Origin: Cupriavidus sp. P-10
Lineage (GTDB): Bacteria > Pseudomonadota > Gammaproteobacteria > Burkholderiales > Burkholderiaceae
Assembly: GCF_003402535.2 (NCBI RefSeq)
Contig: NZ_AP025171.1
Span: 1 to 64,000, forward strand
Length of the DNA: 64,000 nt
Direction: 5' to 3'
The position numbers and the translations under genes are program-made. Below the pieces are notes generated by a model. The model searched no databases and was not told where the DNA came from. It was given only the letters and a program-made list of their open reading frames with translations. Every line of letters begins with the position of its first letter. Positions within the stretch are counted from its first letter, which is position 1. Positions 1-64,000 of this stretch are shown here, piece after piece.

Positions 1-1095
1 ATGCCCATCAAACGCTCCCCGGCCGCCACGGGGGATCGAAGTGTCCTCAACCTGGATGCCGAGCCCTCCCGCATCATTGTTCCCGGCAACGAGAACAGCC
101 TGATTCCGTCCGAGAAATTCCAGCGTCTGTTTGACGAGGCGCAGGCCATGGAACGCGAAGACGCCTGGCAAAGCGGCGAAGTTGGCTTCCTGAGCCGCGC
201 CAGCGTCCAGGTCACGCTGCCATATCGCGCGCCCAAGGGCGCGCCGCCGGTATGGACTCGCACAAGCGGCAATATCTCGCTGATGATCCAGCCCGGCTAC
301 TTCACGCAGCAACGCTCCGAGCGGGCCGCCAACGGCCGCCAGAAGCTGGTGTCAGAGACGGTCTCGCTGGGCTATCCCTATGGCTCCTATCCGCGCCTGA
401 TGCTTGCCTGGATCGGCAAGGAGATCATGGCGAAGAAGAAGCGTGGAGAGTTCACCGGGACGGTGGAGGACCGCCGCATTTCGCTGGGCAATTCGTTGTC
501 CGAGTTCATGTACAACCTCGGCATCCCGATGGCTACCGGGGGCAAGCGCGGCACCATGACGCTGGTACGCCAGCAGATGATCCGGCTGTTCTCCGCGACC
601 ATTGCGATCGTGCAGAACAAGTCCACGCCCAGCCAGAACCAGAACCCCAACCACGAGCCGTTGTCGATCGACCGTGTCGGCTACCTGCTGGCCGACCAGC
701 TGTCGACCTGGTGGGACCCGATGCAGCCGGGGCAGGGCTCGATGTTCGAGAGCTTTGTGGTGCTGTCCGAGCCGTTCTTCAACGAACTGGTGAACCGCCC
801 GGTTCCGGTGGACATGCGGGCGCTGAAGGCACTGAAACAGTCGCCGTTCGCGCTGGATGTCTATTCGTGGCTGACCTACCGGTTCTTCACCATCCAGCGT
901 CGCACCGAGATCCCGTGGGAAGCGCTGCAGATGCAGTTCGGCACGGAAACCGAAAGCGAGCGCAAGTTCCGCGCCCTGTTCCGCAAGGCGCTGAAGGACG
1001 TGCTGGTGGTCTATCCTGGCGCAAAGGTCGATGCGGACTCGTCCAAGGCGCTGATCCTGCAGCCGTCCCGTACCAGCGTGCGCAAGCTGGGCTGA
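1..1095 (+). CDS. repA: RepA-family replication initiator of a chromid or megaplasmid
   Basis: This 364-residue protein resembles the RepA initiators of Burkholderiaceae megaplasmids and second chromosomes, which bind iterons at the origin and start replication. The family call rests on the overall sequence and on the cspA-parA-parB genes that follow. The open frame starts at base 1 with ATG and stops at 1093-1095. Window numbering therefore seems to begin at this gene, and its promoter and any upstream iterons lie outside the window. A strong hairpin terminator follows 25 bases after the stop. The family assignment is firm. That this replicon is a second chromosome rather than a megaplasmid is inference. 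Confidence 0.88.
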   Translation: MPIKRSPAATGDRSVLNLDAEPSRIIVPGNENSLIPSEKFQRLFDEAQAMEREDAWQSGEVGFLSRASVQVTLPYRAPKGAPPVWTRTSGNISLMIQPGYFTQQRSERAANGRQKLVSETVSLGYPYGSYPRLMLAWIGKEIMAKKKRGEFTGTVEDRRISLGNSLSEFMYNLGIPMATGGKRGTMTLVRQQMIRLFSATIAIVQNKSTPSQNQNPNHEPLSIDRVGYLLADQLSTWWDPMQPGQGSMFESFVVLSEPFFNELVNRPVPVDMRALKALKQSPFALDVYSWLTYRFFTIQRRTEIPWEALQMQFGTETESERKFRALFRKALKDVLVVYPGAKVDADSSKALILQPSRTSVRKLG

Positions 1096-1120
1096 CCGCG
1101 TGGCCGCGATGGCCAGATGC

Positions 1121-1153
1121 AAAAAAGGCAAGCGTTGAACGCTTGCCTTTTTG
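1121..1153. terminator. Bidirectional Rho-independent terminator between repA and cspA
   Basis: A perfect inverted repeat with arms AAAAAGGCAAGCG and CGCTTGCCTTTTT around a five-base loop lies between the converging repA (+) and cspA (-) genes. The A-run on one side and T-run on the other make it usable as an intrinsic terminator in both directions. Confidence 0.9.
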
Positions 1154-1197
1154 TTTGTCCGCCGCGGCAGGCTGCTGCAGCGGGCAAAACAGCTGGA

Positions 1198-1401
1198 TCA
1201 GGCCGGCTTGATGGCCGAAGCCTGCAGGCCCTTCGGACCCTGCTTGACTTCGAACGTCACGCGCTGCCCATCCTTCAGGGTCTTGAAGCCAGAGCCCTGG
1301 ATTTCGGAGAAGTGCGCGAACAGATCTGCACCACCGTCGTCCGGGGTAATGAAGCCAAAGCCCTTGGTCTCGTTAAACCACTTGACCGTACCGGTTGCCA
1401 T
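1198..1401 (-). CDS. cspA: Cold-shock-domain protein (CspA family)
   Basis: This is a 67-residue single cold-shock domain, the usual size of CspA-type RNA chaperones that bind single-stranded nucleic acid and melt mRNA structure. It begins [18 protein letters not shown]. The RNP1-like KGFGFI and RNP2-like DLFAHFS motifs are both visible. The open frame extends 18 codons further upstream, but the ATG at 1401 fits the family start and has an AAAGGAA ribosome site just ahead. It is transcribed toward repA and shares the terminator at 1121-1153. A csp gene between repA and parA is unusual as partition context and may be a passenger. Confidence 0.95.
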
Positions 1402-1777
1402 AAGAAATTTCCTTTTCGAAGCAAGTTCTAGTACACCACGCAAACAACCGTTCAAGCACGTTGAGTTCTCGTAGATACCGAACGGAAGCCGACGAGGTTG
1501 ACACGACTTGACTCGACTGTAGCGCGCATCATAACCACTTTGGATTGCGGTGTCATGTGCGGCGTAATGCGCACTACAAATACTTTAGACACAGGGGCCG
1601 CCGCATATCAAGCAAATTTATTGTAGGAACGCCATTGCCTGGCGAAATGCCGTGTGTCGCTCGACACATCTTAATAAAACATTTGTAAATTTGTAAAACG
1701 GTTGAAGCGTCACCTGCTTTTGGCTACAGTTGCGCCTTAAGAGTCAACTGCGCTTTCAGCGCTGAAAGAGAGGTCCA
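1402..1777. other. Intergenic region between divergent cspA and parA
   Basis: This 376-base, relatively AT-rich stretch has no supported gene. It must hold the cspA promoter and leader (leftward) and the parAB promoter (rightward). Near 1677-1700 the octamer ATTTGTAA occurs twice in tandem in an AT-rich run. At 1753-1768 a perfect 16-base palindrome lies just before the parA start; it is listed separately as a parS candidate. Confidence 0.6.
1753..1768. other. parS: Candidate parS centromere site 1 (16-bp palindrome)
   Basis: CTTTCAGCGCTGAAAG is a perfect palindrome 9 bases upstream of the parA GTG start. Its inner 14 bases recur exactly inside parB at 2602-2615. A palindrome repeated in and beside parAB is the expected arrangement for ParB binding sites of secondary replicons. 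It could alternatively be an operator for parAB autoregulation; the two roles are compatible. Confidence 0.65.
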
Positions 1778-2437
1778 GTGGCAGCCAAAATCATCACCGT
1801 CTTCAACCAGAAGGGCGGTTGCGGGAAGACCACGGTCAGCATGCATCTGGCGGGAACGCTTGGTTTGCGGGGCGCCCGATCCATGCTGGTCGACATGGAC
1901 GAGCAAGGCACCGCCACCCGCTGGGCCGCTCAGGCCAGCGATGAGCGCCCGTTTCCCGCGTCGGTGATCGGGCTGGCGCCGTCGGGCGGAGCCATGCACC
2001 GCGAGGTCCGTAAATTCGTGCAGGACTACGATTACATCTTCGTCGACTGCCCGCCTGCGGTCCATTCGGCGGCGCCGTCCAGTGCGCTGCTGATTTCCGA
2101 CCTTGCCATCATCCCGGTGGTGCCGTCGCCTCCGGACCTCTGGGCTGCGGTTGCCGCAAAAACGCTGGCACAACATGCGCAAGTCCAGAATGAAACGCTG
2201 CTGATTCGCGTGATGGCAAATATGGTGCAGCGGCGCGTGTCGATCGCACGGCAGGCAATCGAGATCCTCGGAGACGATGGCGAGGTGCCGTTGTTGAATT
2301 CAATGATTGGATCGCGCTCGGCATTCCGTGAATGCCAGGCGATCGGCTGTACCGTCCATGGCGTTGCCGGGGCGCGCGAGGCGGTACAGGAGGTCGACAT
2401 GATGGTCGACGAAGTGTTGTCTTTGATTGAGCAATAA
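1778..2437 (+). CDS. parA: ParA-family partition ATPase
   Basis: ParA ATPases position ParB-parS complexes and so segregate the replicon. The 219-residue length is that of the short form without an N-terminal DNA-binding domain. A deviant Walker A (KGGCGKTT, residues 12-19) lies at the N terminus, a Walker A' (LVDMDEQG, about 37-44) follows, and a Walker B (FVDCPP) is near residue 88. The start is GTG at 1778, behind a GAGAGG ribosome site that overlaps the end of the palindrome at 1753-1768, so ParB binding there could affect expression. parB starts three bases after the stop, so the two genes form an operon. Confidence 0.95.
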   Translation: MAAKIITVFNQKGGCGKTTVSMHLAGTLGLRGARSMLVDMDEQGTATRWAAQASDERPFPASVIGLAPSGGAMHREVRKFVQDYDYIFVDCPPAVHSAAPSSALLISDLAIIPVVPSPPDLWAAVAAKTLAQHAQVQNETLLIRVMANMVQRRVSIARQAIEILGDDGEVPLLNSMIGSRSAFRECQAIGCTVHGVAGAREAVQEVDMMVDEVLSLIEQ

Positions 2438-2440
2438 GGC

Positions 2441-3454
2441 ATGGCTACAAAACTGAAGAGCCTCAAGGCCGGCATGCTCGCCGGCATGGTGGCGGAGAAG
2501 CACCGCAACGACACGCTGGACAGGTTCGCGCGGGCCGAGGCAGCGATTTCGCAGCATCCGAACGGCCTGCTGCAGGGCAGGGCAAACGATGGCGCCACCG
2601 TTTTCAGCGCTGAAAGTGCGGGCGAGATGGCATCCGGCCGGCAGCTGATGCGGATTCCGCTGGCGCAGCTCCATGACAATCCGCTGAATGCGCGCCGGAT
2701 CTATGATCCCGCTGTCGTGCAGGAGCGCGCGGCGTCGATCGCAACGCATGGCCAGAAGACCCCGGGCCTTGCTGCCCCGGACCCGTCGCGTCCCGGCCAC
2801 TACATCCTGATCGACGGCCACTACCGTAAACGAGCACTGGCGTCGGCCGGCAAGCTCGAGATGGAGTGCTTTGTCGAGGACGACCTGAGCGACCTGGACT
2901 TCTATCGCCTGTCGTTCATGCTCAATGAGCAGCGCTCGGATCAGTCGGCGCTCGACAATGCGATCGCCTGGCGCCAGTTGCTTGACGAAGGCAAGGTTCA
3001 AAAGGAAGAAGAAATTTGCGAACTGACCGGGATGTCCGCCGGAACGGTCAACAAGACGCTGGCGCTGTTGCGCCTGCCGGAATCCGTGCTTGGCGTCATG
3101 CGCGAGCGGCCGAGCGCGATCGGCATTGCCGCGGGCTATGAGCTGACTTTGTTCTGCAAGCTGGCAGGGGAGGAGCGGACCCGCGAACTGGCGGCGCGGA
3201 TCATCAACGATGGCCTGTCGAGCCGTGAAGTCGAGGCGATCCGCAAGCACGCCCAGGAAGGCAAGGCGCGCAAGGTCAAGGAAATCAGCCGGCAATACAA
3301 GATCCGAACCGACGGCGGCCAGTTGCTCGGGACCATCAAGGAGTGGGACTCGGGGCGTGTTGTCCTCGATGTCCAGCTCGGCGACCGCAGCGCCCGCGAG
3401 GATCTGGTCGAACTGCTCAAGGCTCGCTTCGGGCTGGACAAGACCTTGCTCTGA
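2441..3454 (+). CDS. parB: ParB-family chromosome/plasmid partition protein
   Basis: ParB binds parS sites and stimulates ParA. The 337-residue protein has a basic N terminus, a ParB/Srx-type domain at about residues 68-145 with an arginine-patch segment (DGHYRKRA), and a helix-turn-helix region near 190-215 (EEICELTGMSAGTVNKT). It is co-transcribed with parA. A copy of the candidate parS palindrome lies within its own coding sequence at 2602-2615. No frameshift or truncation is seen. Confidence 0.95.
   Translation: MATKLKSLKAGMLAGMVAEKHRNDTLDRFARAEAAISQHPNGLLQGRANDGATVFSAESAGEMASGRQLMRIPLAQLHDNPLNARRIYDPAVVQERAASIATHGQKTPGLAAPDPSRPGHYILIDGHYRKRALASAGKLEMECFVEDDLSDLDFYRLSFMLNEQRSDQSALDNAIAWRQLLDEGKVQKEEEICELTGMSAGTVNKTLALLRLPESVLGVMRERPSAIGIAAGYELTLFCKLAGEERTRELAARIINDGLSSREVEAIRKHAQEGKARKVKEISRQYKIRTDGGQLLGTIKEWDSGRVVLDVQLGDRSAREDLVELLKARFGLDKTLL
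2602..2615. other. parS: Candidate parS centromere site 2 (inside parB)
   Basis: TTTCAGCGCTGAAA repeats the core of the palindrome upstream of parA, base for base. A second exact 14-bp palindrome 850 bp from the first, inside an otherwise ordinary coding region, is unlikely by chance. Confidence 0.6.
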
Positions 3455-3553
3455 ATTACCGTCGAACCGGGGTGTGGTGGAGCATGGCGGGCCACCACAG
3501 CCCCGGGACATCCGTCCCCGGCCCTGCCAGGAATGGTCGATAAGATCCTGCTG

Positions 3554-3645
3554 CGTACCAAGTTCTTCGGTGGCAGCATCGCCACCAATCCCGCTTTCTA
3601 CTGCCGATCCCCTACGGCAATTCTCCCTCCGTACCAATTTCTTCG
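3554..3645. repeat. Two direct copies of a 16-bp sequence at the recombinase 3' end
   Basis: CGTACCAAGTTCTTCG (3554-3569) and CGTACCAATTTCTTCG (3630-3645) differ at one base. The second copy lies within the last codons of the tyrosine recombinase gene and the first just beyond its stop. They could mark a short duplication or deletion that removed the enzyme's C terminus, or be recombinase binding sites. The role is unknown. Confidence 0.5.
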
Positions 3646-5315
3646 ACAGGCGCCAACGTTGCCCGGCAACGCTCCGAGTCGCGCACGAGGTCACGTGGCG
3701 ACCGGACCGGGAACGCCGCATCCAACCTCCGATATCGGGTAATCGCCATCGACAGCAATGCATGCAGCCCTCGCACCGAGTAGGGCGGGTGGGGCGTGCT
3801 GGCCAGCTTGCGCTGTGCCCGCCGCGTGGGGGGCGCAGCGGGCGGGCCAAGCAAGGGCACATCCACCGCGGCCGGCGCATCCAGGTCCAGCCCCCGGTCC
3901 TGCCAGTGGCGACGTAGCGCGGCCAGCGCAGAATCGCTGAGCGCAAGCCGCCTATCGGCTGGCGCATCCGTCACCGTCGTTGCCGGCGCGTGATCGAGGA
4001 TCGGCAGGTCATCCCAGCGCAATGCCACCAGCCCGGTGAACCGCGGCCGGCATTCACGCAGCAGCGCGACCGCCGCCGCCGCGGCACGATAGCGCATGCC
4101 GCCCGGCTGGCTGCCTTCACTCTCCAGCCAGGCGGTAAAGCGCACCAATGCCATCTCGTCGACAATCCCCTCGCCGGTGGCATCGTCCGTGTCCAGCACG
4201 GATGACACAGCCTCGGCCGTCGCCATATCGACATCCACCGCTGCAGTCCTTGCCGGCCCGCCCATTGGCAGCCACTGCGCGGCCGCGCCGTACCCATTGC
4301 GCGCCATCCAGCCCCACAGCGCGCCCAACACACGCATGCTATGGCGCACGCTGGCGTCACCCAGCGGCCCGGTAAAGGGCCGCCAGGCCCCGACTTGCCT
4401 GGGAGCCCGCGGTCCGCACCAGCGCGCCGCCGGCTGCGGGTCCGCAAGAAAGGCCAGGTATGCCTCGCGATCCTGCTCGTCCAGTGCAGAGAGATCCTTG
4501 CGGCGTTCGATCGCCGACCACAACAGCAACCGTTCGGCTTCCTTCCGGTACGCCGCAAACGTGGCGCCAGCGGGAGAACCGCTGGCATGCAGCCACTTGC
4601 GCACCACGTCGACGCCGCGGGCAAACGGACAATCGGGTGGCGCCCCGGCGCTGTTGGCGAGAAATTCCAGTGGCAGCAGGCGTGGCATGTCAGGCGCCAG
4701 CGCGCCAGGCGCCAGCGGCGTGCGGTTGCCCAGATGCGCGGCCAGCATTGGCTGGCCCTGGGCAGTGCGAACCAGTCCGCGATGCTCCGCCAGCCAGCGA
4801 TTGATAGCCTGGCCAGCGAGTGCGCCGATCCGGGGCACTCGCCGCCACCATCCCGCGCCGCGAACATTAGCCAACCCTATAAGTGCTTTAATCGTAACAA
4901 TTTCTGCGTTGCGAAGGCGCCGCGCCAGCGATGGCCCGAACCATAGTTCGACGCCGTGCTCCGCCCGCGGCGCCGCCGTGCCGAGCCGTTCCAGTTCCGC
5001 CAACGCGTCGACACGGCGATCCATGCCCCGGTTGGAACGGCCCGGACCGGCCACCAGGAGTTCGGCCAGATCCGCCCGGCCGTGGAGATGCGCCAACTGG
5101 ACCATGCGGTCGCGCAGGCCCAGCAGCGTGCGCAGCGCCGACTCTCCGGCATCGTCGTCATCCCCGTCGTCGGCAAGATAGCGGCCGACGACCATCGCCG
5201 CAGGCATGCCCTGGACATAGGCGCGGACCGCAGCGAATTCACTGCGAGTCAGGCTGACGGGGTGCGATCCGGGCAACATGGTCAGCGGCGTGGGACGGTC
5301 GGTGGGGGAAGGCAC
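3612..5315 (-). CDS. Large tyrosine recombinase/integrase, C-terminal catalytic part missing
   Basis: The 567-residue protein has the features of the long phage-integrase-family recombinases found beside repA/parAB in Burkholderiaceae. A tyrosine-recombinase box with the first catalytic arginine (Arg425, in RFTGLVALRWDDL) is visible. A YSVRGLHAL segment at about 512-520 precedes the place where the family normally shows HxxR and the nucleophilic tyrosine. Neither motif can be found: the protein ends about 45 residues later in an unrelated-looking tail. It is therefore probably inactive or truncated. It converges with parB, with 157 bases between the stops. A dimer-resolution or inversion role is possible for the intact family, but activity here is doubtful. 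Confidence 0.7.
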   Translation of the reverse strand: MPSPTDRPTPLTMLPGSHPVSLTRSEFAAVRAYVQGMPAAMVVGRYLADDGDDDDAGESALRTLLGLRDRMVQLAHLHGRADLAELLVAGPGRSNRGMDRRVDALAELERLGTAAPRAEHGVELWFGPSLARRLRNAEIVTIKALIGLANVRGAGWWRRVPRIGALAGQAINRWLAEHRGLVRTAQGQPMLAAHLGNRTPLAPGALAPDMPRLLPLEFLANSAGAPPDCPFARGVDVVRKWLHASGSPAGATFAAYRKEAERLLLWSAIERRKDLSALDEQDREAYLAFLADPQPAARWCGPRAPRQVGAWRPFTGPLGDASVRHSMRVLGALWGWMARNGYGAAAQWLPMGGPARTAAVDVDMATAEAVSSVLDTDDATGEGIVDEMALVRFTAWLESEGSQPGGMRYRAAAAAVALLRECRPRFTGLVALRWDDLPILDHAPATTVTDAPADRRLALSDSALAALRRHWQDRGLDLDAPAAVDVPLLGPPAAPPTRRAQRKLASTPHPPYSVRGLHALLSMAITRYRRLDAAFPVRSPRDLVRDSERCRATLAPVEEIGTEGELP

Positions 5316-5887
5316 ATAGCTTGGCGATAACTTCTTGATTTATAAGGCACTTGAAGCCAGGCCAAATTGATCCGGCCGGAAATGCACACCAAAGCGCAAT
5401 GCCGATAATTTTATGCGAGGTAAGCGGCATTCCGCCAGCCCCTGCGCCACCCGAACGCCTGTTTGCCCGGTTAAGCTCGTTGCCAGGGTCGCAGTGGACC
5501 GGCCGGAACGAGGTTCCGGGGCAAGGGGAGGGTCCCCCTCGGGAATACCCGCTGCAACGCAACAGAGGCTTGCTTTCGACGCCCCTGTTTAATAAGCTGA
5601 AGATCAGAATTAGATTCTTTTAAATCTGATTGAGAAGTTACTAAAGCGTCAGTCATGAACTGCGCGGCCCGGCAATGCCGGTCCGGAGCGGCTCGAACGG
5701 CGCAAACGGGGCGATTCGGCACTCCAAGGGAAGGGACAGGCGCGGCAACCGACGGGACGCCGTACCAGGCCAGGAACAAGCCGGACCGTATGGATCGACG
5801 CGAGCCGCAGCATAGTGGAAGCCGGTCCAACAGCAAGAACGGGTTGTCGCAGGACCTGGGCTTGCCGCAATAAGAAGGAGAGCGGCC
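5316..5887. other. Intergenic region between recombinase and LuxR-type gene
   Basis: This 570-base stretch between divergent genes has no convincing coding sequence. An AT-rich patch at about 5585-5645 contains an imperfect inverted repeat (ATCAGA ... TCTGAT, about 5604-5631). It is a plausible promoter or operator for the gene at 5888. Confidence 0.4.
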
Positions 5888-6682
5888 ATGGCCAGCATCC
5901 TCTTGATCGAACACCATCCACTCCTGCGCCTGGGTCTTCGCCACCTCCTGGCCCAAGCGCATATCCCAGGCGACCTGATCGATATCGATCCGCTCGCGCC
6001 AATCGACTCCGACCTCTGGCTGACGGAGCCCGACTTGCTGGTCTATGGGCTACCGCCCGACGCCGCGGCAGGCTGGGCGCAGCTCGATGACCTGTGCGAG
6101 CGCCTGCGGCCCCGGCGCGTGCTGCTGCTGACCGAGCAGCCCGCCGCGGCACTGTCCCGACCGGCCCTGCCGGAGTCTGTACGCGGCTGCCTGCACAAGG
6201 CCGCGAGCGCCGAAGCGCTCGACGCCGCGGTGCGGCTCGTGCTGGCCGGCGGGGAGTGCTTCCCTTCCGTGCTGCTGTCCGAGCCGGCCGCCGGGCGCGG
6301 CGACGAAGGGCGCATGCAAGCCACACCCGCACCGACCAGTCACACCTCCGCCCCGGTCGTGGTACCGCTGCATGCGGTGCGCGGCGAAATGCCGCCTGCG
6401 CCCGCGAACGAAACGCCGTCGAGCGGCGCGCACCTGCTCAATATCACCGAGCGGCAGTACGAGGTGCTGGCCTTGCTCGCGCGGGGCTATCCGATCAAGA
6501 CCGTCAGCCGGATGCTCAATATCTCCGTCGCCACGGCCAAGACCCATGCCTGCACGCTTTACCAGCGTCTGCATGTCCGCAACAAGGGTGAAGCGGTCTA
6601 CGTGGCGCTGCAGCGCGGCGCTACGCTGGACTGGGCCGGCCCGCCGGCGGTGCGGCCGCTTGGCGCCTGCCAGGCCGCCTGA
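5888..6682 (+). CDS. LuxR-type regulator with degenerate receiver domain
   Basis: The 264-residue protein has an N-terminal receiver-like domain (about 1-130) and a C-terminal LuxR/FixJ helix-turn-helix (about 180-245; ITERQYEVLALLARGYPIKT). The receiver looks unable to take phosphate. The usual acidic pair is EHH in LLIEHHPLLRLGL, and the phosphoacceptor aspartate position reads DLLVYGLP. The late lysine (GCLHK) is kept. It is a clear paralogue of the regulator at 46573-47523, and the two bracket the EPS region. An AAGGAGAGCGGCC ribosome site precedes the ATG. A role in EPS control is inference from position. Confidence 0.85.
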   Translation: MASILLIEHHPLLRLGLRHLLAQAHIPGDLIDIDPLAPIDSDLWLTEPDLLVYGLPPDAAAGWAQLDDLCERLRPRRVLLLTEQPAAALSRPALPESVRGCLHKAASAEALDAAVRLVLAGGECFPSVLLSEPAAGRGDEGRMQATPAPTSHTSAPVVVPLHAVRGEMPPAPANETPSSGAHLLNITERQYEVLALLARGYPIKTVSRMLNISVATAKTHACTLYQRLHVRNKGEAVYVALQRGATLDWAGPPAVRPLGACQAA

Positions 6683-7010
6683 TCCCTGCATGACTGGTCG
6701 GGGGAGCATCGGTCGCAACTATGCCGGCGCCGGGCGGATCCGGTGCCGGGGCCGTCCCCCGCAGGTCATCCTTTTGACGTGGCGGCCTCCACCAAAAGCA
6801 TGAGGCGGTGGCAGGTAGCGCTTGCTACGTTGAGAAGGAGGCGTTCGCCGCCGCCTGCCGCACGCCATGCGGCGGGTGCCGACAGGCAGGGCGGCGCGCT
6901 TGCCGCGAGGCTCGCCAAGTTCACCACGGCGGGCCATTCCGGCCACCTGACCTACTGACCCTGCGGGCCCATCGCGCCGTGATCCGGCCGTGGGCGCCAT
7001 TGCTGAATCG
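6683..7010. other. Intergenic region between the two receiver-like genes
   Basis: This 328-base stretch is GC-rich. Nothing clear was seen in it: no terminator, no convincing open frame and no strong promoter. Confidence 0.35.
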
Positions 7011-7475
7011 ATGCCGACCTACCTGATTGCCAGCAACGAAATGATGTGCCGCACGCTGGTGCGGCGCCTGGAAGCGCTAGGCCTGCCGCGACCGATCCGG
7101 TGGCGCGCGCCGCAATGGCTGCAGGAGAGCGCTGCCAGGCGGCAGCGGCACCCCGACGCGGATGACCTCGGCAGCGACCCGACCGACGTGGCGCTGATCG
7201 ATTGCAGCGGCCTGGAAGGCGATCCGCGCAAGCTGCTCGACCAGATGCAGGCCCGGCTCGCGCCGCGCCGATGGCTGGTGTTGTCCGATCGGCTGGACGC
7301 GACGCTGATCGTCCACGCTGCGCTGCTCGGCGCCAGCGGTTGCCTGGCAGTGCCGGCACCCGCCGAGCTGGTCTGCGCCGCGACCGCGCTGGTGTGGGCC
7401 GGCGGCCAGTGCTTCCCGCGCATGGCGCTCTCGCTGATGCCCGCAGCGTCCCAGGACATCGTCGGCGCTGCCTGA
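7011..7475 (+). CDS. Stand-alone receiver-like protein
   Basis: The 154-residue protein resembles the receiver half of the regulator at 5888 but has no DNA-binding domain. It has a beta-alpha pattern starting MPTYLIASNEMM, a central LIDCSGLEGD where a phosphoacceptor aspartate could lie, and a segment GASGCLAVPAPAELVCAA matching the end of the neighbour's receiver. The conserved late lysine is absent. The start is uncertain: a GTG at 6990 is in frame, and neither start has a good ribosome site. It may modulate one of the two LuxR-type paralogues by heterodimerisation, but that is a guess. Confidence 0.6.
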   Translation: MPTYLIASNEMMCRTLVRRLEALGLPRPIRWRAPQWLQESAARRQRHPDADDLGSDPTDVALIDCSGLEGDPRKLLDQMQARLAPRRWLVLSDRLDATLIVHAALLGASGCLAVPAPAELVCAATALVWAGGQCFPRMALSLMPAASQDIVGAA

Positions 7476-7546
7476 GCCTGCGTAACCCTCGCACGCTTCC
7501 TTCCATTGGCCACGACAGGATTACAGCCTGCGGATGAGGGCGCGCT

Positions 7547-7912
7547 GTGCATGCAAGCACTATGCTTGAGATGCCCGGCGCGCGAGTGGCCCCGTTTCAA
7601 GAGGCAGGCCGCCCCGGGATGCTAGGGGGTCGTATGGAAGGCGGGATGGATTACCTGGTCGTGCATGGCTTCGCCGTGCGCGAGGGCCGGGGCAAATGGG
7701 CTTGCTGCTTCGAGATCCGGTTGGCTGGCGCGGGTGAACAGCCACTGCTGTATCGCGGAGAACTGCATGGCCGCAGATTCGATTGCGAGCACGCTGCAGC
7801 GCAGGCCGCGCACGAAGCAGGACAGCGTGAAGCGGTATTGCGCGTGGAGAGCCTGCGCGCGCTGATCCTGGCGCAGCATCGCCTGCGCCTGCCGGCGGCC
7901 ACGCTGCCCTGA
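7547..7912 (+). CDS. Hypothetical protein
   Basis: I do not recognise this protein of up to 121 residues. The first 29 codons look unlike coding sequence, and the ATG at 7634 (MEGGMDYLVVHGFAVREG) may be the true start, giving about 92 residues. The C-terminal half is helical and rich in Ala, Arg and His. No signal peptide or membrane segment is visible. It lies between the receiver-only gene and a minus-strand terminator at 8131-8170. Confidence 0.45.
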   Translation: MHASTMLEMPGARVAPFQEAGRPGMLGGRMEGGMDYLVVHGFAVREGRGKWACCFEIRLAGAGEQPLLYRGELHGRRFDCEHAAAQAAHEAGQREAVLRVESLRALILAQHRLRLPAATLP

Positions 7913-8130
7913 GCTACGGCGCCACAGAGCGCCTTTCCGGTTTCCGCATGCCTCGCCAGCGCCAGGGTGGGGCGCGACCGGAACTGCCGTGGCGCAACGG
8001 CAGTGCAGCCATGCGGCCTGCATCCAGCCACGCTGCTTCCGCCGAACCTTGCCGTGCATCCACAGGTCATGCGCGCACCTGCGCGTCGCCCGCGACGGCG
8101 ATCGTCTTCGCGCGAGCGATGCCATGCCCC

Positions 8131-8170
8131 AAAAAAAGAAGCCCGCCGACCGGGGGACCATGCGGGCTTT
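8131..8170 (-). terminator. Leftward Rho-independent terminator without an obvious gene
   Basis: Read on the minus strand, the arms AAGCCCGC and GCGGGCTT surround a 15-base loop and are followed by CTTTTTTT. The T-run is on the minus strand only, so it should end a leftward transcript, yet no minus-strand CDS precedes it. Confidence 0.75.
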
Positions 8171-8400
8171 GAAGGCGTGCGGGCAATACTGCCCGCCCAC
8201 ACGTCCTCTTGACGATATCCAATCGGCACGCGCGCCTGTATCCACCAGAAGCATCATGCGCGTCACGCATGCGGCTGAATGCCACTAAACCGACTCAACC
8301 GGACTCAACCTCTCAAGCGATTTCCGGTACCTGCGGCGATCCGCGGCAGAACCATCATAGCCTTCTGCGCATCCCATCGATGCCATTGGCGTGCGCCGCT
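8131..8400 (-). ncRNA. Candidate small RNA ending at the 8131 terminator
   Basis: This is inferred only from a strong leftward terminator preceded by a second stable hairpin (8179-8196) in a region with no minus-strand gene. The 5' end is unknown; 8400 is a placeholder. No known RNA family was recognised. Confidence 0.25.
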
Positions 8401-8653
8401 TCGGGCCGCGTCCTGACGCCCTGGCGTCATGGCCCGTGCAAGGTTTGTGCGCCGTCCAACAGACTGTCCTGAACCACGCGCGCCAAGATCGCCATCACGA
8501 CCGATGACGCAAGCATTTGGCTCGGTGCAGGGAGAAGGCGGGCATGACAACAGTCAGTGCACGGCGGCCGGATCGCAACGCGCCTTGGCGCGCATCCGGC
8601 GCGGACCGTGCATACCCGCAAACGGATCGGCATGGCAGGCGCGGAGGTCTCTA

Positions 8654-9637
8654 GTGTACGGCGACACCAAAATGCGTGGACGTGGCGGGCCCGGGTTGCG
8701 TGGCGGCAATCCGGTGTGGTCGCACGTCAACTGCCATATCGACCTGTGGATCGAGTTGCTGCACGGACTCGAGTTGCCACCGGTCGCCGCGCTGCCGTGC
8801 GCAGTGCGCCAGGATTTCGAAGCCGACCATTTCACGCAGTGCCGCTTCCCGGCCGCGGACCTGGAGCGGCTCTACGGGCTGACCGCCCATGCGCTGACAC
8901 TGTACGACACGCTCGAGTCGCACGTGGCGGCGCAGACCGCGCGCGGCCATCTGGTCGTGATCGAGCTGGACAGCAGCCAGTTGCCACCGGCGCCCGGCGC
9001 GGGCTACCAGCGCCACCGCACGCCGACCTGCATTGCCGTCGACGTGCTGATCCCCGAGGCGGGCGCCGTCGGCTATTACCACACCGACGGCTACCACACC
9101 GCCAGCGGCGAAGACTACGCCGCGATCTTCCGGCTGGCGCCGGGTGCGCGCAGCGCCGAGACGCTGCCGTTCGTGCATGCCGACGTGGTGCGCCGCGATG
9201 GCCGCCTGTGCGGGCGCGAGCCGCTGCTCGATGCTTCGCTCGCACTGCTGCGCAAGCACCTCGGCAACCGTCCGCAGCAGAATCCCGTCACACAGTTCCG
9301 CGCCGTGTTTCCCGCGCACCTTGAGCGGTTGATGGCGCGCGGCGAGCCGGGCTTCCACCACTACGCCTCGGGCGTGCTGCGCCAGCTCGGCGCCAATTTC
9401 GAGCTGCTCGCGCGCTACCTGCGCTGGCTGATGATGCAGGGACAGGATATTCCCGAGAAGGCGACCGAAGCTTGCTACACGATGGCGTCGGAAGCGATGG
9501 TGATGCAGTTCCGGCTGATGCGCGCCGTGATCAGCCGCAAGCCCGACCGCTGCGAAGATTGCCTGGACCAGCTCGAGGCCTCATACCAGGCCAGCGTGCC
9601 GGCGCTGGCCCGGCATTTTGGCGAGTATGTGCCATGA
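8654..9637 (+). CDS. DUF1839 family protein
   Basis: The 327-residue protein matches the DUF1839 family, including the N-terminal block NPVWSHVNCHIDLWIELLHG and an all-alpha C-terminal half. The function is unknown. In other bacteria the family is found near amino acid:carrier-protein ligase genes, none of which is present here. A GTG at 8654 is chosen because a strong GGAGGT ribosome site (8643-8648) precedes it and the length fits. The frame runs open back to 8429, but that part looks non-coding. Its stop overlaps the start of the next gene (ATGA), so the two are translationally coupled. Confidence 0.75.
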   Translation: MYGDTKMRGRGGPGLRGGNPVWSHVNCHIDLWIELLHGLELPPVAALPCAVRQDFEADHFTQCRFPAADLERLYGLTAHALTLYDTLESHVAAQTARGHLVVIELDSSQLPPAPGAGYQRHRTPTCIAVDVLIPEAGAVGYYHTDGYHTASGEDYAAIFRLAPGARSAETLPFVHADVVRRDGRLCGREPLLDASLALLRKHLGNRPQQNPVTQFRAVFPAHLERLMARGEPGFHHYASGVLRQLGANFELLARYLRWLMMQGQDIPEKATEACYTMASEAMVMQFRLMRAVISRKPDRCEDCLDQLEASYQASVPALARHFGEYVP

Positions 9638-10425
9638 CCGCCGATGCCGATGCCGATGCCGATGCCGATGCCGACGCCGCGGCCACGGGCCGGGCCGCCA
9701 CTGCCCCCGCCACCGTCTCGACCGTCACCACCATCACCCCCGTCAGCGCCGTCACAACCTTCACCGGCGTAACGTCGTGCGTGCCTTGCGGCCCGTGGCG
9801 ATGGCTGCAGACGCTGCCGGGCGCGGCACCGTCCCCTGCGGTGCTTGACGACGGCGCGTGCTGGCTGCCGGCACCGGTGCCCGGTTCGGTCGCGATGGCC
9901 ATGCGCGCGGCGGGCCGCTTGCGCGAAGGCGCACCGGTGCCGCTGCACTGCCACGACTACTGGTACCGGCTGCGCTTTGCCGGACACGGGCCGCGGCTGC
10001 TGCGCCTGCGCGGCCTGGTGCGCGGCACCGAAGCGTGGTTCAACGGGCGCCTGGTGATGGCTGTCGAGGATGCGATCGGTTGGGGAGCCGGGGTGCACGA
10101 GGTGCACGAGGCCGCGATCGAACTGTCGGGCGTGAACACGATCGACCTGTGCTTTCGCGCGCCGCGCGTGCTGCATCCCGCCGCGGCGGCAGCGCGCGGC
10201 TGGCGCTGCACCACGATCGCCGGCGCCGGTCACCTGGTCGGCTTCCTTCCGCGCGCATTGCCGCTGGATGCGATCGGGCCATGCCAGCCCGTCGAACTGA
10301 TCGCGCCCTTTCCGTCGCTTCCGTTACCAGTGGTTTCCTCCTGTCGCCCCGCACTTCATCCCGTCTCCGACTTTTGCACGAGGACCCGGCGCCTGCCGGC
10401 CCCGCTGCCCCGCGCCGCACGCTGA
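9634..10425 (+). CDS. Truncated glycoside-hydrolase-2-like protein (beta-mannosidase-type N-terminal domain)
   Basis: The central part (about residues 50-220) looks like the sugar-binding jelly-roll domain of GH2 beta-mannosidase-type proteins: a LPAPVPGSVAMAM segment, HDYWYRLRF, LRGLVRGTEAWFNGRLV, then NTIDLCFRAP and IGPCQPVEL. The catalytic barrel is absent and the last 45 residues look random, so this 263-residue protein is probably a remnant. The N terminus is an Asp-Ala repeat encoded by a hexanucleotide repeat. It overlaps the DUF1839 gene by four bases (ATGA). A carbohydrate-binding role is possible but hydrolase activity is not expected. Confidence 0.5.
   Translation: MTADADADADADADAAATGRAATAPATVSTVTTITPVSAVTTFTGVTSCVPCGPWRWLQTLPGAAPSPAVLDDGACWLPAPVPGSVAMAMRAAGRLREGAPVPLHCHDYWYRLRFAGHGPRLLRLRGLVRGTEAWFNGRLVMAVEDAIGWGAGVHEVHEAAIELSGVNTIDLCFRAPRVLHPAAAAARGWRCTTIAGAGHLVGFLPRALPLDAIGPCQPVELIAPFPSLPLPVVSSCRPALHPVSDFCTRTRRLPAPLPRAAR
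9640..9675 (+). repeat. GCCGAT hexanucleotide tandem repeat
   Basis: Five GCCGAT units and one GCCGAC unit in tandem encode (Ala-Asp)6 right after the start codon of the GH2-like gene. The repeat is in frame, so slippage would change length without shifting frame. Confidence 0.85.
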
Positions 10426-10427
10426 AC

Positions 10428-10447
10428 GCGGCGCGCAAGCGCGCCGC
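10428..10447 (+). terminator. Possible terminator hairpin after the GH2-like gene
   Basis: GCGGCGCGC and GCGCGCCGC form a perfect stem just after the stop codon. No proper T-run follows (CTCGGCTTTCC), so it may be only a transcript-stabilising hairpin. Confidence 0.4.
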
Positions 10448-10640
10448 TCGGCTTTCCGGCCAACCTCCCGATGGATGAGCGCTTCCCCACCATTCGCCTA
10501 CTGTCGGAACGTCTCGCCATGACGCTAAATAGAGTCACTGGCTTGCAGTCAGCGCCGCAGCAGGGTCAACGGCGTAGCCAGGCAGTCGGATACCAGTCAT
10601 GCCGGCCACGCTGGCGCTGAACGGGGGGCCGGCAAGGCCA

Positions 10641-10704
10641 AAGCCCGTTTTCCCGAGTGGCGTTCGCCGTGCCGGCAGGACGTTGTTCCCGAAAACGGGT
10701 TTGG
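10641..10704. promoter_or_regulatory. Inverted repeat upstream of the Crp/Fnr gene
   Basis: AAAGCCCGTTTTCCCGAG (from about 10640) and TTCCCGAAAACGGGTTT (ending near 10702) are nearly complementary over 16 bases and lie within 80 bases of the regulator start. It could be an autoregulatory operator or a leader hairpin. Confidence 0.4.
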
Positions 10705-10720
10705 ACAGGGGGTACGAAAA

Positions 10721-11443
10721 ATGATTACGCATCGGTCGGATCTGCATGTCAATCATCTGCTCAGCGCACTGCCGCGCGGCGAGTGGGAAACGCTGGCCCA
10801 GCATTTCGAGCTGGTCCGGCTGCGCGCCGGGGAGTTGCTCACGGATTCCGGCCAGCGCATCGTCCACGTCTACTTTCCAACCACCGCAGTGGTTTCGCTG
10901 CTGTCGCTGCTCGAAGACGGCGCCACCGTCGAGATCGCCGCGGTCGGCCATGAAGGGCTGGTCGGGATCCCCGTGGTCACCGGTGGCGACACCATGCCCA
11001 GCCGCGTCGAAGTGCGCAGCCCCGGCCTCGCCTACCGCATCCCCGCGCGCATGCTGCGCACCGAACTGCCGCGCCTGCCCACGCTGCAGCGCGTGACGCT
11101 GCTGTACGTGCAGGCGATGCTGACGCAGATCGCGCAGACCGCTGCGTGCAACCGCCACCACTCGCTGAACAAGCAGCTGTGCCGCTGGCTGCTGCTGGCG
11201 ATCGATCGCCTCAGCTCCAACGAGCTGGTGATCACGCAGCAGGTCATCGCCAACATGCTTGGCGTGCGCCGCGAAGGCGTGACCGAGGCCGCGGGTAAGC
11301 TGGAGGACCTGGGATTGATCCACCACAGCCGTGGCCACATCACGGTGCTGGATCGCTGCGGCCTGGAGAAGCATTCATGCGAGTGCTACAAGCTGGTCAA
11401 ACGCGAATATGACCGGCTGCTGCCCGCGCTCGCCAGCGCCTGA
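10721..11443 (+). CDS. Crp/Fnr-family transcriptional regulator
   Basis: The 240-residue protein has an N-terminal cyclic-nucleotide-binding-like beta barrel (about 15-125) and a C-terminal winged helix-turn-helix of the Crp type (about 155-215; VITQQVIANMLGVRREGVTEA). The phosphate-binding cassette of true cAMP receptors is not obvious, and no Fnr-type N-terminal cysteine cluster is seen. The effector is therefore unknown. It lies 87 bases upstream of, and on the same strand as, the orphan BY-kinase gene, so control of polysaccharide production is plausible. The inverted repeat just upstream may be its own operator. Confidence 0.88.
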   Translation: MITHRSDLHVNHLLSALPRGEWETLAQHFELVRLRAGELLTDSGQRIVHVYFPTTAVVSLLSLLEDGATVEIAAVGHEGLVGIPVVTGGDTMPSRVEVRSPGLAYRIPARMLRTELPRLPTLQRVTLLYVQAMLTQIAQTAACNRHHSLNKQLCRWLLLAIDRLSSNELVITQQVIANMLGVRREGVTEAAGKLEDLGLIHHSRGHITVLDRCGLEKHSCECYKLVKREYDRLLPALASA

Positions 11444-11530
11444 GCGGCGCAGCTGGCCGCCCCTGGCGGCGTGCGGCTGACCACGCGCGGCGCAGGACGC
11501 CGCGCTGATCCCATTTGAGGAGCGGTACCC

Positions 11531-13960
11531 GTGAGCAGACTGTCATATGCCGGTGCACCGGCGGAAGGTGCGGCCCCCCGGCGCGAAGCCCAGCCCGCCG
11601 GCACGCGCCAGGCGCGCGCACTGATGGACCATATGGGCTGGATCGTCGCTGCGGGCGTCGTGGGCGCCGGCTTCGGCGCGCTGGTGGCGTTCTCTGAGCC
11701 CCCGCAGTACCGCGCCCAGGCGCTGGTGCAGGTGGAAGGCCGTGACGGCGGCGTGCGCAACGTGGCGCAGACGCAGGGCGTCGCCGGCTTCGACGCGGGG
11801 CTGCTCAAGAGCCGTGCCGTGGTCGGCCCCGTGGTCGAACGGCTGCGCCTGGATATCACCGCGCAGCCGCTGCGCGCGCCGCTGGTGGGCGCGCTGGTGG
11901 ACCGCTTCTCCACCCCCGGTAACGTGCGCGGCACCTGGCCCGCCAGCCAGGGCTATGCCTGGGGTGGCGAACGCCTGGTGATCGACACCATGACCGTGCC
12001 GGAAGATCTGGTGGACCAGCCACTGCTGTTCGAGACGCGCCGCGATGGTGCCTACCGCCTCTTCAACCAGGACACGCTGCTGCTCGAGGGGCGTGTCGGC
12101 GAGACCGCCAGCGGCAACGGCGTCACGCTGCGCGTGGACAGGATCGAGGCCGCGGCCGGCACGCGCTTCGCGCTGACCCGGCATGACCTCGCGCGCACCG
12201 CCGAGTCGGTGCGCCGGGGCCTGCAGGTCGAAAGCGAGGGCGCACAGGCATCCGCCGGTTTTGGCGGCACACCGGCGCAGCCGGGCGGCACGGTGCGCGT
12301 GAGCTGGCAGTACCCTGACCGCCAGCTTGCCGCCGAGCTGGTCAACGGCGTCACGCGTGCCTATATCGACGGACAGACCACCAAGCGCCGCGAAGACGCC
12401 GCCGGCACGCTGGCCTTCCTGTCGAACGAACTGCCGCGCGTGCAGGCAGAACTGACCCGCGCCGAAGAGGCGCTGACGCGCTACCGCGCGCGTACCGGCT
12501 CGCTGGCGCCCAGCCGCGATGCGCAGTCGTTCCTGAACAACAGCATGGAATACCAGCGCCAGATCGCCGGGTTGCGGCTCGAGCGCACGCGGCTGCTGCA
12601 GCGCTTTACCGCCGAGGCCAATGAAGTGCGCATGGTCGACAGCCAGATCCAGCAGATGACGCGCGAGCGCGCCGAGATCGATGCGCGCATGCAAAGCCTG
12701 TCGACCTCCGAGCGCGAATCGGTGGCACTGACGCGCGACGTCAAGGTGGCCGAGGACATGTACATGACCCTGCGCAGCAAGGTCGAGCAGCTGTCGCTGA
12801 TGCTGTCCGACAGCTCCAGCCAGCTGCGCGTGATCGACGCCGCGATCGCGCCGGTGACGCCGGTGGGAATCGGCACGTGGCCGTTCGCTTCCGTGGGCGC
12901 GCTGCTCGGGCTGTGCCTGGGCGTAGCCGGCGTCAACCTGCGCCAGCGCCTGCGGCCGTCGGTGGCCAGCGCGGCCGATGCCGAAGAGCGGCTTGGCATG
13001 GCCATGCTCGGCGACATCGCCTTCAGCAACGAGCAGGCCGAGCTGGAACGCCAGATCGAAACCAAGCGCCGCCTGGGCATTGCCGCGGGCTTTACGCTGC
13101 CGACCGAGGCGCGCCTGGGCTGGCCCGAGCCCGGCACCGAGGTGATCGATGCCGACACCGCCGCGGCACCCGAGGACGATCACGCGCGCGCCGAACGGCT
13201 GCTGCGCCAGGGCCTGCACGACCAGTTCCTGCTGGCGCGGCGCGCACCGCATTCGCTGGCGGTGGAGGGCCTGCGCACCTTGCGCGCGGCGCTGCACTTC
13301 GCGTTGCGCGATGCGCCCAATTGCGTGGTGGCGGTCACCAGCCCGGCCAGCGGCGCGGGCAAGACCTTTACCGCGGTCAACCTCGCGGTGCTGTTCGCCG
13401 AGGCCGGCCAGCGCGTGCTGCTGATCGATGCCGACCTGCGCCGCGGGCGCGTCGCGGACTGGTTCGACCAGCCCGTGGAACCGGGCCTTGCGGAAGTGCT
13501 GGCCGGGCGCGCGGCAATCGCCGATGCGGTCAGGCCGAGCGTGGTCAGCGGCCTGTTCCTGCTCAACCGTGGCGCGGCACCGGCGAATCCGTCCGAACTG
13601 CTGATGCTGCCGGCGCTGGCGGAAACGCTGCGCCTGTGCGCGGGCCGTTTCGACCTGGTGCTGGTCGATACCCCGCCGGTGCTGGCCGTGGCGGATGCCA
13701 CGCTGGTGGCGAACCTGGCGGGCTCCACGCTGGTGGTGGTGCGCGCGGACGTGACGGCGGCGGGCCAGGTCGACGACACCCTCAAGCGCCTGGCGCATGC
13801 CAATGCGCGGCTTGCGGGCGGGATCCTGAACGGTGTCATGCCACGGCGCAGCAACCGTTCGGACTTCAATACGATCAATCCCTACCTGGGCATGCCGTTG
13901 CCGGTGCCGCAGAGCAAGCACCTCGCTTTGGAAAAGGCAGAAGCACCCCGGCGATCCTGA
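11531..13960 (+). CDS. Polysaccharide co-polymerase/BY-kinase-like protein (Wzc-like, tail degenerate)
   Basis: The 809-residue protein is a fused inner-membrane chain-length regulator and bacterial tyrosine-kinase-like ATPase. A first membrane segment lies at about 40-58, a long coiled-coil periplasmic region follows, and a second segment is near 450. The ATPase has Walker A (GAGKT, near 608), Walker A' (LLIDADLRRGR, near 632) and Walker B (LVLVDTPP, near 710). The C-terminal tyrosine cluster expected for autophosphorylation is almost absent; one Tyr remains in NPYLGMP. It starts with GTG behind GAGGAG. It is separate from the wza-wzb-wzc operon and follows the Crp/Fnr gene. It may serve a second polymer or act in a heteromer with the other Wzc. 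Confidence 0.88.
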   Translation: MSRLSYAGAPAEGAAPRREAQPAGTRQARALMDHMGWIVAAGVVGAGFGALVAFSEPPQYRAQALVQVEGRDGGVRNVAQTQGVAGFDAGLLKSRAVVGPVVERLRLDITAQPLRAPLVGALVDRFSTPGNVRGTWPASQGYAWGGERLVIDTMTVPEDLVDQPLLFETRRDGAYRLFNQDTLLLEGRVGETASGNGVTLRVDRIEAAAGTRFALTRHDLARTAESVRRGLQVESEGAQASAGFGGTPAQPGGTVRVSWQYPDRQLAAELVNGVTRAYIDGQTTKRREDAAGTLAFLSNELPRVQAELTRAEEALTRYRARTGSLAPSRDAQSFLNNSMEYQRQIAGLRLERTRLLQRFTAEANEVRMVDSQIQQMTRERAEIDARMQSLSTSERESVALTRDVKVAEDMYMTLRSKVEQLSLMLSDSSSQLRVIDAAIAPVTPVGIGTWPFASVGALLGLCLGVAGVNLRQRLRPSVASAADAEERLGMAMLGDIAFSNEQAELERQIETKRRLGIAAGFTLPTEARLGWPEPGTEVIDADTAAAPEDDHARAERLLRQGLHDQFLLARRAPHSLAVEGLRTLRAALHFALRDAPNCVVAVTSPASGAGKTFTAVNLAVLFAEAGQRVLLIDADLRRGRVADWFDQPVEPGLAEVLAGRAAIADAVRPSVVSGLFLLNRGAAPANPSELLMLPALAETLRLCAGRFDLVLVDTPPVLAVADATLVANLAGSTLVVVRADVTAAGQVDDTLKRLAHANARLAGGILNGVMPRRSNRSDFNTINPYLGMPLPVPQSKHLALEKAEAPRRS

Positions 13961-13965
13961 GCCGA

Positions 13966-14008
13966 GGCACGCGCGGCGTACCCGTTTCTGCGGGGGGCCG
14001 CGCGTGCC
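13966..14008 (-). repeat. Hairpin-loop element, copy A (core GCAGAAACGGGTAC)
   Basis: Perfect 12-bp arms GGCACGCGCGGC and GCCGCGCGTGCC enclose a loop that reads, on the minus strand, GCAGAAACGGGTAC. It lies just after the stop of the 11531 gene and is the best-formed of four copies in the window. It could also act as that gene's terminator. Confidence 0.6.
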
Positions 14009-14091
14009 GGTTCCAGGGATGGGGCGCACCGCCGGGAAGGGCGGTGCGGGGGGCGGTGCGGCGGGTGGTGCGGTGGTCGGCACGCTGGCCG

Positions 14092-15636
14092 CTATTGCGC
14101 GAACAGGATGTGCGCGCCAACGTTGTTGTTCGCGGCATCGGCCCCTGGGCTTACCTTGATCGTGTAGCTTCCGCCAGTCAGGTCTGTGGTGATCGAGTTG
14201 TTCCTGAAGGTGGATGCCTTGATAAAGCCGACCACGGATTTGGTGCCGAAATTCTGCTGGGGATAGACGATCTTGTTGCCCGAGAAGGTGGCAACGCCAG
14301 CCCGGATATTGGGGAAATCGTCGCGATAGTCCGGCTTGTGCGTGCTGATGAGCGTGTTGTTCTCGATCAGGACCCTGGCCCCGGCATCGAGTGCCTGCAG
14401 TCCGACGCCACTGCTCTTGATGGTATTGCCCCTGACGATCGTGTTCACCGTCTTCATGTCGCCCATGCCCTCCGAAAACGCGGGATAGACGCCGCCATCG
14501 ATGGTATCGATCACGTTGTTCTCAATGACCGATCCGGGCGCTGACAGGATCATGACGTAGGGATGCTTGTTGCCGGCGCGGCCCACGATTTCCGAGTTCC
14601 GGATGGTGACGTTTTCGGTGTTCCTGCCATTGTCGCCACCGACGAACTGCGAGCCCTTGTTGTTCACGAAGCGGCAGGCATCGAAGACGATATCGCCTGT
14701 TCTCGCGGTCACGCGCTCGGCAGGCGCGTCGGGTTCGATATCCACCCCGGCAGCGGGGGCGTGGGTCGGGTAGGAACCGTCGGTAATACCCGTGTTGCGG
14801 AACGAGGACCTGGTGATCCGCAAGGTCCTGGCCTGCATGATGCTCATTCCCTGCCGCGCATTGTTGTAGGAATCCACATTGTGGATGACGCCATTGCGAT
14901 CGGCGTTGAACTCCCCGCCGATGTACAGGCCGTCGCAGGCAAAGTGATGGATTTTCAGGTGGCTGAGTTCATAGTTGGAACTCGCGTTCGTCTGGATGCC
15001 GTGTGAAGACGTTTCACTCAGGGGTTTGCCATCCGGCGAAGGCGGCCGCGACATCTTGTCCACGTTGCCGTAGAGCTCCAGGCCAGAGATCCTGAAGTTG
15101 GTGGAATGCCTGACCTCGAACCCGAGCTGGTGCCTGTAGGAATACCAGGATTGACCGCTGCTCTTGTCGTTGGTGATGGTGAAGTCCCCCTTAAAGGAAA
15201 CCACGGAACCGGTGCAGCCGATCAGGCTGAAGTTGCTGGCTTTCGAGAGCAGGATATTCTGGATCCCGTTCGCAGCGGGGCCGGCGATCGCGAAGCGATC
15301 GATGTTGTAGGTGCCTTTGGGGAAATAAACGATCTTGCGCTTGATATACCTGTAGTTGGATATCTCTGCCGCCATTCTCTGGAAGGCGGCATAGTCGTCC
15401 GTCACGCCATCCCCCCTGGCCCCGTAGGCGGTGATGGACTTCACGATCGCGCCCGGATAAGCCCGTTTCTCGGCAGTCAGCAGAGGACAAGGGTCTCCGG
15501 CTTCATTCGGGTCTCTGGCTGCCGCCTGGAAGCCTGTCTGTGCATAGCCGGGAAGGGGCAGGAATACACAACAGACGGCTGCTGCGATGGAAGTCCGGAA
15601 CAGCTTCGGCTTCGTTCGCCTCTGCGAAGCAGGCAT
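14092..15636 (-). CDS. Secreted right-handed beta-helix protein (pectate-lyase-3-like)
   Basis: The 514-residue protein has an N-terminal signal peptide (about 1-33, ending GYAQ). A typical Pectate_lyase_3/GH28-type opening follows (ITAYGARGDGVTDDYAAFQ), with a long parallel beta-helix rich in Asn and Val after it (IENNTL, IRNSEIVG). It is on the strand of the wza-wzb-wzc operon, 235 bases after wzc. Such proteins in EPS loci are usually polysaccharide lyases, hydrolases or epimerases acting on the exported polymer. A uronic-acid polymer, as predicted from the dehydrogenase and epimerase genes, would suit a lyase. Catalytic residues cannot be assigned by eye. Confidence 0.8.
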   Translation of the reverse strand: MPASQRRTKPKLFRTSIAAAVCCVFLPLPGYAQTGFQAAARDPNEAGDPCPLLTAEKRAYPGAIVKSITAYGARGDGVTDDYAAFQRMAAEISNYRYIKRKIVYFPKGTYNIDRFAIAGPAANGIQNILLSKASNFSLIGCTGSVVSFKGDFTITNDKSSGQSWYSYRHQLGFEVRHSTNFRISGLELYGNVDKMSRPPSPDGKPLSETSSHGIQTNASSNYELSHLKIHHFACDGLYIGGEFNADRNGVIHNVDSYNNARQGMSIMQARTLRITRSSFRNTGITDGSYPTHAPAAGVDIEPDAPAERVTARTGDIVFDACRFVNNKGSQFVGGDNGRNTENVTIRNSEIVGRAGNKHPYVMILSAPGSVIENNVIDTIDGGVYPAFSEGMGDMKTVNTIVRGNTIKSSGVGLQALDAGARVLIENNTLISTHKPDYRDDFPNIRAGVATFSGNKIVYPQQNFGTKSVVGFIKASTFRNNSITTDLTGGSYTIKVSPGADAANNNVGAHILFAQ

Positions 15637-15772
15637 ATCGGTTCCCCTTCAGTGATGCCGTGGTTGAGCCGGATCCGGCCCGAAGCCGGCAGCGGCGTTG
15701 CGGATGAATCCTTGCAAGCAGTCTGCTGGCCCGGTTGCCGTGGTCGCGTGCCGCCGCGAGCGCTAATGGCAA

Positions 15773-15801
15773 GCCCTCCGGTCCGGCATCGGACGGAGGG
15801 C
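15773..15801. other. Hairpin between wzc and the beta-helix gene
   Basis: GCCCTCCGGTCCG and CGGACGGAGGGC form a stem with one bulged base and a GCAT loop, 99 bases before the wzc stop boundary on the beta-helix side. There is no T-run, so it may be a processing or attenuation hairpin rather than a simple terminator. Confidence 0.4.
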
Positions 15802-15871
15802 AGCCATGTCGGCAAGGAGCGGGAGGCCACGGACAGTTTCCTGTCCTGCGGCCTGTTCAATGTTGCCGTTC

Positions 15872-18133
15872 TCAGGCGCGCTTGGCGGGTTTGGCTAGCT
15901 TGGCTAGCTTGGCGGGCTTGGCGCTGTACTCGCCGAGGTAACGGTACTTGCCGAAGTAGTAATGCGCCCGGTACCAGCGGCCCTCGATGCGCAGCCCGTT
16001 GAGCAGTACGCCCTTGACTTCCGCTCCGCTCTGCAGGAGCGCTCGCTGCGACGCCTGCAGCTCGCTCACCGTGGTCTTTTCCGCGAGCGCGACGAGGAAG
16101 ACCGCGGCCGCCTTGCTGGCCAGGATGCCGGCGTCGGTTGCGGCGAGGATCGGCGGGGTGTCGATCATGACCAGGTCGTAGCGCATCGTGAGCGTGTTGA
16201 TCAGGTTCTCCATCGCCGGGCTGAGCAGGACGTCCGCCGCATGCGGCGGCTCGCTGCCGGTCGAGATAAAGTCCAGGCCGGGCGCAACTTCCCTTTGCAC
16301 GACCTGCTCGAATGGCGCCCCCAGCAGCAGTTCGGTGAGCCCCGGCGTGCGCCGGGCGCCAAAGCGGCGATGCAGTGATCCGCGCCGCAGGTCGGCATCG
16401 ATCAGCACCACGCGCTTGCCGCTGGCGGCGATCGCCGAGAAGTTGGCGCAGATAAAGGACTTGCCGACACCCGGCGCCGGCCCGGTGATGACCACGGTGC
16501 GGTTCTTGTTGCCGGCCAGGGCGAACTGCAGCGCGGTGCGGAAGCTGCGCAGCGTCTCCACGGCAGGATCATCCGGCTGCCGGCGAACCAGCAGCCCGTC
16601 GCCGTTGGGGACCTCCTGCGAATGTGCTTCCTCCGGGGTGAAGGGGATCGTGGTGTAGACCACCATGCCCGTGCGCCGCTCGATCTCGTCGGCGTCCGCC
16701 ACGCCGCCGTTGAAGGCATGGCGCAGGACGACCGCCGCCAGGCCGGCGAGCAGGCCGAGCACGACCGCCAGCGTGGAAATCACCTCGCGGTTCGGGCGGA
16801 TCGGGCTGATCGGCACTTCCGCCGCGTCAACCAGGCGCGAGGTGCCTACCTTGCTGGCCTTCATCAGCCTCAGCTGCTGCATGTCGTTCAGCAGCGACTG
16901 GAGCATCTCGGTGCTGACCTTCACGTCGCGCATCAGGCGCAGTACGTTCTGCTCGACGTCAGGCAGCTTCTGGATGCGGCCAGTCAGGCCGTTGATCTGT
17001 GCGTTGACGCTGGCGATCTGGCCGTCGATCAGCGAGATGATCGGATGGTTTGGCGTAAAGCGGGCGTCCAGTTCCTGCCGCTTCTGGCGAAGCTCCTGCA
17101 CCTTGGTCTGGAGCTGCACCGACTGGTTCAGCATCAGTTTCGATTCCTCGGTCAGGTCAACGGTGCCGCGCTGGTTGCGCATCGCGTTGTAACGGGTCTC
17201 CGAGGTTTCAACCTGCTGCTTGAGCTGCGGCAGCTGCTGCTCCAGGAAGGCCAGCGACTTCTCTGCTTCGGCGGCCTTGCGCAGCAGGTTCTGCTCGACA
17301 TAGGCATTGCCGATCTCGTTGAGCGTGGCCGCCACCATTGCCGGGTTGCTACCTTCCAGCGAGATGCCGATCACGCCGCTTTGCCGGCCGCGTTCGGTGA
17401 TCACCAGCCTGCTCTGCAAGCTCGAGATCGCGGTGCTGCGCGGCACGCGGCGCAGGTCGAACCTGGCGCCGCTGTTCCCGTCGAGCTCCCTGACCAGCAG
17501 GCGCACGGGACCGGCCGGCGTGGCGATCGCGAGGGGCGCGCCGACCTTGCCGGTGCCCTTGACGCCCTCGCCGAACGACACCGTGTAGCCACCGTTGCCG
17601 GTCGCCGTCAGCAGGATCTTGCTGCCCTCCATCGATGCAGGCACATCCAGTTGCTGCACGGCAATGGCTTCACGCCCCCAGGCATAGCCACCCCATCCGA
17701 ACAGGCCCGGCTTGGACAGTTCCGCGTTGAAGTTCGCAATGGTCGATCCGATCACCGGGAAATAGCGCGGCTGCGCCTCGATATCGAGATTCAGGGCAGC
17801 GATGGCCTTGCCCACCACCATCCGCGAACGCAGCAGCTCCATTTCCGCCGAAGCGGCCGGCTTGATGTCCAGCCCCGGCGATATCGACGTGGACAGCTTG
17901 CTGGCGTTGTTCAGCGGACTGTTGCTCTCTTCCACCTGGACCACGACGTCGGAGCGGTAGACCGGCGAGGCGACCATCGCGTAGAGCAGGCCCAGCGCGA
18001 CGATGACGATGGCGGTGCCGAGGAACGTCCAGCGGTAGCGGACCAGGATGTCGACGTACGAGGTCAGGTCGATGGCTTTTTCGCGCTCGACGCTTTCCTC
18101 GATGGCATCGTCCCGTTTGCTTATCGTTCTCAT
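15872..18133 (-). CDS. wzc: Wzc-type polysaccharide co-polymerase and tyrosine autokinase
   Basis: The 753-residue protein has membrane segments at about 36-58 and near 455, a long periplasmic Wzz-like region with coiled coils, and a cytoplasmic BY-kinase. The kinase has Walker A (GVGKS, near 552), A' (VVLIDADLRRG, near 578) and B (LVMIDTPP, near 655). The tail is a proper tyrosine cluster (WYRAHYYFGKYRYLGEY) followed by an Ala-Lys-Leu/Pro repeat. It controls EPS chain length and export with Wza, and is dephosphorylated by Wzb. The ATG at 18133 has an AGGGAGG site and overlaps the end of wzb by four bases. Confidence 0.95.
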   Translation of the reverse strand: MRTISKRDDAIEESVEREKAIDLTSYVDILVRYRWTFLGTAIVIVALGLLYAMVASPVYRSDVVVQVEESNSPLNNASKLSTSISPGLDIKPAASAEMELLRSRMVVGKAIAALNLDIEAQPRYFPVIGSTIANFNAELSKPGLFGWGGYAWGREAIAVQQLDVPASMEGSKILLTATGNGGYTVSFGEGVKGTGKVGAPLAIATPAGPVRLLVRELDGNSGARFDLRRVPRSTAISSLQSRLVITERGRQSGVIGISLEGSNPAMVAATLNEIGNAYVEQNLLRKAAEAEKSLAFLEQQLPQLKQQVETSETRYNAMRNQRGTVDLTEESKLMLNQSVQLQTKVQELRQKRQELDARFTPNHPIISLIDGQIASVNAQINGLTGRIQKLPDVEQNVLRLMRDVKVSTEMLQSLLNDMQQLRLMKASKVGTSRLVDAAEVPISPIRPNREVISTLAVVLGLLAGLAAVVLRHAFNGGVADADEIERRTGMVVYTTIPFTPEEAHSQEVPNGDGLLVRRQPDDPAVETLRSFRTALQFALAGNKNRTVVITGPAPGVGKSFICANFSAIAASGKRVVLIDADLRRGSLHRRFGARRTPGLTELLLGAPFEQVVQREVAPGLDFISTGSEPPHAADVLLSPAMENLINTLTMRYDLVMIDTPPILAATDAGILASKAAAVFLVALAEKTTVSELQASQRALLQSGAEVKGVLLNGLRIEGRWYRAHYYFGKYRYLGEYSAKPAKLAKLAKPAKRA
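15880..15925 (-). repeat. 9-nt tandem repeat at the 3' end of wzc
   Basis: Units related to CTTGGCGGG/CTTGGCTAG (plus-strand reading) are repeated about five times. They encode the Lys/Ala/Leu/Pro tail after the tyrosine cluster, in frame. Confidence 0.75.
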
Positions 18134-18603
18134 GTCGCCTCCCTGTGGCATTCAGTCGCTGCAACCGGGTACTCCTTTTCCAGTTGCGACGACCATGACG
18201 AGATTCCCTGCTTGATCAATTCCAGGACGATGCTGAACATCTGCTGCGAGCAGCCGTACGGGTCGGGTACGTCAAGATCGAGGCCTTCGCAAAGCCTGAA
18301 CGTCTTGCCGCGCGACTGTGGGAAGCGCTCCTCCAGCGTTTCGCGCTGGAGGCTCTCCATGACCAGTACCAGGTCCGCGGATTCCACCAGAGCTTTGTTC
18401 ACGGCCTGGGCGCGGTGTCCGGCAAGGCTGCAGCCTTCGTTGGCCAGCAAGCGCACGACGCGCGGATCGGCCGAGGCGCCGACTGGCGGCGCGAGCCCGG
18501 CCGAAGTCACCCGGCAATCGGGCAGGGCGCGGTTGAGCAGCACGGCCGCCATCGGGCTGCGGCAGACATTGCCGAGGCAGACGACGAGGATGGTTCTGGG
18601 CAT
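18130..18603 (-). CDS. wzb: Low-molecular-weight protein-tyrosine phosphatase
   Basis: The N terminus holds the signature CLGNVCRSP (CX5R; Cys9, Arg15), and the acid-loop aspartate is in VPDPYG near residue 120, as in Wzb/Etp phosphatases that dephosphorylate Wzc. The length is 157 residues from the ATG at 18603. A GTG at 18618, directly after the wza stop, is an in-frame alternative that adds five residues. It sits between wza and wzc with overlaps or tight spacing, so the three are one operon. Confidence 0.93.
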   Translation of the reverse strand: MPRTILVVCLGNVCRSPMAAVLLNRALPDCRVTSAGLAPPVGASADPRVVRLLANEGCSLAGHRAQAVNKALVESADLVLVMESLQRETLEERFPQSRGKTFRLCEGLDLDVPDPYGCSQQMFSIVLELIKQGISSWSSQLEKEYPVAATECHREAT

Positions 18604-18618
18604 ACCTGTATCACTCAC

Positions 18619-19785
18619 TTATTTGATCCCTGATGCCGTGCCGATCAGCGACGTGGACGGCAGCAGCAGGTTCATCACGCGACTCCAGCGAACCAGGTCG
18701 CGGGCGTCGACATAGACCACATCCTTCGGCTCCAGGTCGAAGCCCTCGGCGATGGCCAGCGCGGCCGGCGAAGTGCCGTCCAGATGGAACACCTTGGGTT
18801 CGCCGTTCGCCTCCTTGCGGATGACGAAGATCTGCTCCGCGTTGGCTGTGCCGGGATTGACGCCGCCTGCGTCACCCAGCGCCTCGTTCAGTGTCATGCG
18901 GCCATTGCGCATCAGCAGCGACGACGGCTTTGCCACTTCGCCAGTCACGAAGATCTTGTTGTCCTCGCGCTGCTCCACGCGCACGATGTCGCCGGAGCGC
19001 AGCATGATGCGCGCCGGATCGACGCCCTTGGTCAGCAGGGCCGGGATGTTGACGTACCAGCTGCGTTCGCCGCGCGTGACCCGTATGCGGCTGTTGTCGC
19101 CGGTCAGGTTCAGCACGCCGCCGGCGCGATTGAGCGCTTCAACCAGCGTCATCGGCGCATCGTCGATGGCGAGCATGCCGGGCGTGCGCACTTCGCCGTC
19201 GACGTAGACGCGCTGGCTGCGGAAGCCCAGCACGCGCACCGTCATCTGCGGATCGCGCACCACCCGGGACAGGACGCGGGCCATCTCGTTGCGCACCTCG
19301 TTGGCGGTCTTGCCGGAAACCTTCATGACGCCGGCATAGGGAAACTGGATGTCTCCCTGCGGGCTCACCACGTAGCCGGGCAGGTTGGAGCCGCCACTTG
19401 ACTGCGGGATCTCGAGGCTGGCGGCGGGGCTGTAGGTCTGGGTCGGGAAGACCAGTTCCGGGTGGTCCCAGACCACCACGGAAATAATGTCGCCCGGGCC
19501 GATCCGGTACGGCTGCGCCTTGGCGAACAGCTCTTCGACGCGTTCGTTGGCGGGCTTGCTCTTGCTGCGCAGCTCGCGCACGAGATCAAGCGTGATCGGT
19601 GTCACGCTAGGCATTGCGTCGGGCCCGACCGCCTTGACCGGTGCCTTGCTGTCGAAAACCATGCCGGGAGAGGCGGCGCATGCCGACAGCAGCGCAGCGC
19701 TCAAGAGGGACAGCATCAACGCCGCAGGACCGCGGCGCTTGGCCTGGTCGGGACGCTGGGTATTGCAACTGCAGATTGATCTCAC
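18619..19785 (-). CDS. wza: Outer-membrane polysaccharide export lipoprotein (Wza family)
   Basis: The 388-residue lipoprotein has a lipobox LLSAC near residue 36, then a Poly_export domain (YRIGPGDIISVVVWDHPEL, near 90) and SLBB-type repeats (VYVDGEVRTPGML; IFVTGEVAKPSSL). It forms the outer-membrane exit channel for the EPS. A GTG start at 19785 is chosen because a GAGGAG ribosome site lies directly upstream and it yields a normal lipoprotein leader. The open frame extends 50 codons further upstream without signs of coding. It is the first gene of wza-wzb-wzc, divergent from wzx. Confidence 0.93.
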   Translation of the reverse strand: MRSICSCNTQRPDQAKRRGPAALMLSLLSAALLSACAASPGMVFDSKAPVKAVGPDAMPSVTPITLDLVRELRSKSKPANERVEELFAKAQPYRIGPGDIISVVVWDHPELVFPTQTYSPAASLEIPQSSGGSNLPGYVVSPQGDIQFPYAGVMKVSGKTANEVRNEMARVLSRVVRDPQMTVRVLGFRSQRVYVDGEVRTPGMLAIDDAPMTLVEALNRAGGVLNLTGDNSRIRVTRGERSWYVNIPALLTKGVDPARIMLRSGDIVRVEQREDNKIFVTGEVAKPSSLLMRNGRMTLNEALGDAGGVNPGTANAEQIFVIRKEANGEPKVFHLDGTSPAALAIAEGFDLEPKDVVYVDARDLVRWSRVMNLLLPSTSLIGTASGIK

Positions 19786-20429
19786 GACGATCTCCTCGCG
19801 AAGCGGGCAGGCACCCAAGCCGATACTGCACCCACGATGCGCTGATCGTAGGAACGGTGGCTGAAAAGCTCGGTGCGCTGACACACATTGCTTTCGAGCG
19901 GAGATACCCCAACACTGCCGGAGCGAAGGCAGCACGGCGCGGACCGCGACCCATCTCCTCCATCAGGAGGAGATGGGCCATCTGGACGATGCCGCTGCCA
20001 GGGCAAGGCTGTAATCTGCGGAAACATACCGCCGGTACGGCAACATGTCTGGTCAGCGAGTCGAGCATAGGCAATGACTCGGAAAACCGACATGACAGGA
20101 TGCGCTGCAGTGTGCGGGGGACAACAATGAGCGCGGCGGCGGCGCTGCCAGAATGCTTAGAATCGGTGCAAACAATCGGGCGACGGCGCAATGCGCAACC
20201 GGGGGGTTGGGCATTCAGAGCCAGAGGCGCATCAGCGCGCCTTGTGCAGGACACGTGGCCAAGGACAACAAGGCTTGCACTGCAGGCCCGCGCAACGACG
20301 CCTGATTGATTTCTTACTTACATAAGGGGTTCCAACGAAGACCGGCTGGACCGGCAGGCCGAGAGGTTGTTTCACCCAACGGCACTGCAGGCGACGACTC
20401 TACCGATCTTCTTTCCGGAGAAACCTGGC
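19786..20429. other. Divergent wza/wzx control region
   Basis: This 644-base stretch between the leftward wza operon and the rightward wzx-wzy pair has no supported gene. It must carry both promoters, and it contains a 28-bp perfect stem-loop at 19950-19977. Short open frames on both strands look non-coding. Confidence 0.6.
19950..19977. promoter_or_regulatory. Perfect 12-bp stem-loop in the wza/wzx region
   Basis: CCCATCTCCTCC, loop ATCA, then GGAGGAGATGGG. It lies 165 bases upstream of the wza start and about 450 upstream of wzx. There is no T-run, so it is more likely a leader hairpin, an antitermination or attenuation element, or a dimeric repressor site than a terminator. Confidence 0.5.
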
Positions 20430-21686
20430 ATGCGTATGCAGATCGCCCGCAATGTGCTCTGGCTGGTGCTGGAGCGGGGCCTTCAAGTAGTGTTCGGCAT
20501 CGTCAGCGTGGCCTTGATCGCGCGCGCCGTCGGTCCCGAGGGCTTTGCGGAGTTCCAGTACGCGCAGTCACTGGTGCTGATCGCCTCGGCGTTCGCGCTT
20601 ATCTGCGGCAACGAAGTGGTCATCCCGCGCCTGGTCGCCGACCAGGCGCCAGCCGCGCAGCACAGGCTGCTGGCCCATGTGTTCGGCTTGCGCGAGCTGG
20701 CCGCGGTGGTGGGCTACGTGCTGCTCGTACTGGTCGTGGCAATGACGGAAGAGGACCAGGTCATTGTCGTGATCGTCATCATCGTCGGCATCCCCATGCT
20801 GTTCCGCGAACCGTTCGGCGCGGTCCGCTCATGGCTGCAGGCGCGTACCGACAGCCGCCCCGGCGTGATCTTCGGCATGGTCGGCCTTGCCTTCCGGATG
20901 CTTGCGGTTGGAGCGCTCTACCTGGCAGGCACGAAATCTGCCCCGGACTATGCCTGGGTGGTCGCCGTGGAGTCCCTGTTGTTTGCCGTGCTGCTTGCCC
21001 GCTATTACCGCAAGCGCAGCCCCCGCGTCGCGGTGCAGTTCGACTGGTCGCTGGCCCGGACACTGCTGCGTGACGGCACGGTCTTCTGGATGGGCATGAT
21101 GCTGATGCTCTGCGCGAAGCGCATCGATCAGCTGCTGCTCAAGCCGCATATCTCTCTCTACGAGCTGGGCGGTTACGCGGCCTGCATGCAGGTCCTGGAC
21201 AACTTCATGATGCTCAGCGCGATCGTCGCGAGCTCGGTGGCGCCGTTGATGATCTACGCGCAACCGAACCTGGCGCTGGTACGGCGCAACGTGATGTATG
21301 TTGCGGCCGGCATGATCGCGATGGGGGCGGTGGGGGGCGCGGTGCTGGCCTACTGCGCGCCCTGGATCATCGAGCTGATCTACGGCTCCCACTATGACGC
21401 TGCCGCAAGCCTGCTGCGGCTCTCCGCGATGGCATCCGGGCTGGTGTTCGCAGATGCGGCGCTGTCGCTGCTGGTGATCTATCTGCGCAAGCCGAACTGG
21501 CTGGTGGAGAAATGGCTCCTGGTGCTGTCCACCATGGTCGTGGTGGACCTCATCGCCATCCCGACCTACGGTGCCCAGGGCGCCGTCTATGGCTATATCG
21601 CGGGCAACGCGGTGGCTGTCCTTGCCGGCATCGGATTCTTCCTGCGGTCCCGCGAGCCGGTCGCCGTGGAGCAGGCGGCCGCGTGA
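20430..21686 (+). CDS. wzx: Wzx-type polysaccharide flippase
   Basis: The 418-residue polytopic protein has about 12 predicted membrane segments and the MOP/PST-type opening MQIARNVLWLVLERGLQ, followed by VALIARAVGPEGFAEFQYAQSL. It would flip undecaprenyl-linked EPS repeat units across the inner membrane. The ATG at 20430 has a CGGAG ribosome site; the frame is open to 20367. The wzy candidate follows 47 bases downstream. The assignment to the flippase family is good; substrate specificity is unknown. Confidence 0.88.
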   Translation: MRMQIARNVLWLVLERGLQVVFGIVSVALIARAVGPEGFAEFQYAQSLVLIASAFALICGNEVVIPRLVADQAPAAQHRLLAHVFGLRELAAVVGYVLLVLVVAMTEEDQVIVVIVIIVGIPMLFREPFGAVRSWLQARTDSRPGVIFGMVGLAFRMLAVGALYLAGTKSAPDYAWVVAVESLLFAVLLARYYRKRSPRVAVQFDWSLARTLLRDGTVFWMGMMLMLCAKRIDQLLLKPHISLYELGGYAACMQVLDNFMMLSAIVASSVAPLMIYAQPNLALVRRNVMYVAAGMIAMGAVGGAVLAYCAPWIIELIYGSHYDAAASLLRLSAMASGLVFADAALSLLVIYLRKPNWLVEKWLLVLSTMVVVDLIAIPTYGAQGAVYGYIAGNAVAVLAGIGFFLRSREPVAVEQAAA

Positions 21687-21733
21687 GCGCGGCACGCCTG
21701 TAGTGGCCAACACTCTCGCTTGGGGCTTCGACC

Positions 21734-22915
21734 ATGGAATATGCATCTTCCGCGTGGCATGTAATCAGCGCGACACTCGTACTGCTGATAGGCGTGCAAG
21801 TGACGCTGAGCGTGGGCCGCAAGTTCGGCACCCGGCCGAAATGGGCGCTGTTGCTCTATGCCTGGCACACGATCTTCTGCATCGTCTACGCGAAGCTGGT
21901 GATGGAGACCGGCGGCGACGCAGCGGACTACTTCGAGGCTTCGCTGTTGCCGTCACCGGAGTTTTCGATCGGCACGCGCGCCGTGACCTACTTCACGCAT
22001 ATCTTCTCGAACTACCTCGACTTCTCGTACCTTGGGGTGTTTTTTGTCTTCAATATCTTCGGGACGATCGGCCTGCTGGCCTTCGACGCGGTGCTGCGCA
22101 CGGTGACCCGCGGCCGGAGCCGGTTCCTGCGGGGCCTGGCCATGGTGATCGTGCTGTTGCCCTCGGTCAGCTTCTGGACCGCCGCCCTTGGCAAGGATTC
22201 GGTTGCCTTCATGGCAACCAGCCTTGCGCTGTGGGCAAGCTTGTCCATGCCGCGCCGCAGCTGGCTCATGATCATCGCCATCACCTGCATGTTCCTGGTG
22301 CGGCCACACATCGCGGCGGTGATGATCCTGTCGCTCACGGGCGCGATGGTGATTTCGGCGAAGATGCCGTGGAAGTGGCGGGTCGCGCTGGTCAGCGTGG
22401 CGTTGGTCGCAACCGCGGCCATCGTGCCGTTCACCATGCAGTACGCGGGCCTGGGCGAGGCGAAGGACGCCGCCACCATCGAGGCGTATGTCGAGACGCG
22501 CCAGGGCTACAACCAGCAGGGCGGGGGCGGTATCGACATCGCCAGCATGTCGCTGCCGATGCAGCTCTTCACCTATGTCTTCCGGCCTTTGCCGCACGAG
22601 GCGAACGGCATCTTCGGCCTGGCGGCGTCGCTGGACAACGTGGTGCTGCTGCTGCTCGCCGTGCGTGGCGTGTGGGGCATGATCCACCGCCGGGGCAGCC
22701 ACGTGGTGCTGAAGAACCGCGCGTTTCTCTGGATCTACTGCATCGGCGCCTGGCTGATCCTGGCGCCGATGACCGCGAACCTGGGCATCTCGGTGCGGCA
22801 GAAGTGGATGTTCGTGCCGATGCTGGTCTGCCTGCTGTTCTGCAGTATCAGGGAGAGGCGGGTCAGCCGCCGCGCGCCGGCGGCAGATTACCAGCCGCTG
22901 AATACCAGCCGCTAA
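21734..22915 (+). CDS. Polytopic membrane protein, candidate Wzy polymerase
   Basis: The 393-residue protein has about 10 hydrophobic segments and a hydrophilic loop at about 245-285 (VETRQGYNQQGGGG...). It resembles EpsG/Wzy-like polymerases in topology: SFWTAALGKDSVAFMATSLALW followed by RPHIAAVM is a pattern seen in such proteins. It follows wzx directly and no other Wzy candidate exists in the window, which supports the role. Wzy proteins share little sequence, so this is inference. The last residues run into a repeat that continues past the stop. Confidence 0.65.
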   Translation: MEYASSAWHVISATLVLLIGVQVTLSVGRKFGTRPKWALLLYAWHTIFCIVYAKLVMETGGDAADYFEASLLPSPEFSIGTRAVTYFTHIFSNYLDFSYLGVFFVFNIFGTIGLLAFDAVLRTVTRGRSRFLRGLAMVIVLLPSVSFWTAALGKDSVAFMATSLALWASLSMPRRSWLMIIAITCMFLVRPHIAAVMILSLTGAMVISAKMPWKWRVALVSVALVATAAIVPFTMQYAGLGEAKDAATIEAYVETRQGYNQQGGGGIDIASMSLPMQLFTYVFRPLPHEANGIFGLAASLDNVVLLLLAVRGVWGMIHRRGSHVVLKNRAFLWIYCIGAWLILAPMTANLGISVRQKWMFVPMLVCLLFCSIRERRVSRRAPAADYQPLNTSR

Positions 22916-23017
22916 ATACCAGCCGCTGATTTGCTGATTTCCAGCCGCTGACCACCTGCCACTGATTCCAGCCACTGACTACCAGCCACTGACTACCAGC
23001 CACTGACTACCAGCCGC
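22887..23017 (+). repeat. ACCAGCCRCTGA tandem repeat across the wzy 3' end
   Basis: About eight imperfect copies of a 13-14 base unit (TACCAGCCGCTGA / TACCAGCCACTGAC) run from the last codons of the wzy candidate through its stop into the gap before the convergent acyltransferase. The last three units (ACTACCAGCCACTG) are nearly identical. The unit length varies and there are no spacers, so it is not a CRISPR array. Confidence 0.8.
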
Positions 23018-23056
23018 CAGGCCCGCCGGCGGCTGTGCAACGCTCCGTCCCGCAAA

Positions 23057-24139
23057 TCAGGTGCGGGCCAACTGCCTGGCCTGCAGCGCCTTCCCGTTGA
23101 TCCGACGATTGATATAGGCGCGCATCGGCTTCTCGATGACGAGATGAAGCAGGATGGCGAGGCTGACGGTCAGCGCCAACAGCAACATCGCCTGCACTCC
23201 CCCTGGCAGGGTGGCCACGCCCATCGCCCGGCCGCGCACGAATTCGAACAGGTATTGGGGAATGCGTTGCACGATGTAGAGGCAGTAGGAGATCTCACCG
23301 AGGAACACCAGGCCGCGCAGCGAAAACAGGCGGGTCAGTACATCCTTCTCGTAGGAGAGGAAGAACACCAGCCCGGCGGCGCCGGCCACGAACAGGACAT
23401 CCAGGCCCAGTTCGACGCCGAGCACGCAGACGCCTATTGCCAGCAAGCCGCCGGCGGCCAGGCCATGATGGCCAGGCAGCGCTTCGCGCAGCCGGCAGAG
23501 CAGGACCCCCAGCAGGAACTCGGGAACCAGCCGCGCCACGCCGCCGCTCAGCGACAGATGCTCGGGAGAGGTGACTTCCACCACCGCCAGCGCCGCCAGG
23601 GCGATGCCGCTGGCCAGCAGGATGCGGGTCCTGTTCAGCCGTGGCGCTACCAGGAGGAACAACGGGAAGAACACATAGGCGAACCACTCGGCACTGACTG
23701 ACCAGCCGACGTCATTCCATCCGCTCTCGCCCGCGTAGCGCCACGCGCCCAGCATCAGCATTTCCCGCAGGAAGTTGGACACGGTATAGCCGCCTGCGCC
23801 TACGCTGTGCGTGTGCAGCAGCAGATCCCGGGCGATCACGGCGAAGGCGAAGGAGAGCAGGCAGACAAGGTAGACCGGGTAGATGCGGGCGATTCGCGCC
23901 ACGATGAACCGCTTCCACGAAATCGACTTGCCCGGCGCCGGATCGTAGTTGTAGGCGAGGATGAAGCCGCTGAGGATAAAGAAGCCGTCGACGCCGAGGT
24001 AGCCGTGGTCGAACCAGGTGCTGGTGAAGCCGATGTTGAAGAAGGTGCCTTCCGCTCCGTAGACATGGAACCAGTGCCTGCACAGCACCCATAAGGCCAG
24101 GAACAGCCGCAGGCTCGTAAGAGGTTTGAATTGTTGCAT
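23057..24139 (-). CDS. Acyltransferase 3 family membrane protein (EPS O-acyltransferase)
   Basis: The 360-residue polytopic protein shows the acyltransferase-3 marks: LRLFLALWVLCRHWFHVYG at the N terminus with the key His, GYLGVDGFFILSGFILAYNY, and a C-terminal VIEKP. About ten membrane segments are present. Enzymes of this family O-acetylate or otherwise acylate exported polysaccharides using cytoplasmic acyl-CoA. It converges with the wzy candidate and follows the FAD enzyme on the same strand. Confidence 0.9.
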   Translation of the reverse strand: MQQFKPLTSLRLFLALWVLCRHWFHVYGAEGTFFNIGFTSTWFDHGYLGVDGFFILSGFILAYNYDPAPGKSISWKRFIVARIARIYPVYLVCLLSFAFAVIARDLLLHTHSVGAGGYTVSNFLREMLMLGAWRYAGESGWNDVGWSVSAEWFAYVFFPLFLLVAPRLNRTRILLASGIALAALAVVEVTSPEHLSLSGGVARLVPEFLLGVLLCRLREALPGHHGLAAGGLLAIGVCVLGVELGLDVLFVAGAAGLVFFLSYEKDVLTRLFSLRGLVFLGEISYCLYIVQRIPQYLFEFVRGRAMGVATLPGGVQAMLLLALTVSLAILLHLVIEKPMRAYINRRINGKALQARQLART

Positions 24140-24167
24140 TGCAGGGCTCTGTGCTCTCGATGCCAGG

Positions 24168-24198
24168 GCCGCGGCACCCGGATCGCGGGTGCCGCGGC
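24168..24198. other. Strong stem-loop between the FAD enzyme and acyltransferase genes
   Basis: GCCGCGGCACCC and GGGTGCCGCGGC form a perfect 12-bp stem with a seven-base loop in the 95-base gap. There is no T-run. It may be an intercistronic hairpin that limits read-through or protects the upstream message. Confidence 0.5.
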
Positions 24199-24234
24199 AT
24201 CGGCCATGGCAGGCTTGCAGGGGCCCGGCCTGTC

Positions 24235-25548
24235 CTAGTCGGCCGGGAGCTTCGCTTCCTGGAACGCCGCCGGGGGGTGCGTCAACGCGCCGGGGTTGCC
24301 TTCGGCACGGGCCTGCGGCACGCCATGCGGCTCGATGTGGCGGCTGCCGCCCTCCCCGGCATGGCGGCGACTGACATGCTGCGCAATGCGCGGCGCGGCA
24401 AACTTGGCGCCGTAGACAAAGCGCAGCACCGGGCCGAAGCTCATCGCCGTCGCGGGTCCGGTGACGTAGAGGCCCGGCACGCGGGATTCAAAGTTGCGCG
24501 ACACGTCGGGCCAGCCATCGACGAGCGAAAGTCCGGCGACGATATCCGGTGACAGGAAGGGATGTTTTGCCAGATCGACCCGGAAGCCGGTGGCGACGAC
24601 GACGTGGTCGCCGGTGACGGTTGACGGGCCGCTCTCGCTGCTCACCTCCAGCACGACCTCGCCGTTGCGCACCGCGCCACGCCGGACAGTGGTCTGCATC
24701 CGGATGTCGACCTTGCCCACCACGCGGTCACGCAGCCACCACGCGCCCGAGGGTCCGAACGAAGTCTCGGCGATACGCCTGCGCAGCCGCTGTCCGAGCG
24801 GGCGGAACAGAGACGGGAATTCCGAAAGGACGTACGGATACCAGCCCTGGGCCAGTCCGCCCTCGGGATTGAGCACCCGCGAGACCAGGCTGCGGTCGAC
24901 TTCCGGATCCTTGTTCCAGGTAATGATGCTGTCGCGGACCAGCACGCGGACATGCGCGCCCAGCTCGTTGAACAGCGCTGCGAGGCCGAGGGCCGACTGC
25001 CCGCCGCCGACGATCACGATGCGCTTGCCTCGCGCCCACATCAGGTTGCCGATCTCGCCGGAGTGCAGGACCTGCGGCCTGGGCAGCCCTTGCAGGGCAG
25101 GCGGCATGTGCTCGAACCCCTTGAGCCCGAGGGCAATGACCGCGCGCCGCGCCAGCAGCGCGCCCCCGTCGCTCAGGGACACGCGGAAGCCGCCGTCCTG
25201 GCGGCGCAGCTCCGTGACTTCCACCGGGCGCACGTGGCTGACCAGCTGCGACTGGAACCAGAGTCCGTACTCGACAAACCTTTCCAGCGGCAAGCGCATG
25301 CCGATCGGGGCATACGGCAGGTGCATGCGGCGGCTGTAATCCTCCAGCCTGTAGCCAGCAAGGGGCGCATACAGGTCCGAGGCGAAGGCCTCGGAGCGCA
25401 TCAGCATCCCGGGCGGCATGAAATTGCGCCAGGCCAGCATCGGCTCGCCGAGCACCTGGTGAGGTACCCCAAGATGGCTCAGGTGGGCCGAGATCGACAG
25501 CCCATATGGGCCCGCCCCGATGATCGCGGTATCTGTGGTCGAGATCAT
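24235..25548 (-). CDS. FAD/NADPH-dependent oxidoreductase (flavin monooxygenase-like)
   Basis: The 437-residue protein has two Rossmann dinucleotide sites, IIGAGPYGLS near residue 10 for FAD and IVIVGGGQSALGLA near 165 for NADPH. A conserved ATGFRVDL segment near 315 is typical of flavin N-monooxygenases of the ornithine/lysine hydroxylase and FMO superfamily. The start ATG at 25548 overlaps the stop of the ATP-grasp gene (ATGA); the longer frame lies within that gene. Coupling to an ATP-grasp ligase inside an EPS locus suggests it oxidises a small amine or amino acid used to decorate the polymer. That role is inference. Confidence 0.8.
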   Translation of the reverse strand: MISTTDTAIIGAGPYGLSISAHLSHLGVPHQVLGEPMLAWRNFMPPGMLMRSEAFASDLYAPLAGYRLEDYSRRMHLPYAPIGMRLPLERFVEYGLWFQSQLVSHVRPVEVTELRRQDGGFRVSLSDGGALLARRAVIALGLKGFEHMPPALQGLPRPQVLHSGEIGNLMWARGKRIVIVGGGQSALGLAALFNELGAHVRVLVRDSIITWNKDPEVDRSLVSRVLNPEGGLAQGWYPYVLSEFPSLFRPLGQRLRRRIAETSFGPSGAWWLRDRVVGKVDIRMQTTVRRGAVRNGEVVLEVSSESGPSTVTGDHVVVATGFRVDLAKHPFLSPDIVAGLSLVDGWPDVSRNFESRVPGLYVTGPATAMSFGPVLRFVYGAKFAAPRIAQHVSRRHAGEGGSRHIEPHGVPQARAEGNPGALTHPPAAFQEAKLPAD

Positions 25549-26753
25549 TGCTGTTCCTGTTGGACCTGCTCGCGACGATTGGAAGGAAACCAGCCGCTCC
25601 ACCATTGACGCAGGCGGGTGAGCGGAGGGCTCAGGCAGTATTGATGGAGGGCCGGCAGCGGGTCATCCCAGCGGAAGTAGCCGTCGAAGGTTCGCGCGCC
25701 GGGCGGCATCAGCCCGCCCGGTGCTCCGCGGATGAAGGTTGCGCGCCAGACCGAGCCCGTCTGGGCGGTGGCCGCAGGCAAGTCGGGCAGGTCCAGTTCA
25801 TGGCGATACGCCGCCAGCGGGATGTTGACCCCGCACAGTGTGGCGATTTCCTCCTGCCAGTCGATCCGCCCCACGGTTGGCTCGATCATCACGAAGCGCT
25901 GGTGTTTGTCGTCCCACTTGTACTCCATGCTGCCCATGCCGTCGAAGCCGGCACACCTGGCAAAGTCGAGCGTGATCCGTTCGAGTTCGGCGTGCGCCTC
26001 CGGCGCGGCGACGCAAACGGCGGTGCTGCCGATATCGGGCGGCCAGCACGCCAGTTTCCTGCCGGTAAACACGGCCGCCGCCTTGTCATCCTTGCCGCGG
26101 TAGAAGAGGGTGAAATAGATATTGCTCTGCGGGCCTTCGATCCACTCCTGCGCCACGATGCCCCCGGGAGTGCGCAGCATGGCGCGGGCGTGCTCCTGCC
26201 CCTCGGCCAGCGATTCCACGCGGATGGCGCGTTCCTTGTCTCCGCTCAGGGCCTGGCGCTTGTCGTCGGGCTTGATCACGCAGGGAAAGCGCAGGGAAGC
26301 CAGCTGGGGCACGTCGAACTGGCCGTTCAGGATGACCGTGCGGGGCACCGGGAAGTCATGGTCCTGCGCAAAGCGGTGGAACGCCGCCTTGCTGCTGAGC
26401 ATGCGCACGCCCTGCGCGGACGGCATGCGCAGCCGGTACCACAGCGACAATTCCTCCCGCGCTTCGGAGACACTGTGGACGGCATCCTCGTCAGTCAGGA
26501 ACAACACGGGACGGTGCCCCAGCCGGCGCGCGAGCGCAATCATGTCGTCGATGAAATCGCGCCCAACGAAGCTGCGAACGCCATGCCGGCGGACATGGCG
26601 GGACCACAGCGCCGGCGCGGCGTGCTTCGTTTCCGCCACGATGACGGGGATCCCCTGGCTCGACAATGACCGCACTAGTCCAAGCCCGCCGAGTTCGCCG
26701 CCGACGACTACCGCCGCGGGCATCTCTGCCGCATCGAGCCTGCTTTTCATCAT
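25545..26753 (-). CDS. ATP-grasp carboxylate-amine ligase-like protein
   Basis: The 402-residue protein begins with a Rossmann-like pre-ATP-grasp domain (AAVVVGGELGGLGLVRSLS). The ATP-grasp fold follows: FPCVIKPDDK near 155, GIVAQEWIEGP near 195, a metal-binding segment GSMEYKWDD, and MIEPTVGRIDWQEE near 290. Such enzymes form amide bonds by acyl-phosphate chemistry. The start is ATG 26753 behind CTGGAG, with an adjacent ATG at 26750; the upstream open frame lacks coding character. It is translationally coupled to the FAD enzyme. It may attach an amino acid to a uronic acid of the EPS. Confidence 0.8.
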   Translation of the reverse strand: MMKSRLDAAEMPAAVVVGGELGGLGLVRSLSSQGIPVIVAETKHAAPALWSRHVRRHGVRSFVGRDFIDDMIALARRLGHRPVLFLTDEDAVHSVSEAREELSLWYRLRMPSAQGVRMLSSKAAFHRFAQDHDFPVPRTVILNGQFDVPQLASLRFPCVIKPDDKRQALSGDKERAIRVESLAEGQEHARAMLRTPGGIVAQEWIEGPQSNIYFTLFYRGKDDKAAAVFTGRKLACWPPDIGSTAVCVAAPEAHAELERITLDFARCAGFDGMGSMEYKWDDKHQRFVMIEPTVGRIDWQEEIATLCGVNIPLAAYRHELDLPDLPAATAQTGSVWRATFIRGAPGGLMPPGARTFDGYFRWDDPLPALHQYCLSPPLTRLRQWWSGWFPSNRREQVQQEQQ

Positions 26754-27078
26754 GATCTCCAGGAGGGATAAGCGCTGTACCGGACAGCGGGTGCGGAGAG
26801 GATTCAGGTTGGGTCCGCGCGCCCGTCGGGCGACGCACGCTAGGCGTCGTGCACCGGGTCGACATCGCAAATCTAGATCGACGCAAACGGGGTATCCGTA
26901 CGGGGCCACACATACGTCGACTTTGAAACAGCGGGGCGCCACGACTGGCCTCCGGGTGGCCTCCTACCTACCTACCGAAGCATGAAGGCGGCTACGCCCT
27001 AAGGCTACTGTCCGCGCCGTGGATGGTGGTGCTAAATACAGGTCAGGTGGCGTTGCGCCCAATCGCCAAGGGGGAGAG
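26754..27078. other. Divergent promoter region (ATP-grasp / beta-propeller genes)
   Basis: This 325-base gap lies between divergently transcribed genes and has no supported ORF. No clear operator was seen apart from a short CCTACCTACCTACCG run near 26966. Confidence 0.4.
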
Positions 27079-28635
27079 ATGTCCTGTCGGTTTCCGGAGG
27101 CCGCCGCGCCGCAGGGCCCGGTCGTCGTGATCGTGGTGACTGCGCACGCGCCCGCAAGCTGGGAGGCATCTGTCATACAGCGCCTGCGGGATTCGGGCGC
27201 CAGCCGCATCGTCGTGCGCGCGTTGGATGCCATGCGCATGCCCGGCATGCCCGGCAAGCCCGGCGATGGCACGCATGCGCAGCAGATGGGCGGGCCGGTG
27301 ACGGCGGTCGTCGACCTTACCGGCGAACTCGATCCGGGCTGGCACGGCCACGCCGTGGAGGGCGTGTGGCGCCTTTGCGACCGGCGCGGGCTCCCCCTGG
27401 GACATCCGCACCACGGCCTGGAGACGCACGCCAACGGCGCCGGCATCGTGCTGGAGCTCGTGGCCTGGAAGGACTCCGGCGTGTTCCTGGTCGACACGGC
27501 CCGTGGCTACGCCGAACCCTGCGAGACGGTTCCGCGCGAACGCCTTGCCATCATGGGCGCGTCGTTGCTCGACGGCGCGCTGCGCGAGATCCGAGCCCTG
27601 GGCAGCCTCGCAGGGCGCGCGGCGTGGCAGGGTCGCCGCGTGGACCCCACCGCATGGCAGCGCCTGATCTGGCGCACGCGTGCGCTCGCGGCGCACGCCG
27701 CGATCCAGTTCAAGGGGTTCGTGCTGGTCGAGCACTGGATGGTCGGGCTGGTCGACATGACGTTTGCCGAGGCCGTGCGCGCGCAGCGGCTGCCGGTGCG
27801 CTGGCTCGGCACCCGCATGTTTTCGCATTGCTGGGCCGATCCCTTTGGCGTGCCAGGCAGGCGGGACGAAATCTATTGCGAAGAAGTCGACCTGCGGCAG
27901 GGCCTCGGCCGCATCATCAGGCTGAAACTGGACGCGCATGACGTGCCGTCCGGCGCCGGGCAGGTCGACCTGGGGCTGCCGGGGCATCTGTCGTTTCCGT
28001 ACCTGTTCCGCCACGACAGCGCGCTGTATTGCGTGGCCGAGTCATCGCAAAGCCGGCGCTGCGTGCTGAACCGCCAGGACGAGGCAGGCGGCTGGCAGCA
28101 GGTCGCCGTGCTGCTGGAAGACGTCGAGGCGGTCGACCCGACCATCTTCGAGCATGACGGCCGCTTCTGGCTGCTCTACACCGATGTCGCCATGGGGCAG
28201 TTCGACAACGTCTGCCTGTGCTATGCCGACAGCCTGCTCGGGCCATGGCAGCCGCACGCGCAGAACCCGGTCAGGTTCGACAACGGTTCGGCGCGCGCGG
28301 CCGGCTCGGTCGTGCGCGATGGCGGCCAGCTGTTGCGCGTGGCGCAGGTGTGCGAGAGCGGCTACGGGCAGGCCATCGCGGTCAACCGCATCGTGCATTG
28401 CACGCCGGAGTTCTATCGGGAAGAGACCGTGGGATGCGTCAGCCCCAAGGGCGATCGCCTCAACCCGGATGGCCTGCATACCATGTCAGACTGGGGCGAC
28501 CGCGTCGTGGTCGATGGCAAGCGCTACCTGTTCCACGCAGGCTCGCTCTGGCACCGGATCGTGACCCGTGCCAGCCGTGCCTTGCGCCTGCCGGCGCCTA
28601 CTCGAAGCCCATCTCGCGAAGCATCACGGCGTTGA
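27079..28635 (+). CDS. Beta-propeller transferase-like protein (GINT1 N-terminal domain type)
   Basis: The C-terminal 300 residues carry the repeats of the five-bladed, GH43-like propeller seen in the glucosamine inositolphosphorylceramide transferase 1 N-terminal family (HLSFPYLFRHDSALYCVAE; DPTIFEHDGRFWLLYTD; LHTMSDWG). The first 230 residues form a variable alpha/beta region. In bacteria this domain appears in polysaccharide loci, often with a formyltransferase domain, which I cannot see here. The 518-residue protein starts at ATG 27079 behind GGGGGAG. It is the only plus-strand gene among minus-strand neighbours and overlaps the convergent GT4 gene by 38 bases. The function is a prediction of sugar transfer or modification. 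Confidence 0.7.
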   Translation: MSCRFPEAAAPQGPVVVIVVTAHAPASWEASVIQRLRDSGASRIVVRALDAMRMPGMPGKPGDGTHAQQMGGPVTAVVDLTGELDPGWHGHAVEGVWRLCDRRGLPLGHPHHGLETHANGAGIVLELVAWKDSGVFLVDTARGYAEPCETVPRERLAIMGASLLDGALREIRALGSLAGRAAWQGRRVDPTAWQRLIWRTRALAAHAAIQFKGFVLVEHWMVGLVDMTFAEAVRAQRLPVRWLGTRMFSHCWADPFGVPGRRDEIYCEEVDLRQGLGRIIRLKLDAHDVPSGAGQVDLGLPGHLSFPYLFRHDSALYCVAESSQSRRCVLNRQDEAGGWQQVAVLLEDVEAVDPTIFEHDGRFWLLYTDVAMGQFDNVCLCYADSLLGPWQPHAQNPVRFDNGSARAAGSVVRDGGQLLRVAQVCESGYGQAIAVNRIVHCTPEFYREETVGCVSPKGDRLNPDGLHTMSDWGDRVVVDGKRYLFHAGSLWHRIVTRASRALRLPAPTRSPSREASRR

Positions 28636-29716
28636 CCTTGTGCACGTCGTACTTGGTCTCGGCGATCTGGCGGGACCGTTGGCCCATGCGCACGACGCGC
28701 TCCCAGTCCTCGATCAGCTGCATCATGGCCTGCTCCAGCGCGCCGACGGACTTGACCGGGACCAGCACGCCGTTGTCGCCGTCGACCACGGTTTCGCGGC
28801 AGCCTGGGGCGTCCGTGGTGATGACCGGGCGGCCCATTGCCATCGCTTCGAGCACGGAGCGCGGCGTGCCTTCGCCGTACGAGGGCAGCACATAGACGTT
28901 GCAGCCGGCAATGGCGGGCCGGACATCCGACAGGCGCCCGAGATAGTCGACGGTGCCGTCCGCGATCCACGCGTCCAGCTCGTGCTGGGCGATGGCATCG
29001 GGACTGGCATCGATAAAGCCCGCCAGGCTGAAGCGTGCGCCGGCGCGGCGGGCCCGAACCCGCCGCGCGGCCTCGGCATATTCGCGCACGCCCTTGTCGC
29101 CAAGCAGCCGCGCGATCAGCAGGAAGCGCGGGCCGTCGTCGGGCAGGGGGGCCACCTGGAAGCTGCCGACGTCCACGCCGGAGCCATTGACGATGCACGA
29201 ACGCCCGCCAGCCGGCAGGATGTCCAGCCGGCGGAACAGCGCCTCGTCGTCGGGGTTCTGGAAAAAGGTCGTATGCGCGCGGCCGAGGGCCAGCGCATAG
29301 AGCCGCTGCACCACCGCCCGCAGCCTGCTTCTGCCGCTGTCCTCGCGGAACGCGTAGCCAAGCCCGGTAATCAGCGCAAAGCGGCGCGGCACACGCGCCA
29401 GCCAGGCGGCCAGCAAGCCATAGATCACCGGCTTGATGGTGTAGCACATCACGCTGTCGGGCCGGACCCGCCGCATCAGGCGATGCAGCCCGAGCAGCGA
29501 GCGCGCATCGGCCAGCGGGTTCATGCCGGTACGTTCGAGGGCGACGTCATGCACGATCACGCCGCGCGACTCCAGCGCGGTGCGCACCGGCGCTCCCGCG
29601 GGCAGGCCCGGCGCCGCCACATGCATTTCCACGCCCTTTTCCTGCAAGGCAGCGATGAGCGGACCGCGAAAATTGAGCAGTGACTCGCCGAAGCTGGCGA
29701 TCATCAGGAAGCGCAT
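28598..29716 (-). CDS. Glycosyltransferase family 4
   Basis: The 372-residue GT-B enzyme has an N-terminal acceptor domain beginning MRFLMIASFGESLLNFRGPL. Its C-terminal donor-binding block reads FLLIARLLGDKGVREYAEAA, then YVLPSYGEGTPRSVLEAMAMGRPVI with the EGxPRxxLE motif typical of GT4. It would add a sugar to the lipid-linked EPS unit. It follows the amidotransferase gene by 12 bases and is probably the last gene of the dehydrogenase-epimerase-amidotransferase operon, so it may transfer that pathway's product. The start has a GGGAGA ribosome site. Confidence 0.92.
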   Translation of the reverse strand: MRFLMIASFGESLLNFRGPLIAALQEKGVEMHVAAPGLPAGAPVRTALESRGVIVHDVALERTGMNPLADARSLLGLHRLMRRVRPDSVMCYTIKPVIYGLLAAWLARVPRRFALITGLGYAFREDSGRSRLRAVVQRLYALALGRAHTTFFQNPDDEALFRRLDILPAGGRSCIVNGSGVDVGSFQVAPLPDDGPRFLLIARLLGDKGVREYAEAARRVRARRAGARFSLAGFIDASPDAIAQHELDAWIADGTVDYLGRLSDVRPAIAGCNVYVLPSYGEGTPRSVLEAMAMGRPVITTDAPGCRETVVDGDNGVLVPVKSVGALEQAMMQLIEDWERVVRMGQRSRQIAETKYDVHKVNAVMLREMGFE

Positions 29717-29728
29717 GCCGGTCTCCCG

Positions 29729-31735
29729 CTAAGCAATGGCCTCGCAGGCCTGGTCTTCAATGATTGGCTGCTGTGCGCGCTCGTGCGCCAGCCAGGCCTG
29801 GAACATCAGCACGCACCACAGCGGATGCTGCCAGTTGCGCCGCCCGGACAGATGCTCGGCCCAGCGGCTGCGGATCGGTTCCGGATTCAGGAAGCCCTGC
29901 TGGCGCAGGCGCCGCTCGTCGAGCAGGTCCTCGGCCCAGGGGCGCAACGGTCCGCGCAGCCATGCGTCGATCGGGATGCCGAAACCCATCTTCGGCCGCT
30001 CGATCAGCGTCCTGGGTACATAGCGGTCGAGTACCTGGCGCAGCACCCATTTGGTCGTGTAGCCGCCGGCTTCCTTGCGCACCTTGCAGGCCAGCGGCAG
30101 GCGCCAGGCGAACTCGACCACACGGTGATCCAGGAATGGTATGCGTGTCTCCAGGCTGTGCCGCATGGCCGCGCGGTCGACCTTGGTCAGGATGTCGTTG
30201 GGCAGGTAGCCCAGCATGTCCAGCGCCATCATGCGCTCCACATCGGTCAGGGCGCCGAGGGGCTGCAGGGCGCCCAGCACCGTGTCCGGCTCGGTGCCGC
30301 CGATGACAAGCGTCTCCGGGTGGTGCCAGTGGGACACCATGCCACGATACAGCTCGGCCGACGAGCGCGCGGCCATGACGCCGGCTCCCTTGTGGACCTT
30401 CTCGCCGAGATTGTTCCAGCGTGAGGCGACGGGGAGCGTGGCGGCGAGCTGGTCGATGCGCTGCGGCGAGAAGCGCGTCAGTCCCCATGCCGCGGCGGCG
30501 CGCATCGGGGAGGGGATGCGCGACAGCCGTTGCCACAGCTCGGCAGTGATCTGGTAGCGGTTGTAGCCGCCGAACAGCTCGTCGCCGGCGTCGCCGGACA
30601 GCGACACCGTGACATGGCGCCGCGCCAGCTGGCTGACCAGCAGCGTCGGGATCTGCGAGGAGTCGGCGAACGGCTCGTCGTAGCTGCCGGGCAATTCCGG
30701 GATCACCGCCATCGCATGTTCCGGCGTGACGTATAGCTCCGTGTGGCTGGTTCCGAGATGCTGCGCGACCGCCTTGGCGTACGCGGCCTCGCTGTAGTCC
30801 GAATTGTGGAAGCCGATGGAGAAGGTGCGGACCGGCTGCGACGATTGCGCCTGCATCAGCGCCACCACCGTCGACGAATCGACGCCACCTGACAGGAAGG
30901 CACCGAGCGGCACGTCTGCCATCATCTGGCGGCCCACCGCCTCGCGCAGCAGCGTCTCCAGGCTGTCCACGGCCTCCTCGGGGGTGCCGGTGAACGGATC
31001 CCGCACGCCATCAAGCGCCGCCGCGGCGCCCGACCAGTAGGGGCGCAGCACGGGCTCAGGGGCCCGCAGCGAGACCGTCAGCAGATGCGCCGGCGGCAGC
31101 TTGGCGACGTTCTGGTAGATCGAATGGCTGCCGGCCACATTGTTGTGGCGCATGAACAGGCACAGCGCGTCGCGGTTGATGCCGCCCTCGAATGCCGGAT
31201 GGCGCCGCAGCGCCTTCAGTTCCGAGCCGAACAGGAAGGTACGGGCCTGGCCTGTCCCCTGCCAGCCGTAGTAGAGCGGCTTCTCGCCGAGGCGGTCGCG
31301 CGCCAGTGTCAGGGTGCCCGTCTGCCGGTCCCACAACGCGAACGCGAACATGCCCTGCGCACGCCTGACGGTGGCATCGGCGCCCCACGCGTCGATGCCG
31401 GCAAGCAGCGTTTCGGTGTCGGAGTGGCCCCGCCACCGCGGCGCGGCCCCCGTACGCTCCAGTTCGGCGCGGATATCCAGGTGGTTGTAGATCTCGCCGT
31501 TGTACGCGATCACATAGCGGCCGCTGGCTGCCGTCATCGGCTGCTGCCCGGCCGCGGAAAGATCGACGATGGCCAGGCGCCGGTGCGCCAGGCCGAACGG
31601 CTTGTCCGGATCGCACCAGGTGTCGCCGTGGTCCGGTCCGCGATGGCGGATCTGCCTGGCCATCGCGGCCAGCAGGGCCGCCCGGTCGGCCAGGGGAGTG
31701 GGTAAGCCGCCGAGAAATCCTGCGAGTCCGCACAT
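29729..31735 (-). CDS. Asparagine-synthase-type glutamine amidotransferase (WbpS-like)
   Basis: The 668-residue protein starts MCGLAGF with the Cys2 nucleophile of a class II glutaminase domain. It continues into an AsnB synthetase domain with the PP-loop LSGGVDSSTV (near 263-272). True asparagine synthesis is unlikely in this setting. In polysaccharide loci such enzymes amidate a hexuronic acid, as WbpS does in Pseudomonas O-antigen. Directly upstream are the dehydrogenase and 4-epimerase that would make UDP-GalNAcA, so the predicted product is a GalNAcA amide at the nucleotide-sugar or polymer level. Confidence 0.88.
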   Translation of the reverse strand: MCGLAGFLGGLPTPLADRAALLAAMARQIRHRGPDHGDTWCDPDKPFGLAHRRLAIVDLSAAGQQPMTAASGRYVIAYNGEIYNHLDIRAELERTGAAPRWRGHSDTETLLAGIDAWGADATVRRAQGMFAFALWDRQTGTLTLARDRLGEKPLYYGWQGTGQARTFLFGSELKALRRHPAFEGGINRDALCLFMRHNNVAGSHSIYQNVAKLPPAHLLTVSLRAPEPVLRPYWSGAAAALDGVRDPFTGTPEEAVDSLETLLREAVGRQMMADVPLGAFLSGGVDSSTVVALMQAQSSQPVRTFSIGFHNSDYSEAAYAKAVAQHLGTSHTELYVTPEHAMAVIPELPGSYDEPFADSSQIPTLLVSQLARRHVTVSLSGDAGDELFGGYNRYQITAELWQRLSRIPSPMRAAAAWGLTRFSPQRIDQLAATLPVASRWNNLGEKVHKGAGVMAARSSAELYRGMVSHWHHPETLVIGGTEPDTVLGALQPLGALTDVERMMALDMLGYLPNDILTKVDRAAMRHSLETRIPFLDHRVVEFAWRLPLACKVRKEAGGYTTKWVLRQVLDRYVPRTLIERPKMGFGIPIDAWLRGPLRPWAEDLLDERRLRQQGFLNPEPIRSRWAEHLSGRRNWQHPLWCVLMFQAWLAHERAQQPIIEDQACEAIA

Positions 31736-31754
31736 TGTCGTATTCCGGTTGTGC

Positions 31755-32855
31755 TCAGGCCTTCAGTGCCTGCTGCATCTGCACGTACCAACGCATCGCT
31801 TCGGCCAGCCCGTCGCGGATGCGGTGCGTGGGCTCGTATCCCAGCAGGCTCTGCGCCTTGCTGATGTCGGCCTGGCTGTGGCGCACGTCGCCCGCCCGGA
31901 AGCCGCGATAGACCGGCTCGGTACTGGCGGCAACGCCATAGGGCAGCAGCCCGTCGCGCAGCAGCTCGAACAGCGTAGTGAGCGTGGTGCGATCGCCGAC
32001 CGCGACGTTGTAGACCTGGCTGGCCGCCTCGCGGTGTTCGCTGGTTGCGGCCAAAAGGTTGACCTGCACGGCGTTCGCGACGTAGCAGAAGTCGCGGCTG
32101 GTCTCGCCGTCACCGTTGATGCAGACGGCCTCGCGCCGCAGCAGGGCCGCAATCCACTTCGGAATCACGGCCGCGTAGGCACCGTTCGGATCCTGGCGCG
32201 GGCCGAACACGTTGAAATAGCGCAGGCCGACGGCATGCACGCCGTAGCAGCGGTGGAAGACGTCGGCATACAGCTCGTTGGCGTACTTGGTGACCGCGTA
32301 GGGGCTCAACGGCTTGCCGATCAGGTCTTCCACCTTGGGCAGGCCCGGATGGTCGCCGTAGGTGCTGCTGCTGGCCGCGTAGACGAAGGTCTTGACCTGC
32401 GCGTCGCGGGCGGCGACCAGCATGTTCAGGAAGCCGGTGATATTCACGCTGTGGGTCGAGACCGGATCCTCCAGGCTGCGGGGCACGGAGCCGAGCGCCG
32501 CCTGGTGCAGCACGAAATCCACGGGATGCAGGCCGGCGGGCGTGCCCGCGCGCGCCGGCGCACTGAACAGCATGGCGTTGCGGCAGTGGTCGGGGTTGCG
32601 GATGTCGCCCTCGATGAACTGGAAATTGGCCCACTGCCTGGGCGGCACCAGCGACTCGACCTCGCACAGGTTGCGGCGGTGCCCGGTGGAAAAATTGTCC
32701 AGGCCGACCACGCGCTGGTCAAGCCGCAACAGGGCTTCCAGCAGGTTGCTGCCGATGAATCCGGCGACGCCGGTAATGAGCCACGTGCGCGGCGTGGCGG
32801 CCAGGCGGGCCTTGAGGTGCGCGTAGGCGGTCTCGTGCATGTTCTGTGCTTCCAT
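31755..32855 (-). CDS. wbpP: UDP-GlcNAc(A) 4-epimerase (WbpP/TviC-like)
   Basis: The 366-residue extended short-chain dehydrogenase has the NAD site [13 protein letters not shown] (near 29), the catalytic serine region [12 protein letters not shown], and the YxxxK pair in [12 protein letters not shown]. The N terminus (about 20 residues before the Rossmann fold) and the overall sequence resemble WbpP/TviC, which interconvert UDP-GlcNAc(A) and UDP-GalNAc(A). It is 31 bases after the dehydrogenase gene and 19 bases before the amidotransferase. An in-frame ATG at 32840 with a GGAAG site is an alternative start. Confidence 0.9.
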
Positions 32856-32886
32856 GGCGCGGGTTCCGGTGGGCTTGCGTGCGTGA

Positions 32887-34164
32887 CTAGAGGCGTCCGT
32901 CGACCTCGCTGCGCGGCAGGATGCCCTTCACGTCGAACAGCACCGCGTGCTCCTTGCCGAAGGACTTGATCGCCCGCACGCCCATGGTGACGAACTGGTG
33001 GTGCGCGACGGCCAGCACGATGGCATCGTAGTGGTCGTGCCGCGGGGGGTGGCGCAGGCATGCCAGCCCGTACTCTGCCTCGGCGTCCTCGACATTGATC
33101 CAGGGGTCGTAGATGTCGATCTCGGCGTTGTAGCCGCGCAGCGTCGTCACGATGTCCACGGCCTTGGTGTTGCGCACGTCCGGGCAGTTTTCCTTGAACG
33201 TCAGGCCGAGCACCAGCACGCGGCTGCCGAGCACCGGAATGCCCCGGCGCAGCATCAGCTTCACCACCTCGTCGGCGACATGGATCGCCATGCGGTCGTT
33301 GATGCGCCGGCCGGCAAGGATGACCTGCGGGTGGTAGCCGACCTCCTGCGCCTTGTGCGTGAGATAGTAGGGGTCGACGCCGATGCAGTGCCCGCCGACC
33401 AGGCCCGGGCGGAACGGCAGGAAGTTCCACTTGGTGCCGGCGGCCTTGAGCACTTCGAGCGTGTCGATATCCAGCTTGTGGAACAGCAGGCTGAGTTCGT
33501 TCATCAGTGCGATGTTCACGTCGCGCTGGGTGTTCTCGATGACTTTCGCGGCTTCCGCCACGCGGATGCTGCTGGCCCGGTGCGTGCCGGCCACGATGAT
33601 CTTCCGGTAGAGCGCGTCGATGGCTTCGCTGACCTCGGGCGTGCTGCCGCTGGTGACCTTGCGGATATCCGGCAAGCGGTGCTCCTTGTCGCCGGGGTTG
33701 ATGCGCTCCGGGCTGTAGCCGCAGAAGAAGTCTTCATTGAATTTCAGGCCGCTGTGCCGCTCCAGCACCGGCACGCAGATTTCTTCGGTAGCGCCCGGAT
33801 ACACGGTCGATTCGTAGATCACCACGGCGCCCGCCGCCATCGCCTTGCCCACGGTCTCGCTCGCCAGGATCAGCGGTGTCAGGTCGGGGCGCTTGGCCCG
33901 GTCCACTGGCGTGGGCACGGTCACGATAAAGACCTGGCAATCCTTCAGTGCGTCGGGATCGCTGCTGTAGCGCAGGTGTCGTGCGCCGCGCAGTTCGTCC
34001 GCACTGACCTCCAGCGTGGCGTCATGGCCGGAGCTCAGCTCTTCGATGCGCGCGGTATTGATATCGAAGCCCACGACTGGCTGCTGCTTGCCGAACTCCA
34101 CCGCGAGCGGCAGGCCGACATAGCCCAGCCCAATGATGGCGACTTGTGCGTGACTGAAGTCCAT
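32887..34164 (-). CDS. UDP-N-acetylglucosamine 6-dehydrogenase (TviB/WbpA family)
   Basis: The 425-residue nucleotide-sugar dehydrogenase has the N-terminal NAD site [15 protein letters not shown], the substrate segment [13 protein letters not shown], and the catalytic cysteine in [16 protein letters not shown] (near residue 260). It resembles the Vi-antigen TviB and WbpO/WbpA enzymes, which oxidise UDP-HexNAc at C6 to the uronic acid. The start at ATG 34164 fits the family; the frame opens 14 codons earlier. It is the first gene of the minus-strand dehydrogenase-epimerase-amidotransferase-GT4 operon. Confidence 0.92.
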
Positions 34165-34313
34165 GACAGTGATCTTCCGTGTTTTACGAGCCTGTCGGAG
34201 GGGCATGGAAAGCCAGGCTCGTGAAAATTATCATGCGCAGGAAGCACGCCGTGCGCGGGGGTTCGTGTCTTGGCGTACACAATCCCGCACCCGCGCGGCG
34301 GTCGCAGCCCGCG

Positions 34314-35477
34314 TCATGCCACGCCGATTTCCTTCGTGCCTGTTTCCCCCGAGATGCGGGACAGCAGCTGTTCCCAGCGCATGGCGATCTCGCCCGGCGC
34401 GAACTTGTGTACGTTCCGGCGGCCGGCATCGGCCAGCCGAGCGGCAAGCTCGGGACTGGCGATCACCGCCGCGATCTCGCGCGCCAGCGCGGCGGGATCG
34501 TCGACCGGGCTGAGCCGGGCGTTTTCGCCGTGGGTGAGCAGCGCCCTGACGCCGGTCTCGCAGTTGGTGGCGACGATCGGCAGGCCGTACGCCATCGCCT
34601 CCACCAGCACCAGCGAGAAGCCTTCATACCGGGAGCTGAGGCACAACATGGCAGCGTCGCGGTACACCGATTCGATATCGCTGCGCGCCGGTTCGAGGCG
34701 CACGCATTCCCGCAGGCCGAGCCGGTCGCGCAGCTGGGTCAGCGAGGCCAGCAGTTCGCCGCTGCCCACGATTCGCAACGTCCAGTCGGGAAAGGCCGTG
34801 GCGATGGGCACCCATGCCTGCAGCAGCACGTCGAAGCCCTTGACGTCGGTCAGGCGCCCCACGGCGATGGCAGTGCGCGACGTGCGTGCGGCCGGCTGGG
34901 CGGGAAGGGGAATCGGCAGCGAGTTGGGGATGACCTCGACGTTGCTGCAGCGCAGGCTGCGTACCCATTTCTCGCGGTCCAGTTCGGTCAGCACCACGAT
35001 CCGCCGGCAAGTGCGTGCGCTCAGGCGGCGCGCAAGGCGGCGCAACGGCAGCCCCAGGTCCTGGTCGAGATTGCAGTGCTCCCAGGCAATGCGGCGTACG
35101 CCAAGTCCCAGGCATGCCGGCAGTGTGAACAGGGTCAGCAGCGGGTCGACTTCCACCAGCAAGGTAATCCCATGCTGCCTGACATAGCGGCGAATGCCGG
35201 CTACGGTGTGCAGGAAGTGGGTGCGGAAGGAGGGACATTCGTCGAACAGCGCCTCATGCCGGACCGCGGGGTCGAGCGGGAAGCAACTGCGGGGATCGCT
35301 CAGGCTGAGGATGTGGATACGGTGCCCGCGCCGGGCCAGCTCGTTCGCCACCGTGGCCGTCATGCGCTCGGCGCCGCCGAATACGTTCAGCGTTCCGGTC
35401 AGGAAGCAGATCGCCGGCCCTTGCGTCGCGCCGGCCTGCGGCTGCCGGCCGGCCTTAGCGGTAGTGCGCGGCGGCAT
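34314..35477 (-). CDS. Glycosyltransferase family 4
   Basis: The 387-residue GT-B enzyme begins with a GGAERMTATVANELARRGH acceptor-domain motif. It carries AVGRLTDVKGFDVLLQAW and the SSRYEGFSLVLVEAMAYGLPIV donor motif (EGFxxxxxE). The ATG at 35477 is chosen because GGAGG precedes it. The longer open frame covers the end of the upstream glycosyltransferase gene and lacks coding features. It overlaps that gene by 23 bases, so the three tandem GT4 genes 36665-34314 form one unit. Confidence 0.92.
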   Translation of the reverse strand: MPPRTTAKAGRQPQAGATQGPAICFLTGTLNVFGGAERMTATVANELARRGHRIHILSLSDPRSCFPLDPAVRHEALFDECPSFRTHFLHTVAGIRRYVRQHGITLLVEVDPLLTLFTLPACLGLGVRRIAWEHCNLDQDLGLPLRRLARRLSARTCRRIVVLTELDREKWVRSLRCSNVEVIPNSLPIPLPAQPAARTSRTAIAVGRLTDVKGFDVLLQAWVPIATAFPDWTLRIVGSGELLASLTQLRDRLGLRECVRLEPARSDIESVYRDAAMLCLSSRYEGFSLVLVEAMAYGLPIVATNCETGVRALLTHGENARLSPVDDPAALAREIAAVIASPELAARLADAGRRNVHKFAPGEIAMRWEQLLSRISGETGTKEIGVA

Positions 35478-36630
35478 CGGGGGCCTCCATTTGTGCCGGC
35501 GCGCTGGCGCGTGCATACCTGCCGTACAGGCGCAGCCAATCGCGCGCGATGAGCTCGATATTGAACTTGGTCGCGATGTGCTTGTGCCGTGCCGCCTCGT
35601 CGGCAATATCTCCCCGGCCTTGCGAGACGGCGTCGCGCATGGCTCGTGCCAGCGCCGGCGTGTCTCCACGGGGAACCAGCGTGCCGATACCGCGGACCAT
35701 GGCGGGAACACCCGAGGCATCCGTGGCGACCACCGGGCAGCCGCTCGCCAGCGCCTCTCCCACCACCAGCGGCATGCCTTCGATCAGGGAGGACAGCACG
35801 AACAGGTCTGCCGCATTCAGCAGTGCTGGCACGTCCATCCGCTTGCCAAGGAGGATCACGCGTCCGGTCAGCCCGTGCTGCTCGATGCGCTGCGTCAGTG
35901 CATCGCGCTGCGGCCCTTCGCCGGCGATCATCAGGACGGTGCGGTCTCCGAGGGATGCCTGCGCGAAGGCATCGATCAGGGCGGTCTGCGCCTTGTCCGG
36001 TACCAGCCGGCCCACGTTGAGGATGAGCCGGTCGTCCGGGCGCAGCCCGAGCTCGGCACGGGTGGCGGCGCGCAGCCCGGCGCTGGGCCGGTAGCGGGTC
36101 GTATCAAAGCCGTTGGGCACGTAGATGATGCGCGACGCGGGGGCCGCGCGCACGTCGATCATGCGCTGCCGGCCCTCTTCGCTGACCTGGGTGGTGAGAT
36201 CGGCGCAGCGGTCGGTGAGTCGATACGCCAGCATGCGCAACGTCCCGCCCTCGAAGTAGTTGTGTGCCGTGCAGATCGTTGCCGGGACCGTGCACACGCG
36301 CGTCAGCAAGCGTGCCATCAGGTTGGCATGAACCAGATGGGAATGGACGACGTCGGGGCGCCAGCGCAGCACGAACCGACGGATCTGCATTAGCGTGGAC
36401 AGCAACGCCGCTGGCGTCTTGCGCATGTTCAGCATCAGGATTTCGATGCCTTCCGGGAGGGTCAGCTCGCAGCCCGGCATCAGGCTAACCACAGAGACAG
36501 CGTGTCCCAGCGAGCGGTATTGCGTCGCGAGCGCGGCCACTTGCTGCTCAGCGCCGCCCAGCTGCATGCAGGTAATCAGCAGCATGATTCGCATCGGTAT
36601 GGCGGCGCTTCCGTTTTGACTCTGGTCCAT
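35455..36630 (-). CDS. Glycosyltransferase family 4 (paralogue of the next upstream gene)
   Basis: The 391-residue GT-B enzyme has LLITCMQLGGAEQQVAALA at the N terminus, LNVGRLVPDKAQTALIDAF and SSLIEGMPLVVGEALASGCPVV in the donor domain. It is strikingly similar along its whole length to the gene at 36665-37927 (for example LRMLAYRLTDR and NGxDT in both), so the pair arose by tandem duplication. It starts at ATG 36630 behind GGAG. It is probably co-transcribed with both neighbours. Confidence 0.92.
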   Translation of the reverse strand: MDQSQNGSAAIPMRIMLLITCMQLGGAEQQVAALATQYRSLGHAVSVVSLMPGCELTLPEGIEILMLNMRKTPAALLSTLMQIRRFVLRWRPDVVHSHLVHANLMARLLTRVCTVPATICTAHNYFEGGTLRMLAYRLTDRCADLTTQVSEEGRQRMIDVRAAPASRIIYVPNGFDTTRYRPSAGLRAATRAELGLRPDDRLILNVGRLVPDKAQTALIDAFAQASLGDRTVLMIAGEGPQRDALTQRIEQHGLTGRVILLGKRMDVPALLNAADLFVLSSLIEGMPLVVGEALASGCPVVATDASGVPAMVRGIGTLVPRGDTPALARAMRDAVSQGRGDIADEAARHKHIATKFNIELIARDWLRLYGRYARASAPAQMEAPDAAAHYR

Positions 36631-36664
36631 CAGGACTCCGGCGGGAGGGTTTGTGCAGTTCCGG

Positions 36665-37927
36665 TTACGCTACCGCACCCGCACCGCAGCATCCGTTCGG
36701 CGTCGAACGCAAGGCTCGCCCGGCGCTGCGCAGGCCCGCGGAACCTGCCGGATCACGGTCCGTGCGCAGTGGCAGCGGGGACGCCAGGTGGAATGCCGCG
36801 CCGGTGCGGCTGCAGTCCGCATACAGTCGCAGCCAGGTGCGGGCGACGGCCTCGATGCTGAAGGCGGAATCGATGTGCCGATGCCGCGCCGCTTCGTCCG
36901 CGGCCGCACCGCGTCCTCGCGCGAGCGCGTCACCCATGGCTCGCGCCAGTGCCGGCGGATCGCCGCGCGGCACGACGGTGCCAACGCCGTCCACCATCGG
37001 CGTCACGCCGGAGGCGTCCGTGGCCACGACCGGGCAGCCGCACGCCAGTGCTTCGCCCACCACCAGCGGCATCCCTTCGACCTGTGACGACAGCACGAAC
37101 AGGTCCGCTGCGTTCAACAGCGACGGCACGTCCTGCCGCCTGCCCAGCAGGCGCACCCGACCGTCCAGACCATGTCCGGCAATGCACTGCGCCAGCGTGT
37201 CGCGCAGCGGGCCGTCGCCGGCGATCATCAGCACCGTGCCGGGCGCCGGGGACAGTTGCGCAAAGGCATCGATCAGGTCCGTCTGCGCCTTTTCCCAGAC
37301 GAGCCGTCCCACGTTGAGGATGAGCCGATCGTCGCCATGCAGCCCGAGCGCGGCCCGCGCGACGGAACGGGTTTGCATATCCGGGCGGTAGATAGCCGTG
37401 TCGATGCCGTTGGGGACGACGATGATCCGTTGCTCGGGCGCCGCGCGGGACTCGATCATGATCTGGCGGCCCTCGGCGCTGACGTGGGTGCTGAGATCGC
37501 TCCATCGATCGGTAAGGCGGTAGGCCAGCATGCGCAGCGCGCCGCCCTGGAACACGCTGTGCGCGGTGCAGATCGTGGCCGGGACCGGGCACACGCGCGT
37601 CAGCATGCGGGCGAACAGGTTGGCGTGGATCATGTGGGCGTGGACGACATCCGGGCGCCATTGCAGCACGAAGCGGCGCACCCGCATGAGCGCGGCCAGC
37701 AATGTCTGCGGCGTCTTGCGCATCGACAGCATCACGGTTTCGACGCCATCGGGCAGCGTTACCTCGTTGCCTGGCAACAGGCTGACCACCGATACCCGGT
37801 GACCCAGCGCCACGTACTCGCGCGCGAGCGCCGCCACTTGCTGCTCCGCGCCGCCAAGCTGCAGGCAGGTGACGAGCAGCATGATCCGCATCGATCCGCT
37901 GTGCTCCCCGTGTTGACGCTGCTCCAT
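36665..37927 (-). CDS. Glycosyltransferase family 4 (tandem duplicate)
   Basis: The 420-residue GT-B enzyme has MLLVTCLQLGGAEQQVAALA, LNVGRLVWEKAQTDLIDAF and SSQVEGMPLVVGEALACGCPVV. It is the sister of the 35455-36630 gene and is about 30 residues longer at the C terminus, where the sequence turns Arg-rich and unlike the family. It starts at ATG 37927 behind GGGAGG; the frame is open to 37984. It is the first gene of the three-GT4 block and is divergent from the initiating sugar transferase. Confidence 0.92.
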   Translation of the reverse strand: MEQRQHGEHSGSMRIMLLVTCLQLGGAEQQVAALAREYVALGHRVSVVSLLPGNEVTLPDGVETVMLSMRKTPQTLLAALMRVRRFVLQWRPDVVHAHMIHANLFARMLTRVCPVPATICTAHSVFQGGALRMLAYRLTDRWSDLSTHVSAEGRQIMIESRAAPEQRIIVVPNGIDTAIYRPDMQTRSVARAALGLHGDDRLILNVGRLVWEKAQTDLIDAFAQLSPAPGTVLMIAGDGPLRDTLAQCIAGHGLDGRVRLLGRRQDVPSLLNAADLFVLSSQVEGMPLVVGEALACGCPVVATDASGVTPMVDGVGTVVPRGDPPALARAMGDALARGRGAAADEAARHRHIDSAFSIEAVARTWLRLYADCSRTGAAFHLASPLPLRTDRDPAGSAGLRSAGRALRSTPNGCCGAGAVA

Positions 37928-38122
37928 TGTGCCTCCCGCGGCATGATCTGGCGCACGCACCCTATCGCACCGCAGTGCCCGCATCTGTTCGCTGCCGAAC
38001 CCACGCAGACGACCGTCGGAAGATTGTGGTGCAAGCCACGTTCCGACGGCCCTGGGCGCTTCACAGGGACGGACGAATCCGATTAGATATCTCCCGATAC
38101 AGTTCAGAAGTGGGAAAGGATC

Positions 38123-38722
38123 ATGAAGCGTGTTCTTGATGTCGTGCTCGCGTCTGTGGCGCTGCTGGTGCTGGCGCTTCCTCTTCTGGTCGTGATGGGC
38201 CTGGTGCGCTTCAAGCTTGGCAGTCCGGTCTTCTTTCGGCAGACGCGGGCCGGCCTCGATGGCAAGCCCTTTGAAGTCATCAAGTTCCGCACCATGACGG
38301 ACGAGCGCGGCGCGGATGGCGAGCTGCTGCCTGACGCCGAACGCATCACGCCCTTCGGCTGGGTGATCCGGCGCACCAGCATCGACGAGCTCCCCGAGCT
38401 CTGGTGCGTGCTGAAGGGAGAGATGAGCCTGGTCGGGCCGCGCCCGCTGCCTACGTTCTACCTGCCGCTTTATTCCGCGGAGCAGGCGCGGCGGCTGGCC
38501 GTCAAGCCGGGCATCACGGGTTGGGCCCAGGTCAACGGGCGCAATTCACTGAGTTGGGAGGAGAAATTCCGGCTGGACGTCTGGTACGTCGATCACCAGT
38601 CGACCTGGCTGGATCTCAGAATCCTGTGGCGCACGATCGGCACGGTGCTTGCCAAGGAGGACATCAGCGCTGAAGGCGAAGTCTCGGCGACCCGCTTCTG
38701 CGGGAGCGAGAAGACGCCATAG
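38123..38722 (+). CDS. PglC-like initiating phosphoglycosyl transferase
   Basis: The 199-residue protein is the minimal (PglC-size) form of the bacterial sugar transferase family. One N-terminal re-entrant hydrophobic helix (about 7-28) precedes the catalytic core, with RRTSIDELPELW (the DE pair), SLVGPRPLPT and KPGITGWAQVNGRN. It transfers a sugar phosphate from a UDP-sugar to undecaprenyl phosphate and so starts EPS assembly. An aminotransferase gene follows 37 bases later and a WbpM-type dehydratase lies nearby. The predicted primer is therefore a bacillosamine- or FucNAc4N-type sugar. Confidence 0.93.
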   Translation: MKRVLDVVLASVALLVLALPLLVVMGLVRFKLGSPVFFRQTRAGLDGKPFEVIKFRTMTDERGADGELLPDAERITPFGWVIRRTSIDELPELWCVLKGEMSLVGPRPLPTFYLPLYSAEQARRLAVKPGITGWAQVNGRNSLSWEEKFRLDVWYVDHQSTWLDLRILWRTIGTVLAKEDISAEGEVSATRFCGSEKTP

Positions 38723-38759
38723 GCACCGTGCCCCGCAACGCAAACCTTGGAAATCGGCG

Positions 38760-39944
38760 ATGCTCAATTCCGGATTCTCACCCTGGCCGAGCTTCAGCCA
38801 GGAGGAAGCGCAGGCAGTGCAGCGCGTGCTGCTCTCGAACCGTGTCAACTACTGGACCGGCACCGAGTGCCGCGACTTCGAATCGGAGTTCGCGGCCTGG
38901 TGTGGCGCCGCGCACGCCATCACGCTGGCAAACGGCACGCTGGCGCTCGATGTGGCGCTGCGCGCGCTGGATATCGGGCCGGGCGACGAGGTGGTTGTGG
39001 CGCCCCGTACCTTCCTGGCCAGCGCATCCTGCGTGGTCAACGCGGGGGCGACGCCTGTGTTTGCGGACGTCGATGCCGACAGCGGCAACCTCAGCGCCCG
39101 AACCATCGCCGCCGTGCTGACGCCGCGCACGCGCGCCGTCATCTGCGTGCACCTGGCGGGCTTGCCATGCGACATGGACCCCATCATGGCGCTGGCACGC
39201 GAGCACGGGTTCAAGGTGATCGAAGATTGCGCGCAGGCGCACGGGGCCGCCTACAAGGGACGCATGGTTGGCACCATCGGCGATGTCGGCGCCTGGTCCT
39301 TCTGCCAGGACAAGATCATGACCACCGGGGGCGAGGGAGGCATGGTCACCACCAACGATCCCGCGCTGTGGTCGCGCATGTGGTCGTACAAGGATCACGG
39401 CAAGAGCTGGGAGGCCATGTATGACCGGGCGCATCCGCCGGGCTACCGCTGGGTGCACGACTCTTTCGGCACGAACTGGCGCATGACCGAGATGCAGGCC
39501 GCGATCGGCCGCATCCAGCTGCGGCGCATGGCGGACTGGCACGCCCGGCGTACCGCCAACGCGATGGCACTGGCAGACGCGCTTGGCGCATGCAACGGCC
39601 TGTACGTGCCGTTGCCGCCTGCTGGCGTGGAGCATGCCTGGTACAAGTTCCATGCGTTCGTGCAGCCGCAACGCCTCGCCGAAGGCTGGAGCCGCGACAG
39701 CATCATGGCTGCCATCAACGCGGCGGGGGTGCCTTGCTATACGGGCGGCTGTGCCGAGGTCTACCTGGAAAAGGCGTTTGACGGAACCGGATGGCGTCCG
39801 GCCGCACGCTTGCCGGTGGCGCGGGCGCTGGGCGAAACCAGCCTGATGTTCCTAGTGCATCCCACGCTGACGCAAGAGGAAGTGCACAAGACCGGGCAGG
39901 TGGTGCGCAGCGTGATGGAGCAGGCGACGCGCGCGGCAGCTTGA
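38760..39944 (+). CDS. DegT/DnrJ/EryC1/StrS sugar aminotransferase (PglE-like)
   Basis: The 394-residue PLP enzyme has NGTLALDVALRAL, VIEDCAQAHGA with the PLP-ring aspartate, and SFCQDKIMTTGGEGGM with the Schiff-base lysine. Such enzymes aminate keto-sugars made by 4,6-dehydratases. It lies directly after the PglC-like gene, and the WbpM-like dehydratase is 3 kb downstream, so together they could make a 4-amino-4,6-dideoxy-HexNAc. The ATG at 38760 gives a family-type start (FSPWPSFSQEEAQAVQRVL); the upstream 37 codons overlap the previous gene. Confidence 0.93.
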   Translation: MLNSGFSPWPSFSQEEAQAVQRVLLSNRVNYWTGTECRDFESEFAAWCGAAHAITLANGTLALDVALRALDIGPGDEVVVAPRTFLASASCVVNAGATPVFADVDADSGNLSARTIAAVLTPRTRAVICVHLAGLPCDMDPIMALAREHGFKVIEDCAQAHGAAYKGRMVGTIGDVGAWSFCQDKIMTTGGEGGMVTTNDPALWSRMWSYKDHGKSWEAMYDRAHPPGYRWVHDSFGTNWRMTEMQAAIGRIQLRRMADWHARRTANAMALADALGACNGLYVPLPPAGVEHAWYKFHAFVQPQRLAEGWSRDSIMAAINAAGVPCYTGGCAEVYLEKAFDGTGWRPAARLPVARALGETSLMFLVHPTLTQEEVHKTGQVVRSVMEQATRAAA

Positions 39945-40612
39945 TGACGAATTTCCTGTGGAACCATTACCTCTATTTTGGCGAGAGCCGTCTGGCACTG
40001 CCGCTGGCGGTCTGGATCGCGGTTTGCCTGGCGGTGGCAGGCCAGGGCGCGCGCGCGTTGCGCTGGTCGGTATCGTTCGGCATCGGTGCCGCGCTGGTGA
40101 TGGCGGCCAAGTCCGCGTTCAGCTACTCGGGCTGGTCGCTCCCGTCGATCGGCGTCTACAGCGTCAGCGGGCATGCGTTGCTGACAGCCGCGGTGTATCC
40201 CGTGCTGCTGATGTTGCTGGGCTCCGTGCTGGGCAGGTACACGGCCTGGCTCGGGCTGGCGACGGGAGTGGGGCTGGCGCTGTTCATGCCGGTGGTGCTG
40301 GTGACGGATTTCCACCATACGGTGGGCGAGTCGCTGATCGGGCTGTGTGTCGGCCTCTTGGTTGCCGGCCTGACGCTGTGGCGCTGGCAGCCGGTGCGGT
40401 GGCACCACGCCGGCGCGACCGTGGCCATGCTGTTGCCATTGGCGCTGCTGATCGATCCGCGCGACGCCGTTGAAGACATGCAGGACGCGCTGCACAGCCG
40501 CGCCATGACGTGGAGCGGCGCTGATGGCGAATACTGGCGCAGCATCGACCCCGATCCCGCCACGGGGCGGCGGGTCGTCTCCGTCGGGTTTTTCAAGGCG
40601 GGAGGCGCGTAA
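39944..40612 (+). CDS. PAP2-like membrane phosphatase-family protein
   Basis: The 222-residue protein has about six membrane segments. It shows a reduced PAP2 signature: a Lys in MAAKSAFSY, SVSGHALLTAA in place of PSGH, and DFHHTVGESLIG in place of the final HxxxD. Its ATG overlaps the aminotransferase stop. PAP2 enzymes dephosphorylate lipid phosphates, and here undecaprenyl (pyro)phosphate recycling would be a natural job. The final acidic residue is Glu not Asp, so activity is uncertain. Confidence 0.65.
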   Translation: MTNFLWNHYLYFGESRLALPLAVWIAVCLAVAGQGARALRWSVSFGIGAALVMAAKSAFSYSGWSLPSIGVYSVSGHALLTAAVYPVLLMLLGSVLGRYTAWLGLATGVGLALFMPVVLVTDFHHTVGESLIGLCVGLLVAGLTLWRWQPVRWHHAGATVAMLLPLALLIDPRDAVEDMQDALHSRAMTWSGADGEYWRSIDPDPATGRRVVSVGFFKAGGA

Positions 40613-40714
40613 GGCCGGCCGTGCCATGGGCGTCGGCCCTCCCGGTACCGGCCGCGACAGGCTGATGCCGATGCCCCTCAGGCCGGAATTCTCATTGAGC
40701 ACGCGGGATAACCC

Positions 40715-41755
40715 ATGAAACCTGCCTCGGAATTCGGCTCATTCTTTCACCTCGATCCTGCGGCCCCGCTGGGCGGGGTGCCGTGGCTGCGCCCGGGCGA
40801 CCTGCTGACCGGCACCGGGCGCGATGCGCTGCGCGCGATCGTGGCGCAGGGACGCTCGCGCGGCTGGCGGCGGCTCTACGCGCCGAGCTACTACTGTCAT
40901 GCGGTACTGGACGACGTTGCCGGCGACATCGACGTCCGCATGTATCCGCACGCGCCGTTCGGCGACCCCATGATGCTCTGGCTGGCGTCGGACGAGGCTG
41001 CGATCGTTCCCGAATACTTCGGCCTGCGGGCGGGCGTTGAAGTGCAGGGCGGCAGCGTCCTGCTCGACCGCTCGCACGATCTGCTTGCCGACTGGTCGTA
41101 TGCGCGTGCGCCGGACTATGTGTTCGCGTCGCTGCGCAAGACCTTGCCCGTGCCCGACGGGGGGCTGGTGCGGCCGCCGGCCGGGCAGCCGTTCACGCAC
41201 GTGCTTGCGCCTGCTTCCGGGCACGTGCGCGCCGCCGCCAGCATGGCCGCCGCCATGTCGATGAAGGCCGCTTACCTGGCAGGCGCTCAGGCCGCCAAGG
41301 CAACCTTCCTGGCACTTGCGGGCGAAGCGGAATCCACCCTGCGCACCGATGCCGAAATCTCCGGGCCCTCGGCGCTCACGCACGCGCTGGCGCCGGCGCT
41401 TGATCTGGGCCGGATGCGGCAGCGGCGGCGCGATAACCTGGCGCTGCTGGGTGCCTGCATGGCCGGCCTGCCCGCCGGCCTGCAATGGCAGGAAACGCCG
41501 GCGTACGGCATCCTGCTGTGCGCCGACGCGCCACAGCGCGATCGCATCCGGCAACGGCTGATCGCGAAGGATGTCTACCCGGCGGTCCTGTGGCCCATGA
41601 CCTGGCCCGGCGCCACCGAGGACAACCGCCGGCTGTCCGAACGCATCCTGGTGGTGCATGCGGACCATCGCTACGGCCCGCGCGACATTGAGCGCCTGGG
41701 CGAAATCATCCTGCACATTGCCGCCAATCCCGATACTTCCGACGAGGATCGATGA
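40715..41755 (+). CDS. PLP-dependent aminotransferase-fold protein (DegT-like)
   Basis: The 346-residue protein has the fold pattern of DegT-like enzymes. FASLRKTLPVPDGGLV is in the position of the PLP-lysine loop (Lys near 144), and the PVLWPM-like late segment VYPAVLWPMTWPG follows. It is shorter and more divergent than the aminotransferase at 38760. It could be a second sugar aminotransferase or a lyase of the same fold. Its stop overlaps the start of the next gene (ATGATGATG run), so the two products are probably used together. Confidence 0.7.
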   Translation: MKPASEFGSFFHLDPAAPLGGVPWLRPGDLLTGTGRDALRAIVAQGRSRGWRRLYAPSYYCHAVLDDVAGDIDVRMYPHAPFGDPMMLWLASDEAAIVPEYFGLRAGVEVQGGSVLLDRSHDLLADWSYARAPDYVFASLRKTLPVPDGGLVRPPAGQPFTHVLAPASGHVRAAASMAAAMSMKAAYLAGAQAAKATFLALAGEAESTLRTDAEISGPSALTHALAPALDLGRMRQRRRDNLALLGACMAGLPAGLQWQETPAYGILLCADAPQRDRIRQRLIAKDVYPAVLWPMTWPGATEDNRRLSERILVVHADHRYGPRDIERLGEIILHIAANPDTSDEDR

Positions 41756-42831
41756 TGATGAACACGAATCTGCTGGAGACTTCCAGCGCCGAATGGCTCG
41801 CGGTGCTCCAGCGTTGCCGGCATGACAGCCACCACATGCCGGGCTGGCTGCGCGCGTCGCAGCATGAAGGCGGCGGCAAGCCGTTTGCCGTCCACGTCAC
41901 GGACGGCAGCCACGAGCTGTTCCTGCCGCTGCTGAACCGGGACATCAACGGCAAGGACTGGGATGCAAGCTCGCCCTACGGGTTTGCCGGCCCGCTGGTC
42001 AGCGACGACGCCCCGGCCTCGTTCGCTGACGAGGCCTTGGCGGCGGCCATGGAGGTGCTGCGCGGGCAGGGGTGTGTCTCGTGCTTTATCCGGTTGAATC
42101 CGATCGTCAATGCGCAATGGAGCAGTTCCATCGGAACGCTGATCGAGCATGGCCAGACGATCTCGATCGACCTGTCCAAGAGCGAGGCCGAGCACTGGCG
42201 GGACACCTCGCACGGGCACAGGCTGGAGATTTCCAAGGCAATGCGGGCTGGGGTCACGGTGCGCCTGGACGAGACGCTGGAAACGCTGCCGCATTTCATC
42301 CGTCTCTACAACGCGTCGATGGACAGGCTGCGCGCGTCCGACTACTACTTCTTCGACGACGCCTACCACTACAGCCTGGCCCAGGAACTCGGTGACCGGC
42401 TGCGGCTGTTCGTGGCAGAGGAGGAGGGCGTCATCATCGGCGGCGCGACGGTCATGGTGTCCGGCGACGGCGGCATCCTGCAAGGCCACCTGATGGGCAT
42501 CGACGCGCGATACCGGCACCGGCAGCCCAGCAAGATCATGCTGCACGCCATCCGGCAGTGGGGACGGGAGCAGGGGCACCGGTACTACCACCTCGGCGGC
42601 GGCCTGGGCGGATCGGCGGAGGATTCGCTGTTCCGCTTCAAGCGCGGGTTCTCGCCGGACACCCATGTATTCTGCACGCAGCGCGTGGTGGTGGATCCTG
42701 ACCGGTACCAGGCACTGTGCGGCGATACGCCCTCGGTGCTGGAGGACCTGAGCGGGTTTTTCCCGGCTTATCGTAAGGCAGATAAGGCAGACAATGCAGA
42801 TAAGGCAGATAAGGCAGAGAGGGCCGGTTAG
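41752..42831 (+). CDS. FemAB/GNAT-like acyltransferase (Acetyltransf_6 type)
   Basis: The 359-residue protein has the double-GNAT layout of FemAB-like or BioF2-like proteins. The substrate half is 1-150. The C-terminal acetyltransferase half includes LFVAEEEGVIIGGATVMV and GREQGHRYYHLGGGLGG, followed by LFRFKRGFSP. In polysaccharide loci these acylate amino sugars or add amino acids from tRNA. Its start overlaps the PLP gene stop, so it probably acts on that enzyme's amine product. The tail is a (Lys-Ala-Asp)n repeat. A strong terminator follows. Confidence 0.78.
   Translation: MMMNTNLLETSSAEWLAVLQRCRHDSHHMPGWLRASQHEGGGKPFAVHVTDGSHELFLPLLNRDINGKDWDASSPYGFAGPLVSDDAPASFADEALAAAMEVLRGQGCVSCFIRLNPIVNAQWSSSIGTLIEHGQTISIDLSKSEAEHWRDTSHGHRLEISKAMRAGVTVRLDETLETLPHFIRLYNASMDRLRASDYYFFDDAYHYSLAQELGDRLRLFVAEEEGVIIGGATVMVSGDGGILQGHLMGIDARYRHRQPSKIMLHAIRQWGREQGHRYYHLGGGLGGSAEDSLFRFKRGFSPDTHVFCTQRVVVDPDRYQALCGDTPSVLEDLSGFFPAYRKADKADNADKADKAERAG
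42775..42820 (+). repeat. AAGGCAGAT 9-nt tandem repeat at the 3' end of the FemAB-like gene
   Basis: Five near-identical 9-base units encode KAD KAD NAD KAD KAE at the extreme C terminus. The in-frame period means slippage changes tail length only. Confidence 0.85.
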
Positions 42832-42849
42832 CGCTCCGGCATAAGCAGC

Positions 42850-42880
42850 GAAGGCCGCCCGTTGAGGCGGCCTTCTTTTT
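42850..42880 (+). terminator. Rho-independent terminator of the 38123-42831 gene group
   Basis: GAAGGCCGCC and GGCGGCCTTC form a perfect 10-bp stem followed by TTTTT. It ends the rightward pgt-aminotransferase-PAP2-PLP-FemAB group, 19 bases after the last stop. Confidence 0.93.
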
Positions 42881-42921
42881 ATGCGCGCGCCAGGGAGGGT
42901 TGCCCCCTGGCCGTGAGCGGA

Positions 42922-45015
42922 TCAGAGCAGCTTGCCCGAGCCCAGCAACCCAGCCGGTTCGACTTCGCTGCCGGCTTCGGGCTGGCTGCCCGCCTGGAAC
43001 GCGACCCGGCGCAGCGCGACCGGCAGCGGCCCGAGCTGCCGCGGTGCCCTGGCTTCTTCCTGCACATCGTGGCTGCCGTGGCTGCCGTGACTGCTGTCTG
43101 CCGGCACGGTCCGCTCCGGCTTGCGCGAAGACTCGCCGAGCGAGGAGTATGGTGCATATTCCGGCACGATCGACTGCACCGCCGTCTGTATGCTGACCTC
43201 GTCGCGGGAGTCGCAGGCCGCGTAGAGCCTGGCCAGCTTTTCCCGTAGTTCCGTCTCCTCCAGGCGCGGCTCCTCCGAGCACATGATGCGTTCGTGCTCG
43301 CTCGGCGTGACTTGCCCGCCGATCAGCAGCTCTTCGTAAAGCTTTTCTCCGGGGCGCAGGCCGACGAACGCGATCTCGATGTCCCCGTTCGGGTTCTTGC
43401 TGGTGCGTTCCACCAGCCCCGCCATCTCGATCATCGTCCTGGCCAGGTCCACGATGCGCACCGGCTGCCCCATGTCCAGCACAAACACCTCGCCGCCGCG
43501 CGCCATGGCGCCGGCCTGGATCACCAGTTGCGAGGCCTCGGGGATCAGCATGAAGAAGCGGATGACATCCGGGTGGGTGATCGTGATCGGCCCGCCCGCT
43601 TCGATCTGGCTGCGGAACAGCGGAACCACCGAGCCGGAAGACCCGAGCACATTGCCGAAGCGGACCATCGCATAGACCGTGCGGGTACCGGGCCGGGCCG
43701 CGGCGGCCTGGAAGATCAGCTCCGCGATGCGCTTGCTCGCGCCCATCACATTGGTAGGCCGGACGGCCTTGTCGGTCGAGACCAGGACGCAGGTCTGCAC
43801 GCCGAAGCGATCGGCCATGTTGGCGATGGTGAGCGAGCCCAGCACGTTGTTGCGAATGCCTTCGGGCATGTTGTCCTCGACCAGCGGAACGTGCTTGTAC
43901 GCCGCGGCGTGGTAGATCGTGTCGACCTGCTGGCCCTGCATTGCCGCGGCCACCGCATTGGCGTCGCACACCGAGCCGATGCGCGCCATCAGCTGCACCC
44001 CGGGGAAGGTGCGGCGCAGGTCCTGCTCGATCATGTACAGCGCCCACTCGGAATGGTCGAGCAGAATGATCTTGCGTGGCTGCTGCGAAGCGACCTGGCG
44101 GCACAGCTCACTGCCGATGGAACCACCTGCGCCAGTCACCATGACAACCTTGCCGTGCGTGCACTTGGCGAACAGCGCCTCGCGCGGCGGCACGGGAGGC
44201 CGGCCGAGCAGGTCCTCCAGCTTGACTTCGCGGATCGACTGCATGGTGATCTTGCGGTCTACCAGTTCCAGCAGCGTGGGCAGGGTGCGCACGCTCACGC
44301 CACACCGGTGCAGCTTGTCCAGGATCCGCTTGCGCTGCTCCGGCGACAGCGATGGCACCGCCAGCACGACTTCGTCGACGCCCAGCCGCTGCAACTCTGC
44401 CTTCAGGCGCGAGGTATGGAACACCGGCAAATCGGCGAACGTGTGGTTGCCGAGCGAGCGATCGTCATCGAAGAAGCAGACGGCCTCGTGGTCGACGCTG
44501 GCGCGCATGGCGCTGGCGAGCTGGAAGCCGGCCTCGCCGGCACCGTAGATGGCGACATGCCGCGTCGGATGGCCGCGGGAGGTGCGCCACAGCTGGGTTC
44601 GCCGTACCAGGGCGCGGATCAGGAAACGCGAGATCACCACGTAGGCGAAGGCAATGAACCAGTAGATCAGCAGGCCTGCGCGCGGCAGGCGGCTATCGTT
44701 GATCAGGAACGATACGGCGTAGGTCAGCCCGACCAGGGCCGCCATGCTGATGCCGGCCGCCCATAGCACCTTCAGGTCGATATACCGCAGCACGGTCCGG
44801 TAGAGTCCGCTGAAGGCCAGCACCGGGATCGTCAGCACCGCGATGAACAGCGGCGGCAGCATCCCGTACTGCAGGATCAGTCCGCCGTCGCCGGCACGCA
44901 GCAGCAGCGCCAGCGTGAAGCACAGCGGCAACGCGAGCAGGTCGACCGTCATCATCACGACGATCTTCTGCCGGCGCGTCAGGGACACGGGACTTGGCAA
45001 GCGCATGCCGGTCAT
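42922..45015 (-). CDS. WbpM/FlaA1-type UDP-HexNAc 4,6-dehydratase
   Basis: The 697-residue membrane enzyme has four N-terminal membrane segments (about 15-125) and a CoA-binding-like domain. The C-terminal short-chain-dehydrogenase domain has VTGAGGSIGSELCRQ (near 290) and STDKAVRPTNVMGASKR, where Met replaces the usual catalytic Tyr as in WbpM/CapD. It converts UDP-GlcNAc to the 4-keto-6-deoxy sugar used by aminotransferases. It starts at ATG 45015 with GGAGGTG. It converges with the FemAB-like gene. About 80 residues after the catalytic domain are Pro/Ser/Arg-rich and poorly conserved. Confidence 0.93.
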   Translation of the reverse strand: MTGMRLPSPVSLTRRQKIVVMMTVDLLALPLCFTLALLLRAGDGGLILQYGMLPPLFIAVLTIPVLAFSGLYRTVLRYIDLKVLWAAGISMAALVGLTYAVSFLINDSRLPRAGLLIYWFIAFAYVVISRFLIRALVRRTQLWRTSRGHPTRHVAIYGAGEAGFQLASAMRASVDHEAVCFFDDDRSLGNHTFADLPVFHTSRLKAELQRLGVDEVVLAVPSLSPEQRKRILDKLHRCGVSVRTLPTLLELVDRKITMQSIREVKLEDLLGRPPVPPREALFAKCTHGKVVMVTGAGGSIGSELCRQVASQQPRKIILLDHSEWALYMIEQDLRRTFPGVQLMARIGSVCDANAVAAAMQGQQVDTIYHAAAYKHVPLVEDNMPEGIRNNVLGSLTIANMADRFGVQTCVLVSTDKAVRPTNVMGASKRIAELIFQAAAARPGTRTVYAMVRFGNVLGSSGSVVPLFRSQIEAGGPITITHPDVIRFFMLIPEASQLVIQAGAMARGGEVFVLDMGQPVRIVDLARTMIEMAGLVERTSKNPNGDIEIAFVGLRPGEKLYEELLIGGQVTPSEHERIMCSEEPRLEETELREKLARLYAACDSRDEVSIQTAVQSIVPEYAPYSSLGESSRKPERTVPADSSHGSHGSHDVQEEARAPRQLGPLPVALRRVAFQAGSQPEAGSEVEPAGLLGSGKLL

Positions 45016-45349
45016 GGGCGCACCTCCTGCCACGTCAGTCGGGCCATGCCGTCCGGCATCGCCTCCAACATCGTCATTGCTGTCCGCACGCCCTGGGACC
45101 GGCAGGGGGCGGGTACCGCTCTAAGCATCCATATCGGTGTGTTCATGGCACGGCTCTTCTTGTTCCCGTTCAGGGCGAACGCCACCCGCCGGTACGTTGC
45201 GTGCCGGCTACTGGCGGCGCTTCACGCGGCACGACGTGCCGGTGTGAATCGCTTTACTGAAAGCTATCGTGTCTGCACGGGGTGGCGCAATTAGGCTACG
45301 TGCGCTGCCGAACGCGGATACGGCGGGTGGGGCGAAGGGCGGGGCGCGC

Positions 45350-45380
45350 GGCGCGTGTGCGCAGAAACGGGTACGCATGC
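45350..45380 (+). repeat. Hairpin-loop element, copy B
   Basis: The core GCAGAAACGGGTAC (45361-45374) is flanked by GTGTGC and GCATGC, which pair with two G-U wobbles. Outer GGC and GCC can extend the stem. Confidence 0.55.
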
Positions 45381-45488
45381 CGGCCCGGGGGAGAGGACAT
45401 CGCGGGGCCGCAAGGCGGCGTTGCAGGCCCTGCCAGGCGGGAGAACGGGCACCGCCGAGGCATCGACGGACGATACGCAGGCGCTTGT

Positions 45489-45522
45489 TTGTGGCCCGCA
45501 GAAATGGGTACGCCCGGGTCAT
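45489..45522 (+). repeat. Hairpin-loop element, copy C
   Basis: The core is GCAGAAATGGGTAC (one change from the other copies, 45498-45511). Flanking TGTGGCCC can pair with GGGTCATG, with wobbles, closing a larger loop. A second GC-rich hairpin (CCCGGG/CCCGGG) follows directly. Confidence 0.5.
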
Positions 45523-45542
45523 GGCCCGGGCTTGCATGTCGC

Positions 45543-46487
45543 TCAGTCGCGCGGCAGCGGGGTGCCCAGCCCCGCGGTGCCGGCACGCTCGCCCAGTTCG
45601 GTGCGCGGCCCGCGCAGCAACTGCCACAGGCAGCCCGCGGTGGCGTAGAAATCGCCGGCGCCGCGCGCGCCTGCGGTGCGCAGGTCGCGGCCCAGCGCGT
45701 GCGGCAGCGCCAGCAGCAGGAACAGGGCCGCCTTCACCGGGCGCCGGTGGCCGCGCCGGTAGCGCTGGCAGGCCACATACAGGCGCGCGGCTTCGCAGGC
45801 GGGGCCGGCGCGCTCTGCGCGCGCCGCGGGGCGTGTGGCAGGCAGGCGCTGGTTGACCGCGCTTGTGACCAGCTCGATGCGGTAGCCCAGCTCCTGGACC
45901 GCACGGCCGGTCAGCTCGAACTCGTCATAGCCGCCGGCAAGCTGCTCATCGAAGTGCACGTGCTCGAACAGCTCGCGCGGGAACACCGCGCTGTGCAGCA
46001 GCACCGAGCTCAGGCGTTCGCCGCGCCGGTAGTCCTGCGTGGGGTCGCCAAGGAACGCCGGCTTGCGCGGGCGTCCCGGCTGGCCCTGGCACACCTCGGT
46101 GCCGGTCAGGATCAGCGGCGTTGCGCAGCCGGCCGTGGCACGGCGGATATGGTCGTCGGCAATGCACTCGGTCATCTGCTGCAGGAAGGTCGGGCCCAGC
46201 AGGGTCCAGTCGTCCAGGAACAACACGTGCGAGCCGGTGGCCGCGCGCAAGGAGCGGTTCCGGTTGGCAGCCCCGGAGCGGCGCGGGCCTTCCAGGTAAG
46301 TGATGTCCGGATAGTCGCGGCGCATCATCTCGCGCGTGGCGTAGCCGCTGCTGTCGTCGGTGACGATCAGCTGGTGCGGCGGCATGGTGGATTCGGCGAC
46401 CGACTGCAGCGCGCGCTGTAGTCCCTCGGGATGGTCGCACGTAAGGATGCACACCGAAAAGGTGGGCAGGAAAGTGCTTGCCGGCAT
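45543..46487 (-). CDS. Glycosyltransferase family 2
   Basis: The 314-residue GT-A enzyme has FSVCILTCDHPEGLQRALQS, VTDDSSG and the divalent-metal region LFLDDWTLLGP where DxD motifs sit. It is followed by a DEQLAGGYDEFELTGRA segment typical of acceptor recognition. The last 80 residues are Arg/Ala-rich and divergent. The start at ATG 46487 has a GGAGGGG site. It is transcribed with or after the LuxR-type gene (85-base gap) on the minus strand. It probably adds one sugar of the EPS unit. Confidence 0.88.
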   Translation of the reverse strand: MPASTFLPTFSVCILTCDHPEGLQRALQSVAESTMPPHQLIVTDDSSGYATREMMRRDYPDITYLEGPRRSGAANRNRSLRAATGSHVLFLDDWTLLGPTFLQQMTECIADDHIRRATAGCATPLILTGTEVCQGQPGRPRKPAFLGDPTQDYRRGERLSSVLLHSAVFPRELFEHVHFDEQLAGGYDEFELTGRAVQELGYRIELVTSAVNQRLPATRPAARAERAGPACEAARLYVACQRYRRGHRRPVKAALFLLLALPHALGRDLRTAGARGAGDFYATAGCLWQLLRGPRTELGERAGTAGLGTPLPRD

Positions 46488-46572
46488 GGTTGACCCCTCC
46501 GATGTTCGGCGTGAGGCTGGCACGCGCGCCGGCGCCGTCTGGCGCGGGCACGGCGCGGTGCCAGTGAAGCTG

Positions 46573-47523
46573 CTACAGCGTCTGGCTGGTGCTGCGGAAC
46601 GGGGCTTCTGCGTGCGGCGAACCCACCACCGAGCGGCTGCTGTCGCGCGTGAACGGTTCGTCGCCGCTGACCCACTCCAGCGTCGCGCCGCGCTGCAGGG
46701 CGGCGTAGACCGCTTCGCCCTTGTTGCGCACCTTGAGCCGCTGGTACAGCGTGCAGGCGTGGCTCTTCACCGTCGCCACCGAGATGTTCAGCATGCGGCT
46801 GACCGTCTTGATCGGGTAGCCGCGTGCCAGCAGCACCAGCACTTCGTACTGGCGCGGCGTGATCTTGAGCATTTCGGCTTCGCCGTAGCTCGGCTCTTCC
46901 TCGGCCATCGGCACTGCGCTGGGGGCAGCTGGCGCGGCCAATGGCTGGCCCGGCCTCAGGTCGGTCAGGTCGCGCACCGCCACGGCAGCGCGCGGCATGC
47001 TGCGCGGCGCACTGGCGCAGGAGGCGAGCGAGAGCGAATCGGTGGGCAGGCTCGCCGGCAAGGGCAGCGGCGCTGCCGAGGCGAGCGACTGCACCGCCGG
47101 CATGGCTGAACGCGAGGCAGAAGGCGTGGCTCCGGTCTCGGCCGAGAACAGCAGGCCTTGCACTCCCGATATGGCCAGGCGGATGGCCGCCTCGATTACC
47201 GCCAGCGAGGCAGTTTTCGGCAGGCAGCCGCACACCCCGCGGGCACTTTCCGGATTGGGCACGTGCAAGGGCAACACGTCGGCCAGGATCAGCACACGCT
47301 GCGGCTGCAGCAAGGTCTGGGCCTGTTCGAGTTGTGCCCAGCCCGGACCGGGTTCGGCGGGCATGCCGAACACGAGCAGGTCTGCATGGTGGTGCCGGCT
47401 ATCGAGCCTGGCGATGTCCGCGGGCGCAATGGCTGCCACCTGGGCGGATTCCTGGATGTTCTCGAGCATCTGCAACAGCCCGAGCCGGAGCAGCGGATGC
47501 TCCTCGATCAGCAACGCGTTCAT
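46573..47523 (-). CDS. LuxR-type regulator with degenerate receiver (paralogue of 5888)
   Basis: The 316-residue protein has a pseudo-receiver (about 1-125; ALLIEEHPLLRLGL, with DLLVFGMP where the phosphorylated Asp should be, and GCLPK keeping the lysine). A long Ala/Pro/Ser linker follows, then a LuxR helix-turn-helix (about 225-290; ITPRQYEVLVLLARGYPIKT) almost identical to that of the 5888 protein. The nearly identical recognition helices imply shared or overlapping binding sites. The start at ATG 47523 has GGGGAG; a GTG nine bases earlier is possible. It is likely an EPS regulator by position. Confidence 0.88.
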   Translation of the reverse strand: MNALLIEEHPLLRLGLLQMLENIQESAQVAAIAPADIARLDSRHHHADLLVFGMPAEPGPGWAQLEQAQTLLQPQRVLILADVLPLHVPNPESARGVCGCLPKTASLAVIEAAIRLAISGVQGLLFSAETGATPSASRSAMPAVQSLASAAPLPLPASLPTDSLSLASCASAPRSMPRAAVAVRDLTDLRPGQPLAAPAAPSAVPMAEEEPSYGEAEMLKITPRQYEVLVLLARGYPIKTVSRMLNISVATVKSHACTLYQRLKVRNKGEAVYAALQRGATLEWVSGDEPFTRDSSRSVVGSPHAEAPFRSTSQTL

Positions 47524-48238
47524 TGACTTCACTCCCCGTTACTCGGGAGCGGACTGCGGGACGCTTTGCGTATGGAGGACAGTGCAGGACGGCAGCCACC
47601 ATTAGTGTCTGACCGTGTGTATGACCCCCATGCTTCCATGCCCCGGCAGTCCCGTTCTTCTGGATGGAACTTGTCGATGGCTGGATGGTTGACCCGAACC
47701 CGAACCCGAAAGATTCTCGCTCCTAAATCGGCTTAAATTCATCTTATGGGCTGGTTGAGTGGATTGCAAGCGAGCTGAATTGGGACGAGACAGGGTGGGA
47801 ATGACAGGCCCGTCATAATCCTTTAAGAATTCACCCGAATGCGCCATACCAGGTTCCGCAAACGCCGCCCTGGCAGCGGGTTTCGGCAGTTTCACCGATG
47901 TGACACTTGTTTTTAAAATGGTTGCAGCACTGAAACAGATCGCATTATTCGAAGCCCTCATGAGAGGGTTTGGTAACCCTATAGTGGGGTGTACGGAATA
48001 TATGGTGCATGCAGGTGACGCAATTATGAAACGGCAGCTTGATACGATGTTTCGTAATATATCTGCGCGATAAATGACCCGCTCGGGCGCATGGCCTAGT
48101 GCTTCTGGATGAGGGGGTGCTACACCCTCGGAATGAGACCTGGAACGGCTCGTGCACCGGCCTGCACCGGGCTTGCCACCAACTGCGTCCGACAGGGTGG
48201 CAAGCCGGTACCGGGACCCTGGTCCGTCAGCGGGTTCG
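47524..48238. other. Long intergenic region upstream of the LuxR-type gene
   Basis: No supported gene is seen in about 715 bases. It holds a short CCGAAC/ACCCGA tandem run (about 47693-47715), a half-palindrome TTTCACCGATGTGACA (47890-47905) that matches the dyad upstream of the glycine-rich gene, and an AT-rich segment with a GAAAC/GTTTC pair (about 48027-48056). It is likely a complex promoter for the leftward regulator. Confidence 0.5.
47890..47905. promoter_or_regulatory. Candidate regulator site CACCGATGTGACA (copy near LuxR gene)
   Basis: TTTCACCGATGTGACA shares 13 bases with the perfect dyad at 58244-58261. It lies about 370 bases upstream of the LuxR-type gene at 47523. Confidence 0.35.
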
Positions 48239-48556
48239 TCAGCGGGTCCAGTAGCCGGGGCGCATCACCCAGCCCTGCGGTCCGCGCACCCAGCGGTCGG
48301 GCACGAAACGGTGACCCGGGCGCTGCGCCTGCCAGTAGCCGGGGCGCCAGTCGTAGCGGCCGCGCGCGCCGGCCCAGTGGCCGGGCACCCAGACCTGGCC
48401 GCGGCGTGCGGCGGGATGCGGCTCATAGCGCGGCGGCGGCGGCGGATGGCCATAGCCGCGGGCCTCGGCGGTGGGATGGGCTTCGGCGGGGGCGATGAGG
48501 CCGAAGGCGCCGCCCGTGGCGAGGACGGCTGCGGCAAGCATGAGCTGGCGTTTCAT
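48239..48556 (-). CDS. Exported YXWGXW-repeat protein
   Basis: This is a 105-residue exported protein. The signal peptide is residues 1-26 (ending PAEA). After a Pro-rich stretch come aromatic repeats of the YXWGXW kind (VWVPGHWAG, WRPGYWQA, GWVMRPGYW). Proteins of this family are small periplasmic or surface proteins of unknown function, common in Burkholderiaceae. It has an AAGGAG ribosome site. It is 73 bases after the small lipoprotein gene on the same strand, and the two may be co-transcribed. Confidence 0.85.
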   Translation of the reverse strand: MKRQLMLAAAVLATGGAFGLIAPAEAHPTAEARGYGHPPPPPRYEPHPAARRGQVWVPGHWAGARGRYDWRPGYWQAQRPGHRFVPDRWVRGPQGWVMRPGYWTR

Positions 48557-48629
48557 GGGAAGGCTCCTTGTGGGCGGTCGTTAAGGCAGACAGTCGATCA
48601 GTCAATCGGTTTGTGGATCAATCCGTGGA

Positions 48630-48755
48630 TCAATACCGGTCGTAGTGATGGTGGTAGCGGGGCGGCGGTCCGCCGCGCGGCGGCACGACGATGCAGGCGG
48701 AAAGCAGTGCGGCCGTGGTGGACAGCAGCACGACCAGGGAGAGGGCGCGTTTCAT
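48630..48755 (-). CDS. Very small lipoprotein (41 residues)
   Basis: The translation begins MKRALSLVVLLSTTAALL and has the lipobox LLSAC with Cys21. The mature peptide is only 21 residues, mainly Pro, Arg, His and Tyr (ending YHHHYDRY). An AGGAG site precedes the ATG by nine bases. It resembles small lipoproteins that sit beside YXWGXW genes. The signal peptide and lipobox make it very likely real despite its size. The histidines hint at metal binding, but that is only a suggestion. Confidence 0.7.
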   Translation of the reverse strand: MKRALSLVVLLSTTAALLSACIVVPPRGGPPPRYHHHYDRY

Positions 48756-49325
48756 TTCTTGGGCTCCTGCGGGATCGCGTTGGACACGGCTTCAATGTAG
48801 CGACCGGCCCCCTCGCTGCGTGCTTGCACTTGTAAGGCTGTCTCACATGGCGCTGAATCGCGCGAGATCGGGCGCGCGGTGCCTGGCGATGCCTGCGGAG
48901 CCTTGCGCGGCAAGGCTCGCGGGGCGCGGGAGCGGCACTGCCGAAGGGTGCGGCAAGCGCACGGATGGCGTAATGTGACGTTACATCGGAAATAGATCTT
49001 GCAAGCAAACGGGAGCCCGCTGGCGGCGCCAGGGTAGCGGCGTGATGGTGGCGGGCGCATTGCCGCGGCGACGCAGAAACGGGTACGGTCGGCGGGTTTG
49101 CCGGGGTCTTGCGCAGATGGGCCCGGACGGTGCAGCATGCTTCAGCATGGCTCGCGCTGCGTACCGGATGGGTTCGTTACGGTGCGCGCGGGATCCCGGA
49201 AGGCCGGGGTACGGCCGCTCCGGGCCACCGCGCCAATGGCACGAAGCTTGCGCCTGGGCCATTGCCAGACGGAGCCCGGTCGGGCCAGGAAGCGGAATCT
49301 GCCACGTGTGCTTGAAGGAGGCGCC
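48756..49325. other. Intergenic region with hairpin-loop element copy D
   Basis: About 570 bases lie between the leftward lipoprotein gene and the rightward small ORF. No supported gene is present. Copy D of the GCAGAAACGGGTAC element lies at about 49067-49092. Confidence 0.5.
49067..49092 (+). repeat. Hairpin-loop element, copy D
   Basis: The core GCAGAAACGGGTAC (49073-49086) is flanked by CGAC on the left and GTCG on the right, which can pair. GC-rich partial complementarity extends outward. Confidence 0.5.
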
Positions 49326-49463
49326 ATGCCAATCATGCTCATCGTGCTTGCCTTGCAGTTCTTGCAGGGACTGTCGCCACCCGCCGCGGCGCTGTTCGCG
49401 CTGCCCCAGGAGTTGGAGGCGCCGGATGCCACGGCCACGGTCGAAACCGCGCTGACTCGCTGA
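49326..49463 (+). CDS. Small hydrophobic protein (45 residues)
   Basis: A short ORF begins MPIMLIVLALQFLQGL behind a very strong GAAGGAGG ribosome site. The first 25 residues form one hydrophobic helix, and the rest is acidic and polar (PQELEAPDATATVETALTR). It could be a small membrane protein. It lies 68 bases upstream of cyanase and on the same strand, so the two may be co-transcribed. No family was recognised. Confidence 0.45.
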   Translation: MPIMLIVLALQFLQGLSPPAAALFALPQELEAPDATATVETALTR

Positions 49464-49531
49464 CCTGCCGCCAACGGGCGGTGGCGCTCCGCATGGCTTC
49501 GATCCATCCACGCCATTGTCACGGAGTCAGC

Positions 49532-49975
49532 ATGAACCGCAGCGAAGTCACCGATCTCATCATCGAAGCCAAGGTCCGGCGCGGCATTACCTGGGCGCAG
49601 GTTGCCGAGCGCGTCGGCCGCAGCAAGGAATGGACGACGGCCGCGTGCCTCGGCCAGATGGCTTTCGACGCGGCCGGGGCGCGCGCGGTGACGGAAATCT
49701 TCGGGCTGCCGCCCGAGGCAGAGGCCTGGCTGCGCGAGGTGCCGTACAGGGGCTCGCTGCCAACGGCGGTGCCGACCGATCCGCTGATCTACCGCTTCTA
49801 CGAACTGATCAGCGTGTACGGCACCACCTTCAAGGCACTGATCCACGAGGAGTTTGGCGACGGCATCATGAGCGCGATCGATTTCCGCATGGACCTGCAG
49901 CGCGAAGCCGACCCCAACGGGGATCGGGTGCGCATCGAGATGTCGGGCAAGTTCCTGCCCTACAAGACTTACTGA
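49532..49975 (+). CDS. cynS: Cyanate hydratase (cyanase)
   Basis: The 147-residue enzyme converts cyanate and bicarbonate to ammonia and CO2. The N-terminal helical domain resembles a helix-turn-helix (ITWAQVAERVGRSKEW). The catalytic triad of the family is visible as Arg and Glu in YRFYELISVYG and Ser in GIMSAIDF. Length and C terminus (KFLPYKTY) are normal. The ATG at 49532 with ACGGAG is the family start; the frame is open 17 codons further. It converges with the CynX-like transporter gene, overlapping by 7 bases. No carbonic anhydrase gene (cynT) is present nearby. Confidence 0.95.
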   Translation: MNRSEVTDLIIEAKVRRGITWAQVAERVGRSKEWTTAACLGQMAFDAAGARAVTEIFGLPPEAEAWLREVPYRGSLPTAVPTDPLIYRFYELISVYGTTFKALIHEEFGDGIMSAIDFRMDLQREADPNGDRVRIEMSGKFLPYKTY

Positions 49976-51264
49976 GGGCTGTCAGCGGCGGCGCGCGCCG
50001 TGACCGCGGACGCCGGCGCGGCATAAGCCGCGCCATAGCCGGCCGGGTCCAGCCGCAGCGTCAGCACGCCCACCAGCGCGGCGCAGCCCAGGTGGTACCA
50101 CCAGCCGGCGGCAAAACCGCCGGTATGGGCCTGCAGCATCGCGGTCAGCCACGGCGCCAGTGCCGCCAGCAGGAAGCCGCCGCCCTGCATCAGCGCGCTC
50201 AGCGTGCCGGCGCTGTCCGGGTCGGGCAGGTGGTCCAGCGCCACCACAAGGTACAGCGCAAAGCAGCCGCCCAGCCCCGCGCCGCCGATCATGGCCCAGG
50301 CATAGGGTGCCGCGTCGGGCCAGAGCGCCAGCCCGGCAAAGCCTGTCACCTGCATCGCCAGCGCCAGCACCATCCACCCGCGCCGGTCCACGCGCCGTGC
50401 CGCCAGCGCCGGCAGCAGCAGTGCCGCGCCGGCCTGCGCCACGGCCATCAGCGCCACCAGCGCGCCACTGGCGGGCGCGCTCCAGCCATGCCCCTGGTAG
50501 AACGGCGCCAGCCACGCCACCAGCGAGGCATAGCCGCCGTTCATCACGCCAAAGCATCCCATCAGCAGCCACGTGCGCGGCCGGCGCAGCAAGGCGCGCG
50601 TGGCGCCGCGCGACGGTTGGCGCGCCGCGGTGGCCGTGGCAGTCGCGGTGGCGCGAGGCAGCGCCACCCATGCCAGCGCCAGCGCGGCCAGCGCCGGCAG
50701 CGACCACAGCGCCAGCGCCTCGCGCCAGCTGCCGGACAGCTCTGTCACGTACGGCGAGAGCTGCGCCCCCAGCGCACCGCCGCCCATCAGCGCGGCCGAG
50801 TACAGCCCCATCACCGGGGCCACGCGGCCCGGGAATTCCTGCTTGACCAGTCCCGGGCAGGCCGCCTGCACCACGGCCACGCCCAGCCCGCACAACGCCG
50901 CCGAGGCGATCAGCCAGCCGCCGCCGGTCACGCCGAGGCGCAGCGCGCAGGCCGTGCCCAGCAGTGCCAGCGCCCCCAGCACCGCGTTGCGCGCGCCCAG
51001 GCGTGCACGCAGCGCGGGGCCGAAGAACGCGCCCACGCCCATCAGCAGCATCGGCAGCAACGTCAGCCAGGCCATGCCTTGGTACGTAAGCCCGGTGCCC
51101 GCGCGGATCGACGGCGCGAGCGGCCCCACCGCGGTCAGGAACGGCCGCAGGTTCAGGCCGATGCCCGCCACTGCCGCCAGCACCAGCCAGCGCGCCGGGG
51201 CTCCCCTGCTGCGAGCGCACGCCGGGGCGCTGGCGAGGTCGGATGCCTGTGCCATGTCCGCCAT
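49969..51264 (-). CDS. MFS transporter, CynX/NimT-like
   Basis: The 431-residue protein has about 12 membrane segments and the CynX-family opening GIGLNLRPFLTAVGPLAPSI. CynX-type transporters are found with cyanase but their substrates are not well defined. It starts one base after the deaminase stop and converges with cynS, so a link to cyanate metabolism is suggested by position. The C-terminal ends of the two genes overlap. Confidence 0.85.
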   Translation of the reverse strand: MADMAQASDLASAPACARSRGAPARWLVLAAVAGIGLNLRPFLTAVGPLAPSIRAGTGLTYQGMAWLTLLPMLLMGVGAFFGPALRARLGARNAVLGALALLGTACALRLGVTGGGWLIASAALCGLGVAVVQAACPGLVKQEFPGRVAPVMGLYSAALMGGGALGAQLSPYVTELSGSWREALALWSLPALAALALAWVALPRATATATATAARQPSRGATRALLRRPRTWLLMGCFGVMNGGYASLVAWLAPFYQGHGWSAPASGALVALMAVAQAGAALLLPALAARRVDRRGWMVLALAMQVTGFAGLALWPDAAPYAWAMIGGAGLGGCFALYLVVALDHLPDPDSAGTLSALMQGGGFLLAALAPWLTAMLQAHTGGFAAGWWYHLGCAALVGVLTLRLDPAGYGAAYAAPASAVTARAAADSPQ

Positions 51265-51265
51265 G

Positions 51266-51724
51266 TCAGCCGCGCGGGGAGCGCGGGCCGTAAAGCTGGG
51301 CGGCGGACAGTTCCACCGCCACGCGCGTCAGCGGCAGCGGCGGCGGATCCAGCGGCAGGCGCAGCGCCTGGTAGGCGGCTTCACTGGACATGCCGTAGGG
51401 CGCGGCGTCGTTGTTGTCGAAGGCGTAGTAGACCGCCTGCACGCCGGCCATGGTCATGGCCGCCAGGCACATCGGGCAGGGGTGGCCGCTGGCGTAGACC
51501 ACGCTGCCGCGCAGATCCGGACGGCCCAGCTTGCGCGCCGCGGCCCGCACCGCTTCCATTTCGGCGTGGGTGGTCGGGTCGTGGCTGTGCACGATATCGT
51601 TGACGCCGGTGGCAATGGCCTGGCCGTCGATGGCCAGCACGGCACCGAAGGGACGCCCGCCGCGGTCGCGGTTGGCCGCGGCAAGGCGCACCGCCTCGCG
51701 CATGAATTCCTGGTGAGTGGTCAT
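51266..51724 (-). CDS. Nucleoside/nucleobase deaminase (cytidine deaminase fold)
   Basis: The 152-residue zinc enzyme has the HAE motif in TTHAEMEAVRAA (His and catalytic Glu) and the PCPMC pair of zinc cysteines. It most resembles guanine or other nucleobase deaminases of the TadA/GuaD group. The TadA-like length is right, but the C-terminal part differs from tRNA deaminases. It is co-transcribed with the MFS gene and divergent from a LysR regulator, which probably controls both. The pair may import and deaminate a base. Confidence 0.88.
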   Translation of the reverse strand: MTTHQEFMREAVRLAAANRDRGGRPFGAVLAIDGQAIATGVNDIVHSHDPTTHAEMEAVRAAARKLGRPDLRGSVVYASGHPCPMCLAAMTMAGVQAVYYAFDNNDAAPYGMSSEAAYQALRLPLDPPPLPLTRVAVELSAAQLYGPRSPRG

Positions 51725-51873
51725 GGTTTTGCAGGGATCCGAATAAGTGAGTCCACGCTCGCAAGACTTGCGGCATGGCTGTTGGCAGGCTGCACACTCT
51801 ACGCCGGGGCTTGGTGATTGGGAAATTAAATGATGAAATCGCCTGCAGTGGAAAACCCAATGAAAGGCCGGCC

Positions 51874-52776
51874 ATGCAGGACCCCCGACTCGATCCCGTG
51901 CTGTTGCAGAGTTTTGTTGCCGTGGCGGAAAGCGGCAGCTTTACCCGCGCCGCGCAGCGCGTGCACCTGACGCAATCGACCGTCAGCCAGCAGGTGCGCC
52001 GGCTGGAAGACCAGCTCGGCTGCGTGCTGCTGGATCGCGGCGGGCGCTACGTGGTGACGACGCCGGAAGGCGAGCGGCTGCTGGGCTACGCGCGCCGCCT
52101 GCAGCAGCTGATGGCCGAAGCGGTCGGGCAGTTGCGCCAGAGCGCCGGCCAGGGCGAGATCCGCATCGGGGTGCCGGAAGATTTTGCCGCGCGGCCGCTG
52201 ACGCCGGTGCTGGCCGGGTTTGCCGACGACTGGCCCGGGGTTCGGCTGGAAGTGACCAGCGGCATGAGCCACGAGCTGTGGCAGCGCTTCCAGGATCGCG
52301 AGCTGGACCTGGTGCTGGTCAAGCAGCGCGTGGCGCAGGCACCGGGCATGGCCAGCTGGCCCGAGCCGCTCTGCTGGATCGACAGCCGCAGCCGCCCGGC
52401 GGTGACGCGCGATCCGGTGCCGCTGGTGGCGTTTCCCGCCGGCGGGCTGTACCGCGGCGAGATGACGCACGCGCTCGATGCCGGCGGGCGGCGCTGGCGC
52501 ATCGCCTTTGTCAGTGCGAGCCTCGCCAGCATCCTGGCCGCGGTGGCGGACGGGCTCGGCATCACACTGCTGCCGCGGCGGCTGGCCACGGCGCACCACC
52601 AGGTGCTGGACGGCGGCGGCTGGCCGGCACAGGTGCCCGACGTCGAACTCAGCCTGCACGCGCAGCCGGACCTGCAGGCCCCGGCGCGCGACATGGCCGC
52701 ACGCCTGGCTGCGCTGTGTGACCGCGTGATGGACCCCAACCCGGCCCCCGGCGCCGCGGCGCCGGAAGCAGGCTAG
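51874..52776 (+). CDS. LysR-family transcriptional regulator
   Basis: The 300-residue protein has an N-terminal winged helix-turn-helix (about 1-65; LLQSFVAVAESGSFTRAAQRVHLTQSTVSQQVRRLE) and a substrate-binding domain. It is divergent from the deaminase-MFS pair with a 149-base gap, the usual arrangement for LysR control of a neighbour operon. The ATG at 51874 matches the family start; the longer frame to 51775 has no coding character. Confidence 0.93.
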   Translation: MQDPRLDPVLLQSFVAVAESGSFTRAAQRVHLTQSTVSQQVRRLEDQLGCVLLDRGGRYVVTTPEGERLLGYARRLQQLMAEAVGQLRQSAGQGEIRIGVPEDFAARPLTPVLAGFADDWPGVRLEVTSGMSHELWQRFQDRELDLVLVKQRVAQAPGMASWPEPLCWIDSRSRPAVTRDPVPLVAFPAGGLYRGEMTHALDAGGRRWRIAFVSASLASILAAVADGLGITLLPRRLATAHHQVLDGGGWPAQVPDVELSLHAQPDLQAPARDMAARLAALCDRVMDPNPAPGAAAPEAG

Positions 52777-52784
52777 CGCAACGG

Positions 52785-52964
52785 TCAGCCGAAGAATTCG
52801 TTGTAGTAGCCGGTGCAGGTGCCGGACGGACGGAAGGTGTACGGCAGTTCGGCGAGCGCGGCGGCCTCGAGCGAGCCGAAGGGGATGTCGGGCGCGTTCA
52901 GGCTGGCGGCGTCGGTGGCGTCGGATTGGTGGGCAGGGTGCAGGGCAAGGGCTTGCGAAGTCAT
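52785..52964 (-). CDS. Small protein of unknown function (59 residues)
   Basis: A clean minus-strand ORF begins MTSQALALHPAHQSDATD and ends GTCTGYYNEFFG. It ends 8 bases beyond the LysR stop (convergent). It is rich in Ala, and its C-terminal third is aromatic with one Cys. No signal peptide or membrane segment is seen. The ribosome site is weak. The composition and third-position GC fit real coding sequence, but the family is not recognised. Confidence 0.4.
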   Translation of the reverse strand: MTSQALALHPAHQSDATDAASLNAPDIPFGSLEAAALAELPYTFRPSGTCTGYYNEFFG

Positions 52965-53227
52965 TTTCAGTGCGTCGAAGGGCCGGCCGGGCCGGCGGTT
53001 GGCAACGCAACAATCCTAATGCGCCAGGCGGCCGGGATCAGCCCCCCTGCCTTGAACACACTGTTGCGCAATCGCATCCAATCATGGCGCCTTGGGTGAC
53101 GTTGACGGCGGATGAGAACAACTCGCGAGTTGCGCCGACGCCTTGCGCGGCAGGGTCTATATTGGCCGAAGGGCCACCCCGGCCGGGAACCCTCCCGGCC
53201 GGCCAGCCAGCCAACCGGGAGCGCGCC

Positions 53228-53923
53228 ATGCCAGTCCCACCGTGCTTTGCCGATCGCCGCGAAGCCGGCCATTACCTCGGCCGCCACCTGGCGGAACTGG
53301 GCTTCGGCGCCGACAAGCTGGGCCAGCCGGCGCTGGTGCTGGCGCTCCCGCGCGGCGGCGTGCCGGTCGCCTTCGAGGTGGCGCGCGCCCTCGCGGCGCA
53401 GCTTGACGTGCTGCTGGTGCGCAAGATCGGCGCCACCGGTTACCCGGAGCTGGCGCTGGGCGCCGTAGTCGAGGGCGATGCCGGCGGCGGCGGGCCGCAT
53501 ACGGTGGTGAACGACGATCCCTGGGCGCGCCGCGCGGTGGAAAGCGGCAGCTTCGATGCCGAACGCGGGCGCCAGCTCGACGAGATCGCCCGGCGCCAGC
53601 AGCGCTATCGCGGTGGGGCGCCGGTGCCGACGCGGGCCGGGCGTACCGTGATCGTGGTCGATGACGGCGTTGCCACCGGGGCGACCATGCGCGCCGCACT
53701 GGAAGGCGTGCGCATGGCCGGCGCCGCGCGCGTGATCGCGGCCACGCCGGTTGGCGCGCTGGAAGGGCTGGCCAGCCTGCAGCCCGCCGCCGACGAGGTG
53801 ATCTGCCTGAACACGCCGCCCAACTTCGGCGCGGTCGGCTCCTTCTACCTGGATTTCACCCAGACCAGCGACGACGAGGCACTCGGGCTGCTGCGCCAGG
53901 CGGCCACGACGCGCGCCGGCTGA
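53228..53923 (+). CDS. Phosphoribosyltransferase-family protein
   Basis: The 231-residue type I PRTase-fold protein has LALPRGGVPVAFEVA (the PRPP pyrophosphate loop region), VRKIGATGYPELALGAV and the PRPP motif TVIVVDDGVATGATMRAAL. This subfamily is often annotated as a putative phosphoribosyl transferase next to hydrolases or stress genes. The substrate is unknown. The ATG at 53228 has a CCGGGAG site; the open frame further upstream to 52970 overlaps intergenic sequence. Confidence 0.88.
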   Translation: MPVPPCFADRREAGHYLGRHLAELGFGADKLGQPALVLALPRGGVPVAFEVARALAAQLDVLLVRKIGATGYPELALGAVVEGDAGGGGPHTVVNDDPWARRAVESGSFDAERGRQLDEIARRQQRYRGGAPVPTRAGRTVIVVDDGVATGATMRAALEGVRMAGAARVIAATPVGALEGLASLQPAADEVICLNTPPNFGAVGSFYLDFTQTSDDEALGLLRQAATTRAG

Positions 53924-53964
53924 CGCACAGGCCGGCACAAGCAGGCCGGCACAAGCAGGCCGCC

Positions 53965-54486
53965 TCAGTTCCGGGCGGCCAGGCGCCGCTTCAGGTGCGG
54001 CACCAGCCCGCCGGCGGCGAGGATCTCGCGCAGGAAGCCCGGGATCGGCTCGCACGCCAGCGTGCTGCCATCGTCCAGGCGCAGCAACGCGGTCTCCAGG
54101 TCCAGCGCCGCCCGGGCGCCGTCGGCCAGCCGGCCGGCGTCCGCGCATACCAGCACCGGCAAGCCCAGGTTGATCGCATTGCGGTAGAACAGCCCGCCGA
54201 ACGACAGTGCTACCACCGCGCCTACGCCCAGCTCGCGCAGCGCCTGTGGCGCCTGCTCGCGCGAGGAGCCGATGCCGAAGTTGGCGCCCGCTACCACCAC
54301 ATCGCCCGGTCGCACGCTATCCGGAAACTCCGGGCGCAGTGACGCCAGGCAGTGCCGCGCCAGCACGGGCAGCGGCGATTTCATCAGCACGGCAGGGGCC
54401 ATGGCATCGGTGTCGACGTTATCGCCGAAACGCCAGATGCGGCCGGCCGGGGCGGGGCCCGGGGTTGGGATGGTAGGGGCAGTCAT
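53965..54486 (-). CDS. LeuD-like small subunit of an aconitase-family hydro-lyase
   Basis: The 173-residue swivel domain has FGDNVDTDAMAPA near 20 and GANFGIGSSREQAPQAL, with Ser-Ser-Arg as in LeuD/HacB. It would pair with the LeuC-like subunit encoded just upstream on the same strand. The genomic setting (a GntR regulator and a Bug-type binding protein, no leuB) argues for a catabolic hydratase such as a dimethylmalate- or other substituted-malate enzyme rather than leucine synthesis. The substrate is not assigned. Confidence 0.88.
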   Translation of the reverse strand: MTAPTIPTPGPAPAGRIWRFGDNVDTDAMAPAVLMKSPLPVLARHCLASLRPEFPDSVRPGDVVVAGANFGIGSSREQAPQALRELGVGAVVALSFGGLFYRNAINLGLPVLVCADAGRLADGARAALDLETALLRLDDGSTLACEPIPGFLREILAAGGLVPHLKRRLAARN

Positions 54487-54545
54487 GCAAAGAGATCTGG
54501 CCCGCCTGCGCGGGCACGTGGTCAGGCTGCGTCGTTATTGATGAT

Positions 54546-55880
54546 TTATGCCAGCAAGGTGCGCGGGTCGGTAATGCGGCCGGTGACGGCGCTGGCGGCC
54601 ACGGTCATCGGCGAACCCAGCCACACCGCGCTGCCCGCATCGCCCATGCGTCCGGAAAAATTGCGGGCGGTCGAGGCGATGGCACGGCTGCCGGCGGGAA
54701 AGCGCGCGGCGCCATAGCCGGCGCAGGCGCCGCAGGCATTGGGCAGCAGGCTGGCGCCGGCCTCGGCCAGGATGGCGAGCGTGCCTTCGCGTTCGGCCTG
54801 TTGCTGGTCGCGGCGCGAGGCGGCGGCCACCTGCAGCGTGACGCCCGGTGCAACGCGGCGGCCGCGCAACACGCGCGCGGCCATGCGCAGGTCTTCGAGC
54901 TTGGCGCCGGTGCAGGCGCCAAGGTAGGCGATCTGCACCGGCTCGCCGGCGGCCTGGTCGACCGGCGCGCTGTTGGCCGGCGAATGCGGCGCGGCCACCT
55001 GCGGCGCCAGCGCGGCGGAGTCGAAGCGGTGGTGCGCCAGCACCGGCGCCTGCGCGTCAGTGCGCCAGTGCGCCAGGTCGATCTGCGCCAGCACGTGCGC
55101 CGGCACGCCGGCCTGGGCCAGCCAGTCCAGCGTGACCGCATCGGGTGCGACCAGGCCGGTCTGCGCGCCCAGTTCGGCGCTCATGTTGGCCAGTGTCATG
55201 CGCTCCTGCAGCGGCAGCGCGGCGACGGCGCTGCCGGTGAATTCAAGCGCTTCGTAGCGTCCGCCACCCATGCCGAGCGTGGCGCACAGGAACAGCATGA
55301 TGTCCTTGGCGCAGACCCCGGGTGCGAGCACGCCGTCCCATTCCAGCCGGATCGTATGCGGCACGCGCAGCCAGATCTCGCCGGTGGCCAACACGCCGGC
55401 CATCTCGGTGGCGCCCACGCCGAACATATAGGCGCCGAACGCGCCGCCGGTCGGGCTGTGGCTGTCGCCGCCGACGATCAACCGGCCCGGCAGCACATGC
55501 CCGCGTTCGGGCAGCACCACGTGGCAGATGCCCTCGGCATCGATCAGCTCGGCGCCGGCCTGGCGCGTCCAGTCGCGGGTGAAGCGCAGGATCGATTCGG
55601 CCTGTGCATCGCCACCCGGCACGAAGTGGTCGGTCACCACGACGTAGCGCGACGGGTCCCACACGCCCACCCCAAGCTCCTGCAGCAGTGGCGCGACGCG
55701 GCGCGGGCCGCTGGAGTCATGCGACATCGCCAGGTCGACCCGGCACATCGCCACCGTGCCGATCTCGGCGTAGTCCAGCGCGGCCGCGCGGGCGACCAGC
55801 TTCTGGGCCAGCGTCGCCGGCCTCGTGGTTGCCGGCCTGGCAGTTGCCTCGGCGCAAGGGGAGTCCGCAAGCATGCTCAT
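54546..55880 (-). CDS. LeuC-like large subunit of an aconitase-family hydro-lyase
   Basis: The 444-residue protein has HDSSGPR near 50, VVTDHFVPG, GGDSHSPTGGAFGAYMFGVGATEMAG, and the 4Fe-4S cysteines in YLGACTGAKLEDL and PNACGACAGYG. It dehydrates a hydroxy-diacid together with the LeuD-like subunit. The start at ATG 55880 overlaps the stop of the Bug-family gene; an ATG at 55874 is also possible. The frame upstream of the start lies within that gene. It is a complete, normal-length large subunit. Confidence 0.9.
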   Translation of the reverse strand: MSMLADSPCAEATARPATTRPATLAQKLVARAAALDYAEIGTVAMCRVDLAMSHDSSGPRRVAPLLQELGVGVWDPSRYVVVTDHFVPGGDAQAESILRFTRDWTRQAGAELIDAEGICHVVLPERGHVLPGRLIVGGDSHSPTGGAFGAYMFGVGATEMAGVLATGEIWLRVPHTIRLEWDGVLAPGVCAKDIMLFLCATLGMGGGRYEALEFTGSAVAALPLQERMTLANMSAELGAQTGLVAPDAVTLDWLAQAGVPAHVLAQIDLAHWRTDAQAPVLAHHRFDSAALAPQVAAPHSPANSAPVDQAAGEPVQIAYLGACTGAKLEDLRMAARVLRGRRVAPGVTLQVAAASRRDQQQAEREGTLAILAEAGASLLPNACGACAGYGAARFPAGSRAIASTARNFSGRMGDAGSAVWLGSPMTVAASAVTGRITDPRTLLA

Positions 55881-56926
55881 TCCGGCGATGCCCCCGAATA
55901 CTTGACCACCGAGGCCCAGCGCTTCACGTCCTGGCGGACAAAGCCGGCGAACGCCTCGGGCGCCATGCCAACCGGCTGCGCGCCGTCGTTTTCCAGGCGC
56001 TTGCGCACCGCCGGCGATTCCAGTCCCTTGCGGGCTGCCTGGTAGAGCGCCTGGGTGAGTTCGGCCGGCATGCCGGCCGGCCCGAACAGGCCGAACCACG
56101 CGCTCGACTCGAAGCCCTTGACGGTCGCGCCGATCGGCGCGGCGCCCGGGAACTGCGGCAGCGGCGCCGGGCTGGTCACGCCCAGCACCTTGAGCTTGCC
56201 GGCGCGCACGTGCGGCAGCACGTTGATCGTGCTGGCGAACATCAGGTCGCACTGGCCGGCCAGCACGTCGGTGAGCGCCGGCGCGGTGCCCTTGTACGGG
56301 ATGTTGACGATATAGGTGCCGGTCATCATCTTGAACATGTCGCCGGCCATGTGCAGCGACGAGCCGACCGAGCCGATGGCGAAGTTCAGCTTGCCCGGCT
56401 GCGCGCGCGCCAGCCGGATCAGCTCGGGCACGTTATTGGCCGGCAGCCTGGGCGTGGCTACCAGCACGCTTGGCACGGTGGCGACCAGGGTGATCGGCGT
56501 GAAATCCTGCACGGGGTCGAACGGCAGCTTCTTGTACAGCGTGGCGTTGATGGTGTGGCTGGTGAAGCTCATCAGCAGCGTGCTGCCGTCCGGCGCGCTC
56601 TTGGCGACCAGGTCGGCGGCGATATTGCCGCCGGCGCCGGGGCGGTTCTCGACCACCACGGACTGCTCCAGCAGTTGCGACATCTCCTGGGCGATGGTGC
56701 GCGCCAGCGTGTCGGTGGTGCCGCCGGCGGGGGCGCCCACCAGGATCCGGATCGGCTTGCCGCCGGCAATCCCCTGCCCGTGGCCCTGCCCCTGGGCGGC
56801 GGCGGCGAGCGGCAGGATCAGCCCGCAGGCGGCCATGGCGGCAACCCGGCGCAGCGCGGTGCGGCGAGCGTGCGCGGGCGGAGACAAACGGGTCGGGCTG
56901 GACGAAACCAGGCGGAACACTGGCAT
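55877..56926 (-). CDS. Bug/TctC-family periplasmic substrate-binding protein
   Basis: The 349-residue protein has a signal peptide (about 1-45) and the Bug-type sequence PIRILVGAPAGGTTDTLAR, VVVENRPGAGGNIAADLVAK and DVLAGQCDLMFAS. Bug proteins bind carboxylates and are abundant in Cupriavidus and Bordetella. No TctA/TctB membrane partners lie nearby, so it must share a transporter or act as a sensor. It overlaps the LeuC-like gene, implying that it binds the acid on which that enzyme acts. Confidence 0.92.
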   Translation of the reverse strand: MPVFRLVSSSPTRLSPPAHARRTALRRVAAMAACGLILPLAAAAQGQGHGQGIAGGKPIRILVGAPAGGTTDTLARTIAQEMSQLLEQSVVVENRPGAGGNIAADLVAKSAPDGSTLLMSFTSHTINATLYKKLPFDPVQDFTPITLVATVPSVLVATPRLPANNVPELIRLARAQPGKLNFAIGSVGSSLHMAGDMFKMMTGTYIVNIPYKGTAPALTDVLAGQCDLMFASTINVLPHVRAGKLKVLGVTSPAPLPQFPGAAPIGATVKGFESSAWFGLFGPAGMPAELTQALYQAARKGLESPAVRKRLENDGAQPVGMAPEAFAGFVRQDVKRWASVVKYSGASPE

Positions 56927-57018
56927 GACGACTCCTCGCTTGATGTGATCAGGAGAGCGCAGTATCGCCCGACTCCGGGTGCCCGCGCATCCTTTGCCTT
57001 AGCGGCGCGCGGGCAGGC

Positions 57019-57801
57019 TTAGTCGCGCAGGCCCGGGCGGGTTTCGCTTTCCACCCAGACGTTGGCGCTGTCCACGCCGGCGGGCGACAGTTCCATGCGG
57101 TACTCGTAGCGGTCGGGACGGTACTGGCCGAGCAGCAGCTGCACCGGGCGGCCGGCCTGGTCTTTCACCACGCGGCGCACCGCCAGCAGCGCGCCGCCGA
57201 CCGGCACGTCCAGCAGCGGCGCCACCACCACGTCGGCCAGGCGCGCCGACAGCACCTGGCTGGCACGGCCCAGCTTGACGCCGCCGGCTTCGAGCAGGCG
57301 CAGCACCGGCGTTTCCTCGAGCGCCTTGCGCGAGATCGGGCGGCCCAGGTCCGCGGGCAGGTAGACCGTGATATGCGACAGCGGCCGGTTGCGGTAGTGG
57401 CGCACGCGCACGATCTTGATGACAGGGTCGCCCGGCTGCAGCCCCAGCGACTCTGCCACGTCGGGCGTGGCATGGACTTCGTCGATCGAAATCACCTTCA
57501 CGGACGTCTTCTGGCCCATGTCGATGATGTTGTCGAGCAGGCTGGAGCCGCGCTCCTCGGTGGCCGATGCGGGGCGCACCGGGTGCGGATTGACGAAGGT
57601 GCCGAGACCGCGGTGGCGCCGCACCAGGCCTTCCTGCACCAGGCGGTCAAACACGCGCCGCATGGTCACGCGAGAGGCGTGGAACTGCTTGGCCAGGTCG
57701 ATCTCTCCCGGGAGGGGACCCTGGCCGAAGCGGCCTTCGACGATCTGCTGGCGCAGTACCACGTAAATCTGGTGATACAGGGGAACGACGGCTTCACTCA
57801 T
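57019..57801 (-). CDS. GntR-family regulator (HutC/UTRA type)
   Basis: The 260-residue protein has an N-terminal GntR winged helix (about 8-75; YHQIYVVLRQQIVEGRFG, VTMRRVFDRLVQEGLVRRHRGLGTFV) and a C-terminal UTRA ligand-binding domain (about 95-240). It is on the same strand as, and 92 bases upstream of, the Bug-LeuC-LeuD genes, and probably responds to the same acid. The start has an AAGGGAAACC ribosome site. Confidence 0.92.
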   Translation of the reverse strand: MSEAVVPLYHQIYVVLRQQIVEGRFGQGPLPGEIDLAKQFHASRVTMRRVFDRLVQEGLVRRHRGLGTFVNPHPVRPASATEERGSSLLDNIIDMGQKTSVKVISIDEVHATPDVAESLGLQPGDPVIKIVRVRHYRNRPLSHITVYLPADLGRPISRKALEETPVLRLLEAGGVKLGRASQVLSARLADVVVAPLLDVPVGGALLAVRRVVKDQAGRPVQLLLGQYRPDRYEYRMELSPAGVDSANVWVESETRPGLRD

Positions 57802-58219
57802 GGTTTCCCTTGTGGAGAGATGACAAGTCTGTAATGCCTCTAATGTACTGTAAATCAGACATAGAGCCTAGCAAGGATCGCGGCTGAGACGCTTCGGATA
57901 CAACCTCCGCGCGCGGCGCTGCAGCATGACCGCCCCTTTGCGCCAAGCCTGTGGCCGATCACACGCCATCGGCCGCGCGCGTGCCGGTGGCGCCGCGCCG
58001 GGGCCGGGTGGCACCCCGCCCGGGTGAAGGCAACGATGGCCGGAACCGTGCGGCGAAAAACGGACATCACCGCTATGTGTGGGAGCCCACATGGGCGGCG
58101 GGGGCGGCACCTCGGGGATCGTGTTTCAGGCCCGATACGTGGCATGGCGCCTCGGGCAAATCCTAGGTCCGTCGGTAAGGCTTTGAAAATTAATGGGTTT
58201 TTTTAGGGTCTTGGCGTTA

Positions 58220-58239
58220 CCCCTGAGCCGCGTCAGGGG
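58220..58239 (+). other. Hairpin upstream of the Fap-like cluster
   Basis: CCCCTGA and TCAGGGG form a perfect stem around GCCGCG, directly before the TGTCACA dyad. It could be part of a compound operator or a leader structure. Confidence 0.4.
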
Positions 58240-58243
58240 GCGC

Positions 58244-58261
58244 TGTCACACCGATGTGACA
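58244..58261. promoter_or_regulatory. Perfect dyad TGTCACA-CCGA-TGTGACA, candidate operator
   Basis: The 18-base site TGTCACACCGATGTGACA lies 252 bases upstream of the glycine-rich gene. A related half-site occurs upstream of the LuxR-type gene (47890-47905). The spacing (7-4-7) differs from the TGTGA-N6-TCACA site of CRP. The binding protein is unknown; the LuxR-type or Crp/Fnr regulators of this window are candidates. Confidence 0.5.
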
Positions 58262-58512
58262 TGTCGTTTGCCGTGCACAGCGGCCGGGCCCCCATTGATG
58301 GCGCAAGCGGCCAGAAAGTTCCCCGGCTGGCGGCAGGCAGGCCTTGTATTACAAGGGTTTGCCGTCCGACGTGGAGAAGCTGGCACCGATTATGCGCAAG
58401 GGCTGGTCGGTTTGGCAGGTGCCGGACCTGAACCTCCAGCCGTCGTTCCGGACTTGAGCGCCGGCCGGAGGCTGAGCCGCAGTGACACTGTGAATACTCC
58501 TGGGAGCTAGGA

Positions 58513-60180
58513 ATGAAAAAGACCTTACTGGCGTCGGCAATTGCCATGGCATTTGCGAGTTCCGCGTGGGCAAATCCGACCACCAACAACGATGGCGTAA
58601 GAGGCGGTGGCGATAACAATCAGAGCGCTACGGCAACCTCGACGCAAAGCGGGTCCGGAGCGTCGGCGAATGAATATTCGAAGGCTATCCAGGCGAACGA
58701 CAACAGCTCGCGTACGTTCACCGACAGCAGCACGAGCACGAAGACCAACACCGTCACGGTCGGCATCGACAAGTCTGGCTCGAATAACAAGACCAAGAGC
58801 AATTCCGACAACGTAACGAAGGCTTCGGCCTCCGGTCTCGGCAGCGCCGCTGCCGTCGGCGGTGCCGCATCGTCCAGCATTGCCAGCTCCTTCAACAAGA
58901 CCACGGCAATCGCGCTCAGCAAGCTGAACGGCGCCGTGAGCGGCAACAATGTCTATGGCATCGGCAACATTGCCACTAACAGCGGTAACGCCAACGGCGG
59001 CACTGGCTACGGTGGCAAGGGTGGCACGGGCGGCGCCGGTGGCACCGGCCAGGGTGGCTCGGGCGGCAACGGCGCAGTCGGCGCCGCGGGCGGCAGCGCC
59101 AGCGCTTCCAATGGCAGCGCCACGGCTGATTGGGCCAAGGCCGGCTCGGCCAAGGCCGGCGATGGCGGCGACGGCGGACGTGCCTCCAACTGGGGTGCCA
59201 ATGGCGGCGACGGCTATGGCAAGGGTGGCAGCGCGCTTAGCGCGGCGGGCGCCAAGGGCGCCAGCGGCGGCGACGGCTACGGCAAGGGCGGCGGCGCGCT
59301 TGGCGCGGCAGGTGCCGCGGGCGCCAGCGGTGGCGACGGCGTTGGCAAGGGTGGCGGTGCTCTGAGCGCTTCGCTCGGTGCAGGCGGCCGCGGCGGCAGC
59401 GCCGGTGCGATCGGTGGTGATGCCCTGGGTGCCAGCGGCGCCCTTGGCGGTCTGGCCGGTGCGGCAGGTGGCTCGGGTGGTGCGGGTGGCAGCGCCAATG
59501 GCCGCGGTGCCGACGTGGGCGGTGCGGGCGGTGCGGGTGCCGGCGCAGGCGCGACCGGGACCAATACGGCTGGTGCTGGCTCTGGCACGGGCGGCGCCGC
59601 GGGCGCTACCGGTGGCACAGGCGGTGCCGGAACCTCCAGCGCATCGGCGACCGGTGGTGCGGGCAGCGGCTCCGGCGGTGCCGGTGGCACGAACGGTGCG
59701 GGCGCCACGGCAGCTGGCGGCGCGGGCACGGGCAGTGGCGGTGCCGGCGGCACGAACACCGCGGCCTCGTCGTCGACTGGCGGCGCGGGTTCGGGCACTG
59801 GCGGTGCCGGCGGCACGCAGACTGCTTCCGGTGGCGCCGGTGGCGCTGGCGGTGCGGCATCTGCAGGCAGCGCCAGCACTTCAGCCTCGAACGGCAGCGC
59901 TACCACGGGTAGCGGCGGCGCCGGCGGTTCCGGTGGTGCTGGCGGTGCGGGCACCGGCGGTACCGGTGGCGTTGGCGGTGTCGGCAACGGCGGCGCTGGC
60001 GGTGCTGGTGGTGCTGGCGGCTACAACTACGTCGACGCGGGTACGTTCAATATGTCCAACGTCATGACCAGCGTTGGTCAGACCGCGGCGGGCGTCATGA
60101 TGGCGAGCCAGAACAGCGGCGCCGCCTCGCTGACGCAAATGAGCGTGAACGTTCAGGCCAACGTCAACGCGGGCAGGTAA
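58513..60180 (+). CDS. Exported glycine-rich protein, candidate fibre subunit of a Fap-like system
   Basis: The 555-residue protein has a signal peptide (1-20, ending SSAWA), a Ser/Thr/Asn-rich section (about 20-155), and a Gly-Gly-Ala/Ser/Thr repeat section (about 155-510). A distinct C-terminal domain follows (NMSNVMTSVGQ, then ASQNSGAASLTQMSVNVQAN), and its NSG...Q..VNVQAN pattern recalls Fap amyloid subunits. The middle resembles PGRS-type Gly-rich proteins. It leads a five-gene plus-strand cluster with two LDDxRGG proteins, a C39 peptidase and a coiled-coil barrel protein. It is the likely surface fibre or matrix protein. The amyloid nature is inference. The glycine codons are heavily GGC/GGT repeats, prone to recombination. 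Confidence 0.75.
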   Translation: MKKTLLASAIAMAFASSAWANPTTNNDGVRGGGDNNQSATATSTQSGSGASANEYSKAIQANDNSSRTFTDSSTSTKTNTVTVGIDKSGSNNKTKSNSDNVTKASASGLGSAAAVGGAASSSIASSFNKTTAIALSKLNGAVSGNNVYGIGNIATNSGNANGGTGYGGKGGTGGAGGTGQGGSGGNGAVGAAGGSASASNGSATADWAKAGSAKAGDGGDGGRASNWGANGGDGYGKGGSALSAAGAKGASGGDGYGKGGGALGAAGAAGASGGDGVGKGGGALSASLGAGGRGGSAGAIGGDALGASGALGGLAGAAGGSGGAGGSANGRGADVGGAGGAGAGAGATGTNTAGAGSGTGGAAGATGGTGGAGTSSASATGGAGSGSGGAGGTNGAGATAAGGAGTGSGGAGGTNTAASSSTGGAGSGTGGAGGTQTASGGAGGAGGAASAGSASTSASNGSATTGSGGAGGSGGAGGAGTGGTGGVGGVGNGGAGGAGGAGGYNYVDAGTFNMSNVMTSVGQTAAGVMMASQNSGAASLTQMSVNVQANVNAGR

Positions 60181-60366
60181 GACGCGCGCAGCATCGGCCC
60201 GGCCTGAGCCTTGTGCCAGGACGGGCCGCCACTTCGAAGTCTTGCCGGCAGGACTGGCGCCCGCATCCTGTGCGCGGGCGCCAGGTTCCTGTCCATGCCT
60301 ACGCAAGCCTAAATGTCTTCGCTGCCGCCCGGATGGCGCGCGCGCGGGGCTGGGGAGGATGACACC

Positions 60367-60798
60367 ATGCAAACGGTCCGCTTTGCCGTCGGAGCACTCA
60401 CGACGGTCCTGCTGGCCTGGCCAGCACTGCAGGCTCACGCAGAGCCGCCGGGGCTGGAAGCCGCCATGGCTGCCGCAAGCAGTGCTGCGGCAGGCACTCA
60501 GCAGGCGGCGACAGATACAACGCCTCCCGCCGCAGTCAATACTTTGTTTGGCGGGGTGGCGAAAGCTGTACCCGTGTCTAAACTAGACGATATCCGCGGT
60601 GGCGCCGAGGTCACCGTGAACGATATGCGCCTGCACGGCACGGTCGCTGAAAACGCCGCGGTCAATGTCGTATCCGGCGCAAACCGGATCACCGAAGGAG
60701 CTTTCGCGAACGCGGCCGGCATACCTACCGCGATCCAGAACTCCGGCTCCAACGTGCTGATCCAGAACGCAACGATCGTCAACGTCCAGTTCAGATGA
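60367..60798 (+). CDS. Exported LDDIRGG protein of the Fap-like cluster (FapE-like, short)
   Basis: The 143-residue protein has a signal peptide (1-25, ending LQAHA), an Ala-rich segment, then KLDDIRGG (72-79), which looks like a double-glycine protease site, and a C-terminal domain (AEVTVNDMRL ... IQNSGSNVLIQNATIVNVQ). The same LDDxRGG site occurs in the 61507 protein, and the C39 peptidase that could cut it is encoded next. The ATG at 60367 has a GGGGAGG site. Its stop overlaps the peptidase start. It may be a minor subunit or secretion partner. Confidence 0.7.
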   Translation: MQTVRFAVGALTTVLLAWPALQAHAEPPGLEAAMAAASSAAAGTQQAATDTTPPAAVNTLFGGVAKAVPVSKLDDIRGGAEVTVNDMRLHGTVAENAAVNVVSGANRITEGAFANAAGIPTAIQNSGSNVLIQNATIVNVQFR

Positions 60799-61496
60799 TG
60801 AAGCTGCTGCGCAACCTGTTGGCGTCTGTTCCGTTCGCACTGGCGGCGGGGCTCATCCCCTGTGCCAACGCCGCGGATGTCTATCTCTACGGTCCGGTCG
60901 GCGAACCCTACAGCGTCAGGGTCACCAGCGTTCGCGAAGCGCGCTTCAAATCCACGATTCGCCAGCAATACGATTTCAGCTGCGGCTCGGCCGCGGTGGC
61001 CACGCTGCTGACTTACCAGTACGGCCATCCGATGAACGAGGCCACGGTGTTCCAGAACATGTACCTCAACGGCGACCAGGAAAAGATACGTGCCGAAGGG
61101 TTCTCGCTGCTGGACATGAAACGTTTCCTGGGCGCGCTGGGCTATGAGGCGGACGGCTATGAGCTGCCGCTGTCCAAGCTCGAGGAAACACAGATCCCTG
61201 CCATCGTGCTGATCGTGGAAAACGGTTACCACCATTTCGTGGTGGTCAAGGGTGTGAAAGGCAACCGCGTACTCGTCGGCGATCCCGCGCGCGGCACGAG
61301 AGCGCTTTCACGCGAGCACTTCGAGAAGATCTGGCAGAGCCAGTTGTTGTTCGTGATCCACAACCGCACGGACAACGCACGCTTCAACGTGGCTGCGGAC
61401 TGGCGCCTGGCGCCCAGCGGCCCTTACTGGATGGGAGTCAACCGGGATAGCCTGTTCTTCACCGTCATGCCCAAGCATGGCGTTGGCGACTTCTGA
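60795..61496 (+). CDS. C39-family peptidase, FapD-like
   Basis: The 233-residue exported enzyme has a signal sequence (1-27). The papain-like C39 triad is visible: Cys63 in QQYDFSCGSAAVATLL, His147 in NGYHHFVVVKG and Asp163 in VGDPARG. Unlike bacteriocin exporters it has no ABC or membrane domain, as in FapD of the Pseudomonas Fap system. C39 peptidases cut after Gly-Gly. Both neighbours carry LDDxRGG, so they are the likely substrates. It overlaps the upstream gene by four bases and lies 10 bases before the next. Confidence 0.88.
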   Translation: MMKLLRNLLASVPFALAAGLIPCANAADVYLYGPVGEPYSVRVTSVREARFKSTIRQQYDFSCGSAAVATLLTYQYGHPMNEATVFQNMYLNGDQEKIRAEGFSLLDMKRFLGALGYEADGYELPLSKLEETQIPAIVLIVENGYHHFVVVKGVKGNRVLVGDPARGTRALSREHFEKIWQSQLLFVIHNRTDNARFNVAADWRLAPSGPYWMGVNRDSLFFTVMPKHGVGDF

Positions 61497-61506
61497 GGAA
61501 TGCATC

Positions 61507-62406
61507 ATGTTGCAGACTTCCCTCCCGACCCCTGCTGCACCGCGAACCGCCATTTCGGCGGCGGCGATGCTGCTCGGTGCCGGTCTGGCCTGTGCCGGCG
61601 TGGCGCATGCCGGTTCGCTAGCGCAGCCCGACAGCCTTGACCCGTCGGCGCTGCCGTCGCAGGCGGCCACGTCGGCCCGCGACCAGGACAACTCACCCGT
61701 GGCTGCCGCGCGCGGCAGCATGGCCGGCTGGAAGCCGGTCGCACAAGAAAAGCTCGACGACATGCGGGGCGGCTTCGAGATGCCGGGCCTGCAAGTTGCG
61801 TTCGGTATCGAACGCGCGGTGTACATCAACGGGGCCCTGGTCGTCGCAACCAGCATTAACATCCCGGACGTCAGCCGCATCACAGCGGACCAGGCGGCTC
61901 GGCTGGCAACTTCGCTCGGTCCGGCAATCGTCAATGCCACCAACGCGTCGGTCAACGCCGCGCTGGCCAGCAATCCAGTCACCGCAGGCACGCAACTGGG
62001 CTCCAGTGGCGGCAGTGCGAGTGCAGGCAGTGCAGGCAGTGCCGGCGCTTCGGCGTCGGCAGCGGGCGCTGCCGGAGGTAGCTCGTCCTCAGCCTCGGCG
62101 GCCGCGGGTGGCAGCGCCAGTGCCAGCGGGGCTGCCGGCCTGCCCGGCACGGTCGTCAGTACGGGCACTGGCCAGGTGACGACCAACGGGTTGCTCAATG
62201 TCATCCAGAACGGCGCTGGCAACGCGGCCGCGGTGGGATCGCTGGCCGGCACGCCCACCACGGTGATTCAGAACAGCATGGACAACCAGAGCATCCGGAG
62301 CCTGATGACAATCGACGCAAGCGTGAATACGCTGCAGGCTTTCCGGTCGCAATTGGCTAACTCGACGCTGCAGGATGCGTTGATGCGGGCCGCCAGCATG
62401 AGGTAA
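61507..62406 (+). CDS. Exported LDDMRGG protein of the Fap-like cluster (long form)
   Basis: The 299-residue protein has a signal peptide (about 1-35, ending GVAHA) and the site EKLDDMRGG (81-89). Then comes a conserved-looking domain (FEMPGLQVAFGIERAVYINGALV), a low-complexity Ser/Ala/Gly stretch (about 165-215) and a C-terminal section with IQNGAGN and VIQNSMDNQSI repeats similar to the 60367 protein. It starts at ATG 61507 with TGAGGA. It is likely a C39 substrate and a fibre component or adaptor. Confidence 0.7.
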   Translation: MLQTSLPTPAAPRTAISAAAMLLGAGLACAGVAHAGSLAQPDSLDPSALPSQAATSARDQDNSPVAAARGSMAGWKPVAQEKLDDMRGGFEMPGLQVAFGIERAVYINGALVVATSINIPDVSRITADQAARLATSLGPAIVNATNASVNAALASNPVTAGTQLGSSGGSASAGSAGSAGASASAAGAAGGSSSSASAAAGGSASASGAAGLPGTVVSTGTGQVTTNGLLNVIQNGAGNAAAVGSLAGTPTTVIQNSMDNQSIRSLMTIDASVNTLQAFRSQLANSTLQDALMRAASMR

Positions 62407-62482
62407 TCGTAGCGCAGCAGAGGGCAGTACAGGTTGCGGGCTCCTGACCAACAGCCCGCCCGTCCCGGGGGAGGAAGACGTG

Positions 62483-63922
62483 ATGAAGAAGCGGTCGATG
62501 CAGGGCATCCGGAATGCCGGATGCTCGACGTTGCTGTTGCTCGGCGGCCTGGCACAGGCCCAGACGCCGACCGATGCGGGCGTCCCCGCAGCGGGCCTGG
62601 AAACGTTGCAAAGGGAACTCGCCGATCAGGCCACCCAGCTCGACGCCATGAAGCGGGCACTGGCCGAACAAGAGGCAGTCATCCGCGAGCTGCGCAGCGT
62701 CATCAGCAACGAAGTGCTGGCCACCAAGCGCGGCGGCCAGGGTGTCGGCGGCGGTGTGTCGCCGTCCAACAACGCCACCAATGCCGCCACCGCTGCAGCG
62801 GCGGCCAGCGCGGCGCAGAGCGCGCCCAATGCGGTCAACAACCCGCAGCAGATCACGCTGCAGCCGCCGCAGGATGTCGCGCAGGGCCCGCAGGCGGGCG
62901 AGTCCGCCAACCCGCAGACCGTGGCCGTGGAAGAGCCCGTGGGCCGTCCGCCCGAGCGCGAGACCCGGCCGCCCGAGATCGCGCCGATCATCGACCAGCC
63001 CGGCGTGCTGACCGCGCAGGGCAAGCTGGTGGTCGAGCCTGGCTTCCAGTACGGCTACTCGTCAAACAACCGCGTGGCGCTGGTCGGCTACACGGTCATC
63101 CCCGCCATCCTGATCGGCCTGCTCGACGTGCGCGAGGTCAAGACCTCGACCTACATCCCGTCGATCGCGCTGCGCTATGGCGTGACCAAGCGGTTTGAAA
63201 TCGAAGCCAAGGTGCCTTACGTGAAGACTTCCGGCTCGACCATCAGCCGCGAGGTCTTTACCGGCACCGCCGTCGACAACGTGTTCAATGCCAGCGGCGC
63301 CGGCCTGGGCGACGTCGAAGCGACGGTGCGCTACCAGCTCAACTACGGCAACGAGAAGATGCCGTACTTCGTCGGCTGGCTGCGCTACAAGTCGGCCACC
63401 GGCAAGGATCCGTTCGAAGTGGTGACCGATTGCGTGACGCGCTGCGTGGGCAATACCACCGGCACCGGCCTGCCGCTCGGGCTGCCGACCGGCACCGGCT
63501 TCCAGGCGCTCCAGCCGGGTATCACCTGGCTGCTGCCAACCGATCCGGCGGTGTTCTTCGGCACCTTCAGCTACCTGCACAACTTTGCGCGCAACAACGT
63601 CAGCCGCACCGTACTCAACGGCCAGACCGAAAACCTTGGCAAGATCGCCCCGGGCGATATCTTCGAGTTCAGCTTCGGCATGGGCCTGTCGCTCAACGAG
63701 AAGGCGTCGTTCAGTATCGGCTATGACCAGGCCATCATCTGGCCGACCAAGCAGAACGGACAGACCGTGCCGGGCTCGGTGCGCATCACGCAGGGCACGC
63801 TGCTGGTGGGCTACTCGTATCGCTTCAATGACCGCTACACGCTGAACCTGTCGGTGGGTGCGGGCCTGACGCGCGACACTCCCGACCTGCAGGTCAACCT
63901 GCGCCTGCCGATCACTTTCTGA
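62483..63922 (+). CDS. Outer-membrane barrel protein with N-terminal coiled coil (FapF-like)
   Basis: The 479-residue protein has a signal peptide (about 1-28) and a heptad-type coiled coil at about 38-75 (LETLQRELADQATQLDAMKR). A Pro/Gln/Ala linker follows, then a barrel domain from about 170 with alternating aromatic strands (FQYGYSSNNRVALVGY ... LVGYSYRFNDRYTLNLSVGAG) ending in a terminal Phe (LRLPITF), the usual barrel signal. FapF, the amyloid export pore, has exactly this order (coiled coil, then barrel). The ATG at 62483 with GGGGGAGGA is preferred over a GTG at 62480. A secretion role is inferred. Confidence 0.8.
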   Translation: MKKRSMQGIRNAGCSTLLLLGGLAQAQTPTDAGVPAAGLETLQRELADQATQLDAMKRALAEQEAVIRELRSVISNEVLATKRGGQGVGGGVSPSNNATNAATAAAAASAAQSAPNAVNNPQQITLQPPQDVAQGPQAGESANPQTVAVEEPVGRPPERETRPPEIAPIIDQPGVLTAQGKLVVEPGFQYGYSSNNRVALVGYTVIPAILIGLLDVREVKTSTYIPSIALRYGVTKRFEIEAKVPYVKTSGSTISREVFTGTAVDNVFNASGAGLGDVEATVRYQLNYGNEKMPYFVGWLRYKSATGKDPFEVVTDCVTRCVGNTTGTGLPLGLPTGTGFQALQPGITWLLPTDPAVFFGTFSYLHNFARNNVSRTVLNGQTENLGKIAPGDIFEFSFGMGLSLNEKASFSIGYDQAIIWPTKQNGQTVPGSVRITQGTLLVGYSYRFNDRYTLNLSVGAGLTRDTPDLQVNLRLPITF

Positions 63923-63924
63923 GG

Positions 63925-63990
63925 CGCTTTCGCCGCGCCTGTCGAGGCGCTTTTCGGAGCGCTATTCCAGGCGCTTTCCCGCCGTATTTC
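63925..63990 (+). repeat. GAGGCGCTTT short repeats after the last gene
   Basis: Three loose copies of (G/C)AGGCGCTTT(T)C follow the stop of the barrel protein (near 63922, 63945, 63970). No terminator with a T-run is seen before the window ends. Confidence 0.4.
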
Positions 63991-64000
63991 GCTCACGTGA

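Follow-up and report, generated by a model that had tools for sequence, protein, structure and literature searches.

A probable Fap-related gene cluster built around a glycine-rich subunit in Cupriavidus sp. P-10

In the window, that is, the whole 64,000-nucleotide stretch of Cupriavidus sp. P-10 DNA analysed here (contig NZ_AP025171.1, positions 1 to 64,000), five plus-strand genes are found at the places, in the order and with the overlaps and short gaps described in the initial annotation. They encode a Gly-rich main subunit (58513..60180, 555 aa), a first exported double-glycine protein, gg1 (60313..60798, 161 aa), a stand-alone FapD-like C39 peptidase (60795..61496, 233 aa), a second exported double-glycine protein, the FapE-like gg2 (61477..62406, 309 aa), and a FapF-like outer-membrane pore (62480/62483..63922, 480/479 aa). 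As a control of the reading frames, each gene was compared with those of two related species, and synonymous codon changes exceeded amino-acid changes in 9 of the 10 comparisons: 145 against 107 and 115 against 108 for the subunit gene, 24 against 28 and 46 against 34 for gg1, 33 against 14 and 50 against 21 for the C39 gene, 59 against 47 and 80 against 70 for gg2, and 57 against 17 and 91 against 44 for the pore gene.

The main subunit starts with a signal peptide, followed by an Asn/Ser/Thr-rich N-terminus, a conserved mid-module (about 58891-58968, delimited by eye), a PGRS-like body (58993-60036) and a 47-residue C-terminal repeat (60037-60177), all on the plus strand. In residues 161-508, Gly makes up 44% and recurs every third position, and there are 53 Gly-Gly dipeptides, so that the "hundreds" of Gly-Gly-Ala/Ser units first attributed to this protein were an overcount. 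Mycobacterial PGRS proteins have a Gly-Gly-Ala/X composition, and the likeness to them is one of composition only, with no known homology. Unlike PE_PGRS proteins, the subunit lacks a Pfam match (0 families at E 1), and therefore a PE domain match, and carries a Sec signal peptide and a terminal repeat instead; it has no NCBIfam match either. Its AlphaFold prediction (18 sequences) was uninformative, with a mean pLDDT of 33.9 and no fold. When mapped on the C39 tree, the body is Gly-rich in one large clade (50 C39 rows) and mostly Asn/Ser-rich elsewhere, Asn/Ser/Asp-rich bodies being used by related clusters. Several kinds of low-complexity body occur with this machine, the Gly-rich one among them.

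Canonical FapB and FapC each have some three imperfect repeats rich in Gln/Asn. A profile of 102 canonical Fap repeats gave no match in the subunit and 0.058 in gg1, its FapC control reaching 2.1e-30, and the strict Fap repeat pattern occurs 0 times in all five window proteins, which agrees with the original view that the main subunit does not resemble FapB or FapC. The C-terminal repeat is common to the subunit and to gg1, which ends in a single copy of it (families: probability 98.2, E 4.8e-14). Direct homology between the subunit tail and Fap repeats was dropped, since neither the profile nor hhalign (probability 2-4) gave a significant result, in favour of a transitive link. An 18-repeat Indioceanicola protein matches the subunit repeat (probability 93.9) and gg1 (95.0), is still found by HMMs trained without it (subunit tail 9.2e-13, gg1 6.4e-9), and aligns to canonical Fap repeats with a probability of 64.6 (E 6.2e-5). 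Moreover, the gg1 family profile reaches FapB (E 2.9e-5, probability 74), and a gg1 HMM with a clean training set finds the FapB of locus L062 at 1.3e-4; gg1 was rejected as a FapC relative, that comparison not being significant. The repeat thus appears to be linked to Fap repeats through intermediates only, and the "Fap-like" motif first proposed for the subunit stands in this transitive sense, the canonical profile being blind to it.

The C39 peptidase (Pfam Peptidase_C39, 5.6e-25) is nearest to FapD and FilB, and its score against the FapD model NF058616 (3.4e-42, 144 bits) lies under the cut-off of 330. The catalytic triad that had been assigned to this stand-alone enzyme, Cys63/His147/Asp163, proved to be invariant, together with Gln57, in 15 aligned homologues. 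In the C39 tree, the new-type enzymes (68 rows, thinned from 134 distinct) split from canonical FapD (SH-aLRT 99), and the 20 canonical rows group together (branch 98). The catalytic Cys of Pseudomonas FapD is required for FapC secretion, according to the available text of PMC5557850.

The precursors of gg1 and gg2 start with signal-peptide-like sequences, and the double-glycine sites expected in them were located at residues 91-97 of gg1 (LDDIRGG, 60583..60603, plus strand) and 93-99 of gg2 (LDDMRGG, 61753..61773, plus strand), the predicted cut falling after the second Gly in both. The start of gg1 may be codon 19 (60367), because the alignments of several remoter homologues begin no earlier than residues 15-19. 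At the gg2 site, GG is present in 145/146 loci and RGG in 144/146; at that of gg1, any GG occurs in 121/146 and RGG in 113/146, 25 of the 146 gg1 proteins having no GG at any site the motif search could pick. The gg2 site aligns with RG[KR][YF] of canonical FapE, which shows G-K/R at the corresponding position in 18/20 loci. The gg2 and FapE families are related by hhalign (probability 87.5, E 3.6e-6, 39 columns), and a gg2 HMM built without canonical rows finds FapE-position ORFs in L062 (6.5e-7) and L137 (3.8e-4), the only 2 of the 20 canonical loci recovered at E 1e-3; the FapE profile misses the gg2 of the window taken alone (best stretch E 0.19). Judged by these alignments, gg2 is distantly FapE-like.

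The last gene encodes a protein with a signal peptide, a coiled coil, a linker, a plug region and a barrel. FapF is a trimer whose 12-stranded pore carries a coiled coil. The window protein is homologous to the FapF of the PDB (E 2.7e-27) along almost all of the crystallised chain, FapF chains take the first 18 ranks in a Foldseek search with its predicted structure, and the model places a helix at residues 38-79, where the sequence is coiled-coil-like, in addition to the barrel. The match to the FapF model NF058560 has an E-value of 2.9e-40, but reaches 138 bits against a cut-off of 700. From both sequence and predicted fold, the pore is a FapF homologue, as had been anticipated. A weak lead to a candidate third C39 site is LATKRGG in its linker (62717..62737, plus strand): L...[RK]GG is found in 41/134 distinct pores, the shuffle expectation being 3.6, and in 22 of the 23 Cupriavidus loci L032-L044 and L052-L061 (the miss is L059); outside this genus it appears, among the rows listed, only in L093, L124 and L164.

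Of the 188 loci that were examined, some of which are repeated fetches of a single genome, 140 contain all five components. The order subunit-gg1-C39-gg2-FapF on one strand is kept in 80 of these 140; in 37 the FapF gene lies downstream but on the opposite strand, in 19 it is upstream and again on the opposite strand, and 4 show another arrangement. Thus, neither an unrelated porin, nor a non-secretion C39 peptidase, nor a lack of synteny was found: the pore is FapF-like, the peptidase comes closest to FapD and FilB, and the gene order is conserved. The named five-component loci fall in Beta- and Gammaproteobacteria; the system or a close version of it is present in Lysobacteraceae, in Rhodanobacteraceae and on a plasmid of Vibrio, and the gene order is retained, with another subunit, on two alphaproteobacterial plasmids. 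The idea of a distinct matrix-fibre system in betaproteobacteria is sustained as to distinctness, by the separate C39 group and the absence of FapB/FapC-type repeats, but the system is not confined to Betaproteobacteria.

The sigma54 consensus is TGGCAC-N5-TTGC, and a sigma54-type -24/-12 element with one mismatch to it, TGGCACCGATTATGC, precedes the subunit gene (58381..58395, plus strand). With up to one mismatch, such elements occur in 29/33 distinct Cupriavidus upstreams and in 70/114 across the full set, of which 69 lie between -40 and -140, the reverse-strand control giving 2/114; the remaining 44/114 upstreams lack a good element. Farther upstream, an exact palindrome, TGTCACA-N4-TGTGACA (58244..58261), is a putative activator site. 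It is the sole exact copy in the 9.08-Mb genome and is present in 11/11 aligned Cupriavidus upstreams (12 of the 23 loci of the genus were given, and L037 had no start found) and, with two mismatches at most, in 31/33 distinct ones. Two places elsewhere in the genome differ from it by one mismatch, one in a ribosomal-protein cluster and the other between receptor-like and peptidase-like genes, as read by eye from the ORFs; neither gave a lead. A second inverted repeat, CCTTGTATTACAAGG (58342..58356), is another putative activator site, partly conserved in the Cupriavidus alignment and with a shuffle mean of 0.02 for a search pattern derived from the window itself. The RpoN site printed in PMC5552954 agrees with the sigma54 consensus, and the palindrome is not attributed to the Burkholderia regulator BerA (Bcam1349), for which the available text of PMC5552954 and PMC3584217 gave no site.

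By motif search, an enhancer-binding-protein gene lies in the fetched flank of 34/142 loci, two of them repeats, and the 9 of these 34 proteins that were scanned all exceed the Pfam VpsR cut-off. VpsR is a c-di-GMP enhancer-binding protein. In the sequence examined beside the window's own operon there is no VpsR-type gene; of the two best homologues in this genome, one is located on a different contig and the other close to the opposite end of this contig. The available text of PMC13101488 describes the activation of Pseudomonas fap by the c-di-GMP-sensing enhancer-binding protein BrfA. The likeness to VpsR, BerB and BrfA lies in the VpsR-domain activators that adjoin some loci, together with the sigma54-type promoter; it differs in that none was found beside the operon of the window, where binding is putative. 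The promoter and the neighbouring activators suggest, from sequence, a biofilm-matrix type of regulation.

Taking into account the computed homologies, the conserved gene set and order, the sites and the promoter signals, we consider it likely that the locus encodes a fibre-export system related to Fap, with a Gly-rich subunit, cutting of its partners, a FapF-like pore and sigma54/VpsR-type control; what we infer are the cutting, the sequence of steps, the formation of a fibre and the control by c-di-GMP. Sec would insert all five proteins into the inner membrane or translocate them across it, and the periplasmic FapD-like C39 would then cut gg2 and gg1 after their double-glycine sites, freeing their C-terminal parts. 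The processed proteins would license or nucleate the export of the unfolded subunit through the pore, with its C-terminal repeat as the conserved unit for docking and assembly, and the Gly-rich body would form an extracellular matrix fibre or coat. Expression would probably be sigma54-dependent and turned on by a VpsR-type, c-di-GMP-linked activator.

It is possible, if rather doubtful, that this is a normal Fap system making classical cross-beta amyloid fibres, in which FapC has diverged strongly and acquired Gly-rich linkers. Relatives of FapD, FapE and FapF are indeed present, and the terminal repeat is tied to Fap repeats through intermediates; however, the subunit contains no match to the Fap-repeat profile, GG stands in gg1 and gg2 at the place of G-K/R in FapE, and separate canonical clusters with FapB and FapC repeats do occur, their 20 C39 rows standing apart and 3 Cupriavidus genomes harbouring such a cluster in addition to the Gly-rich one. 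Gly-rich proteins, PGRS among them, have been proposed to form polyglycine-II bundles, and the body might fold in this way into a non-amyloid fibre or coat anchored by the repeat. Although the Gly period of 3 (23/50 intervals between Gly-Gly pairs) and the persistence of Gly-rich bodies throughout the 50-row clade speak for this, the lack of a fold in the model (pLDDT 34) and the Asn/Ser/Asp-rich bodies of related clusters leave it unlikely. That the double-glycine proteins are secreted, bacteriocin- or signal-like peptides, with the Gly-rich gene an unrelated neighbour, is suggested by double-glycine motifs alongside a C39 peptidase, but it is highly improbable: the 233-aa enzyme matches peptidase families only and, unlike that of bacteriocin ABC (type I) secretion, is not fused to an ABC exporter, the precursors start with signal-peptide-like sequences, the released parts share the subunit's repeat, and the subunit gene belongs to the conserved gene order. 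Least credible of all is that the locus represents a form of the putative Fil pilus system of Acinetobacter, which shares a C39 peptidase and a related barrel (FilB 3.7e-39, FilC 1.1e-9), but at scores far below cut-off (134.7 bits of 475 for FilB, 38.2 of 630 for FilC), with other partner genes (annotated FilA, FilE and FilF, for which no match is listed among the window proteins) and an Acinetobacter C39, a half-filled row, outside the new group; a search for literature on the Fil names taken together found none.

The fibre-export system preferred here resembles Pseudomonas fapABCDEF in its predicted periplasmic C39 peptidase, FapE-like protein, coiled-coil and barrel pore, adjacent genes and low-complexity subunit with a signal peptide; unlike Fap, it has a Gly-rich subunit with one terminal repeat in place of the FapB/FapC-type repeat set, two double-glycine proteins and a separate C39 group. 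Because FapB/FapC repeats are absent, the system is, as far as its sequences indicate, Fap-related but not a Fap member. The available text of PMC3792158 calls fapA deletion frequent, and no Gly-rich Fap version was found in a literature search. A broader proposal, which we put forward only tentatively, is that matrix-fibre exporters of this kind make up a family of their own: a single conserved machine (C39, two double-glycine licensing proteins and a FapF-type pore) would export interchangeable low-complexity bodies on one Fap-like terminal repeat, the PGRS-like body of Burkholderiales and Xanthomonadales forming a polyglycine-type, non-cross-beta fibre and double-glycine cutting serving as the export switch.

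In 2018, the FapD substrate was "yet to be determined" (available text of PMC6173800). The likely C39 sites are the double-glycine motifs of the two partners, at the position of G-K/R in canonical FapE, and an exact, testable prediction for the FapD substrate can therefore be made in both systems. The cluster also suggests that, in genera associated with plants and soil, a Gly-rich matrix protein which searches for FapB/FapC repeats do not pick up is served by a FapF-type pore.

The window is the beginning of a 2.93-Mb contig in a genome of 9.08 Mb, and an ORF reading of it bears out the five plus-strand genes that the initial annotation had claimed (58513..63922). These encode a Gly-rich main subunit (58513..60180), an exported double-glycine protein (gg1, 60313..60798), a C39 peptidase (60795..61496), a second exported double-glycine protein (gg2, 61477..62406) and an outer-membrane pore (62483..63922). 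The FapF-like character proposed for the pore is upheld by sequence matches to FapF in the PDB (E 2.7e-27) and to the NCBIfam FapF model (E 2.9e-40), as well as by its fold: the AlphaFold model (mean pLDDT 69.4, the majority of strands being of high confidence) shows a helix at 38-79 and a barrel, and FapF chains take the first 18 places among its fold matches, ahead of the COG4313 channel. The peptidase is, as first described, a lone C39 domain (Pfam, E 5.6e-25), whose nearest models are FapD (3.4e-42) and FilB (3.7e-39), both well below their respective cut-offs. The subunit, gg1 and gg2 had no Pfam match at E 1, and NCBIfam gave nothing for the subunit and gg2 and only two chance-level lines for gg1; these libraries may contain no models of FapA, FapB, FapC or FapE.

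The main subunit had been considered unlike FapB/FapC, and a profile of 102 repeats from canonical clusters (the Pseudomonas fapABCDEF kind) indeed misses it, giving just 0.058 for gg1 and 2.1e-30 for a FapC control. Direct comparison of the C-terminal repeat of the subunit (the tail) with canonical Fap repeats was below significance. The gg1 tail aligns with those of the subunit (probability 98.2, E 4.8e-14) and gg2 (97.2, E 3.2e-11), and a FapB repeat aligns in register with the gg1 family (73.8, E 2.9e-5). A further link is provided by a protein of 1612 aa that contains 18 repeats of the QQNNG type; it is encoded on an Indioceanicola profundi plasmid (L115:673-5511) and adjoins a FapF-like pore 39% identical, the fetched stretch yielding no C39. 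This protein aligns with the subunit tail (93.9, E 1.5e-7), gg1 (95.0, E 3.7e-8) and canonical Fap repeats (64.6, E 6.2e-5), and is recovered by clean HMMs of the tail (9.2e-13) and gg1 (6.4e-9). Because of the gg1-FapB alignment and the Indioceanicola links, the tail is taken as a Fap-like repeat, connected through intermediates.

As judged from sequence, gg2 is a distant relative of FapE. The two families align over 39 columns surrounding the double-glycine site (E 3.6e-6, probability 87.5), and a clean gg2 HMM matches the FapE-position ORFs of two canonical loci (L062, 6.5e-7; L137, 3.8e-4) and none of the remaining canonical FapE at E 0.1; in the reverse test, the FapE profile gave 0.19 on the window's gg2, below significance. 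The sites read LDDIRGG in gg1 and LDDMRGG in gg2. Among 146 loci, RGG is present in 144 gg2 (other GG 1, none 1) and in 113 gg1 (any GG 121, no site detected 4), the motif search favouring RGG when several places fitted and the GG counts having no shuffle control. A possible third site in the pore linker, LATKRGG, is chiefly a Cupriavidus trait. At the aligned place canonical FapE has G-K/R-Y/F in 14 loci, where the search itself demanded that pattern, and in four more where the residue was left open (L062, L069, L136, L138), a tally leaving out L049 and L137; RGKY was read in the canonical Cupriavidus clusters L048 and L050. In Pseudomonas, secretion requires the FapD Cys, and the FapD target was described as unclear in 2017, with FapE as the suspect (PMC5557850); by 2025 it is described as "thought to process" both FapE and FapF (PMC12822426). 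FapA may be a further candidate substrate: a FapA-like ORF 5' of FapB in canonical locus L136 carries DFARVSGGV, a double-glycine-like place, and a similar small ORF in L051 and L064 has L-x-x-[IV]-x-G-R.

Within the genus, the pore has a match in 34 of the 36 Cupriavidus genomes searched, its own included, and none in G012 (54% complete) and G024. All five components occur in every one of 23 Cupriavidus neighbourhoods (L032-L044, L052-L061); in L058 the subunit is interrupted by the contig end, and in L060 (3586-4674, genome G015) its C-terminal half belongs to an ORF that begins with sequence unlike the family, as a frameshift in the assembly would produce. G006 has a second FapF-like pore, 68% identical (L045:2998-4836), next to an alcohol-dehydrogenase-like ORF and with no other component found in the fetched stretch. 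Three genomes, G021 (L048), G001 (L049) and G023 (L050), harbour a canonical cluster with FapB/FapC repeats alongside the Gly-rich system.

Beyond the genus, FapD-model surveys gave matches in 56/399 genomes of the order (E 1e-10) and 39/398 of the phylum (E 1e-15), and the neighbourhoods of many of these positives were examined; a named-genome scan covered the best 80 of at least 587 relatives, the nearest loci being from Cupriavidus. With component models trained on the genus and then iterated, the five-gene synteny is conserved: all components are present in 140 of 188 loci, C39 and pore alone in 30, and other patterns in 18, some genomes being counted more than once through repeat fetches. 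Before iteration, the canonical loci L048-L051 and L062-L072 gave no gg1, gg2 or subunit match. In a third kind of locus, the C39 peptidase lies near a more distant FapF-like barrel, with no matches for gg1, gg2 or subunit (12 loci: L084, L092, L095, L099, L101, L103, L106, L107, L131-L134). Tandem C39 genes of equal score, ~2.9 kb apart, suggest a duplicated cluster in L121 (G565). Two Sphingomonadales plasmids keep the identical gene order, with an Asn- and Ser-rich repeat protein replacing the Gly-rich one, and a 136-kb Vibrio sp. plasmid (L116) carries the system close to an annotated integrase, with the C-terminal repeat match and the Asn/Ser/Asp-rich sequence on separate ORFs.

In a quick tree of 101 C39 rows, in which some long branches meet, all 68 window-like rows (134 distinct before thinning) fall on the same side of a branch with support 99, and all 20 canonical rows on the same side of another with support 98; third-type rows fall into more than one group. 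Body type was assignable for 60 of the 68, a Gly content of 18% or more counting as Gly-rich. Gly versus Asn requires two changes, no direction being implied; the 45 Gly-rich rows all lie inside one 50-row clade (support 94), whose sole Asn-labelled row, L182, is borderline (17% Gly). The machine is thus wider than its Gly-rich body.

The system resembles Fap in its predicted way of working, whereas it is devoid of FapB/FapC repeats, and because this defining feature fails it is not filed as Fap. Co-located fapD and fapF homologues were reported in 2018 from five further phyla, in passages that do not mention a subunit (PMC6173800), and many extra FapD/FapF model matches were ascribed in 2013 to larger families (PMC3792158). 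No publication on a Gly-rich Fap version was found in the literature searched, which covers few subscription journals.

Upstream of the window's cluster lie a sigma54-type element and two inverted repeats, the first being a palindrome whose exact sequence occurs nowhere else in the genome. Among 114 distinct upstreams (enough sequence, subunit ORF 250 aa or longer), the sigma54 element (up to one mismatch) occurs in 70, 69 of them at -40 to -140 (reverse-strand control 2), and a TGTCACA- or TGTTTCA-type palindrome (up to two mismatches) in 71 (reversed-sequence controls 0 and 1); outside Cupriavidus the figures are 41/81 and 40/81. An enhancer-binding-protein gene lies within the fetched flank in 34 of 142 loci, two being repeats. 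All nine flank proteins scanned have a VpsR domain above cut-off, and four compared with NCBIfam gave general sigma54-activator models, each listed match below cut-off. Two homologues with a VpsR domain are encoded in the window's genome, the first on a different contig and the second towards the distal end of the window's contig. VpsR is a c-di-GMP effector that promotes biofilm. The same holds for BerB (PMC5552954) and BrfA (PMC13101488). Since all three are biofilm-promoting c-di-GMP effectors, a role of the system in the matrix is inferred as likely.
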